Shown here: one piece after another, positions 1-36,775 of the stretch
Position numbering within the stretch: the stretch's first letter is position 1
Layout of the letters: every line of letters begins with the position of its first letter
From: a virus
IMG/VR virus record: IMGVR_UViG_3300044825_001864
Span: 1 to 36,775 of that record
DNA: 36,775 bases
Strand: one strand, 5' to 3'
The notes under the pieces: model-generated
The model's input: only the letters and a program-made list of their open reading frames with translations
What the model was told of the DNA's origin: nothing
Database searches by the model: none
Program-made: the position numbers and the translations under genes

Positions 1-58
1 CCGCATGTTCATGCAGCTTAGGGTGCCAATGCTTGGATCAGACCGATACTGTCACCAG

Positions 59-92
59 CCTGTCGCGATGGTGTAGGGGCGCTGGCGACAGG
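59..92. repeat. Inverted repeat upstream of the recombinase gene
   Basis: CCTGTCGC (59-66) and its exact complement GCGACAGG (85-92) face each other across 18 bases, 71 bases before the recombinase start. A TTGACA hexamer lies just downstream at 107-112, but no convincing -10 box follows at normal spacing. The dyad could be an operator or a recombinase binding site. The same octamer recurs in other non-coding parts of the window. Confidence 0.4.
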
Positions 93-162
93 GAGACGGC
101 AGGCGCTTGACAGTCAGGCGGCAGGTGGCGCATGGTGTGTGAACACCAACGGGAGCCCCGCC

Positions 163-861
163 ATGGACACGCCCCAGCCTCTGAAGCCCTTCGTCGCCTA
201 CTTCCGCGTCTCGACCGACAAGCAGGGCGAGAGCGGCCTCGGCCTCGAGGCGCAGCGCGCGACCGTCGCCCGCCACCACCCGGCCGAGGGCTGGGTGCAG
301 GTGGGCGAATTTGTCGAGGTTGAGAGCGGCAAGCGGGGCGACCGGCCGCAGCTGACGCTGGCGCTGGCGCGGGCCAAGTCGATGCGCGCCACCCTGGTGG
401 TGGCCAAGCTCGATCGGCTGAGCCGCAGCCTGTCCTTCGTGGCCAACCTGATGGAGGCGAAGGTCGCGTTTTGCGCCTGCGACGTGCCGCAGCTGAACGA
501 CCCCGGCCAGTCGCGTTTCCTGCTCGGCCTGATGGCCAACATCGCGGAGTACGAGGCGAGCATGATCTCGGCCCGCACCAAGGCGGCGCTGGCGGTGAAG
601 AAGGCGCAGGGCGTCGAGCTCGGCAGCCCGACGCCGGAGCGCGGCGGGGCGGCGCGCGGGGCGCAGCTGGCGGCCGAGCGCGAGGCGCGGGATGCGGTGC
701 TGCTGCCGGTGGTGCGCGACATCCTGGCCGGCGGCGTGACCTCGGTGCGCGGCGTGGCGGCCGAGCTCAACCGGCGCGGCGTGAAGCCCCTGCGGGGCGA
801 CGCCTGGGGCGTCGGCGCGGTGCATACGCTGCTGCTGCGGGCGCGGTCGGCGGGAGGCTGA
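163..861 (+). CDS. Small serine recombinase (resolvase/invertase family)
   Basis: A 232-residue site-specific recombinase. The N-terminal resolvase fold shows the catalytic YFRVSTDKQ block, with nucleophile Ser17 flanked by Arg15, and the KLDRLSR block (residues 82-88) with the conserved active-site arginines. A helical linker (AEYEASMISARTKAAL) leads to a short C-terminal region with a Recombinase/HTH-like segment (VRGVAAELNRRGV). It is far shorter than large serine integrases of roughly 450-600 residues, so resolvase, invertase or short integrase activity is more likely. ATG 163 is chosen over an in-frame GTG at 139 because GGGAG sits 8 bases upstream. No tyrosine integrase is visible, so this is the only candidate for integration or excision. 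First gene of the left plus-strand operon. Confidence 0.85.
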   Translation: MDTPQPLKPFVAYFRVSTDKQGESGLGLEAQRATVARHHPAEGWVQVGEFVEVESGKRGDRPQLTLALARAKSMRATLVVAKLDRLSRSLSFVANLMEAKVAFCACDVPQLNDPGQSRFLLGLMANIAEYEASMISARTKAALAVKKAQGVELGSPTPERGGAARGAQLAAEREARDAVLLPVVRDILAGGVTSVRGVAAELNRRGVKPLRGDAWGVGAVHTLLLRARSAGG

Positions 862-866
862 GACTC

Positions 867-1319
867 ATGGGCTGGAACGATTCAAAAAAATTTACACGCG
901 GGGCTGGACTAAGCGGGGCCGTTAACATTAATGACGGACCTGTTAACAAAGCGGTACCGCAAACGGCCAGCAGAGCCGCGGCGGCGAGGAAGGCCTCAGA
1001 GGAGGCGGCGATGGTGTTGCGGTTGAAGCATGAGCAGGTCCGCGAAGAGTCCGAGCGCGAGCAGCGGGCGAAGCGCAACGCCGACGCCTATGCCGGCGTG
1101 CTGGGCGGGCAGCTGGTGTCGCGCATCACCGTGCCGCTGACCAATAGGGACGACGTCCTGCGCGCCGCCGCCGCGCTGAAGGAGCTGGCGCTGCAGCTGG
1201 AGGAGCTGGCGGATGCGCCCATGCACATCAGCTCGCGGCTGATGGCGGCCCGCTCGCATTGCTATTTCGCGCACCGGTCCTTGAAGGGCGGGGCGCGCTG
1301 GAACGGGACGACACGCTGA
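867..1319 (+). CDS. Hypothetical protein with coiled-coil centre
   Basis: A 150-residue protein that I do not recognise. The first 45 residues are polar and the DNA coding for them is richer in A and T than its surroundings. Residues about 45-75 are Glu/Arg/Ala-rich and probably form a coiled coil. Residues about 85-120 look helical and amphipathic (LRAAAALKELALQLEELAD). A ribosome binding site GGGAGG lies inside the end of the recombinase gene, nine bases before the ATG, so the two are translationally linked. A hairpin follows the stop codon. Confidence 0.6.
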   Translation: MGWNDSKKFTRGAGLSGAVNINDGPVNKAVPQTASRAAAARKASEEAAMVLRLKHEQVREESEREQRAKRNADAYAGVLGGQLVSRITVPLTNRDDVLRAAAALKELALQLEELADAPMHISSRLMAARSHCYFAHRSLKGGARWNGTTR

Positions 1320-1330
1320 TCGTCGTCACG

Positions 1331-1362
1331 GGCCGCCTACAAGATGTTGGGGGTAGGCGGCC
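1331..1362 (+). terminator. Hairpin after the 867-1319 gene
   Basis: Perfect 10-bp inverted repeat GGCCGCCTAC (1331-1340) / GTAGGCGGCC (1353-1362) with a 12-base loop. The first T-run (CTTTT) comes about 11 bases later, so a classic intrinsic terminator is only weakly supported. It could instead be an attenuator or an RNA stability element within the operon. Confidence 0.4.
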
Positions 1363-1396
1363 GGTAGCGTTGGCTTTTAAGACGGGGGACAACATT

Positions 1397-1627
1397 ATGA
1401 TTTCGCACAATTCACAGCACCGCATGCCGCATAAGATATATTGTGGCAATTCAGCGTCTTACCACCATATCTTGTGTGACTCGACGCGCTCGCCGAGTCA
1501 AGCGAACCAGCTCAACCTGGCTGACTGGGTCAGCATCTTGGTCGGTGGGCCGCTGGCCGCCGCAAGCGTTTACGCGCTCATCTGGTCTGGCTGGATCATC
1601 AGCCTAGCCTCCGGCGTGGGGGGCTGA
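1397..1627 (+). CDS. Small membrane protein, C-terminal transmembrane segment
   Basis: A 76-residue product. The N-terminal half is polar, with several His and two Cys. Residues about 42-72 form a hydrophobic stretch (LVGGPLAAASVYALIW) that would cross the inner membrane once. ATG 1397 follows a purine-rich GGGGGAC; an in-frame upstream extension to 1259 would overlap the previous gene. Two bases separate its stop from the exonuclease start. The DNA is visibly less GC-rich than its neighbours. Not recognised, and it could be a chance reading frame. Confidence 0.45.
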   Translation: MISHNSQHRMPHKIYCGNSASYHHILCDSTRSPSQANQLNLADWVSILVGGPLAAASVYALIWSGWIISLASGVGG

Positions 1628-1629
1628 CC

Positions 1630-2604
1630 ATGGTCGGAAAGATCACGCCCGACACGCACATCAGCTGCTCGCGGCTGCCGGCGGTCCTGGGCCTGTCGCC
1701 CTGGTCGACGCCGAACGATGAGCTGGCCAAGAGCCTCGACGCCCGGCTGGGCCGGGCCCGGCCGCGCGACGCGGCAGGGGAGGGGGCCGAATGGGGCAAC
1801 CTGCTGGAGCCGATCGTGCTGCGCGAGATGGCCCGCCGCCTCGGCCTGGTCCGCGTGCAGACCGGCATCACCAAGCCGGTGCAGGCCGGCTGCATGGTCA
1901 CCGACGGCGTGAGCGCACGCTACGGCATGCTCTACGGCAGCCTGGATGGGCGCGGCACGGCGCCGGAGGTGTGGGTGGCCGACACCAACCCCGAGCTCGG
2001 CATCTACTGCCCAGCCGGCCCCGTGAAGCTGTATGGCCGCGGCGTGCTGGAGGCGAAGACAACCCGCGCCGAGCCGGCCGAGGAGCCGCCACCGTACCGT
2101 GGCCCGGTGCAGGTGCAGGGGCTGATGCTCTGCACCGGCTACCAATGGGCGGCCGTGGGTGTGCTGCACCAGGGGCAGGAGCTTCGGATCTATCTCTACC
2201 AGTCGAGCGACGAGTGGCACGCGAAAATCCGCGACGCGGTGGTGGAGTTCGAGACGCGCCTGCAGGGGCCGGAATGGTATCCGCCGACCAGCGCGGCCGA
2301 CGCCCGCCGGACTTGGCAGATGCAGGACGAGGACGCGCCGCCCATCGCGCTGCCGGCAGAGGCCGCCGACCTGGCGCGCATGATCCTCGACGGCAAGCGG
2401 GCCCGGAAGGCGGTCGACGAGATGATCGACCAGGCCGAGGCCGGCCTAATGTCGATGCTCGGCAACCATGAGGTCGGTCATGTCGAGGGCATCACCGTCC
2501 GGTGGCCGTCGAAGCGGTTCAAGGCGCAGCCGGCCAAGACGGTGCCGGCCACGCAGGAGCGGGTGACCCGCGGCAGCCTGTACATATCGGAGCTGGTGGC
2601 ATGA
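1630..2604 (+). CDS. YqaJ / lambda-type viral exonuclease
   Basis: A 324-residue PD-(D/E)XK nuclease of the YqaJ recombinase family, which degrades one strand of duplex ends to feed phage single-strand annealing recombination. Visible motifs are the N-terminal SRLPAVLGLSPW block typical of the family, EWGNLLEPIVL with Glu60, GSLDG with Asp106, the VLEAKTT block with Glu141 and Lys143, and the following QVQGLMLCTG helix. Preceded by a G-rich ribosome binding site. It overlaps the next gene by four bases (ATGA). No RecT- or Beta-type annealing partner was recognised in the window. Confidence 0.85.
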   Translation: MVGKITPDTHISCSRLPAVLGLSPWSTPNDELAKSLDARLGRARPRDAAGEGAEWGNLLEPIVLREMARRLGLVRVQTGITKPVQAGCMVTDGVSARYGMLYGSLDGRGTAPEVWVADTNPELGIYCPAGPVKLYGRGVLEAKTTRAEPAEEPPPYRGPVQVQGLMLCTGYQWAAVGVLHQGQELRIYLYQSSDEWHAKIRDAVVEFETRLQGPEWYPPTSAADARRTWQMQDEDAPPIALPAEAADLARMILDGKRARKAVDEMIDQAEAGLMSMLGNHEVGHVEGITVRWPSKRFKAQPAKTVPATQERVTRGSLYISELVA

Positions 2605-2873
2605 CCTACGCTCGCCGCCTCGCCCCGACGCGCCGGCAGGCGCAGCTGCTGGCCTTCCTGCGAGACTACATCGCCCAGCACGGGGAGGCGCCGCTCCGCG
2701 ATGAGATGTGCGCCGCCATCGGGGTCAGCAGCCGCAACGCGGTGCGCGACCTCCTGATCGGCCTGCAGCAGCGGGGCCAGATCCAGATGACCGCCGGCCT
2801 GGTGCGCGGCATCGCCCTGGTGGACGCTGTAGTGCCGCCTGTAGTGACACTACAGCCGGGCTGTAAATCGTGA
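2601..2873 (+). CDS. LexA-like winged-helix DNA-binding protein
   Basis: A 90-residue protein resembling the LexA N-terminal DNA-binding domain: PTRRQAQLLAFLRDYIAQHG, then APLRDEMCAAIGVSSRNAV (recognition helix region) and a wing-like LQQRGQIQMTAGLVRGI. It lacks the LexA autoprotease half, so it cannot be a self-cleaving repressor. It starts within the exonuclease stop (ATGA) and its own 3' end carries a perfect 17-bp dyad, a possible autoregulatory or neighbouring operator. Function inferred from fold only. Confidence 0.7.
   Translation: MTYARRLAPTRRQAQLLAFLRDYIAQHGEAPLRDEMCAAIGVSSRNAVRDLLIGLQQRGQIQMTAGLVRGIALVDAVVPPVVTLQPGCKS
2839..2855. promoter_or_regulatory. Perfect dyad CTGTAGTG-A-CACTACAG
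   Basis: Eight-base arms around a single A, inside the last codons of the LexA-like gene. A further direct half-site CTGTAGTG lies at 2827-2834 and a partial one (CTGTA) at 2861-2865. The symmetric site plus half-sites spaced about one helical turn apart look like an operator for a dimeric regulator. Confidence 0.45.
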
Positions 2874-3085
2874 AAATGTGGGCGGCGATCATCGTGTTGG
2901 CTGGCGACGTCAGCGGCCTGCCGCTGCTGTCCTGGCACGGCACCCGCAACGCCTGCCTCGAGCGGCTGCAGCTCGAGGCGGCGAATGCGGCGTATAACCG
3001 GCGGCCGGTGGCGTATGCCGCCTGCGAGGAACACGAACGCCCGCAGATCCCACGCATCCGCGACATGCGGATCGAGGTGCGGTGA
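2870..3085 (+). CDS. Small secreted or membrane-associated hypothetical protein
   Basis: 71 residues from GTG 2870 (GTGA overlap with the previous stop), or 69 from ATG 2876. The N-terminus (MWAAIIVLAGDVSGLPLL) is hydrophobic and could be a signal peptide or anchor. The rest is polar with two Cys. Not recognised. It ends at 3085, and a convergent gene's stop codon begins at 3086, so there is no spacer between the left plus-strand operon and the late minus-strand operon. Confidence 0.55.
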   Translation: MKMWAAIIVLAGDVSGLPLLSWHGTRNACLERLQLEAANAAYNRRPVAYAACEEHERPQIPRIRDMRIEVR

Positions 3086-3283
3086 TCAGGGCGAGGCCTG
3101 GCGCTTGCCGCGCCGGGCCTCTTCCTCGCGCTCGAGCTCGCGGCGGGCGAGCTCGACCGCCACGGCAAACCTGATGAAATCAGCGGGCGCTTCGCCTGGG
3201 CGCAAAGACGCGTGGACGCGCTGCAGCGTGCCTGGCGGCAGCCGCGCGATCGTCTGGTCGGGATAGAGCAGCGGGCGCCCCAT
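3086..3283 (-). CDS. Small RHH/CopG-like protein
   Basis: 65 residues from ATG 3283. An in-frame start at 3346 would add 21 residues that do not look like the family. The body (MGRPLLYPDQTIARLPPGTL, then RVHASLRPGEAPADFIRFAVAVELARRELERE) resembles small ribbon-helix-helix regulators, in which a short beta strand contacts DNA and two helices dimerise. Neither start has a strong ribosome binding site. It is the last gene of the minus-strand late region and has its own AT-richer upstream region, so it may be expressed independently. Confidence 0.5.
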   Translation of the reverse strand: MGRPLLYPDQTIARLPPGTLQRVHASLRPGEAPADFIRFAVAVELARRELEREEEARRGKRQASP

Positions 3284-3331
3284 GGGGCGCACAGTAGTAG
3301 ACGGCGCAATTAAATGCGACGCACACAAAGC

Positions 3332-3426
3332 GATACCGTTAATCATTATCCGGCGCCCAAGTTTGTGATGGACAGCCGCCGTGTAACCGCGAACATTACA
3401 TCAACAAGGCGTGAGTAAACGGTATC
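3332..3426. promoter_or_regulatory. AT-richer spacer with widely spaced inverted repeat and candidate promoter
   Basis: GATACCGTT (3332-3340) and its exact complement AACGGTATC (3418-3426) lie 77 bases apart. On the minus strand a GATAAT hexamer (3345-3350) next to the first half-site could be the -10 box of a promoter for the RHH-like gene at 3283, but no good -35 is visible. The paired half-sites suggest regulation, possibly DNA looping, by an unidentified repressor. Confidence 0.3.
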
Positions 3427-3446
3427 TAATATGGCCCCGCAGCCCA

Positions 3447-3635
3447 TCACCAGCCGCAAAGGCGCGCGCCCGTCTCGTTGTGCGCCAGGATCTGCCGCGC
3501 CGTGCCGTCAGTCAGCACATCCGCCCGGCTGATGTAGATCGGCCGCCACCCCGAGCAGGGGTTAGTCCCGGCTCCACCTGTCGCGCAGCCGGCCAGCAGC
3601 GTCAGGCTCGCGAGCCACACCGCGCTCCACCGCAT
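3447..3635 (-). CDS. Rz1-like outer-membrane spanin lipoprotein
   Basis: 62 residues. A signal peptide ends in lipobox LLAGC (Cys about residue 17), followed by a short Gly/Pro-containing domain (CSGWRPIYISRADVL) ending in LCGW. Such o-spanins sit in the outer membrane and join the i-spanin to fuse inner and outer membranes at the last step of lysis. ATG 3635 is preceded by GGGAGA at good distance; an in-frame extension to 3662 lacks one. It overlaps the Rz-like gene by 74 bases in another frame, the classic Rz/Rz1 arrangement. Confidence 0.8.
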   Translation of the reverse strand: MRWSAVWLASLTLLAGCATGGAGTNPCSGWRPIYISRADVLTDGTARQILAHNETGARLCGW

Positions 3636-3807
3636 CCCGCGTCTCCCGTGTCTCGAGGTCACGGCCGAGCGCCCGGCGCTCCGCCTCGACGCGCCCCTGG
3701 CGGCGGCCAGCCAGCAGCACGCTGCCGAACAGCGCGAAGCCCGCCAGCGCGGCGGCGACGTAGGGCGTGACGGAGCGCGACCACCAGACGCCGAGCAGGG
3801 GCAGCAT
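3562..3807 (-). CDS. Rz-like inner-membrane spanin
   Basis: 81 residues with one N-terminal transmembrane segment (about 14-34, PYVAAALAGFALFGSVLLAG) followed by a charged helical stretch (GRVEAERRALGRDLETRETRD) that would lie in the periplasm as a coiled coil. This is the i-spanin layout. Its ATG overlaps the lysozyme stop by one base (TGATG) and its 3' part overlaps the Rz1-like gene. Sequence similarity to named Rz proteins cannot be shown here, so the call rests on topology and position. Confidence 0.7.
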   Translation of the reverse strand: MLPLLGVWWSRSVTPYVAAALAGFALFGSVLLAGRRQGRVEAERRALGRDLETRETRDAVERGVAREPDAAGRLRDRWSRD

Positions 3808-4475
3808 CAAATCCGGCCCTTGCGCCAGAGCAGGAACAGGGTCGCTGCCGTCAGCACCAGCGCTACGCCCACGATCGGCCCGACGGCGCCCAGCGCCTCG
3901 ACCGCCGGGGCCGCCTGCGCCAGCGTGGACGCGATGCCCGCCAGGCCGACGCCCAGCGCCGCCTTGCCGGTGCCGGTGGCAGCCGCCTCGGTCACCGTGG
4001 CGGCGGCCGGCGCCGGCTCGACGTAGTTGCTGGCCACCGGCGAGCCCCGCGCCCAGAGGCCAGCCTCGGCGGCGCGGCGGTTGGCCAGCCCCGTGACGAC
4101 GCGCCCCTTCACCTTGTTCCAGCGCATGAGCTCGGCCGGCACCGCGTCATAGTCGCCGGCGTTCAGCTTCTTCAGCAGGGTCGACCGCGCTGCGGCGCCT
4201 TCGCCCACATTGAACACCCAGCTGACCAGCGCACCGTGCTGGCCGTCGGACAGGGGCACCTGCACCAGGCGCTCGACGGCCGCCTCAAACAGGCCGAGAT
4301 CCCGCAGCAGGCGGCGCTCGGCGTCGACCTGCGTGATGCGCTGGCCGGCCCGCACGTCCCGCGTGCTGCCGTAGCCGATCGTCAGCACACCGCCCTCGCA
4401 ACGGTACGCCTCCAGCCGCAGGCCTTCCCAACGCTTGATGAGGGCCAGCGCCTCGATGCTGATGCGGCGGGCCAT
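3807..4475 (-). CDS. Endolysin, GH24 (T4-type) lysozyme with C-terminal membrane tail
   Basis: A 222-residue muramidase that cuts the MurNAc-GlcNAc bond of peptidoglycan. The catalytic pattern Glu17-(8)-Cys26-(5)-Thr32 is visible in RWEGLRLEAYRCEGG and LTIGYGST. Many phage lysozymes of this family have Cys instead of Asp at the second position. The catalytic domain spans about 5-145, followed by an Ala-rich linker and a hydrophobic segment near 195-216 (VGVALVLTAATLFLLW) ending in basic RKGRI. It has no N-terminal signal or SAR helix, so export probably depends on a holin. ATG 4475 has GGAGGT eight bases upstream and overlaps the preceding stop by one base. Confidence 0.88.
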   Translation of the reverse strand: MARRISIEALALIKRWEGLRLEAYRCEGGVLTIGYGSTRDVRAGQRITQVDAERRLLRDLGLFEAAVERLVQVPLSDGQHGALVSWVFNVGEGAAARSTLLKKLNAGDYDAVPAELMRWNKVKGRVVTGLANRRAAEAGLWARGSPVASNYVEPAPAAATVTEAAATGTGKAALGVGLAGIASTLAQAAPAVEALGAVGPIVGVALVLTAATLFLLWRKGRI

Positions 4476-4744
4476 TACTGCGACCTCCGCTCGAGCCGCT
4501 GCAGTATCTCGGTCTGCGCCCGCATGCGCTCATCGAGGCGGGCCAGGGCTTCCGAGATCCGCCGATCCTCGACCGAGCGCGCGGCTTCGGATGCGCGCAG
4601 GGTGGCGATCGCCTCATGCGCCTGGTCGACGCGGGCCGACAGGTGCGAGGCCCACCAGACGATGCCGGCCGTCTGCAGCGCCAGCCCGGCGATCAGGCCA
4701 ACCGGGACACGCTTGTCGAGGTGCCATTGCGTGGGCTCACTCAT
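4475..4744 (-). CDS. Single-transmembrane protein, holin candidate
   Basis: 89 residues: short basic N-terminus, one hydrophobic helix at about 14-34 (VGLIAGLALQTAGIVWWASH), then a long charged helix likely to form a coiled coil to the C-terminus (ARLDERMRAQTEILQRLERR). Its position immediately before the lysozyme gene favours a holin or a lysis regulator. Single-helix topology is unlike class I holins with three membrane helices. GAGGAG lies seven bases before the ATG. It overlaps the large virion-protein gene by eight bases. Confidence 0.55.
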   Translation of the reverse strand: MSEPTQWHLDKRVPVGLIAGLALQTAGIVWWASHLSARVDQAHEAIATLRASEAARSVEDRRISEALARLDERMRAQTEILQRLERRSQ

Positions 4745-7700
4745 CGAATGCTCCTCGCGCCGGGCTCCGGCCCATCACCCGGCGGAAGTCGCGGTCGCGC
4801 TCGACGCGCCGGGCCAGGTCGTCGTCTGCCCCCAACGATAGGCGTTGCGCTGCTGTCCACCGCCTGTCGCGGACCTGTCGCAGAGCGGCCAGCTGGTCGG
4901 CTGGGTCCATGCCATCCCAGCCTGGCAGCTCGATGATCTGCTCCATCTCCTCCCGCATGGTCATGCCGCCGCCGACCTCGGCGCTGTTCATGTCCTCCAG
5001 CAGGCGGTTGTACTGCGCCGGCGTGAGCTCGACCGTCGTGCCGGGGAACTGCCGGCGCGGCATCTGCAGCACGCCGCCCAGGCGCAGCAGCTCCTGCTCG
5101 AGGCGGTCGGACACGCCGGGCCGCGTGGTGCGGAACGGCCAGAACAGCTCCCACGCGCCGCCGGCCGTCGGCTGCACCGGCTCGGCCCAGAGGTTCAGCA
5201 CCGCCGGCAGGTCGCCGCTGGCAAGCGGGCTGCGGGCACGCGCCGCCGTGAAGGCTTCCGCGAAGCCGCGCGTGACCGGGTTCGCCTGCATCCAGTCGCG
5301 GTCCTGCAGCCGGCTCTCGCGCACCGTCGGGTCGATCGCCCGTTCCAGCGCGCCGCTGAAGGGGCCGCCCGTCAGGGGCAGGGGCTGCGCACCGATCAGC
5401 GCATTGGCGCCCTGGCGCGTCAGCTGCTGCACCATGCGGGTCGTGCGCTCGCCAGGCTCCAGCCGCGCGTCGCTCATGATCCGCGTCAGGTCGCTGACGC
5501 CCTGCAGGAAGGGGCTCTCGAGCATGTACTGGTACAGGCCCGTGACGCCGCCAGCGACAAAGCTCTCGAGGCTCAGCCGCATGCCGGCCTCGTCGCCGTC
5601 GACGTTGGGATGGTCGAGGACATAGGTCGCGGTGTCGGCCGCCATGGCGAGCAGGCCGCTGATCGGATCCAGCGCCTGGTAGCTGGTGCAGCTCCAGCCG
5701 CCCTCTGTGCGGTGGCAGATGCTGTAGGGCTGCAGGCCCTGGCGGCGGAAGCTGTCGCGGCGGGCAGCCTGCGATGGCTCCGCGCCCGTGATGCGGAAGT
5801 CTTCGCGGAAGGAGCTGTCGACCACCTGGCCGTACATCCACCACATGGCCATGCTGCCCAGCGCCATGCGCGACAGCGCGAGATCCGCGCGCGCGCCGCC
5901 GGCCAGGATGTCGCCCCACACCGCCGGCGACAGGGCCGCCACCGGCGTCCGGTGCAGCACGGCGCGGACGATGTTGGTCGGCGTCGTGAAGAAGGGGACG
6001 ATGACCTTGGCGAGCGGGTGCTGCATGGCGCGCCCGACCATCTGCATGCCTGGGCCCAGCTCCTGCTGGAACACGACGCTGCGCGAGAACGCCTCGGCCG
6101 CATCGCGCCACGCCTCGGGCGGGTTCTCGTAGAAGCGCGCCGCCTCCTCGGCCGCCTTGGCGATGTCCACGCCCTGCTCAACCAGCTGGTTCCGGTATCG
6201 CAGCGCCTGCGCGTGCAGCTCGGCGCGGTAGGCCATGGTCTGGAAGAAGGCGTCGGTCGTGATCAGCGTGCGGCCAGGCAGTGTCATGCCCGTGCCAAGC
6301 AGGTCGAGCGCACGGCCAGGCGCGCCCGACAGCTCGAACGCTTCCGCGCTGATGGGGTTGGGGCGGGGCAGCTCGATCTTGCCCGACCCGCCGACAGGGA
6401 TGTTGGTGCGCCAGGTCTGGCCGGAGGCGGCCAGCGCATCGCCCATCGCGCTGTACATGCCGTAAAGCTGCGCGAAGGCCTCGCCCATATAGACGCGCTC
6501 GTCGCTGCCGACCCCCATCGTGGTCCGCACGCCGCCGATCGCGCCGGCCAGCAGGCGCTCCGGCACCTGCCAGAGGCCCATGGTGCCATTGCCCAGCACG
6601 TTCTTGATGTGCGTGGTCGGCAGCCACAGCAGGCTGTTCACCCAGGCCGCCACGATGGCGTCGGTGGTGCGGGCGCGCAGGCTGCGGGAGGCAAACTGCG
6701 CGCGCGCCGCCGGCGTCGGCAGGGCGTTGTAGGCGATGGCGCTGGCACGCAGTACGTCAGCGCCGCCCAGCAGGTCGACGATGGCCTCGTCGCTGGCGCC
6801 CCTCGGCACGCGCAGGCCGTCCGGCCCAGCCTGCCCGACGACGCCCAGACGCTGCGCCAGGCCGCCCAGCTGCTCGGCCGGCGCCATGGCCAGCGCCTCG
6901 CCGGCAAAGCGCAGCGCACCCAGCGCTCGGCCGGCCTCGGCGGCGGCACCGTTGAGCTGCCCCGACAGGGCCGAGGCCAGCGCCAGGTTGAGGCCGTAGC
7001 GCCGCAGCTCGGCCGGGCCGGCGTTGGGATTCAGCAGCAGCGCGGCGGCGCTCTCGCGCAGCTCGGCGTTCACGTTGACCAGCGCGACGGCGCCGGCGAT
7101 CAGCCCCTCGGCGTTCTCCGTCTCGCCCGGCTGGCGGCGCAGCAGGCGGTTGACGACGCCGTCCAGGCCGATCGCCTCCGCGATGCTGATCATCTCCTCG
7201 CGCGACATGCGCCCCCGGCGCATCTCGTCGAAGAGCGTCTGGTTCGCCTCACGGACGGCGCCAATGAACTCCTGCACGTCGGTTGGCATGTAGCCGCCGC
7301 GCGTCGACACCATGCGCAGCGACGGCCCGCCAGGCCGGCCGAGGGCGTTGGCGAGCGCCTCCTGCTCCTCGGTGGTGGCCTCGCGCACCATCAGCGTGCG
7401 GCCAGCCTGCTCGACGAAATCGCTCGGCCGCGGCGCGCCCATCGGGTTGGGCCGCGTGCCGCGCAGGCGGCGCGCCAGGTCCAGCAGGCCGCCAACCTCC
7501 TCGAGGTCGTCCGGCACCGCCACGCCGCCGAGCGGCCCCGGCACCATGCGGGTGCGGCGCTGGGCCGCCGGCTCGGCTGGTGCGGCCAGCTCCTGGCCGG
7601 GCTCCGTCTCGGCGCCCAGCAGCGGGGCAGGGGCCTCGGGCTGATCGGTCGGCGGGGCGCCGCTGCCGCTGCCGGCCTGCTCCGGGGCGAGGCCTTCGGG

Positions 7701-7862
7701 CTGCACGATCTCGACGCGGCCTGCCGGCCCCTCGGCGCTGTCGAGCGTCACGGTCGGGATCGGGGCCAGCGGCGGCGCCGCACCGGCCAGGGCCGCAGCC
7801 GGGCCGTCGGCCTGCACCTCGAGGCCGCCCAGGCCTCCGCTGGTCGTGCGGGTTTCGCTCAT
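4737..7862 (-). CDS. Large internal virion protein (ejection protein, gp16-like position)
   Basis: A 1041-residue protein at the end of the T7-like virion gene series, where T7 encodes the DNA-ejection channel proteins gp15 and gp16. The first 120 residues are Pro/Ala/Gly-rich and probably unstructured. The middle has long helical stretches. Near residues 405-450 a block NSLLWLPTTHIKNVLGNG resembles a segment recurring in very large phage internal or polyvalent proteins. Around 660-685 a Met/Trp-rich hydrophobic stretch (MALGSMAMWWMYGQ) could enter a membrane. No lytic transglycosylase motif was recognised. It overlaps both neighbouring genes by 4-8 bases. Function is inferred from size, order and character. 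Confidence 0.65.
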   Translation of the reverse strand: MSETRTTSGGLGGLEVQADGPAAALAGAAPPLAPIPTVTLDSAEGPAGRVEIVQPEGLAPEQAGSGSGAPPTDQPEAPAPLLGAETEPGQELAAPAEPAAQRRTRMVPGPLGGVAVPDDLEEVGGLLDLARRLRGTRPNPMGAPRPSDFVEQAGRTLMVREATTEEQEALANALGRPGGPSLRMVSTRGGYMPTDVQEFIGAVREANQTLFDEMRRGRMSREEMISIAEAIGLDGVVNRLLRRQPGETENAEGLIAGAVALVNVNAELRESAAALLLNPNAGPAELRRYGLNLALASALSGQLNGAAAEAGRALGALRFAGEALAMAPAEQLGGLAQRLGVVGQAGPDGLRVPRGASDEAIVDLLGGADVLRASAIAYNALPTPAARAQFASRSLRARTTDAIVAAWVNSLLWLPTTHIKNVLGNGTMGLWQVPERLLAGAIGGVRTTMGVGSDERVYMGEAFAQLYGMYSAMGDALAASGQTWRTNIPVGGSGKIELPRPNPISAEAFELSGAPGRALDLLGTGMTLPGRTLITTDAFFQTMAYRAELHAQALRYRNQLVEQGVDIAKAAEEAARFYENPPEAWRDAAEAFSRSVVFQQELGPGMQMVGRAMQHPLAKVIVPFFTTPTNIVRAVLHRTPVAALSPAVWGDILAGGARADLALSRMALGSMAMWWMYGQVVDSSFREDFRITGAEPSQAARRDSFRRQGLQPYSICHRTEGGWSCTSYQALDPISGLLAMAADTATYVLDHPNVDGDEAGMRLSLESFVAGGVTGLYQYMLESPFLQGVSDLTRIMSDARLEPGERTTRMVQQLTRQGANALIGAQPLPLTGGPFSGALERAIDPTVRESRLQDRDWMQANPVTRGFAEAFTAARARSPLASGDLPAVLNLWAEPVQPTAGGAWELFWPFRTTRPGVSDRLEQELLRLGGVLQMPRRQFPGTTVELTPAQYNRLLEDMNSAEVGGGMTMREEMEQIIELPGWDGMDPADQLAALRQVRDRRWTAAQRLSLGADDDLARRVERDRDFRRVMGRSPARGAFDE

Positions 7863-10800
7863 CGCCTTGCCTCAAACACGGGTGCCTGTCGCGTTCCGCC
7901 TATGCGCTCGACCTCGCGGAAGCGCTCACGCAGAAGCTCCTCGAGCTTCGCGGCATCGCTCGCGTTGCCCTGCCACGCGCCAAAGCGGGGAGACTGCGGG
8001 AGGTTGAGAATGGCGCGGCCACCGGGGGCGGTCGCGCTGAACACCTGCTCAAGCGTGCCACGCAGCATCTGCTCGCTGCCCTGCACGTTGAACACGTTGC
8101 TGGCGTAGACCAGCGAATAGGTACGAGACAGCGCGTCAGGGTCATGGACACCCCCGCGCACATTGCTGCCGAAATCGTAGGCCGTCACATCGACGCCCTG
8201 CGCCCGGAGGCGCTCGGCGTGCATCGCAGCCGGGCCAGAGCCGAAATCGAGGACAGTATCGCCGGGGCGCAAGCGCTCATTGACCAGGCGTGGAACCAGC
8301 GCCCGCTCGCCAACGGCGCCAGCGGCGCGGGCGGTACGGTTGGCCGCGGCTACCAGATCGTCGTCTGGCGCCGCGGTCGGCGTTACGCCGCCGGGCTCTC
8401 CGGCTGCGGTGTTACCTCTTGCGGCTCGGGCGCCATCGGGGGCGCCCCCGCCTCCACCAGGCGGCGGAACCGCGCCAGCGCCGCGGACGAAGCTGCGCTC
8501 ATCTGCGGTGAGGCTGCGGCCGGAACGCCGGAGGAGCTCGTCGAGCCGTCCACGGTCGATCCCTTCTCCTGCTGCATTGCGCCACTCCTGCCATGGTACG
8601 TCGCCCCCCTTCAGCGCCGTGACGCCAGGGAAGCCGGCCGGCATGATACCCGACTGGCGGCCGAATGTCTCGTTGAGGAACGCCGACAGCTCGCGCAGGT
8701 TGTCGAAGGCCCGCGGCTCCCCGTCGCTGGTCATCTGCACGAAGATGCGCCGGCCGTCAGGCAGGACAACGTACTCGGTGCCATAGGCGCGAGCGTAGAA
8801 GCGGCCCTCGGTCACAGACCCAGCCCGGCCGCTGTTTGCCACAGCCGCCCCCTGCCGGATCAGCGGGATGGTCGGATGCTCGACCACCTGGCCGCTGTTC
8901 AGCACCCAGCTTTCCCAATGGTAGCCGCTGACGCCGAACGTATTGAAGAACTCGCGCCGGCCCAGCTGGTCGTAGAGCGCCGGCAGGCGGGCGAGCAGGG
9001 ACCGCTCCAGGGCTTCGTACTGGACGATGCCGGGGCCCGTGTCGAAGATGGGCGCCACATCGTCGTAGATGGCGCTGCCGTCGCCGTAGATGCGATTGAT
9101 CTGGATGCGGTCCAGCACCATCACGTCGCGCCGGCCGGTGACCAGCAGCATGAACGACAGCACCTTGTTGGTGAAGCCGAGGCCTTCGCCCAAGCCGTAG
9201 AAGGCGCGGCGGATCTCCGGCCCGGTCAGGCTCTGGTCTGCCAGCAGCTCATGGAACGCCTGCAGCCCGGTGCGGCCGTCTGGCTGCCGCTCGCTCATCT
9301 TGCGCAGGAACGTGCGGCCGAAATCGTTGAGGTTCGACGTCGCGCTGCGGCCAGGGCTGTCGCCCGGCATGGCGTCGCGCACCATCAGCAGCCAGTCGTC
9401 GAGGTCCGACCGGCCGCGCACCAGGCTGCCCTCAATCACCTCGCCGCTGTCCTTGTCGAACCGCACCGCCAGCGCTTCCGGCGCCGACGTGAACCGGCCA
9501 GCGGCGGCCCGCTCGACAAACGGCACCGCCCGGTCGGCCATGTCGAGGAAGGCCGCCTCATGCGGATAGGCCGACATGCGGCGCGACAGCATGCCCCACA
9601 TCGCCAGCAGGCCGGTGTCGACGGCGGTCGCCGTGCCGTCGCTGTAGACCTGGCGGTAGGCCAGCGTCTCGTTAAGCCCGCGCCGCGCGCCTTCGATCTG
9701 CTGCGGCGTCAGGCGGGCATGCTCCCGCGCCCAGGCGCCGACATCGCCTGCCATGCGGATCAGGTAGGTCGGCGTGAGCGGCACCACCGCGCTCTGGTAG
9801 GTTTCCGCCATCATGCGGAGCCAGGCGCTTTCGCTGGCCAGGGGATCCGGGTGGCGCCCGGCAATCTGCTGGATGCGCCCGGCCATCGTCACCGCGTTGC
9901 CGGGGTTCACCGCGTTGGTGACGTACTGCGATGTGCGCCCGCCAGGGGTCGGCATCGCTTGGCCGGATCCCGTCAGGGCGCGTAGATGCTCGGGATCCAG
10001 GCCGAGCATGCGGCCGGCGACATTCTGACGGGCTGCGAGGCGCGTCGCGGCGGGGGCCGGCGTGAACGCCACGGCCCGAGGCCCAGCTCCGCCAGCGCTC
10101 GCCACGCCGGCTGCAGGCGCCGCGCCGCGCGCGCCGAGCGCCACCGCGCCGCCGACAGGATCAACAAAGCCCAGCCCGAACAGTCGGCCCAGCCCGTCGG
10201 CTATGCGGCCCGGCGCGCCGCCAGGTGCGGCCATGTCGGGCGTGCGGGCCACCGCCTCGATGCGACCGTCGCGGCCGGCGCGGAATGCGACCTCGATGCC
10301 GAGCTCGGCGGCGCGCTCGCGGGCGGCGGCCAGGCGCTCGGCCACCGGGCCGTCGTCGTTGAAGGCGGGCTCGAGGCGGCGGCGGATCTCGAAGTCGTCC
10401 ACCGGCTCGGCCATGTTCAGCGCGCTCGAGGTGACGCCCTGCCGCATGGCCAGCATCAGGTTGGTCACCTCCTCGCGCAGCAGGTTGGCGCCGATCGGCT
10501 CGGCCGGCTGCTGCGGGCCGACCATCTCGGGCTCGGGCGGCACCGGCGGCAGGGGCATGCCTCCAGGCAGCTGCGGCGTGCCGCCAGGCGATAGGCGCAG
10601 CGTGCCGCGCCGGGGCTCGGTGGGGGAGCGGATGGCGTCGAAGCCGGCCGGATCCGGCTGCGCCCGCAGCTCGGCGGCGGGCTGCTCTGGCGCCGGCGGC
10701 AGCACGCCTGCGCGGCCCCAGAAGCGGCTGGCGAACCGCCCTTCAATCTCGCTGGACAGCGCCATCGGCGCCTCGGGCGCGGCGTCAGCCATGCCGCCCA

Positions 10801-11008
10801 GGCCGACCATTGACGGCGCGGCAGGCCTCTGGCCGACAACCTCAACCTCGACAGCGGCCGGGCCGCCCAGGCCGCTGCCAGCGCCGACGCCTTCGCCCAG
10901 GCCTGAGCCAAGGCCGCCGCCGCCTTCCTGGCGCGGGAACACCTCGATGATCTGGCCGCTGGCGGGCGGCATGGGCAGCAGGTCGCTGTCGGCGCTGGTG
11001 TAGCTCAT
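7859..11008 (-). CDS. Large internal/polyvalent virion protein with C-terminal methyltransferase domain
   Basis: 1049 residues. Residues about 1-330 are low-complexity Gly/Ala/Pro-rich. Residues about 340-640 are helical; near 613-650 a block NKVLSFMLLVTGRRDVMVLD resembles a domain found in large phage polyvalent proteins. Residues about 895-1049 form a class I SAM-dependent methyltransferase: motif I VLDFGSGP near 917-924, an acidic end of strand 2 (VTAYDFG), a motif IV-like YSLVYASNVFNV near 970 and a post-motif APGGRAILNLPQ. The substrate is unknown. The gene lies between two other internal-protein genes with 4-base overlaps, so the product is probably packaged in the virion and could be injected with the DNA. 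Confidence 0.65.
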   Translation of the reverse strand: MSYTSADSDLLPMPPASGQIIEVFPRQEGGGGLGSGLGEGVGAGSGLGGPAAVEVEVVGQRPAAPSMVGLGGMADAAPEAPMALSSEIEGRFASRFWGRAGVLPPAPEQPAAELRAQPDPAGFDAIRSPTEPRRGTLRLSPGGTPQLPGGMPLPPVPPEPEMVGPQQPAEPIGANLLREEVTNLMLAMRQGVTSSALNMAEPVDDFEIRRRLEPAFNDDGPVAERLAAARERAAELGIEVAFRAGRDGRIEAVARTPDMAAPGGAPGRIADGLGRLFGLGFVDPVGGAVALGARGAAPAAGVASAGGAGPRAVAFTPAPAATRLAARQNVAGRMLGLDPEHLRALTGSGQAMPTPGGRTSQYVTNAVNPGNAVTMAGRIQQIAGRHPDPLASESAWLRMMAETYQSAVVPLTPTYLIRMAGDVGAWAREHARLTPQQIEGARRGLNETLAYRQVYSDGTATAVDTGLLAMWGMLSRRMSAYPHEAAFLDMADRAVPFVERAAAGRFTSAPEALAVRFDKDSGEVIEGSLVRGRSDLDDWLLMVRDAMPGDSPGRSATSNLNDFGRTFLRKMSERQPDGRTGLQAFHELLADQSLTGPEIRRAFYGLGEGLGFTNKVLSFMLLVTGRRDVMVLDRIQINRIYGDGSAIYDDVAPIFDTGPGIVQYEALERSLLARLPALYDQLGRREFFNTFGVSGYHWESWVLNSGQVVEHPTIPLIRQGAAVANSGRAGSVTEGRFYARAYGTEYVVLPDGRRIFVQMTSDGEPRAFDNLRELSAFLNETFGRQSGIMPAGFPGVTALKGGDVPWQEWRNAAGEGIDRGRLDELLRRSGRSLTADERSFVRGAGAVPPPGGGGGAPDGARAARGNTAAGEPGGVTPTAAPDDDLVAAANRTARAAGAVGERALVPRLVNERLRPGDTVLDFGSGPAAMHAERLRAQGVDVTAYDFGSNVRGGVHDPDALSRTYSLVYASNVFNVQGSEQMLRGTLEQVFSATAPGGRAILNLPQSPRFGAWQGNASDAAKLEELLRERFREVERIGGTRQAPVFEARR

Positions 11009-12654
11009 CGGCGCTGCTGTCCCTGCTCGATCGTGTCAAACCAGCCCAGCCAGCGGCTCAGCGTCTGCTCGGTCACCGGCTGGCCCTGCGCCGTCGGCAT
11101 CGGCGGCGCAGCCGTCGTCTGGCGCGTGAGCCAGGGCAGGTTCTCGTAGGCGCGGCGGGCCGCCAGCTGCTGCTGCAGATCTTCGATGGCGTCGCGCGAC
11201 CGCAGGGTCGGCGGTAGGCGGGCGATGCTGGCCTCGGCCTGGCGGATCTGCACCGAGCGCTCCGGCGGCACCGTCTGGCCCACCTCGCGCTGCGCCCACT
11301 CCAGCATGTTGAGGCCAGGGATCCGGGCGCGCTCCAGCATCAGGCGGTTAATCGTGCTGTTGGCGTTGTCGCGAGCTTGGCGCTGGGCGGCCGACAGCAC
11401 GTTGTCGCCCACCTCTGGGCCAGGCGCGCCCAGGGCGTTGCGGATGAAGGCCTGCGCGTCTTGGAAGCCGCGGTCGTCGCGCGACGTGATGCGCTGGCTG
11501 TAGGCCGTGTACTGCTGGTCGTTGATGCGCCGGGTCGCACGCAGGTCGTTGAGCTCGGGGATGGTCAGCGGGTTGCCGCGATCGTCCAGGCGAGACTGGA
11601 GGAACGCCTCGGCGCTGGCCGCGCGCGGGTTGGCCGGCACGCCATAAAACTGATCAGCCGCCGCAGCGTACTGCTGCGCCGTGCCGAACCGCCGGACGTT
11701 GGCCAGGGCCGTCGCCTGCTGCTCTGGCTGGCCGCCGCGCATGGCGTCCTCGAAATCCTTGACGGCGTTCTCCGCCTGCACGCGGGCGTTGCGCTCGCCG
11801 TCGGTCTGCGTCCGGCTGGCCATCGCCAGCTGAAAGTTGGCGTCGTCGCGCACCTTGCTGGTGATGCGGTCGCGCGCCACCGGGGTCAGGCTGTCCCACG
11901 CCGACTGCACGCGCGGATCGCTGAAGCGGCCACTGGTGATGGACCGCATCGCCGCCAGCGGGTTGGGCTGCGCAGCGCCCAGGATGGTGTCCTGCGCCAC
12001 GCCGTCGACAAAGCCGCGCCGGATGTTGCCGAGCCTGACCGGGTCGACGATGCCGCGCGCATTGGCCAGCTGCGTCTCGAGAGCTTCGAACAGCTGGCCA
12101 GCATTGCTGGCACCGTTCGCCTGCGCCGTCCGCGCCCGCTCGGCCAGGTCGGTCAGGCCGGACTCGAGCTCGCCCGCCAGCATGCGCAGGCTGTCGCGGC
12201 GGATGTCGGCCGACGCCACTACGATGCCGCGCCCGGCATCTGCCGCAAGGCGGCGGCGGGCGTAGGGGTTGGACACGTTGTCGAGGAAGCCGGTCAGCTC
12301 GGTGCGCGCCTCGTCCGCGAAGACGCGGGGCACGGCCGACCGCTCGATGCGCTCGTCTGGGTTGGTCGACGTCAGGCGCTGCGTGACGCGCTGCCGAACC
12401 CCTTCCTGGCGCTCGCTCCATTCGACCAGGCCGCGCTGGTAGGCGTCCTCGCCCTCGGCGCGGATGACCACCTCGCCCACCTGCGCGGCGAAGTTGGACA
12501 GCTCCATGCCGGCCTGCTGCATCGCGCGGCCAGGTGCTGCGAAGCTCTGCGGGTTGGCCAGCGGCGCCTGCGGGATGGCGGCCAGCTGCAGGCCGCGTTC
12601 GCCGCCACCAGCGCGGGGAGGGGGGCTCGCCGTCTCAAACGGGATGCGCGGCAT
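11005..12654 (-). CDS. Internal virion protein (gp15-like position)
   Basis: A 549-residue, mostly helical, Gln/Arg/Ala-rich protein with no hydrophobic membrane segment. N-terminal 40 residues are Pro-rich, followed by long amphipathic stretches (FAAQVGEVVIRAEGEDAYQ). Order after the gp14-like gene and before the very large internal proteins matches T7 gp15, part of the ejected core. No enzymatic motif recognised. It overlaps the next gene by four bases and follows the previous stop by three. Confidence 0.65.
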   Translation of the reverse strand: MPRIPFETASPPPRAGGGERGLQLAAIPQAPLANPQSFAAPGRAMQQAGMELSNFAAQVGEVVIRAEGEDAYQRGLVEWSERQEGVRQRVTQRLTSTNPDERIERSAVPRVFADEARTELTGFLDNVSNPYARRRLAADAGRGIVVASADIRRDSLRMLAGELESGLTDLAERARTAQANGASNAGQLFEALETQLANARGIVDPVRLGNIRRGFVDGVAQDTILGAAQPNPLAAMRSITSGRFSDPRVQSAWDSLTPVARDRITSKVRDDANFQLAMASRTQTDGERNARVQAENAVKDFEDAMRGGQPEQQATALANVRRFGTAQQYAAAADQFYGVPANPRAASAEAFLQSRLDDRGNPLTIPELNDLRATRRINDQQYTAYSQRITSRDDRGFQDAQAFIRNALGAPGPEVGDNVLSAAQRQARDNANSTINRLMLERARIPGLNMLEWAQREVGQTVPPERSVQIRQAEASIARLPPTLRSRDAIEDLQQQLAARRAYENLPWLTRQTTAAPPMPTAQGQPVTEQTLSRWLGWFDTIEQGQQRR

Positions 12655-12657
12655 GGC

Positions 12658-13308
12658 TTACCTCGTCGGCGGCAGGTAGAGGCGCGCCGCGTTGCTGGCG
12701 CCGCCCAGCAGGCTGCTGCCGGCCTGGTAGTAGGAGGCGGTGCGGGCGTTTCGGCCCTCCGCGATGGCGAGGCTGGCGCGGCGCTCTGTGAAGTAGCTGT
12801 CCATCGCGTTGGACATGGCGGTCGCGTAGGACTCGCTCTGCAGCCCGGTGCGGATCTTCCGGCTGGTGACGTCGGCGGCATAGGCGCTGTCGGCAGCCTG
12901 CAGCTCGATCTCGCGCGTCTGGTCGGCCAGGATCTCGAGCGGGGTGCCTTCGGTCAGCTCGACGCCGGCCTTGGCCATGCCGGCCCGCTGCGCGCCCAGG
13001 ATGCGACGGCCGCGCTGCCGGATCGCCTCGGCCTCGCGCGCCTGCTGCGTGCGCAGCTCCGCCTCCTGCACGGCGGCCAGCTGCTGGTTGTAGCCGAGCT
13101 GCTGGTTGCGGGCCTCGGCCTGCATCTGCGCCTGCTGGCGCATGCTGGCCGCGTTGAAGTTGGCGGCGGCCTGCGCCCCCTGGCCAGCCTGGATCGCGCC
13201 GGCGGCGCCGATCACGCTCGACGCGGCCGCCGCGAAGACTGCCGTCTCAAGCAGCCAGCAGACCGCGTAGTCGGGCGCGGCAGCCGGGTGGATCTGGCGG
13301 CGGTACAT
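12658..13308 (-). CDS. Internal virion protein (gp14-like)
   Basis: 216 residues. Near residues 17-45 an Ala-rich hydrophobic stretch (AVFAAAASSVIGAAGAI) resembles the N-terminal membrane-interacting helix of T7-like internal core protein gp14. It is followed by a Gln/Ala-rich coiled coil (QQAQMQAEARNQQLGYNQQL) and a helical C-terminal half. ATG 13308 overlaps the preceding stop by one base; an in-frame extension further upstream runs through the GNAT-like gene and is rejected. Position between the gp13-like and gp15-like genes supports the call. Confidence 0.7.
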   Translation of the reverse strand: MYRRQIHPAAAPDYAVCWLLETAVFAAAASSVIGAAGAIQAGQGAQAAANFNAASMRQQAQMQAEARNQQLGYNQQLAAVQEAELRTQQAREAEAIRQRGRRILGAQRAGMAKAGVELTEGTPLEILADQTREIELQAADSAYAADVTSRKIRTGLQSESYATAMSNAMDSYFTERRASLAIAEGRNARTASYYQAGSSLLGGASNAARLYLPPTR

Positions 13309-13727
13309 CACGGCCGCACCCAGGCATAGCGGATGTGGTCTGCCCCATCGGGGCCGTAGGCTCGCATGATCCCCTCCGGCGTCAGGCCCAGCCACTCGAC
13401 GAGATGCGCGGCGCGCTCGGCGCCAAGGCGCACCGACGCCTGGAAGCGCTGCACGCCCTGGTCGCGCAGCGTCGCCGGCAGGCTGCGGGCCACCGCCCGC
13501 GCCACCGTCAGGCGCTGGCGCGGTGTCAGGTCGGGCTTGGCCAGGAACCAGCCCTCGGCAACGCCAGGCCACAGCCGCGCCAGGCCAGCCGCCGCCACGG
13601 GCTGGCCGTCCTCGAGTAGTGTCTGGCCAGGGCCCATGCGCGCCATCTCAGCAGCAATGGCCCGGTGCATCGGGTCTTCGCTCAGCTGCGCGACGTGCGC
13701 CGCGTCGAAGGGCACGATCGCCATCAT
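13308..13727 (-). CDS. GNAT-like protein, T7 gp13 analogue
   Basis: 139 residues (one fewer if the second ATG at 13724 is used). It looks like a GNAT acyltransferase fold as in T7 gp13-type internal virion proteins: GQPVAAAGLARLWPGVAEGWFLAKPDLTP corresponds to the central strands, then helix RQRLTVARAVARSL and a late strand RFQASVRLGAERAAHLVEWLG. The acetyl-CoA loop is not clearly conserved, so it may be non-catalytic. It sits between the nozzle and gp14-like genes exactly as gene 13 does in T7. Confidence 0.65.
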   Translation of the reverse strand: MMAIVPFDAAHVAQLSEDPMHRAIAAEMARMGPGQTLLEDGQPVAAAGLARLWPGVAEGWFLAKPDLTPRQRLTVARAVARSLPATLRDQGVQRFQASVRLGAERAAHLVEWLGLTPEGIMRAYGPDGADHIRYAWVRP

Positions 13728-16246
13728 TGCTCGTGAACCACCAGGCGCGGGGCCAGCAGCAGCACGTTGAAGGGCGCGGGGCCGGTCTGGCGCATGTAGA
13801 CGCGGCCCTCGGTGGCCCAGCCGACGGGGAAGCTCACCTCGGCCTCGCCGGTGTAGAGCGTCTCGCCGGCGGCCGGCGTCAGCGGCACGGGGTCGGTGGT
13901 GTCCGCGTCGGGGCCGATCTCGAACGACGCGCTGTCCAGCACGCGGGCGACTACCTGATGGATGCGCTTGGGCCGTCCCTGTGACGTGCCGTCCTGTGCG
14001 CCGAGCTCAAGGCGCCCCGTCTGCAGCTCGGAGGTGTAGGGCAGGCCGGCCTGGATCTTGGATGCGTAACGGTCCAACGTGATGCTGCCGGACGACACCG
14101 TGCGGGCCGGATGCGCTGCGCCGTCGGCCCAGACCTCGACCTCCTCGCCGTTGAGGTGCGACAGACCCGACACCGTGTTCACTGGATCGCCGCTGTACTC
14201 GAGGCTGCTGTCGAGATGGACCGCGTCGGTGGCGTCCGTCCACGACAGGTTAGTCATGTATTCGACGTACCGCTTGAAGGTGCCGCCGATCAGGCGCTTT
14301 ACCACCAGCCAGATCTGGTCATCGTCGACCCGCGGCAGGGACGCGATGGCATCGACCGGCGCATAGGCTCGGTCGTCATAGTCCTCCGACACGCGCTGCA
14401 CGCCGTTCTCGGTGACGCGGAGCGTGCTGCCCTCCGTCTCGCGGAGCGTGTCGGTATAGTTGGCCGCATTCCCGCCGAGCTGATGGCGGTGCCAGGCGAC
14501 GACGTTCTGCGCCCGGTCATAGGTCATGCCGAGGATGCGGCCGTCGCCGCGCACACACCACAGGATCGGGTCGGGCTCACGCTGCCAGGCCATGTCGACG
14601 ATGCGGTTGGCCGTGATGTGTTCAGCCAGCAGCGTCATGTCCTGCGCGACATAGGCGTCGCTGTTGAAGTCGTAGACCAGCTCGCGAACCTTGCGCCCGC
14701 CGGACTGCAGGAACAGCACCACATTGCCGACCTGGCGCGGCCGCACCGCGCCCTGCATGCCGAACGCGCTGGCCCGCGTCACGTTGAAATTGGTCGGCGT
14801 CAGGGGGGCGTCGGCCGTCGTCGCGCGAACGACGAACTCGCCGCTCTGCGTCATCACCGTCAGCACCTTACCCGGCACCAGGGCGCGGATGGTCTGCACG
14901 TCGTCCGCGCTGATCGTGTAGCTCAGCGCGGCATCGTCCTCGGTGCCCGGCAGGTGGTTGTCGAAATCAGCCGAAACGCTGCCCCAGATGGTCTGCGGCT
15001 GGTACGTCGTGCCGGCATAGAAGAGCCGCTGCTCATAGAAGGCCGCCGTGGCTGGCCAGCCGCGCACCGCGCTGAAGGCGCCCTCCGACCAGTAGGTGGT
15101 GGTGTTGCTGCCGACCAAGCTGTCCGGCGCCGTGTTGCGCAGCACCGACACCGTCACGACGGTCGGGCTGCTGTAGGCGGTCACCAACACCGTGACGCTG
15201 CCGTCGTGCAAATATTCCCAATTCACCTGACCGTCGCTGACCGTCCGCTCGGTGTGGATGGGCGAGGAATTGCCGGTCGCCAGAGCGTCGCGAGCGATCG
15301 TGACGGCGCCGCTGCTGTTCACCGCGCCATTGGGAAACCCTGTCGCGCCGGTGCGGACCAGGTCGTTGACCTCGACCGTGTCCTTATCGATCACCGTCAC
15401 GCCATAGTAGCCGTCGGTGGCGTCGCCGCTGGTGAAGTCCAAGGTGACGCGCTGGCCGGTGATCAGGCCATGGTTCGCGGCCGTGATCTTCACCTGCACG
15501 CCGGAGCGCTCATAGGTGGCCGACAGGCTGCTGACGGTCGACGTCATCCTGTAGACGCGGCCGTCGAATTTCCGCAGCTCGCCGTTCTTCACCAGCGTGG
15601 CCGCCGCCCAGGTCCGGTAGGGCAGGGCACCAGACGCCTCCCGCAGGCGCCAGGTGCTGCCCACATGCCCGGTCTGGAACAGGCTGGCCGAGGCCGTCAT
15701 GGTCACGCCGGTGCCGGTTGCGGCCGACAGCTTTAGCGTGGTGGTGGTGGCGTTCTCGGTCAGGAACGGGCCGTTTCGGATATCGGCCTCGGTCAGCGTC
15801 CAGCTGGTGTGCGAGGTGCGCGACAGCTTCCGGGGCTTGTGGCTCGGATGCGTCAGCCACATGACGTCCGCGCTCTGCACCCATTGCAGATCCGCGAGCT
15901 GCGCCTCGGTGTAGGGCGTCGCGATCTCGACCGGCACGGCCGGCGAGCCGCTGACGATCTGGCCGCCGTCCTTGAAGAACCGCATGTAGAGGTGGCCGAC
16001 CTCGACGATGTAGGCCTGCGTCGTCGAGAAGATGAACGGCACCAGCCGCGTCTTGCGGGTGCTGTCCTTCACCTCGGCTACGAAGCGGGTGCCGGGTCGG
16101 CGGCGGGCGCCGCCATACACCTGCGGCACCATGTTGTTCATGATGCGGCAGCCGTCGCGGTATTTGGCCAGGTCGACGCGCCCCTCGAGGCGCGGCGAGA
16201 TCTCGCCCGCGGTGAAGTTGGTGACGAGGGCGGCGACGCGCGCCAT
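13724..16246 (-). CDS. Tail tubular protein B-like nozzle (T7 gp12-like)
   Basis: 840 residues, beta-rich. The N-terminus (NFTAGEISPRLEGRVDLAKY, then GCRIMNNMVPQVYGGARRRPGTRFVAEV) is the hallmark opening of short-tail nozzle proteins that cap the portal/adaptor stack and carry the fibres. The rest is Thr/Val/Asp-rich strands with repeated domains. It directly follows the gp11-like adaptor gene with a one-base overlap, as in T7-like phages. Length is close to T7 gp12 (about 790). Confidence 0.85.
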   Translation of the reverse strand: MARVAALVTNFTAGEISPRLEGRVDLAKYRDGCRIMNNMVPQVYGGARRRPGTRFVAEVKDSTRKTRLVPFIFSTTQAYIVEVGHLYMRFFKDGGQIVSGSPAVPVEIATPYTEAQLADLQWVQSADVMWLTHPSHKPRKLSRTSHTSWTLTEADIRNGPFLTENATTTTLKLSAATGTGVTMTASASLFQTGHVGSTWRLREASGALPYRTWAAATLVKNGELRKFDGRVYRMTSTVSSLSATYERSGVQVKITAANHGLITGQRVTLDFTSGDATDGYYGVTVIDKDTVEVNDLVRTGATGFPNGAVNSSGAVTIARDALATGNSSPIHTERTVSDGQVNWEYLHDGSVTVLVTAYSSPTVVTVSVLRNTAPDSLVGSNTTTYWSEGAFSAVRGWPATAAFYEQRLFYAGTTYQPQTIWGSVSADFDNHLPGTEDDAALSYTISADDVQTIRALVPGKVLTVMTQSGEFVVRATTADAPLTPTNFNVTRASAFGMQGAVRPRQVGNVVLFLQSGGRKVRELVYDFNSDAYVAQDMTLLAEHITANRIVDMAWQREPDPILWCVRGDGRILGMTYDRAQNVVAWHRHQLGGNAANYTDTLRETEGSTLRVTENGVQRVSEDYDDRAYAPVDAIASLPRVDDDQIWLVVKRLIGGTFKRYVEYMTNLSWTDATDAVHLDSSLEYSGDPVNTVSGLSHLNGEEVEVWADGAAHPARTVSSGSITLDRYASKIQAGLPYTSELQTGRLELGAQDGTSQGRPKRIHQVVARVLDSASFEIGPDADTTDPVPLTPAAGETLYTGEAEVSFPVGWATEGRVYMRQTGPAPFNVLLLAPRLVVHEQ

Positions 16247-16809
16247 CAGAGCCTCGCGTCGAGCAGTACCGGCGACTCCACGATATCGAGGCCGTTTTCG
16301 ATCGCGTCCATGCTGCGCGCCAGCGCCAGCCGGGCCTGGTACAGCTGCGTCATCTGCAGCATGAGCTCGCGCGAGCCGGCCAGCGGGTAGGCCATCTTGG
16401 CGGCCAGCGCGGCCTCGAGCGCCGAGACGAACATCGGATCATAACCCGAGGTGTCGGCAACGCTGGCGACGTAGATGACATTCACCGGGCTGCCGATATC
16501 GGTGACCAGCCAGCGGCCCTCGACGCGCCAGGCCTCAAAGTGGCCCCCGTCCAGATTGAGCAGCCGCAGGCAGTCGGCCGGCAGGGCGTAGCGGTAGACG
16601 AAGCCCCAGGCCGGCGGCGCCGCGTCGGCGGTCAGGGCCGCACGCGTTAGGGCAAAATTCCAGGGATGCGCGCGCAGCACCTCGTCGCGGGTGTTGGCGT
16701 ACAGCCGGGTGGCCAGGCGGCCTTCCTTGCTGTCGTCGGTCAGCGCGGCGATGGTGCGGGAACCGAGGAGGTCGAACGCGCCGTTGCAGATATCGACTGC
16801 CGTGGCCAT
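16246..16809 (-). CDS. Tail tubular protein A-like head-tail adaptor (T7 gp11-like)
   Basis: 187 residues, close to T7 gp11 in size. The sequence ICNGAFDLLGSRTIAALTDDSKEGRLATRLYANTRDEVLRAHPWNFA is typical of this adaptor family, which forms a twelve-fold ring under the portal. The remaining part (PPAWGFVYRYALPADCLRLL, then a C-terminal helix) also fits. It precedes the nozzle gene and is separated from the upstream structural gene by a 54-base spacer carrying a hairpin. Confidence 0.85.
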   Translation of the reverse strand: MATAVDICNGAFDLLGSRTIAALTDDSKEGRLATRLYANTRDEVLRAHPWNFALTRAALTADAAPPAWGFVYRYALPADCLRLLNLDGGHFEAWRVEGRWLVTDIGSPVNVIYVASVADTSGYDPMFVSALEAALAAKMAYPLAGSRELMLQMTQLYQARLALARSMDAIENGLDIVESPVLLDARL

Positions 16810-16832
16810 GCGACCCCTCGTCCAGAGAAGAA

Positions 16833-16856
16833 CGCCGGCGGCGTGGGCCGCCGGCG
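16833..16856 (-). terminator. Hairpin between capsid-side and tail-side genes
   Basis: Perfect 10-bp stem CGCCGGCGGC (16833-16842) / GCCGCCGGCG (16847-16856) with loop GTGG. On the minus strand it is followed by the pyrimidine-rich TTCTTCTCT, so it could be a leaky intrinsic terminator that keeps capsid-side expression above tail expression, like the terminator behind the T7 capsid gene. Confidence 0.55.
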
Positions 16857-16863
16857 CTACGCG

Positions 16864-17295
16864 TTACTCTTCGGCGAAGAACATCGTGACCGTCAGCGTG
16901 CCGCTGGCGGGCAGGGCCGCAGCAGCCACGGTCACGGTGATCTGCTCGTCGGCCGTCGACGCGACGCCATGTGCGGCGTGGACGCCGAACAGCGTCGGCG
17001 CCGTGCTGGTGTGGACAGCCGCTGCACGGTATTTGCCCGTGGAGCCGCTGATGCCGATCGCCAGCGTTGCGGTCGCGCCAGCCGTGGCCGAGGCGGTAGT
17101 CACGCCGCCCAGGAACACAGAGCCTCTCGGCACGCGCGAGCCGAACAGCACGATGGTCGCGCCATCAGCCTGCGAAGCAAAGGTGATCGTGTCGGTGTAG
17201 GCACGCACCTTCCCGCGGGTGAAGGCCGCCGACGTAACGACGGGCGGGATGGTGTTCTGGCCGTCGGTAGCCCGTGCAGCAAAACTAAACGACAT
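16864..17295 (-). CDS. Hypothetical beta-rich structural protein next to the capsid gene
   Basis: 143 residues, rich in Ala, Thr, Val and Gly, with alternating strands and no charged helix. It lies 15 bases after the capsid gene stop and before a leaky-terminator-like hairpin, so it is probably made in large amounts with the capsid protein. Decoration protein, head fibre base or minor head protein are possible. Not recognised by sequence. Confidence 0.65.
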   Translation of the reverse strand: MSFSFAARATDGQNTIPPVVTSAAFTRGKVRAYTDTITFASQADGATIVLFGSRVPRGSVFLGGVTTASATAGATATLAIGISGSTGKYRAAAVHTSTAPTLFGVHAAHGVASTADEQITVTVAAAALPASGTLTVTMFFAEE

Positions 17296-17310
17296 GGATC
17301 TGCCCTCCTC

Positions 17311-18192
17311 TTACGCTTCGGCGCAGAGGATCTGCACCACGCGCTCCTCCTCCATGCGGGTCGCCCCGATATCCATGGAGTAGTAGACCTGCGTGGAGTA
17401 GCTCTTGTCGCTGCGCTCGGTGATGCGAGCCTGCGGCGCCTGACCGATCGCCAGAAGCAGCCCCTGGCGCTGGTAGGCGAAGCAGCGGCGATGGCCGCTA
17501 GACGTGCCCAGCCGCTCCGAGCGGATGAACTTGAAGCCCAGGAAGGTGTCGACCTCGCCGGCCACCAGGGCGCGAACCGTGTTAAAGTCGGAGCTCGTCA
17601 CCTCGGTGGTGCGAAGCAGATCCTGCGCCTGGCGCGCCGAGAAGACGACAAAGCGGTCTTCGTTGTCGACCTCGTCCTCGTCCAGGATGGTCTTGGCGCG
17701 GCGCAGCTTGGCGATCGTCATGCCGCTGTTCGCCGCCGATCCACTCTCGACGTAGTCAACCGCAACCTGCTGGCCAGCCGGCAGCGAGGTGGAGGTCGAG
17801 CCGGTCTTGCCGGTGCGCGCGGTGCCGGTCGCCGCCTCGATCAGGACGTCGTCCATCTTCCGCTGCATGGCAGCGGCGGCGGCGCGAGCGTACTGGCTCT
17901 CGGGGTTGATCAGCGTGCGGACCAGATCCTGGCGGTCGATGAGGTCGGCCCACTCGAAAGAGCGGAGCGCGACCTGGCGACGCGAATGCGGCGTCTCGAC
18001 CAACGGCGTGTCGCCGTGACGCGTGACACGCTCGATCGCCTCGGCGCGGCCGATCTGGTCGAAATAGGCGAACTCGCCCGTGACGGACTCGGTGCGGACG
18101 AACGCCGGCAGGCGCGCATCCATCTGCTGAACCAGCATCGCGACATTAGCGCTGTACTGCTGGACAAAGGCGGTGGTGATCTGGGACGTCAT
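17311..18192 (-). CDS. Major capsid protein
   Basis: 293 residues from ATG 18192, chosen because AAGGAG lies about eight bases upstream; an in-frame upstream extension to 18291 would run into the hairpin region. The start (MTSQITTAFVQQYSANVAML), the VTGEFAYFDQIGRAEA block, the RRQVALRSFEWADLIDRQD block and ARAAAAAMQRKMDDVLIEAA resemble the HK97-fold capsid protein family common in short-tailed and siphovirus-type proteobacterial phages. Position right after the scaffold gene supports it. Confidence 0.82.
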   Translation of the reverse strand: MTSQITTAFVQQYSANVAMLVQQMDARLPAFVRTESVTGEFAYFDQIGRAEAIERVTRHGDTPLVETPHSRRQVALRSFEWADLIDRQDLVRTLINPESQYARAAAAAMQRKMDDVLIEAATGTARTGKTGSTSTSLPAGQQVAVDYVESGSAANSGMTIAKLRRAKTILDEDEVDNEDRFVVFSARQAQDLLRTTEVTSSDFNTVRALVAGEVDTFLGFKFIRSERLGTSSGHRRCFAYQRQGLLLAIGQAPQARITERSDKSYSTQVYYSMDIGATRMEEERVVQILCAEA

Positions 18193-18306
18193 CCCAGCGA
18201 TCTCCTTCGAGATGGCTGGACGTGTCCCTACGAAGCCGCAGAGGGTCCGATCGGTGGACGGCACCGGAACCGGCGCGGCTTCCCCGCGCACCAGCTGCGG
18301 CCCTGG

Positions 18307-18354
18307 GGTATCGCAGCGTCGTCACCTTTCACGCGAGACGAGCGCTGCGATACC
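18307..18354 (-). other. Long hairpin between scaffold and capsid genes
   Basis: GGTATCGCAGCG (18307-18318) pairs perfectly with CGCTGCGATACC (18343-18354). After a one-base bulge the stem continues with TCGTC (18319-18323) / GACGA (18337-18341), giving 17 paired positions. No T-run follows on the minus strand, so an RNase III-type processing site or mRNA-stabilising structure ahead of the capsid gene is more likely than an intrinsic terminator. Confidence 0.5.
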
Positions 18355-18372
18355 TGTCGCGAGCCTGTCGCG
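18353..18372. repeat. CCTGTCGCG pair, 11-bp period
   Basis: Two direct copies of CCTGTCGCG (18353-18361 and 18364-18372), overlapping the hairpin edge and lying just after the scaffold stop. The same pair with the same period lies at 28089-28108, and a degenerate pair is at 4863-4882. Confidence 0.5.
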
Positions 18373-18375
18373 GCG

Positions 18376-19236
18376 TCAGGCCGCGCTGGGATAGGCCTGT
18401 TCGAACAGCGTCGCCATGTCCTGCACGGCCTGCTGGTGCGCCGGATGGCGCTGGTCGCGGTACGGGTGACGCGGATCGCCCATAATCTCGGCGATGCGCC
18501 GCTGCGCATCGGCCGGCGCCAGCAGGCCGACCGCCGGCTTACCATCCACGCTATCTTCGCCCATCGCCTTGCCCACCTTCGCCAGCATGCGGATGAAGGC
18601 CGGGTCGTTGCCCAGTCCCCGCGCCTCAAGGCTTTCGATATCGGCGGGGTCAAACAGGCGCCGCATGGCGCCCTGCGCCTGTGCTAGGTTCTGGTCGTAG
18701 GCGCGCCCCCACTCCTGGCGGAGCTTGCCCTCGGCCTCGCCGCGCTCGGCCTGCAGGCTTTCCTCGAATTGGCTGGTGCTGCTCTGCGCCGTCTTCAAAT
18801 ACCAGCCGTACAGCTCCTGAGCTTGGCGCGCGTTCAGCCCGAGCTGATGCGCCATCTCCTTGTAGCCCTTCTCGAGGGGCTCGGCCGTCGGCACCGTCAC
18901 GCCCTCGGGGCGCTGCAGCTGGTAGGCGTCCGGCGTCTCGGGGCGGCCCAGGCGCGAGTAGACCTGCGCCCACACCTCCGGCGGCGCGTCCGCCTTCGGC
19001 AGCGGGATCTTCTCGGCGCCGATCAGCTTTTGGGCGTTGCGGAAGCCATCCACGAAGGCGGGCAGCGAGGGGTACTTGCGGACCAGGCTGTCGCCGCGGA
19101 GCTCCTCGGGCAGGGCTTCGTACCAGGCAGAGACTGCAGCGGCCGGCGCAGCGGACGCCGGGGCCGGTGCGGCAGGCGCTGGTGCAGCCGGGGCAGGGGC
19201 GTCACTCGGCGTCAGAATGCTGGCTGTCTCGCTCAT
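18376..19236 (-). CDS. Head scaffolding protein
   Basis: 286 residues, acidic and helical. An Ala/Pro-rich N-terminal linker (about 10-35) is followed by SAWYEALPEELRGDSLVRKYPSLPAFVDGFRNAQKLIG, a motif seen at the start of many phage scaffold proteins of short-tailed phages. A long Gln/Glu/Ala coiled region follows (about 110-200). It sits between the Bbp19-like gene and the capsid gene, matching T7 gene 9. It guides procapsid assembly and is then lost. Confidence 0.8.
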   Translation of the reverse strand: MSETASILTPSDAPAPAAPAPAAPAPASAAPAAAVSAWYEALPEELRGDSLVRKYPSLPAFVDGFRNAQKLIGAEKIPLPKADAPPEVWAQVYSRLGRPETPDAYQLQRPEGVTVPTAEPLEKGYKEMAHQLGLNARQAQELYGWYLKTAQSSTSQFEESLQAERGEAEGKLRQEWGRAYDQNLAQAQGAMRRLFDPADIESLEARGLGNDPAFIRMLAKVGKAMGEDSVDGKPAVGLLAPADAQRRIAEIMGDPRHPYRDQRHPAHQQAVQDMATLFEQAYPSAA

Positions 19237-19444
19237 GCTCTTGTCCCTTCATAATCTGCTGCAGCCGCAAGCCGATCGACCGGCGGCCTTCCAAAAACGC
19301 AGTGTGCGTCATGTCACCGCGCACATAGGTCGAGTGCTGCATGTTGCAGGCACGCAGGAGGTCGGCCAGGACGCGCGCACCGGCCTCGCTGCCGAACACC
19401 ACCCCGTAATCGGTGCGGCGCTGCTTCTCGGTGTACTCGCTCAT
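19202..19444 (-). CDS. Bbp19-like small virion-associated protein
   Basis: 80 residues. The pattern DYGVVFGSEAGARVLADLLRAC, then STYVRGDMTHTAFLEGRRSIGLRLQQIM matches the small domain known from Bordetella phage BPP-1 Bbp19 and found beside portal genes in many short-tailed phages. Its role is not established. It overlaps the portal gene by four bases (ATGA) and the scaffold start by 35 bases. Confidence 0.7.
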   Translation of the reverse strand: MSEYTEKQRRTDYGVVFGSEAGARVLADLLRACNMQHSTYVRGDMTHTAFLEGRRSIGLRLQQIMKGQEHERDSQHSDAE

Positions 19445-21078
19445 GCCGCGCCAGCTCCCCGTGCCGGCAGGCCCAGCACGCCCGCCAGGTCGACGTCGGC
19501 ATCCTTGCCGGCCTTGGCCAGCGTGCCGGCGCCCTCCACCGCCATCATGGTCTGCTGCTGCTGCATGGCCGCCTGCTCGGCCTGGGCGCGCTCGCCCCGC
19601 ACCCGCGCCACGTCACGCCGCGAGCGCTGCACGCTGGCCGGCACACCGGTCTGGCGCAGCACCTCGTCGACCGTCGCGTCGGGGTCGATGTGGTCCATCA
19701 CCGGCAGCACCTGGGCCAGCGGCATCAGGATCTGCAGCGCCCGCGTCAGGCCGGTCAGGCGCTCGCCCTTCTGGGCGCGGGCTAGGGGGCTCTGGTACTC
19801 GACCTTGAGGTCCATGCCCTGCAGCATCGCCGGCGCGTCGGGGATCCGGCCGGCGCGCAGTAGCAGGGCGAAGGTGCGGTCGATCATCGGCTGCAGCAGC
19901 TCGGCCGTCAGGCGGCCCAGGACGGGGCCCAGCAGGCGCAGCTGCTGCTCGGCCCGCTGCACCACCTCGGTGGCCGTCATCGCCGGCCCCTGCGCGAATT
20001 GCAGCAAGTCGGTGTAGAATGCCTTGTTGATGGCGGCCCGGCGGCGCTCCTCGAGCTCGAGGCCAAGCGGCAGGTTCACCTTGGTGATGAGGGCTTCCGG
20101 CTTGTCGGCGCCGGCGCGGTAGGGCAGCAGCGCGCCAGGCGCGATCGCCCAGCGGCCAACCACCCCATCGTCGGGCACAAGGATCGGCGGGTCGACGATC
20201 TTGGCCGCTGCCTTCAGCATGATCTCCGACATCTTGTTGACGACCTTGGTGTCGGGCAGGGCCGTCATGCCGGGGCTGCGGCCATACACCTCGCCCGACG
20301 CCTTCAACCAGCGCGGCGCCACGAAGGGCGTCTCGTTGTAGCCGCTCTCGTCGATCAGCACGCGCGACGCCTCGTCGATGTAGCAGGAGGCGATCGGCAT
20401 GTTCCGCGCGTCGCGGGCGCCGTACTTGCGCTCATCCCGCGACGTGACGACGTGCAGGATGTTGTCGACCTCGTTGTCGGGGTGCGTCTCGAAAGCCCGC
20501 TGGATCCGCATCGACAGCTTCTCCGGGCCAAAGCGCTGCACCAGCTGGCGCGCCGTGGCCTTGTAGATGCGGAAGACGCTGTCGATGCGGCCGTGCTTGT
20601 CCTCGGAGAGGTACACCTCCGCGATATGCCGCGTGGCGAAGCGCAGCTGGTCGTCCTCGAACTCGACGAACATGCAGCTGGTGCCGAACGTCACGAGGTC
20701 GAGGTAGAGCTCGTGCAGCTCCGTCTCGAAATTGGAGCGGCCCAGCTCCTCGTAGATGATCTCGGCCGCTTCCTCGAGCCAGGCCCGCACCTCGGCGTCG
20801 CCCATCAGCGTGCGATCGCGCAGCGACAGGCTGAACCAGCGGGTGCTGGAGCCGGTCAGCAGGCCGTGCAGCGCGGCGGCCAGGAGCTCGACCGCGTGCA
20901 GCGCGGTGCCGTCAAACAGGCGCTCGGTGCGCTTGTCGCCCTTCGCCCGCCGCATGACGATGTCGGCGCGCCGCGGCAGCATGTAGTCGGCAAGCTCCTG
21001 CCAGTGCGTTTCCCAGAGCCCGCGCGCGCTGCGCAGGTCACGGTAGCGCTGCACCAGAGCGCTGACATCAGTCGGCAT
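19441..21078 (-). CDS. Portal / head-to-tail connector protein
   Basis: 545 residues from ATG 21078, preceded by GTGAGG; a GTG at 21087 would add three residues and overlap the upstream stop. It resembles the T7 gp8/BPP-1-type connector that forms the dodecameric DNA channel: RYRDLRSARGLWETHWQELADYMLPRR at the start, GTALHAVELLAAALHGLLTGSSTRWF, the RSNFETELHELYLDLVTFGT helix and a long C-terminal Gln-rich helix (RGERAQAEQAAMQQQQTM). Gene order (TerL, small protein, portal, scaffold, capsid) is as expected. Confidence 0.87.
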   Translation of the reverse strand: MPTDVSALVQRYRDLRSARGLWETHWQELADYMLPRRADIVMRRAKGDKRTERLFDGTALHAVELLAAALHGLLTGSSTRWFSLSLRDRTLMGDAEVRAWLEEAAEIIYEELGRSNFETELHELYLDLVTFGTSCMFVEFEDDQLRFATRHIAEVYLSEDKHGRIDSVFRIYKATARQLVQRFGPEKLSMRIQRAFETHPDNEVDNILHVVTSRDERKYGARDARNMPIASCYIDEASRVLIDESGYNETPFVAPRWLKASGEVYGRSPGMTALPDTKVVNKMSEIMLKAAAKIVDPPILVPDDGVVGRWAIAPGALLPYRAGADKPEALITKVNLPLGLELEERRRAAINKAFYTDLLQFAQGPAMTATEVVQRAEQQLRLLGPVLGRLTAELLQPMIDRTFALLLRAGRIPDAPAMLQGMDLKVEYQSPLARAQKGERLTGLTRALQILMPLAQVLPVMDHIDPDATVDEVLRQTGVPASVQRSRRDVARVRGERAQAEQAAMQQQQTMMAVEGAGTLAKAGKDADVDLAGVLGLPARGAGAA

Positions 21079-21083
21079 CTGCC

Positions 21084-21332
21084 TCACCCCATCGTCTGAC
21101 GGTTGCCGCCGGACAGGCCGGGGGCTGCGACCGAAACCGGCCCGCCATCGCCGCCGCCGGTCAGGATGGTCGACGCCCGGCCGCGCCGTTGGCGCAGCTC
21201 ATTGGTCGCCTGCTGCGCCTGGCGCATGACCGTGTCGTCGGTCGCGCTCGCCGGCTCCACCGGCGGCGGCGGATCCATCGGCCGCGTCGGCGTCGGCGCC
21301 ATGGCGGACATCTTGGGCTTGCTGAACGTCAT
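21084..21332 (-). CDS. Small protein between terminase and portal
   Basis: 82 residues. N-terminal half Pro/Thr-rich; the second half (RQAQQATNELRQRRGRASTILTGG) resembles short proteins often found next to portal genes in podovirus-type phages, with the RRGRASTILTG motif. Probably a minor head component; function unknown. It overlaps the GTG-start version of the portal gene and lies nine bases from the TerL stop. Confidence 0.6.
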   Translation of the reverse strand: MTFSKPKMSAMAPTPTRPMDPPPPVEPASATDDTVMRQAQQATNELRQRRGRASTILTGGGDGGPVSVAAPGLSGGNRQTMG

Positions 21333-21341
21333 GGCGGCCTC

Positions 21342-22661
21342 CTAGGCGAACAGGTCGAAGTCGACGTCGGCACGCGCCGGCATCGGCGGCGCGATGCGCC
21401 CCACGCGGTCCCACGTCATGGCGAGCGTGCGGAAGGCATCCGCCGCGTGGCTAGTCCAATCGTGCAGGGGCGTGTCGGCGTAGCGGCCGAGGCGCTCGTT
21501 GTACTGCTGCCGGTACTGGCGCAGCGCCTCGACGCCGGCACGCGTCTCGTCAGCGTGGAAGCGACAGCGCGGCAGCAGCACCCGCGCTGCCTCGATGCCG
21601 TCTGACACGTTGAGCCTGGGCGCCACCTCGAACCGCAGGCCGAGGCTGGCGGCGATCTCGCGGCGGCTCTTGCCGCTGCCGAGCTCGCGCACCTCGATGT
21701 CGTGCGGGGCGACGTGCTTGCCGTAGATCCAGCCCCGGCTCTGCAGCTCGCGGACGTAGTGCGGCAGGCCCTGGCCGCGCGCCTCGTAGTAGCCGACGAT
21801 GTCCACCCAGCGGTTGTCGATCGACGGCTGCCAGAACCAGATGCTGGTCGCGTCGTCCATGCCGAGATCCCAGGCCGTATTCACCGGCCGGTTCTCGTCG
21901 ACCGGGAAGTTGGCGATGCGGCCCTGCTCGAGCGCCACAGACATCAGGCGGCCGTAATAGGCGCCCTGCACCGCCGCCTCGAAGCTGCATTCGTACTCCT
22001 GACCGTACTGCTCCTCGCTCATGATCGCCCGCGCCCCGTCGAGCTCGGACTGCAGCAGCACGCCGGTCACGCTGGCGGGGTAAAGCGCGGCGAACCACTC
22101 GCCATTGCCGGCCAGCATCATCTGCTTGGCCTGCTCGTAGATGTCGTGCAGGTGGTTGTAGCCGCGCGGCGTGCCGATCCAGAGCGCGCAGCCGAGGCGA
22201 TCGGACAGCGCCGGGCGCACTACCTCCGCGAAGATCCGCGGGCGCATGTCGGCGTACTCGTCGAAGATGACATCGTCGAGGTACAGGCCGCGCAGCCCGT
22301 CTGGGTTGTCGGCGCCCAGCAGGTAGATCTTGATGGTGTCCTTGCCGCGCGAGATGTCGACGCGCAGCTCCGTCTCCCAAAAGCGCACGCCAGGGATCAC
22401 CTCGGTGTAGCGCTTGAGGTACTCCCACGCGATGCGCTTGGCCTGGCCATAGGTCGGCGCGATGTAGGCGCCCTGCGGGTTGGGGTGCTTACACTCGAAC
22501 AGCCGCTTCACCAGGTTGTTGATGGCGAACACCGTTTTGCCGAACCGGCGATGGCAGATCACGACGGAGAACCGCCGCAGCTCGCCATGCAGCTGCGCCT
22601 GCAGCGGGCGCGGCGTGTAGGGGATGACGACCTGGCGGGCTTTGGCAGGGGCGCGGGCCAT
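21342..22661 (-). CDS. Terminase large subunit
   Basis: 439 residues. The N-terminal ATPase that pumps DNA into the procapsid has a Walker A variant HRRFGKT (37-43) and a Walker B LDDVIFDEYADM (about 125-137) with the catalytic Glu. A C-terminal RNase H-like nuclease shows AWDLGMDDATSIWF near 265 and the later acidic DWTSHAADAFR near 403-413. The product cuts concatemers and docks on the portal. TerS is encoded 6 kb upstream, with tail-fibre genes between them. Its ATG overlaps the fibre gene stop by one base. Confidence 0.92.
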   Translation of the reverse strand: MARAPAKARQVVIPYTPRPLQAQLHGELRRFSVVICHRRFGKTVFAINNLVKRLFECKHPNPQGAYIAPTYGQAKRIAWEYLKRYTEVIPGVRFWETELRVDISRGKDTIKIYLLGADNPDGLRGLYLDDVIFDEYADMRPRIFAEVVRPALSDRLGCALWIGTPRGYNHLHDIYEQAKQMMLAGNGEWFAALYPASVTGVLLQSELDGARAIMSEEQYGQEYECSFEAAVQGAYYGRLMSVALEQGRIANFPVDENRPVNTAWDLGMDDATSIWFWQPSIDNRWVDIVGYYEARGQGLPHYVRELQSRGWIYGKHVAPHDIEVRELGSGKSRREIAASLGLRFEVAPRLNVSDGIEAARVLLPRCRFHADETRAGVEALRQYRQQYNERLGRYADTPLHDWTSHAADAFRTLAMTWDRVGRIAPPMPARADVDFDLFA

Positions 22662-25441
22662 CAGAACCGCCTCCGGCGCCGCATCATGCCGTAGGACGCA
22701 CCGCGCTGCGGGGTGATCGCCGCTAGCGTCGCGTCAGCCAGCATTTGCGTCAGCACGCCGATCGCCTGGATCTGTCCTGCCGCGCTGACTGTCAGAGCGT
22801 TGAGCGTCGCCGACAGAATACCTGCCGCAGGCACGCCCCCAGCGGCCGACAGAGACGCAGCGCCCAGCGTCTGCGCCAGCGTAGCGACAACAGCTGCCGC
22901 GCCGGAAAGCCAGCCGCTGTTGTTGCCGCCATCCACGCTGTTCGCGCCAGCGTTCCACGTCGCGCCGCCCGTCGCTGTGCTGTTGCTGATCGACAGATAG
23001 TCGGCGCTGACGGTGCCGCTTGTTTTAGACAGCGTGTGGGACGCGGCGGTCGCGCTACCAATGGTAACAAGATTTCCGGCGGTCCCGTTGATGTTCCAGT
23101 TGGTGAGCGTCGTCGTGGTGCCTGCCGTAAACAAGAAGCTCGTCGGCTGCACGCTGTTGGCCAGGGTGGTGAACGTGTTGTCGCCCGTGATGGTCAAGGC
23201 GCCCGCACCGCCATTGTTCAGCGTGCAGTTGAACGTCGAGCCCCCGCCTACGAACGTCTTGGCGCCCGCAGCCGTCATGTTGATCGTGCCGGTGCCCGTG
23301 CCCGCCGTCGTGGTAAAGCCAGTCGGCGCAGCGTTGTTAAACGCGGTCGCGCTGGCGGCAGGGCAAGTCAGCGTACCGCCGTTGAACGTTAGGTTTTTGG
23401 TCCCGGAGGTGGTGAAGTAGGAACCGCTAGTGCCAACGGTCAGGTTGAAGCCGTTGAGATCAAGGGTGCCGTTGAAGTGCGTGAGCGTGCGCGTGGAGCC
23501 CATCGTCAGGGCGTCTAGAAGCCGGAAAGTTCCGCCAGCACCATTAACAGCTACGGGAAAATCAAACGTTTTGCCGTTGGTTGTGATGGTGCGCGGCGTT
23601 CCGCTGGTAGACGCGAACGTGGTGGTGACGCCGCCGACCGCAAGCGTCATGCCCGATGAAATGGTTAGGTCGCCAAAGATGGTGCGCGTGCCACCAATTA
23701 GAGTTCCGCTAAAGCCGGTAAAGTTAACACTCCGCGCAGAACCTAGTAGCTGCAACGAGTAGGTGCCCGCCAAAAAGTTAACGTTGATCGAATTGGCTTC
23801 GTCGGGCGTGCCAAACCCAACAGAAATTGCAGCGGACCCGGCGCTGGTGACGTTGACAACGGGGGTTCCGGTTATGGAAAGTCCTGTTGCTGTGGTGCTA
23901 GTCCAAACTCCGCCTGCACCGGTAACTGTAATGTTGCCGGTGCCAAAAGCTATGGATCGGGTATTACTGTTGCTGCTAGAAAAAGCATTGCTTGTGAAAG
24001 TGAGGCTGTTGAGGTCAAGCGCGCCTCGCGTCAGAGTAAAAGTACTAGAAAATGTTGTGGCGTCTAAAAGGCGGAAGGTGCCACCAACGCTATTTAAGGT
24101 AGCTGCAAAGGTGATGGTCTTGCCTGCGCTGGTAAAATCCATCGTTCCGCGACCGAAGAACGTCTGCGCCGATGTCCCGCTTAGGGTAGCGCCGGAACCT
24201 AAAGCGTAAGAGCCATAGCGACTTGCAGCGGCGTTGTGGTCTAGCGTGATGCCGGTAGTCCGCGTTGACGCATCAAGCGACCCAATGTTGAAAATAGATC
24301 CGAGCGAAAGCGTCCCGGTCAGCGCCGTGCTGTTATCGATGACGGCGGTGTCTTGGGCCAACGGAAAATTGGTGTCCGCTCCCGTGCCGCCAGAGCCTGT
24401 TGCCCAAGAGTTAACACCGGCCCAAGTGGTGTCGGTGCCAACCCGGTAGACGGTCTTGGCCGCAGGGAAGGTGATGCCGGAATTGCCGCCGCAATCGCCA
24501 GCGCGTGTTGGAGCTGCTCCGGCTGCTGCGCCCGCCAGCGTGATATCGCGAAAGTCGCAATCAGCAGCAGAAATTGCGGCTGCGGTGATGGTCCGGGCTA
24601 CGCCAAGCGTGTCCGAGATAACAAAACCGCGAGCAGATGCGGAAGATCCTGCACAGGTAAATGTGCCGTTGACAGTTTGATTGTTTATTAGACTAAGCGT
24701 TGAAAGTCCCGTTACATTGGCAGTCAAAGATAGACTATTAAAAACATTGGTTCCCGCTATACCGCGTACACCCGCACCGCCGCCCGTAGTAAAAGAAACA
24801 TTATGAAAAGTTTGGGAGCCGCCGTTAAAAGTAACAGCGGTACCAGTGATATTAATTTGAGATGTGCCTGCGTTAAACGTAAGATTTGTTGAGTTTGCAA
24901 AATTTAATGTGCCACTTAAAGTTAATGTAGACGCGCCCAAATTTATAGTTCTAACGCCTGTAGTGGACGAATTTAAAGTACCTGCTGTGATAGAAAAACT
25001 GGAGGTCGTAAAAGTGCCTTGAGTTACTGTTAGTGTGCGAAGGCCGATGTTCAAGGCATCGCCCAGCGTAATGGTTATACCTGCGGCGTTGACGGTGACG
25101 CCGCTGAAGGTTTTGCCCGCCGTCGTAAGCGTGCCCGACGCGATAAACGTCATCGTGCCGGTGTGGGTGTAGGTCATCCCCGCAGCAAGCGTGACGCTGC
25201 CTGCTATCGTGATGTCGGCGGTGCCCGCGATGGTGCCTGTAAACCCGGTGCAGTTGATGCTGCGAGCGTTCGTGTTTCCGGCCGCAATCGTGCATGTGCC
25301 GGTGGACAGGTTCGTGAAGAACACGTCGTCGACAATCGTAGGCACAGACGCTCCACCAGCGCCACCAGACGTGGTTGCCCACTTAGTTCCTGCCGTGCCG
25401 TCCCAGTTGGCGGTGCCTCCGACCCAGTAGCGGTCAGCCAT
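22661..25441 (-). CDS. Large beta-solenoid fibre or adhesin-like virion protein
   Basis: 926 residues from ATG 25441, with GAGGAG ten bases upstream. It is dominated by Thr, Gly, Ser, Asn and Ala in short strands. The opening RYWVGGTANWDGTAGTKWATTS is partly repeated near residue 345 (VGTDTTWAGVNSWATGSGG). A longer unit (NCTGFTGTIAGT / NFTGFSGTLIGGT, GGTFRLLDATTFSSTFTLTRG / GGTFRLLDALTMGSTRTLTHF) occurs twice. Near 840-865 ATWNAGANSVDGGNNSGW ends the repeats and a basic RRRRRF closes the protein. Such sequences build beta-helical fibres or surface-binding proteins. Parts of the gene (about 24600-25080) are clearly more AT-rich than the rest of the window, suggesting separate origin. Confidence 0.6.
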   Translation of the reverse strand: MADRYWVGGTANWDGTAGTKWATTSGGAGGASVPTIVDDVFFTNLSTGTCTIAAGNTNARSINCTGFTGTIAGTADITIAGSVTLAAGMTYTHTGTMTFIASGTLTTAGKTFSGVTVNAAGITITLGDALNIGLRTLTVTQGTFTTSSFSITAGTLNSSTTGVRTINLGASTLTLSGTLNFANSTNLTFNAGTSQINITGTAVTFNGGSQTFHNVSFTTGGGAGVRGIAGTNVFNSLSLTANVTGLSTLSLINNQTVNGTFTCAGSSASARGFVISDTLGVARTITAAAISAADCDFRDITLAGAAAGAAPTRAGDCGGNSGITFPAAKTVYRVGTDTTWAGVNSWATGSGGTGADTNFPLAQDTAVIDNSTALTGTLSLGSIFNIGSLDASTRTTGITLDHNAAASRYGSYALGSGATLSGTSAQTFFGRGTMDFTSAGKTITFAATLNSVGGTFRLLDATTFSSTFTLTRGALDLNSLTFTSNAFSSSNSNTRSIAFGTGNITVTGAGGVWTSTTATGLSITGTPVVNVTSAGSAAISVGFGTPDEANSINVNFLAGTYSLQLLGSARSVNFTGFSGTLIGGTRTIFGDLTISSGMTLAVGGVTTTFASTSGTPRTITTNGKTFDFPVAVNGAGGTFRLLDALTMGSTRTLTHFNGTLDLNGFNLTVGTSGSYFTTSGTKNLTFNGGTLTCPAASATAFNNAAPTGFTTTAGTGTGTINMTAAGAKTFVGGGSTFNCTLNNGGAGALTITGDNTFTTLANSVQPTSFLFTAGTTTTLTNWNINGTAGNLVTIGSATAASHTLSKTSGTVSADYLSISNSTATGGATWNAGANSVDGGNNSGWLSGAAAVVATLAQTLGAASLSAAGGVPAAGILSATLNALTVSAAGQIQAIGVLTQMLADATLAAITPQRGASYGMMRRRRRF

Positions 25442-25616
25442 CCGCAGCGGGCTCCTCAACTGGCGGCGCTTCGACGACGGCCAACCAGTTGTCCAGCCGC
25501 TGCTGCTTCATCACCTCGATTTCAGCGTCGGTCAGGCCGTGGTCGTCAGGCAGGTACAGCGCGTCTCGGTAGGTGCCGTACTTGGTGGCGAACTCAAAAA
25601 CGATCTGGATGGTCAT
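25434..25616 (-). CDS. Small conserved fibre-region protein
   Basis: 60 residues: MTIQIVFEFATKYGTYRDAL, then YLPDDHGLTDAEIEVMKQQRLDNWLAVVEAPP. Similar short proteins appear beside tail-fibre genes in other proteobacterial phages as far as I can recall; function unknown. It overlaps the large fibre gene by eight bases. Confidence 0.6.
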   Translation of the reverse strand: MTIQIVFEFATKYGTYRDALYLPDDHGLTDAEIEVMKQQRLDNWLAVVEAPPVEEPAADG

Positions 25617-25670
25617 CGCGCCGCCTTCACGATATCGACGAGGCGCCAGGGCGGTTCACCAACAGCAAAC

Positions 25671-26054
25671 TCACGTGGGCGCCGCCAGCAACTCGTCGGC
25701 GCGCGCCTCACCCACTACGCTCACAAAGAACGGCCTCACCTCATCCACGAGAACGGTGCCGCCCTCGGCATCCTGCCACAACAGCCGCTCGCGGAGCGGC
25801 AGCGTCGGCAGCGTCGCCTCGAGCAGCGCCAGCTCCGCGTCGGTGGCGCGGCGGTAGATTTGCGTCTTGGCGATGGCGCGCAATGGCGCCGGCGGCGGCA
25901 TGAACGGCGTGGGCGTGGTAGCGGCGAACATGGCCGCCCAGTTGTCAGGCGTGTCGGCGACAGAAAGCAGGACGGCGCCGGCTTCTGCCGTCTGCGCGAC
26001 TGCAGCCGTCTTCTCCTCGTTGGCGAAAGCAGCGGAAAGGATTGTGAGGATCAC
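25671..26054 (-). CDS. Hypothetical fibre-region protein
   Basis: 127 residues. The first ~35 residues are Ala-rich and mildly hydrophobic (MILTILSAAFANEEKTAAVA) but do not form a clear signal peptide. The rest is mixed, with a conserved-looking RATDAELALLEATLPTLPLRERLLW segment. Its start overlaps the upstream tail-tip gene by four bases. Probably a minor tail or fibre accessory component; not recognised. Confidence 0.55.
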   Translation of the reverse strand: MILTILSAAFANEEKTAAVAQTAEAGAVLLSVADTPDNWAAMFAATTPTPFMPPPAPLRAIAKTQIYRRATDAELALLEATLPTLPLRERLLWQDAEGGTVLVDEVRPFFVSVVGEARADELLAAPT

Positions 26055-26776
26055 GCTGTGATCTCCTCAAGCACAAGCGTGGATCGCATCACGCCGCCAT
26101 AGATCCGACTGCTGCTGTTGCCGTTTATATACAGAGTTCCGCCAGCTCCACCGACGCGAACAGTGTATGTCTGAGACGAAACACTAGCCGGTGAGTCTTC
26201 AAACTCAAGAACAGCCGTTTGGGCTATTTGGGCACCTGCGGCATAAAAGTTCGCGTTTGTCGCGGCAATTGCATCCGCACCCGCGTTACGGAACAGACAG
26301 ACTGCACCCTGGCGGTTGGCGCTGTCCTGGATCAGACCTCGTACAACCACGCGGGCTCGGATTCTGTTCGCCGTGCTTTTGGGTGTTATCGAAGCGGACA
26401 AAATCTGCGTCCCCTCTGAACTCTGGGGGATTGTGTCATCGAGAGGGATTTGCGCTGTCAGGGTCGCGTATGTCGCATACTCATCGTAAGCACGGCCCAA
26501 AATTGTGGGAGGGGTCGCCGCCAGGCTGCCGCCCGTAAGCGACAGGCCCGTGCCGACCGTGATCTCCTCGACCGCACCGCTGCTCGCCGTGGTGCGGCCC
26601 AGCAGGCGCGCCGTGTTCATCGTCAGGCCAGACGAGCCGACCGCGCCGGACACCGCCAAGCCAGCGCGGATCTGCGACGCCGTCGCCTTGCGCGACGTGC
26701 CGCCCTGGTTCGCCTCAAACTCGTCCGTCCCAGCAACCGATCCCGCCGCCGGCAGCTGGCTGATCTTCACCGTCAT
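26051..26776 (-). CDS. Tail-tip / receptor-binding protein
   Basis: 241 residues. The N-terminus KISQLPAAGSVAGTDEFEAN followed by QGGTSRKATASQI is a widespread attachment module of phage tail fibres and spikes. A short Gly/Thr-rich shaft (about 45-90) leads to a C-terminal beta sandwich (ILSASITPKSTANRIRARVVV, then YTVRVGGAGGTLYINGNS) that looks like a trimeric binding tip. Placed among tail-fibre genes. Receptor unknown. Confidence 0.7.
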   Translation of the reverse strand: MTVKISQLPAAGSVAGTDEFEANQGGTSRKATASQIRAGLAVSGAVGSSGLTMNTARLLGRTTASSGAVEEITVGTGLSLTGGSLAATPPTILGRAYDEYATYATLTAQIPLDDTIPQSSEGTQILSASITPKSTANRIRARVVVRGLIQDSANRQGAVCLFRNAGADAIAATNANFYAAGAQIAQTAVLEFEDSPASVSSQTYTVRVGGAGGTLYINGNSSSRIYGGVMRSTLVLEEITA

Positions 26777-26779
26777 GGC

Positions 26780-27187
26780 TTAGGCGTTCCCGTCCGTCAG
26801 CGTGAACGACGTAACCGTCACCGCCTGGCCCGACGTGATCGACGTGCTGTTCAGCGTCATGTCGCCGCCGCCGCCCGTCGCTGTGATCGTGCCCTGGATG
26901 TGCGCCGTCGTGCCGTCCGACGCATACACGCGGAAATGCCCCGCCGTGCCCGTCGCATCCGCCGACGTGTCCGACCAGGTGCCCGACAACTCCTTGCTGC
27001 CGCTCGACGCCGCGGCCATCCAATCACTCGGCAGGTTCAGCGTCGCCAACACCGTGCCGCTATCGGCCGTCGCCACACTCGTCGGCACCGTGCCAGAGCG
27101 GATCCGCAGCACCGCCGACGCCCCGACCGCCGTCTCGATCGCATCCAGGCGCGCATTGCGCACCGTCACGCTGAACTGCACCGTCAT
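26780..27187 (-). CDS. Small virion-associated protein (fibre region)
   Basis: 135 residues with the opening RLDAIETAVGASAVLRIRSG and ADSGTVLATLNLPSDWMA, a pattern recurring in small structural-region proteins of many phages, and a beta-rich C-terminal half (ATGGGGDMTLNSTSITSG). Likely part of the tail or fibre assembly; exact role unknown. Confidence 0.6.
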   Translation of the reverse strand: MTVQFSVTVRNARLDAIETAVGASAVLRIRSGTVPTSVATADSGTVLATLNLPSDWMAAASSGSKELSGTWSDTSADATGTAGHFRVYASDGTTAHIQGTITATGGGGDMTLNSTSITSGQAVTVTSFTLTDGNA

Positions 27188-27189
27188 GG

Positions 27190-27681
27190 TCAGGCCCCCA
27201 GACGTGCGCGCAGACGCTCCAGCTCCTCACGCACCACCGCCGCACGCCGCTCGGCATCCTCGGCCGCCTTCAGCGCCTCCGCGGCACGCGCCTCGTTGTG
27301 CGCAATCGTCCGCTCGGCCACCTCAACAGCCGCCGTCACCCGCGCCCGCTGCTCCTCCACCAGGCGGTCAGCACGCAGACGCGCCTCTTCGAGGCGCTCA
27401 CGCCCCGACGCCTCGACGTCCACCAGCTGCGCATCAACCTCGGCACGCTTCGCCGCTAGGCGCTGCTCCGCCTTCGCCGCCTCGGCCTTCGCCTTCACCG
27501 CCGCATCGCGCGCAGCATCCGCCGCACGCTCCAGCTCGCCACGCACCGCCTCGGCATTCACCGCCGCGACCAGCACATCCTGCAGCTGCTGGAACGCACG
27601 GTAGTGCTGCACCATCCGCTCCGCCGCAGCCGCCGCCGCCGCGAAGCTCAACACCTGCTCGGGCGCGTCCTTCTTGGCCAT
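27190..27681 (-). CDS. Long coiled-coil protein
   Basis: 163 residues, almost entirely Ala/Glu/Arg/Lys helix from about residue 12 onward (AAVKAKAEAAKAEQRLAAKR), predicted to be one continuous coiled coil. It could be a fibre shaft, chaperone or scaffolding accessory. It overlaps the next gene by one base. No family recognised. Confidence 0.55.
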   Translation of the reverse strand: MAKKDAPEQVLSFAAAAAAAERMVQHYRAFQQLQDVLVAAVNAEAVRGELERAADAARDAAVKAKAEAAKAEQRLAAKRAEVDAQLVDVEASGRERLEEARLRADRLVEEQRARVTAAVEVAERTIAHNEARAAEALKAAEDAERRAAVVREELERLRARLGA

Positions 27682-28031
27682 CAGCGCGTCTCCTTCAGCA
27701 GCATGCTGACCACCAGCGACGTGTCCCCATCGCCCGCCGTCACCCGCGGACGAACCGACACCACCAGCTCCATGATCTGCTCGATCTTTGCCGCCGTGAC
27801 CGTCAGAGCATTGCCCTGCGGGTCGTTCAGCACCGCCCAGTTGACGCCGTCGATCGTGCCTTCCAGCACCAGCGTCCCACCAGACCCGAACACACCCACC
27901 ACCTGCAGCGCTCGATCAGCTAGCGGCGGCGCCTCATACGAGGCCCCGTCGTCGCCATTCAGCAAACCCGACCAAGTCACCAGCACCGTGCCGTCCGGCC
28001 GGCGCACCGCGCTGTACTGCCTCGTCGGCAT
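27681..28031 (-). CDS. Hypothetical structural-region protein
   Basis: 116 residues from ATG 28031 (MPTRQYSAVRRPDGTVLVTW), with GGAG and GAGG upstream; an extension to 28067 adds twelve atypical residues. Beta-rich with a VVSVRPRVTAGDGDTSLVVS C-terminal part. Forms the start of the fibre gene block. Downstream of a spacer that holds the repeated CCTGTCGCG pair. Confidence 0.55.
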   Translation of the reverse strand: MPTRQYSAVRRPDGTVLVTWSGLLNGDDGASYEAPPLADRALQVVGVFGSGGTLVLEGTIDGVNWAVLNDPQGNALTVTAAKIEQIMELVVSVRPRVTAGDGDTSLVVSMLLKETR

Positions 28032-28088
28032 GCCTCGAACTCCGCAGAATACCGCCGCAGAGGGCACGCATCAGACGCCCGCCAGCAA

Positions 28089-28108
28089 CCTGTCGCGGGC
28101 CTGTCGCG
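28089..28108. repeat. CCTGTCGCG pair, 11-bp period (second copy)
   Basis: CCTGTCGCG at 28089-28097 and 28100-28108, matching the 18353-18372 pair at 21 of 22 positions if the next two bases are counted. It lies in the spacer ahead of the 28031 gene. Confidence 0.5.
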
Positions 28109-28120
28109 GCTGGAGAGCTC

Positions 28121-28144
28121 GGCCGCGCGCGAAAGGTGCCGGCG
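28121..28144. repeat. Direct repeat flanking the small membrane gene, copy 1
   Basis: A 24-bp stretch beginning GGCCGCGCGCGA and ending GGTGCCGGCG, repeated at 28413-28436 with one mismatch. A weaker match continues for about 20 bases. Each copy lies upstream of a minus-strand gene start (28031 and 28374), so it could carry a shared regulatory element or mark a duplication. Confidence 0.5.
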
Positions 28145-28155
28145 CGGCGAGAGGC

Positions 28156-28374
28156 CTAGAGCCGGTGCAGCAGCTCCGCGCCGCCCACAGCCACCACCAG
28201 CAGCACCAGCAGGCACGCCGGGACCGACACCAGCACCGGCAGCCAGCGGGGCAGCGGCGGGACGTAGAGCGCCAGGCGGCGCCGCAGCCGCGCCTCAACC
28301 ACAACCGCCAACACCAACGCCGCCAGCGTCAGTAGGAACATCAGCAGCGGCGGGTTGCCCAGGTCACCGTCCAT
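28156..28374 (-). CDS. Small protein with two transmembrane helices
   Basis: 72 residues from ATG 28374. Helix 1 about 9-28 (LLMFLLTLAALVLAVVVEA), a basic loop (RLRRRLALY), then helix 2 about 43-68 (LPVLVSVPACLLVLLVVAV). This layout fits a class II holin or an antiholin, but the gene lies near terS, far from the lysozyme, so the role is open. In-frame upstream extension to 28686 is Arg/Pro-rich and looks non-coding. Flanked by a direct repeat on both sides. Confidence 0.5.
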   Translation of the reverse strand: MDGDLGNPPLLMFLLTLAALVLAVVVEARLRRRLALYVPPLPRWLPVLVSVPACLLVLLVVAVGGAELLHRL

Positions 28375-28412
28375 GCCGCCAGCATGACGCACAGAGCCCA
28401 AAGCCGAAAGCC

Positions 28413-28436
28413 GGCCGCGCGCGAGAGGTGCCGGCG
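28413..28436. repeat. Direct repeat flanking the small membrane gene, copy 2
   Basis: Matches 28121-28144 at 23 of 24 positions. It ends 39 bases upstream of the start of the small membrane protein gene. Confidence 0.5.
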
Positions 28437-28587
28437 GCGCGGGAGGTCGGGAGCCGGGAGGCCCGGCGTGCGCGAGGTGCGCGTCGGGAGGGGATGGGCC
28501 AACGCAGAGGGCGGGGAGGGGTCGGCGGGGGTGCCCGGCCGCCGCCGATCGTATGCGATCAGACGGTATGCCGCCCCGGCCGAGGGC

Positions 28588-28627
28588 GCCGCCGCCCTGC
28601 CTGGCAGGCGTGAAGCAGGGCGGCGGC
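28588..28627. terminator. Strong GC stem-loop downstream of terS
   Basis: Perfect 13-bp inverted repeat with a 14-base loop that contains its own small palindrome (GCCTG-G-CAGGC overlaps the stem edge). It lies 111 bases after the terS stop on the minus strand. It would form a very stable RNA hairpin, but without a following T-run termination is uncertain. Confidence 0.4.
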
Positions 28628-28678
28628 ACCGCCGGCCGGCGCCCCTGCGATCGGGGGAAGCGGGGCGACCTCTGGCCG

Positions 28679-28716
28679 GCGTTCAATCAGCATACGTTCG
28701 TATGGTGCGTGAACGC
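28679..28716. repeat. 38-base two-step dyad next to terS
   Basis: GCGTTCA (28679-28685), five bases, CATACG-TT-CGTATG (28691-28704), five bases, TGAACGC (28710-28716). All 13 arm positions pair perfectly about the central TT. It lies 22 bases from the terS stop codon. A candidate packaging, operator or cruciform site. Confidence 0.55.
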
Positions 28717-28738
28717 AGCCTGGCGCCAGCCTGCCGCG

Positions 28739-29401
28739 TCAGCCGCCGGCCTCGGCCTTGCCCTCGATAACCAGCTGCGGCGCCTGCGTCTCCCCACCCA
28801 GCGCCAGGCCGCCAGGTGCCCAGGTGATGGTGACCGGCCCTGACGCGCCGCCGGTGACGTTCACCTGCAGCTGCTGGCTGCGCTGGTGCAGCTCGAGGGT
28901 CTTCAGCGCGATGTCGGCCACCACCCTGGCGCAGTAGGCGGCGTCCTTGTCCCCGGCGTCCTGCGCGCGGTCCAGCGCCTCGTCGATGCGGGAGCGATAG
29001 GCAGCCTCGCGAGCGCGCGCAAACGCGGCCCTAAATATCTCATCTGCCTCGTACCAGTTCCACATCGTCGCCAGCGACACGCCGACCTGTCCGCAGGCGC
29101 GGCGGAAGGTGGTGCCTTCCTTCAGCAGCTCGAGCAGCTGCTCCTTCTCGCCGTTCTGGTCTTTGCGCGGTCGGCCGGGGCCACGCTTCACCGGCGTCGT
29201 GCTGACGACTGTCGGTGCTGGCTTGGCGGCTGCGGGCTTGGCTGGCTTCGCTGCTGGCTTGGCGGCTCGTCGCCTGGTGCCGGAGCGCATCGTGCTGGCC
29301 ACGGCATCGAGCTCGGCCTGTGAGATCTCGCCGTGATGGGCGATGGCGGCCAGCTTCTGACGCAGCTGCTTCCGGGCGGCGGTGCCCTTGGGTACGGCCA
29401 T
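28739..29401 (-). CDS. Terminase small subunit
   Basis: 220 residues. Ala/Lys/Pro-rich N-terminal half with an AT-hook-like KRGPGRPRKDQ near 72-82. A helix-turn-helix follows (EGTTFRRACGQVGVSLATMW, NWYEADEIFRAAFARAREAA), typical of small terminases that recognise the packaging site. Then an oligomerisation helix region (RIDEALDRAQDAGDKDAAYC) and a beta-rich tail. It is separated from TerL by the fibre block. Upstream lies a 334-base region with repeated 19-bp elements and downstream a dyad-rich spacer, both candidate recognition sites. Confidence 0.8.
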   Translation of the reverse strand: MAVPKGTAARKQLRQKLAAIAHHGEISQAELDAVASTMRSGTRRRAAKPAAKPAKPAAAKPAPTVVSTTPVKRGPGRPRKDQNGEKEQLLELLKEGTTFRRACGQVGVSLATMWNWYEADEIFRAAFARAREAAYRSRIDEALDRAQDAGDKDAAYCARVVADIALKTLELHQRSQQLQVNVTGGASGPVTITWAPGGLALGGETQAPQLVIEGKAEAGG

Positions 29402-29456
29402 GACCTCTACCTCACCCCCTTCTGCTCAAACGCTCGGGGCATGTCATGCCTGTCGT

Positions 29457-29503
29457 CTGCACAAATGCACAAACCCCTAAAGGGTGTTTGTGCAAATGTG
29501 CAG
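29457..29503. repeat. Facing repeat pair 1
   Basis: Left arm CTGCACAAATGCACAAAC (29457-29474), right arm GTTTGTGCAAATGTGCAG (29486-29503). The 11-base loop CCCTAAAGGG plus flanks continues the pairing (CCC/GGG). Each arm holds TGCACA twice at an 8-base period. Confidence 0.75.
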
Positions 29504-29539
29504 AACCCGACAGCCTTATGACAGCCTGATGCCAGTAAT

Positions 29540-29590
29540 CTGCACATCCGCACAAACGCTGTGTTTTTTCACGTTTGTGCATTTGTGCAG
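29540..29590. repeat. Facing repeat pair 2
   Basis: Left arm CTGCACATCCGCACAAACG (29540-29558), right arm CGTTTGTGCATTTGTGCAG (29572-29590), separated by 13 bases that include TTTTTT. Confidence 0.75.
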
Positions 29591-29659
29591 GCTTTACGCC
29601 CCCTCGCGACAGGCTCCCGGCAGTACTGGCCGGCTCTGCGCTCTCGTCTCTCTGGCTGG

Positions 29660-29706
29660 CTGCACATCTGCACAAACGTGTCGGGAATGCGTTTGTGCAG
29701 GCTGCC
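29660..29706. repeat. Facing repeat pair 3
   Basis: Left arm CTGCACATCTGCACAAACG (29660-29678), right arm beginning CGTTTGTGCAG (29690-29700) with a diverged outer part. Spacer of 11 bases. Confidence 0.7.
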
Positions 29707-29735
29707 GCGGTGCCGGCCTGCACTTTCCGACGCCG

Positions 29736-29960
29736 TCAGCTCTCGCGCTCTGGGGCTGTCGACCTGGCGGTGGCGCGCTCTGCCTCTTGCCTCTCGAGCT
29801 CGCGGTCGATCGCGTCGCGGATCCAGGCGGCCATGCGACGTGCGCCGACCAGCTGGTCGATGCGACGCAGCTGGTCGTCTGTCAGGCGGACCTTGGTCGG
29901 CTTCACGCCGAGGGGTGGGCGTCCCATGCGGTGCGCCTTAGCTGTGCTGAGCGAGTCCAT
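29736..29960 (-). CDS. Ribbon-helix-helix DNA-binding protein
   Basis: 74 residues from ATG 29960, which has CGGAG at good distance; an internal ATG at 29927 gives a 63-residue form. The core GRPPLGVKPTKVRLTDDQLR, then RIDQLVGARRMAAWIRDAID, is an Arc/CopG-type fold: a beta strand around 22-28 for DNA contact and two helices for dimerisation. A charged tail follows. It lies directly beside the paired-repeat array, making it the nearest candidate to bind it. Possibly a repressor of late genes including terS. Confidence 0.7.
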   Translation of the reverse strand: MDSLSTAKAHRMGRPPLGVKPTKVRLTDDQLRRIDQLVGARRMAAWIRDAIDRELERQEAERATARSTAPERES

Positions 29961-30055
29961 GGAAGCTCCGAGTAAAGGGCGCCTTTTATTGACGCAGTAA
30001 GAGGGGACGTTTACGCCTCACAGGGCCGACGCTGGTCGGGTGTGAGGAGGGCGTG

Positions 30056-30307
30056 ATGGCGCGATGGTGTGGGCCACCGGGTGATGAGCGTGCCGAGGTG
30101 ACGCGGCGGCTGGAGGGGCTGCTGGCGTACCTGACCAGCTTGGAGCGCTGGGTCGCTGTGTTGCGGGAGATCCCGCTCGACGACGCGGCGGCGCGGGCGC
30201 TGGCGGCCAGGCAGCAGGCCGAGGCGCGGGACGCCTGCTTCCTGCTGCGCCAGGCCATCGCGCGGCTGGAGGAGGAGCGCGACGCGGGGCCGGGGGCTGG
30301 CCAGTAG
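30056..30307 (+). CDS. Small helical hypothetical protein
   Basis: 83 residues from ATG 30056 (GTG 30053 also possible), preceded by GAGGAGG. Helical: EVTRRLEGLLAYLTSLERWV and AARQQAEARDACFLLRQAIARLEEERD suggest a short helical hairpin. Divergent from the RHH gene with a 95-base spacer. Not recognised. Confidence 0.55.
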   Translation: MARWCGPPGDERAEVTRRLEGLLAYLTSLERWVAVLREIPLDDAAARALAARQQAEARDACFLLRQAIARLEEERDAGPGAGQ

Positions 30308-30346
30308 GCGGCGACGCCTGCCAGGCGCCTGCCGACGCGCCGCACG

Positions 30347-30367
30347 ATATACGCAGGGCGCGCATAT
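30347..30367. promoter_or_regulatory. Operator candidate O1
   Basis: 21-bp dyad ATATACGC-N5-GCGCATAT, seven of eight arm positions symmetric. It lies immediately upstream of the -35 box of the promoter at 30375. It is an inverted near-copy of O2 (17 of 21 positions). Confidence 0.65.
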
Positions 30368-30374
30368 TTTTCGC

Positions 30375-30403
30375 TTGCACAATATGCGCGGAGTGCGTAT
30401 ATA
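30375..30403 (+). promoter_or_regulatory. Sigma-70-type promoter
   Basis: TTGCAC (30375-30380), a 17-base spacer and TATATA (30398-30403) read toward the 30450 gene. One dyad abuts the -35 region and another covers the spacer and -10. The clearest promoter in the window, and clearly built for repression. Confidence 0.65.
30382..30402. promoter_or_regulatory. Operator candidate O2
   Basis: 21-bp dyad ATATGCGC-N5-GCGTATAT covering the promoter spacer and -10 box. Its centre is 35 bases from that of O1. The inner arms of O1 and O2 also form the nested pair GCGCATATT / AATATGCGC. Confidence 0.65.
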
Positions 30404-30449
30404 CCCGCTCAGCCGAGGCAATCGCCCGGCGGATCGAGGAGATAGCCCG

Positions 30450-30677
30450 GTGCCTTACACCATCGCCCAAGCCGCCACCCTGATCGCGGACTTCGACCCT
30501 GCGCTGGCGCGCCACTACGTCGCCAGCCCCTTTCACCGCCGCACCATTGCCGAGGTCTTCGAGCAGCAGATCCTGCCGATCGTTGGCTTCGAGCTGGCCG
30601 CCCGCATCGCGGCGGTGCTGCTGATGGCGCATGAGGTCGACATGGCCCGCCTCTCGAACGACAGCGTGGAGGGCTGA
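30450..30677 (+). CDS. Small hypothetical protein, first gene behind the operator promoter
   Basis: 75 residues from GTG 30450, supported by GAGGAGAT seven bases upstream; an ATG further upstream would begin inside the promoter. Helical: YTIAQAATLIADFDPALARH, then ILPIVGFELAARIAAVLLMA. No domain recognised. Three bases separate it from the next gene, so the group is one operon. Confidence 0.6.
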   Translation: MPYTIAQAATLIADFDPALARHYVASPFHRRTIAEVFEQQILPIVGFELAARIAAVLLMAHEVDMARLSNDSVEG

Positions 30678-30680
30678 GCC

Positions 30681-31127
30681 ATGACCCAGTACAAGCTCGC
30701 CAACCGCGCGAAGATCACCCTGTCGGTCGACGACGGCCGCCTGGTCATGCAGGGCCCGAGCGGCCAGCACAGCGTGCTGGTGCGCTACGCCGTCGAGGGG
30801 CATGACGACCTCGATCGCGCTTGCGTCCACCTGGCCGGCTTCCTGCACACCAACGGCGCCACCCACGCCGAGGTGTCCCGGATCCTCGCGCGCTTCATCA
30901 ACGACCCGAGCCTGGCCAAGCTCGACATCCGCGACGGCACGCGGATCAAGGCGACGCGGATCGGCGTCGAGAGCGTGCTGCGCTCGCTGGCCATGCACGG
31001 CGGCCGGGTCGTGGGCGTTGCCACCAGCGCGGGGCCCGGCTTGCCGCGCTCTGGCTACACCCGCGGCTGCTACGTCGGCCAGCTGGTCGCCTGGCACGTC
31101 GGCGTGCCCGCCCCGGTGTTGATGTGA
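30681..31127 (+). CDS. Hypothetical protein, second gene of the operator-controlled operon
   Basis: 148 residues, mixed alpha/beta: YKLANRAKITLSVDDGRLVM as opening strands, HDDLDRACVHLAGFLHTNGA as helix, then IRDGTRIKATRIGVESVLRS. Not recognised. GGAGGG precedes the ATG. Size and isolation fit an early accessory or anti-defence protein, but nothing in the sequence proves it. Confidence 0.6.
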   Translation: MTQYKLANRAKITLSVDDGRLVMQGPSGQHSVLVRYAVEGHDDLDRACVHLAGFLHTNGATHAEVSRILARFINDPSLAKLDIRDGTRIKATRIGVESVLRSLAMHGGRVVGVATSAGPGLPRSGYTRGCYVGQLVAWHVGVPAPVLM

Positions 31128-31145
31128 AGGGGGAGGGCTGACACC

Positions 31146-31370
31146 ATGACCACCACCTTCCGCATTGTCGACACCAAGCTCAACAAGGCGGGCACGCCGT
31201 TCCGCCTGATGGAGCGCAATGGCCGGTTTGCAGTTTTCAAACTGTCGAAGAACTATTGCGGGCAGGTCGCTGGCGGAATCGCCGCCGCTTGGCGGTACGT
31301 CGTGCTGGACGTGACAGAAGCCGAGGCTAGGCAGGTGTTCGCCCGTCGCATCAAAGGAACGGCCAAATGA
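31146..31370 (+). CDS. Small basic hypothetical protein
   Basis: 74 residues with a beta-rich look: TTFRIVDTKLNKAGTPFRLM, NGRFAVFKLSKNYCG, WRYVVLDVTEAEARQVFARR. GGGGGAGGG precedes the ATG. Overlaps the following HTH gene by four bases (ATGA). Not recognised. Confidence 0.6.
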   Translation: MTTTFRIVDTKLNKAGTPFRLMERNGRFAVFKLSKNYCGQVAGGIAAAWRYVVLDVTEAEARQVFARRIKGTAK

Positions 31371-31576
31371 CCCCCACCCGCCTCCGCGAATGCCTCGCCT
31401 TGCTGCGCTGGTCGCAGCGGGGCCTTGCTGATGCGCTCGGCCGGCCCGAGGGCACGGTGCGGCAATGGGCCCGCGGTTCCGTTCGCATCCCTGACGACGT
31501 CGCGTCCTGGCTTGAGAAGGCAGGCCGCTGGCACGGGAAGAACCCGCCGCCAGCGCGCCAGCAGCCGGAGGCGTAG
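31367..31576 (+). CDS. XRE/Cro-type helix-turn-helix protein
   Basis: 69 residues. RLRECLALLRWSQRGLADAL followed by GRPEGTVRQWARGSVRIPDD is a compact lambda-repressor-type HTH: helix, SQRGLADALG turn, recognition helix VRQWARG. The tail is Pro/Gln-rich. As the last gene of a short operon whose promoter carries two dyads, it is the obvious candidate autorepressor, like Aca proteins in anti-CRISPR operons. Confidence 0.7.
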   Translation: MTPTRLRECLALLRWSQRGLADALGRPEGTVRQWARGSVRIPDDVASWLEKAGRWHGKNPPPARQQPEA

Positions 31577-31600
31577 CGCCGCCTGCGGCCGGGGCTGCCA

Positions 31601-31915
31601 TCACGCCACCCACAGCCCCGCCTTCTGCAGCATCAGCCGGCCCAGCTTGGTGACGGTCAGCTCGACCTCGCGCCGGTCGGTCTTGCTGGTCGTCCGCGTG
31701 ATCAGCCCGAGCTCGACCAGCTTGTCGTTGGCCCGCGTGACGACGGGCTTCGCCAGGTCGAGGGTCGCCGCCAGCTGCCGCACGCTGTTGCCGGGGTGCG
31801 CGGCGATCATCAGCAGCACGGCGATCTGCCGGCAGGTCATGTTGGCGTCGATCGCCGCCATCTCGGTGAACGGCGTGGCGGCGGCCGGCAGGCTCAGGGT
31901 TTCGGTGGTCTGCAT
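31601..31915 (-). CDS. MarR-like winged-helix regulator
   Basis: 104 residues from ATG 31915, with CAGGAG eight bases upstream. The winged helix is clear: QIAVLLMIAAHPGNSVRQLA, ATLDLAKPVVTRANDKLVEL (recognition helix), GLITRTTSKTDRREVELTVT (wing). It lacks much of the flanking dimerisation helices of full MarR proteins (about 140 residues). It ends the minus-strand replication block and converges with the HTH operon 24 bases away. Confidence 0.7.
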   Translation of the reverse strand: MQTTETLSLPAAATPFTEMAAIDANMTCRQIAVLLMIAAHPGNSVRQLAATLDLAKPVVTRANDKLVELGLITRTTSKTDRREVELTVTKLGRLMLQKAGLWVA

Positions 31916-31941
31916 GGTTCGCTCCTGTGTGAGGCTCGGGG

Positions 31942-32505
31942 TCAAAACGGGATCTCGTCGTCGATCGGCGCGGCCGTGACGGGGCGCGGCCGCAGCTGCA
32001 CCACCTCGGCGCCGGGGAATGCTTGCTTGATGTCGCCCACGGCATGCGCCGGTGAGACGCGGTGCAGCACCCGGCCGATCTCCTCGACCGTCCAGACCTG
32101 CACGTTGCGGCGGCCGTCGCGGACGCAGGCGCGCTGATGGGCGTGCTGTTCGGGCAGGGTCTGCACCACCGCCAGGATCATGCCGTCGGCCATGGGTGCC
32201 TCCCAGGCGGTGACCTCGAGCGGCTTGTGGCCGGCGGCTTCGGCCTCGCGGATCAGGGCGGCGTAGCCGCGGATCGTGGCGGCGCAGGCCTGTTCGATGC
32301 GGGCCTCATCACCTGACTGGATGGCCTCGTCGAGCTTGTCCTGCTGCCGCTGCCACCTGGCGCGCTGCTCGGGGCTGATCAGCAGCGGCAGGCGGTCGAC
32401 GCCCCAGATGCGCTCGGCCTCGGCGGCGACGCGGTCGAGCTCCTGCACCCAGGGTGCGTTAGCCGGCCGGGCGGCGCCGTAGGCGATGGGCATGCGTTTG
32501 CGCAT
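31942..32505 (-). CDS. Hypothetical replication-region protein with SSB-type C-terminal tip
   Basis: 187 residues. The N-terminal part is helical (APWVQELDRVAAEAERIWGV, PEQRARWQRQQDKLDEAIQS), the middle has beta segments (PMADGMILAVVQTLPEQ, VQVWTVEEIGRVLHRV). It ends in PIDDEIPF, residues 182-187 matching the acidic tip with terminal Phe by which bacterial SSB recruits repair and replication proteins. No OB fold is evident. GGGGAGG precedes the ATG. Could be an SSB-mimicking recruiter or inhibitor. Confidence 0.65.
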   Translation of the reverse strand: MRKRMPIAYGAARPANAPWVQELDRVAAEAERIWGVDRLPLLISPEQRARWQRQQDKLDEAIQSGDEARIEQACAATIRGYAALIREAEAAGHKPLEVTAWEAPMADGMILAVVQTLPEQHAHQRACVRDGRRNVQVWTVEEIGRVLHRVSPAHAVGDIKQAFPGAEVVQLRPRPVTAAPIDDEIPF

Positions 32506-32508
32506 GGG

Positions 32509-32727
32509 TCAGCCTCCCCTGTAGCTGAGCCCGTCGGCGCCGACGGGTGTGGTCTGCTGCATGCGGGCCAGCGCGTCGGCCGCCGTCTCGAGGGTGGCCG
32601 CCTCGGAGGGGCAGCCCATGCTGCGCAGCTTGTGGGCCATGCCCTGCAGCAGCAGGCGCGCCTGGCCGCGTGCGGCGGCGTAGCCGTCCCGCCAGGCGGC
32701 GGCCTCGTCGATGGTCATGTCATGCAT
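32509..32727 (-). CDS. Small helical hypothetical protein
   Basis: 72 residues, two helices (IDEAAAWRDGYAAARGQARL and SEAATLETAADALARMQQTT). GAGG precedes ATG 32727; a second ATG lies at 32718. Overlaps the upstream gene by eight bases. Not recognised. Confidence 0.55.
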   Translation of the reverse strand: MHDMTIDEAAAWRDGYAAARGQARLLLQGMAHKLRSMGCPSEAATLETAADALARMQQTTPVGADGLSYRGG

Positions 32728-32941
32728 GGGCGGCCTCGAGGATGGCGATGGCGCGCGCCAGGCTGTCGGCCTCGGCGCGGTAGCGGGCGATGCGGGCGGT
32801 CACGCTGCGCCGTTCGCTGGCGCTGTAGCGCTGCCGCAGGCTGGCGAGGTTGCGCTCCCAGCTGTCGGCCGCGTCGGCCAACAGCTGCAGCTCGAGGCGC
32901 AGCACGCGCAGCGCGGGGCTGTCCTGGCTGGGGCGCGTCAT
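32720..32941 (-). CDS. Small helical hypothetical protein
   Basis: 73 residues, almost entirely helical and Arg/Ala/Leu-rich (LRVLRLELQLLADAADSWER, RRSVTARIARYRAEADSLAR). The start overlaps the previous stop by four bases (ATGA). Not recognised. Confidence 0.55.
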   Translation of the reverse strand: MTRPSQDSPALRVLRLELQLLADAADSWERNLASLRQRYSASERRSVTARIARYRAEADSLARAIAILEAAHA

Positions 32942-33612
32942 GCGGCGAGCTCGTCGCGGAGGGCGGCGGCGATCTTGACGGCCTGGGGCAGGGGCCAGCC
33001 GAAATACTCGTGCAGCGCGCGGGCGCCGGCCTTGCCACCGCGCATCATGGCGCGGGCCTCGGCCAGGTCGTCGTCGTCGAGGCCGGCGAGGACGTCGCGC
33101 GGATCCGCGTCGCGGGGCGTGGGGATCTTGCTGGTCCTGCCTGGCGGCTTGGGGGCGGCCGGCGGCGGGGCGGGCGGCGGGGCAGGGGGCTGCGGCTTGC
33201 TCTCGACCAGGGCGATGGCGCGGCCGGTCTGCGGCACGCGGGCCCAGCTCGGCAGGTCGAGGGTCAGCGCGCCGTCCTCGATCGCATAGGGGCAGGGCTC
33301 GGCGCTGCGCGGCGGGGACGTCACGTCGGGCAGCGGCACCTCGACGACGCCGACCGCATTGTGCCGGTGGATGGCGCGCTGGTGCAGCGCCGGCGTGCCG
33401 GGCTCGGCCAGGCGGATGCGCAGCTGGTTGGCGGGGCGGTTGCGCTCGACGACGCAGCGCGTGCCCGGCGCATCGAGGCCGAGCTGGCGCAGCGTGGCGT
33501 TCGACAGGCTGACCACCAGCACCGGGTTTTTCCGGCGCGCCGAGCAGCGCCAGGCCGCGCTGACGCCGGTGCGGGTGCCGGTGCCGACCATGCGCTCGAG
33601 GGGTTCCCACAT
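32938..33612 (-). CDS. Hypothetical protein of the replication block
   Basis: 224 residues. Basic N-terminal half with strands (PVLVVSLSNATLRQLGLDA, NQLRIRLAEPG), a Pro-rich linker near 140-165 (PQPPAPPPAPPPAAPKPPG) and a short helical C-terminal module (ALHEYFGWPLPQAVKIAAAL) that looks like a small DNA-binding or interaction domain. The linked-module layout suggests a DNA-associated accessory factor. Not recognised. Confidence 0.55.
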   Translation of the reverse strand: MWEPLERMVGTGTRTGVSAAWRCSARRKNPVLVVSLSNATLRQLGLDAPGTRCVVERNRPANQLRIRLAEPGTPALHQRAIHRHNAVGVVEVPLPDVTSPPRSAEPCPYAIEDGALTLDLPSWARVPQTGRAIALVESKPQPPAPPPAPPPAAPKPPGRTSKIPTPRDADPRDVLAGLDDDDLAEARAMMRGGKAGARALHEYFGWPLPQAVKIAAALRDELAA

Positions 33613-33613
33613 G

Positions 33614-33835
33614 TCAGCGCTTCCTCGGATGGGTCAGGTATCGGAACAGCAGGGTCATGGCGCGGTCGTCGTCGCGGCGCTGGGCGGTGGTCGCGATGCC
33701 CGCCTCGACCATGCGGCGGGCGTCCGCGATGGTGACCGGCGCGCCGGGCAGCTCGAGCCAGGTGTCCCAGGGGCTGCGGTTGGGGTAGCGCCGGGCGATC
33801 GCCACCCAGCCGCTGGGCTTTTCGTTGTCGCTCAT
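33614..33835 (-). CDS. Small hypothetical protein behind the primase
   Basis: 73 residues from ATG 33835, which overlaps the primase stop by four bases; a GTG at 33844 would add three. Contains a Trp-rich WVAIARRYPNRSPWDTWLEL and a basic C-terminus. Not recognised; coupled to the primase by overlap. Confidence 0.55.
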   Translation of the reverse strand: MSDNEKPSGWVAIARRYPNRSPWDTWLELPGAPVTIADARRMVEAGIATTAQRRDDDRAMTLLFRYLTHPRKR

Positions 33836-35784
33836 GTCGTCCACCAGAAAGCGCGGGCCGGATCGCCGCCCGTCGGGTCGAGGTTGAGGCAGGCCACCAG
33901 GCTGCGCTCCTTCTCCTGGAGTGCTTTGAGCGCGCGGCTGAAGGTCTGGGCGGCCCGGCCTTCAAGGTGCGGGTAGACCGCCGCGCGCCAGACGCTCTCG
34001 CGCACCACCCGCCGCACGGTGGGCGGGGCGTTGCTGGAGGCCGGCGGATCTTCGGCGGCGTCGCTGGCGAGCAGCAGCTTCAGCTCGTCGAGGACCAGCT
34101 TCTGCTGCTTGCCGAGGCCCTTCGTGCGGTCGGCTGCCTTGGGCGCCGGCGCGTCGGCCTCGATGGCGACGCAGCTGGTGACGATCGTGCCGCGCCGGTC
34201 GTAGCCGAGATCGACCACCGCCAGGTTGAAGCGCCACTCGCCGCTGCAGTCGAGCTCGCGCTGCTTGGTCGGCTTGGCCAGCGCCGGGCTGTCGCGATCG
34301 GGCCGCGTCACCTCGATCTCGGTGTCGGTGGCGGCGCGCAGCAGGGAGTGACCGCGGGCGCCGCGCGCCTGGTCCTTGCCGGAGTGGTGGATGATCATGA
34401 CATGCGCGCCGGTGGCGGCGCGGATCAGGTCGATGTGCCGCACCAGCGCGCCCATGTCCTCGCTGGCGTTCTCGTTGCCACCGGCCAGAGCCCGACTCAG
34501 CGTGTCGATCACGATCAGGCGCACCGGCACGTTCAGCTGCGCGGCGGCGGCCTTGATGGTGGCGACCAGCGCCTGCGCGTCGGCGTCGCTGCTCAGCAGG
34601 TCGATCGGGGTGGTGGCGATGGCCAGCGGCAGGCTGGCGCCGCGCAGATCATGGTAGTGCAGCCAGGCGACGACGCGGTTGCGGATGCCGGCGGTGCCTT
34701 CGAGCGCCAGGTAGATGACGCCGCCCTGCTCCACCTCCCGCCCGCGCCAGGTTTTCCCCGCCGCGACATGCAGCGCCAGGTCGACGGCAAAGAACGTCTT
34801 GCCGGTGTTGCTGTCGCCGTAGGTGACGGACATGCCGCCGTCGGTCAGCACGCCCTCGACGAAGTCATGCGCCTCGAGGGCGGGGCGGATGTCGACCAGC
34901 CAGGTCAGCGGGATCGGCGTGCTGACCGGCTGGGTCTGGATGGCGCGCGCGGCCTGCTGCAGCTCGGCCAGGGTGCCGCCGGCGTCGAGCCAGTCGGAGA
35001 CGTCGCCCTTCGGGGGCAGGTTGGGCAGGCGCAGGATGTGGGCCGAGCTGGCGACGCCGGTCAGCGCCGCCGCGACGCGGGCGACATGGCGGGCGCCGGC
35101 CTCGTCATTGTCCTGCAGGATGACGCAGCGGCGGCCGGCCAGGTGCGGGGTGAGGGGGGCGTGCCAGTTGCCGGCGCCGCCATGGTTGCAGGTCGCGACC
35201 AGGCCGAGCGCGGCCAGCCGATCGGCGTCTTTCTCGCCCTCGCAGATCCAGATGGTGGCGTCGGCCGGCGCGGCGAGCAGCTCGGGCAGGCGGTAGGGCA
35301 GGGGCGTCTCGGTGCCCAGGCCCCAGGCGGTGCCGCGCCGGATCCGAAAAGTCTTGCCGGCGTGCGGATCCTCGAGGCGCACCACCTCGTAGCGGATGAC
35401 GCCGTCGGCGTCGGCGTAGGGGTAGGTGGTGACCTGGCGCAGGCTGACCGGCGGCGGGGCGGCGGGCGCCTCGCGGGTCACGATGCCGGCGACGCGGCGC
35501 AGCGCTTCCTTGGCGGTGACGTGCAGCGCGTGGCTGACCAGCGTGAAGCCGTCGCCGGCCAGCGGCTCGCCGCCGCCCTGGCCGCAGATGAACGAGCCCT
35601 CGCCGTCCTTATCGTCGAAGCGGAACCGATCGAGGCCGCCGCAGCCGGGGCAGGGGCCGTGCTTGCGCGACGTGTCCGGCACGCTGATGCCCAAGGACGG
35701 CAGGATCTCGGCCCGCCAGCGGCCGCGCGCGGCGGTGCGCGCTTCCTCGAAGGAAGGCAGGCCGGAGGGGGTGATGCCCAGCAT
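33832..35784 (-). CDS. Primase-helicase (zinc ribbon, Toprim, RecA-like ATPase)
   Basis: 650 residues. An N-terminal zinc ribbon (about 42-70) with HGPCPGCGG and FICGQG: Cys45, Cys48 and Cys67 are present but the usual fourth Cys is Gly70; His42 could substitute. Toprim-like segment IWICEGEKDADRLAALG near 179 and VILQDNDEAG near 219. RecA/RepA-type helicase with Walker A GDSNTGKT near 323, Walker B RLIVIDTLSRAL near 422 and HVMIIHHSGKD near 460. C-terminal basic winged-helix-like region. It would open and prime the phage origin for host polymerase. The upstream spacer carries a hairpin and no strong ribosome binding site. Confidence 0.85.
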   Translation of the reverse strand: MLGITPSGLPSFEEARTAARGRWRAEILPSLGISVPDTSRKHGPCPGCGGLDRFRFDDKDGEGSFICGQGGGEPLAGDGFTLVSHALHVTAKEALRRVAGIVTREAPAAPPPVSLRQVTTYPYADADGVIRYEVVRLEDPHAGKTFRIRRGTAWGLGTETPLPYRLPELLAAPADATIWICEGEKDADRLAALGLVATCNHGGAGNWHAPLTPHLAGRRCVILQDNDEAGARHVARVAAALTGVASSAHILRLPNLPPKGDVSDWLDAGGTLAELQQAARAIQTQPVSTPIPLTWLVDIRPALEAHDFVEGVLTDGGMSVTYGDSNTGKTFFAVDLALHVAAGKTWRGREVEQGGVIYLALEGTAGIRNRVVAWLHYHDLRGASLPLAIATTPIDLLSSDADAQALVATIKAAAAQLNVPVRLIVIDTLSRALAGGNENASEDMGALVRHIDLIRAATGAHVMIIHHSGKDQARGARGHSLLRAATDTEIEVTRPDRDSPALAKPTKQRELDCSGEWRFNLAVVDLGYDRRGTIVTSCVAIEADAPAPKAADRTKGLGKQQKLVLDELKLLLASDAAEDPPASSNAPPTVRRVVRESVWRAAVYPHLEGRAAQTFSRALKALQEKERSLVACLNLDPTGGDPARAFWWTT

Positions 35785-35811
35785 GGTGCCCGTTGTGGGA
35801 TGGAGGGAAAG

Positions 35812-35840
35812 GCCCGCCGGCCGACACGCGGCCGGCGGGC
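35812..35840 (-). terminator. Hairpin ahead of the primase gene
   Basis: Perfect 11-bp stem GCCCGCCGGCC (35812-35822) / GGCCGGCGGGC (35830-35840), seven-base loop. On the minus strand it is followed by CTTTCCCT, a weak U-tract. It ends 28 bases before the primase start, so it may lower primase expression relative to the binding protein upstream. Confidence 0.55.
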
Positions 35841-35847
35841 GGGTGGG

Positions 35848-36408
35848 TCAGTACTCGTCGTCAGACGCCGCGGGCGGGGAGGCACGCTGCGGCGTCGGGG
35901 CGGGCTTGGCGGGCGGCGGCGCGGCAGCGCCGTCGTCCAGCTCGGACGGACGGTCGACCCACTTGGCGAGGGTGAAGCGCGGCACGCGGGTGTTGCCCTT
36001 GCCGACCTTCACCGGATCCGAGCCTTCGTATTTCACCACCGGCACCTGGCCGGGGTGGTTGCCCTTCTGCTCCCAGATCTGCGTGAAGATCTTGTCGAAG
36101 CCCATGCAGGGGCCGGTGCCGGTGCTGCTCCACTCCGCGACGCCCAGCGTCTTGCCGCAGAGCTTGATCGAAAAGCCGCGCTTGTGGTCGGGGGAGGGCT
36201 GCGGGCCGCGGACGCCGAGGCGATCGTCCCAGCTCCACTCGGGGGCCTGGCCCTCGGCCATGCGGCCCCAGCCGGTGCGGACGCTGTCGATGTCCATAAT
36301 GATCTGCGACAGCTGGATCTCGTCGCCGCCCTTCATCCAGGCGTTTGCGGAGGGCAGGAAGCGGACGTAATTGCCGCCGCCGTCGGACCCGAGTCCGAGG
36401 ATGCTCAT
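35848..36408 (-). CDS. Candidate phage single-strand DNA binding / replication protein
   Basis: 186 residues from ATG 36408 (ATGA overlap with the nuclease). The core (NYVRFLPSANAWMKGGDEIQ, KRGFSIKLCGKTLGVAEWSS, FDKIFTQIWEQKGNHPGQVP, GKGNTRVPRFTLAKWVDRPS) is beta-rich. A Pro/Ala-rich linker leads to an acidic end SDDEY. Folded DNA-binding domain, flexible linker and acidic aromatic tip is the layout of bacterial SSB and T7 gp2.5. I recognise it as a conserved phage protein beside primase and resolvase genes, not as a proven SSB. Confidence 0.55.
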   Translation of the reverse strand: MSILGLGSDGGGNYVRFLPSANAWMKGGDEIQLSQIIMDIDSVRTGWGRMAEGQAPEWSWDDRLGVRGPQPSPDHKRGFSIKLCGKTLGVAEWSSTGTGPCMGFDKIFTQIWEQKGNHPGQVPVVKYEGSDPVKVGKGNTRVPRFTLAKWVDRPSELDDGAAAPPPAKPAPTPQRASPPAASDDEY

Positions 36409-36773
36409 GCTGCAGTACCTTCTGCGGGGTTCACGGCGATGGCCTCGCCGCGGGGCACGTCTGGCAGCAGGCCCGCGAGGCGGAGCAGCTGCAGCCAGGT
36501 CGTCTGGTTCAGCACAACGAGGAGATCCTGGCGGTCGGCGCGCAGGACCAGCAGGTCGGCGTTGTCGTGGGCGAGCCAGGTGTAGAGCTCGCGGAAGCCG
36601 TCGGCGCGGCGCTTGCATTCGACGGTCCAGGGGCCGAGGCGGAGGTCGCCGGCGAAGGATCCTTTCGCGGCGCCGGAGAGCGGGATGCGCTCGGCGGCGA
36701 GGCCGAGGTCGCGGTGGAAGGTGACCACCTCGCGCTCGAAGGCGGCGCCCTTGCGGCGGGATTTCATGCCCAT
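36405..36773 (-). CDS. Hjc-type Holliday junction resolvase / PD-(D/E)XK nuclease
   Basis: 122 residues visible; the frame reaches the window edge, so the true start may lie outside. ATG 36773 or the third codon (36767) are possible starts. RRKGAAFEREVV (Glu13/Glu15), RIPLSGAAKGSFAGDL (Ser33, Asp43) and WTVECKRRADGFRELYTWL (Glu52-x-Lys54) form the archaeal Hjc-like nuclease signature. It would cut four-way junctions during phage recombination or packaging. First gene of the leftward replication operon in view. Confidence 0.8.
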   Translation of the reverse strand: MGMKSRRKGAAFEREVVTFHRDLGLAAERIPLSGAAKGSFAGDLRLGPWTVECKRRADGFRELYTWLAHDNADLLVLRADRQDLLVVLNQTTWLQLLRLAGLLPDVPRGEAIAVNPAEGTAA

Positions 36774-36775
36774 GG

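What the first reader, a model, noticed from the sequence alone, without database searches (positions are those of the whole stretch)
30347..31576. Acr-aca-like operon: dyad-controlled promoter, small unknown genes, terminal HTH gene
Seen: a sigma-70 promoter (TTGCAC-17-TATATA) with two inverted near-copies of one 21-bp dyad, one at the -35 edge and one over the -10; then three unrecognised genes (75, 148, 74 residues) and a 69-residue XRE-type protein with tight spacing. Known: anti-CRISPR and other anti-defence operons often end in an HTH autorepressor (Aca) that binds promoter dyads. Inference: the unknown genes may be early anti-defence or host-takeover proteins.
Basis: partly seen in the sequence, partly recalled or inferred. 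Interest (0 to 1): 0.68.

Follow-up and report, generated by a model that had tools for sequence, protein, structure and literature searches.

The report
Phage cassette with conserved switch leader
A bacterial virus carries three unknown small genes behind a switch made of a repressor gene, two DNA sites and a folded start of the messenger RNA; the same switch sits in front of dozens of unrelated small genes in other phages, which makes it a possible bait for finding genes that phages use against bacterial defences.

Summary
Observation confirmed. The promoter (TTGCAC-17-TATATA), two 21-bp dyads (30347-30367, 30382-30402), three small ORFs (75/148/74 aa) and the 69-aa HTH gene are there. Comparison shows more. 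The HTH belongs to a family in uncultivated phages, prophages and plasmids of Acetobacteraceae and other alphaproteobacteria (80 non-redundant loci examined). For the recognition helix EGTVRQWARG, 47 of 47 leader copies have an exact CGC-N5-GCG dyad at one fixed place in the promoter; other helix classes keep the core and change the outer bases. Between promoter and first gene lies a conserved ~45-nt leader (30410-30455): a 5'-terminal hairpin with a bulged A and compensatory changes, then Shine-Dalgarno and start codon in a second possible hairpin. It is found in 59 of 80 HTH loci, before unrelated genes (94 cargo proteins, 69 clusters), up to four times per locus. I read it as an autorepressed accessory cassette that works like acr-aca operons. 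It is not a shown Aca: no known anti-CRISPR was found and two of the three window proteins have no relatives at all. RNA binding by the HTH, as in Aca2, is a testable guess. Novelty: new variant of a known kind.

The parts
30347..30367 (.). Operator O1, dyad ATATACGC-N5-GCGCATAT upstream of the -35
   Evidence: Sequence. A CGC-N5-GCG dyad upstream of the -35 is exact in 24 and near-exact (5 of 6 or better) in 35 of 47 leader copies of the same helix class.
30375..30403 (+). Core promoter TTGCAC-17-TATATA
   Evidence: Sequence; same position of -35, dyad and -10 in relatives.
30382..30402 (.). Operator O2, dyad ATATGCGC-N5-GCGTATAT in the spacer and over the -10
   Evidence: 47/47 leader copies of this helix class carry an exact CGC-N5-GCG here; about 0.06 expected per 28-nt window.
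30410..30455 (+). Conserved leader from about the predicted transcription start to just past the start codon
   Evidence: Covariance model R1, 53.1 bits, E 1e-10, the only hit in the window at E<=1 (the window is one of the sequences the model was built from).
30412..30430 (+). Hairpin H1: GCCG-(A)-GGC-loop-GCC-CGGC with bulged A
   Evidence: Fold; compensatory changes at three pairs over 54 sequences.
30431..30454 (+). Possible hairpin H2 holding the Shine-Dalgarno (GAGGAG 30436-30441) and the GTG start (30450)
   Evidence: Fold; motif conserved but without compensatory changes, so only suggested.
30450..30677 (+). Cargo gene 1, 75 aa, unknown
   Evidence: ORF; no significant family, no PDB match.
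30681..31127 (+). Cargo gene 2, 148 aa, unknown
   Evidence: ORF; no relative in viral contigs or 200 Acetobacteraceae genomes; single-sequence fold pLDDT 56.
31146..31370 (+). Cargo gene 3, 74 aa, unknown
   Evidence: ORF; weak match to phrog_24586 of unknown function, E 3.7e-4.
31367..31576 (+). HTH regulator gene, 69 aa, overlaps cargo gene 3 by 4 nt
   Evidence: phrog_4779 transcriptional regulator E 8.8e-9; relatives; model pLDDT 92.6.

Best explanation
A mobile, autorepressed accessory cassette of a phage. RNA polymerase transcribes three small cargo genes and the HTH gene from one promoter. The HTH protein, as a dimer, binds O2 (and O1), covers the -10 and -35 region and shuts the promoter off once enough has been made (inferred from site conservation and from the change of site with recognition helix; binding not shown). 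The mRNA begins at or next to hairpin H1 and holds the Shine-Dalgarno and start codon just behind it; the leader is kept in front of unrelated genes, so it acts on expression of whatever follows, most likely on mRNA stability or translation start (inferred). Cargo is exchanged between phages while promoter, leader and HTH are kept. The most likely role of the cargo is early host take-over or anti-defence, by analogy only.
For: Site: 13 of 14 exact dyads in 294 kb lie upstream of the HTH gene; 47/47 at one fixed place in the promoter. Site changes with the recognition helix: EGTVRQWARG with TATnCGC, DDRLVRRWASG and relatives with GTCCGC, ETRVRRWA with GACGC. Leader: 59 of 80 HTH loci, 70 copies; of five host genomes, four have a leader hit and the strongest hit of each is the HTH locus. 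In the pattern scan of all viral contigs, 29 contigs with leader, operator core and start codon carry the HTH; the three genuine ones without it end within 700 nt downstream. Cargo: 94 proteins in 69 clusters, 55 singletons. HTH start overlaps the previous stop by 4 nt in 40 of 80 loci. H1: 24 cells changed on both sides against 6.1 +/- 2.0 in shuffles; in dyad-anchored leaders chosen without the leader pattern, 14 of 27 have it against 1.2% of shuffles.
Against: No binding, expression or start-site data. 21 of 80 HTH loci have no detected leader, so the leader is not essential to the HTH; some are cut by contig ends. In the genome survey the leader was found in 2 of 200 genomes against 22 with the HTH, partly because that scan used strict filters. 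Leader sequences in the alignment were picked by a pattern that fixes part of the stem, so invariance of those columns is not evidence. H2 has no compensatory changes. No cargo function is shown.
Confidence: 0.7

Rival explanations
1. The HTH protein also binds the leader RNA (hairpins H1/H2) and blocks translation, so the cassette is controlled at both DNA and RNA level, as described for Aca2.
For: Leader found only with this HTH family wherever the contig is long enough; H1 fits RNA better than DNA: a bulged A on one arm only and loops of 4-6 nt; Shine-Dalgarno and start codon lie in H2; an Aca2-RNA complex has been solved (PMC11239489) and Aca2 is among the best structural matches of the HTH model.
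Against: Co-occurrence is also expected from a jointly inherited promoter; no RNA-binding data; the resemblance to Aca2 is that of a common small HTH fold, and the 69-aa protein lacks the Aca2 C-terminal part; H2 not supported by covariation.
Confidence: 0.3
2. The leader is a plain 5'-terminal stabilising hairpin plus a strong ribosome site, with no dedicated partner; its spread is hitch-hiking with the promoter cassette.
For: H1 sits right at the predicted 5' end in both operator classes although the operator-to-leader distance differs; such hairpins are known to protect mRNA (own knowledge).
Against: Sequence of the bulge and inner stem is kept more strictly than stability needs, though partly by how sequences were picked.
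Confidence: 0.4
3. The HTH is a lysogeny (Cro/CI-like) regulator and the small genes are ordinary early lambda-like genes.
For: Phage repressor families match distantly.
Against: Last gene of an operon of unrelated small genes in most loci, present also on plasmids, and up to four promoter-leader cassettes per locus.
Confidence: 0.1
4. A toxin-antitoxin module, with the HTH as autorepressing antitoxin (HigA/MqsA-like fold).
For: HigA2 and MqsA are among the structural matches; Aca and antitoxins may be related (PMC9410906).
Against: No toxin family in 69 cargo representatives; cargo far too variable for a fixed toxin partner.
Confidence: 0.08

Closest known systems
acr-aca operons (Aca1-10; PMC9410906)
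   Same: Small HTH gene (60-70 aa) last in an operon after small unknown genes; inverted repeat inside the core promoter, sometimes a second one; structural matches include Aca7, Aca2, Aca1, Aca10.
   Different: No known anti-CRISPR linked; no significant sequence match to the Aca families with solved structures (Aca7 E 0.037); adds a conserved structured leader and repeated promoter-leader cassettes.
Start-associated sequences (SAS/ESAS) of cluster K mycobacteriophages (PMC3203893, PMC11373665)
   Same: Conserved sequence directly before start codons of unrelated small genes, about half with an upstream promoter and inverted repeats.
   Different: Different sequences and hosts; the partner of SAS/ESAS is unknown, here a linked candidate regulator exists, and the leader hairpin shows compensatory changes.
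Early-gene regulatory sequence and Aca8 of archaeal rudiviruses (PMC11065993)
   Same: One conserved regulatory sequence before many unrelated early genes plus an HTH regulator thought to switch them off; used to find anti-defence genes.
   Different: Archaeal promoters, no leader hairpin mentioned in the passages read; some cargo there was tested as anti-defence.
Aca2 with RNA (PMC11239489)
   Same: Small HTH regulator of an acr operon that binds RNA as well (its function in translation control from own knowledge).
   Different: Aca2 is about 125 aa with its own dimerisation part; RNA binding untested here.

Membership tests
Aca (anti-CRISPR-associated) regulators | Gene lies next to a validated anti-CRISPR gene | tested here: inconclusive
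   No recognised Acr among 69 cargo representatives in Pfam, NCBIfam, PHROGs; these libraries hold few Acrs.
Aca (anti-CRISPR-associated) regulators | Significant sequence match to a known Aca family | tested here: inconclusive
   Against Aca proteins with solved structures only: Aca7 E 0.037, Aca1 E 0.75; other Aca families were not searchable here.
Aca (anti-CRISPR-associated) regulators | Inverted repeat within the core promoter of the operon | tested here: met
   47/47 leader copies of this helix class.
Aca (anti-CRISPR-associated) regulators | HTH gene downstream in the same operon | tested here: met
   4-nt overlap with the previous gene in 40 of 80 loci, 14 more within 13 nt.
Aca (anti-CRISPR-associated) regulators | Represses its own promoter | not testable with these tools
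   Needs a reporter assay.
Aca2-type DNA- and RNA-binding regulator | Binds a hairpin in its own mRNA leader | not testable with these tools
   Only a conserved hairpin is shown.
SAS/ESAS start-associated sequences | Matches GGGATAGGAGCCC within two changes | not tested
   By eye the leader differs (CGAGGA...CCCGATG); no scan was run.
Rfam families | Match to a described RNA family | tested here: not met
   None up to E 1 in 29900-32000.

The most novel reading that the evidence does not exclude
The 69-aa HTH is a further kind of small regulator that controls phage counter-defence genes at two levels, binding a DNA dyad and a bulged hairpin at the 5' end of the mRNA, and its leader marks a large, portable pool of anti-defence genes in alphaproteobacterial phages.
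Probability: 0.2. Interest if true: 0.82.

Novelty: new variant of a known kind. Interest (0 to 1): 0.62.

Why it matters
If right, one regulator family and one leader give a sequence bait for small counter-defence or take-over genes in phages of Acetobacteraceae and related bacteria. Cluster K mycobacteriophages have had a similar unexplained start-associated sequence since 2011 (PMC3203893); here a candidate regulator is linked to the element, so the question of what reads such leaders becomes testable.

Tried and rejected
Nucleotide search of phage records: no match; protein search of the HTH in phage records: none. Relatives of the 148-aa protein: none in viral contigs or 200 genomes (no positive control in the genome set). 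The 75- and 74-aa proteins were not searched for in contigs or genomes. PDB search with the cargo: none, except designed ankyrin repeats for the 74-aa protein, judged chance. Single-sequence fold of the 148-aa protein: too poor to search. RNAalifold on the leader alignment gave a different, weak structure pairing the 3' arm of H1 with the Shine-Dalgarno; kept as a possible alternative fold, not claimed. Genome searches with a wrong handle failed. A first test of palindromes in the EGTVRQWARG class gave GC-rich chance words. Three contigs counted by script as leader without HTH (L127, L159, L199) are one coding sequence matched by chance. A PDB match to a designed coiled coil (8qae) is compositional. 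The paper on Aca2 RNA binding is not held.

Full report
OBSERVATION. The window is a 36,775-base virus record. The island is on the + strand between leftward genes: a MarR-like gene (31601-31915), a gene with primase-helicase matches (33832-35784) and a RusA-like resolvase match on one side, and a ribbon-helix-helix-like gene, a terminase small subunit and structural genes on the other.

HTH FAMILY. The 69-aa protein has relatives in viral contigs (31 loci with the single sequence; 80 listed with the alignment, partly the same contigs), in genomes of Falsiroseomonas, Roseomonas, Gluconacetobacter, Methylobacterium, Xanthobacter and others, in 22 of 200 genomes of the family of Falsiroseomonas and in 31 plasmid records. 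After removal of near-copies I worked with 80 loci.

OPERATOR. TATnCGC-N5-GCGnATA occurs 14 times in 294 kb, 13 upstream of the HTH gene. Across helix classes the core CGC-N5-GCG stays and the outer bases change with the recognition helix. In the EGTVRQWARG class 47 of 47 leader copies have an exact core at one place, mostly 24-26 nt upstream of the leader, against 0.06 expected per window. The right half-site runs into the -10. This is where a repressor would block polymerase, and where the repeat lies in acr-aca promoters (PMC9410906).

LEADER. Downstream of the promoter a ~45-nt sequence is conserved although the genes behind it are not: CCGAGGC-loop-GCCCGG, spacer, CGAGGA, spacer, CCCG-start codon. 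With the start expected about 7 nt after the -10, H1 is at the 5' end of the mRNA in both operator classes (inferred). H1 carries compensatory changes: columns 4-23 C-G 47 / G-C 7 with none unpaired, 11-18 C-G 41 / G-C 8 with none unpaired, 3-24 with four pair types but 13 unpaired; 24 cells changed on both sides against 6.1 +/- 2.0. Cells count sequences, not events, and shuffles do not keep relatedness. The sequences were selected by a pattern that fixes part of the stem, but not these three pairs. A check that does not use the pattern (leaders taken by position from the dyad) finds the bulged hairpin in 14 of 27 against 1.2% of mononucleotide shuffles; in several of the misses the search started at the upstream dyad. 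Energies alone are modest (z -0.9 to -2.5). H2 folds in the examples but has no covariation, so it is only a suggestion.

SPECIFICITY. A covariance model finds the leader in 59 of 80 HTH loci, 70 copies, six loci with two to four. Of five host genomes four have a hit and the best hit of each is at the HTH locus. A pattern scan of all viral contigs found 81 stretches; those with operator core and start codon carry the HTH in 29 contigs, and the three genuine exceptions (L181, L187, L194) end within 700 nt downstream. In L181 the operator looks different while the leader is kept.

CARGO. 94 proteins fall in 69 clusters, 55 of them single. Pfam gives DUF932 and LPD29 as the only strong families; the other Pfam hits are weak (LPD29 confirmed singly in L083, and DUF932 in the neighbour gene of L044). 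One cluster of 13 is a small coiled-coil protein with a membrane-like C-terminus directly before the HTH (topology by eye). In Methylobacterium an ArdC-type anti-restriction gene lies about 5 kb from the HTH (L041). This is thin support for an anti-defence role.

STRUCTURE. The HTH model is confident (pLDDT 92.6). Foldseek ranks Aca7 first, without significance (E 0.086); VIA-align lists Aca2 (Z 9.1, rmsd 3.2, 69 aligned), Aca10 (8.3, 1.8, 54), Aca1 (7.9, 2.4, 58) and Aca7 (7.1, 4.0, 63), mixed with HigA2 and MqsA. Such Z values are common for small helical domains, so they agree with, but do not prove, an Aca relation.

VERDICT. Shown by sequence: conserved operator, conserved leader with H1, linkage to the HTH, variable cargo. 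Inferred: autorepression, RNA-level role, exchange of cargo. By analogy only: anti-defence. What it works like: acr-aca operons, archaeal Aca8 regulons and mycobacteriophage SAS/ESAS. What it is a member of: not settled.

Noticed in passing
window 30053-30307 (+): A further small rightward ORF (84 aa from 30053, 69 aa from 30098) just before O1, with coding-like composition and no family; it may be another accessory gene with its own promoter.
   Followed up: partly
window 31601-31915 (-) and 29736-29960 (-): The island is flanked by a MarR-like and a ribbon-helix-helix-like gene on the other strand, possible further regulators.
   Followed up: no
window 139-861 (+), 1630-2604 (+): A recombinase (invertase/integrase families) and a RecE-like exonuclease on the + strand at the left end of an otherwise mostly leftward genome.
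   Followed up: no
L013 4684-5001 and 12 relatives: A small coiled-coil, probably membrane-anchored protein recurs directly before the HTH gene in 13 loci; possible superinfection-exclusion or partner protein.
   Followed up: partly
L041 2177-3211 and 4988-7267; L246: In Methylobacterium the HTH lies near an ArdC anti-restriction gene and a ParB-like gene (L041); the plasmid L246 has annotated zincin-like peptidase, ParB and strawberry-notch genes nearby.
   Followed up: partly
L008; genome handle G164 contig C4: Several copies of the HTH gene in one locus: a second copy about 1.75 kb upstream in L008, and four within about 15 kb in G164.
   Followed up: no
L181 1-800 (-): Leader kept with a different dyad (ATCGCG-GAT-CGCGAT), and a similar GAGGAGAAACCCGATG start context at the second gene; contig ends before any HTH gene.
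   Followed up: partly
alignment A2, columns 19-35: The 3' arm of H1 can also pair with the Shine-Dalgarno, so the leader could switch between two folds.
   Followed up: no
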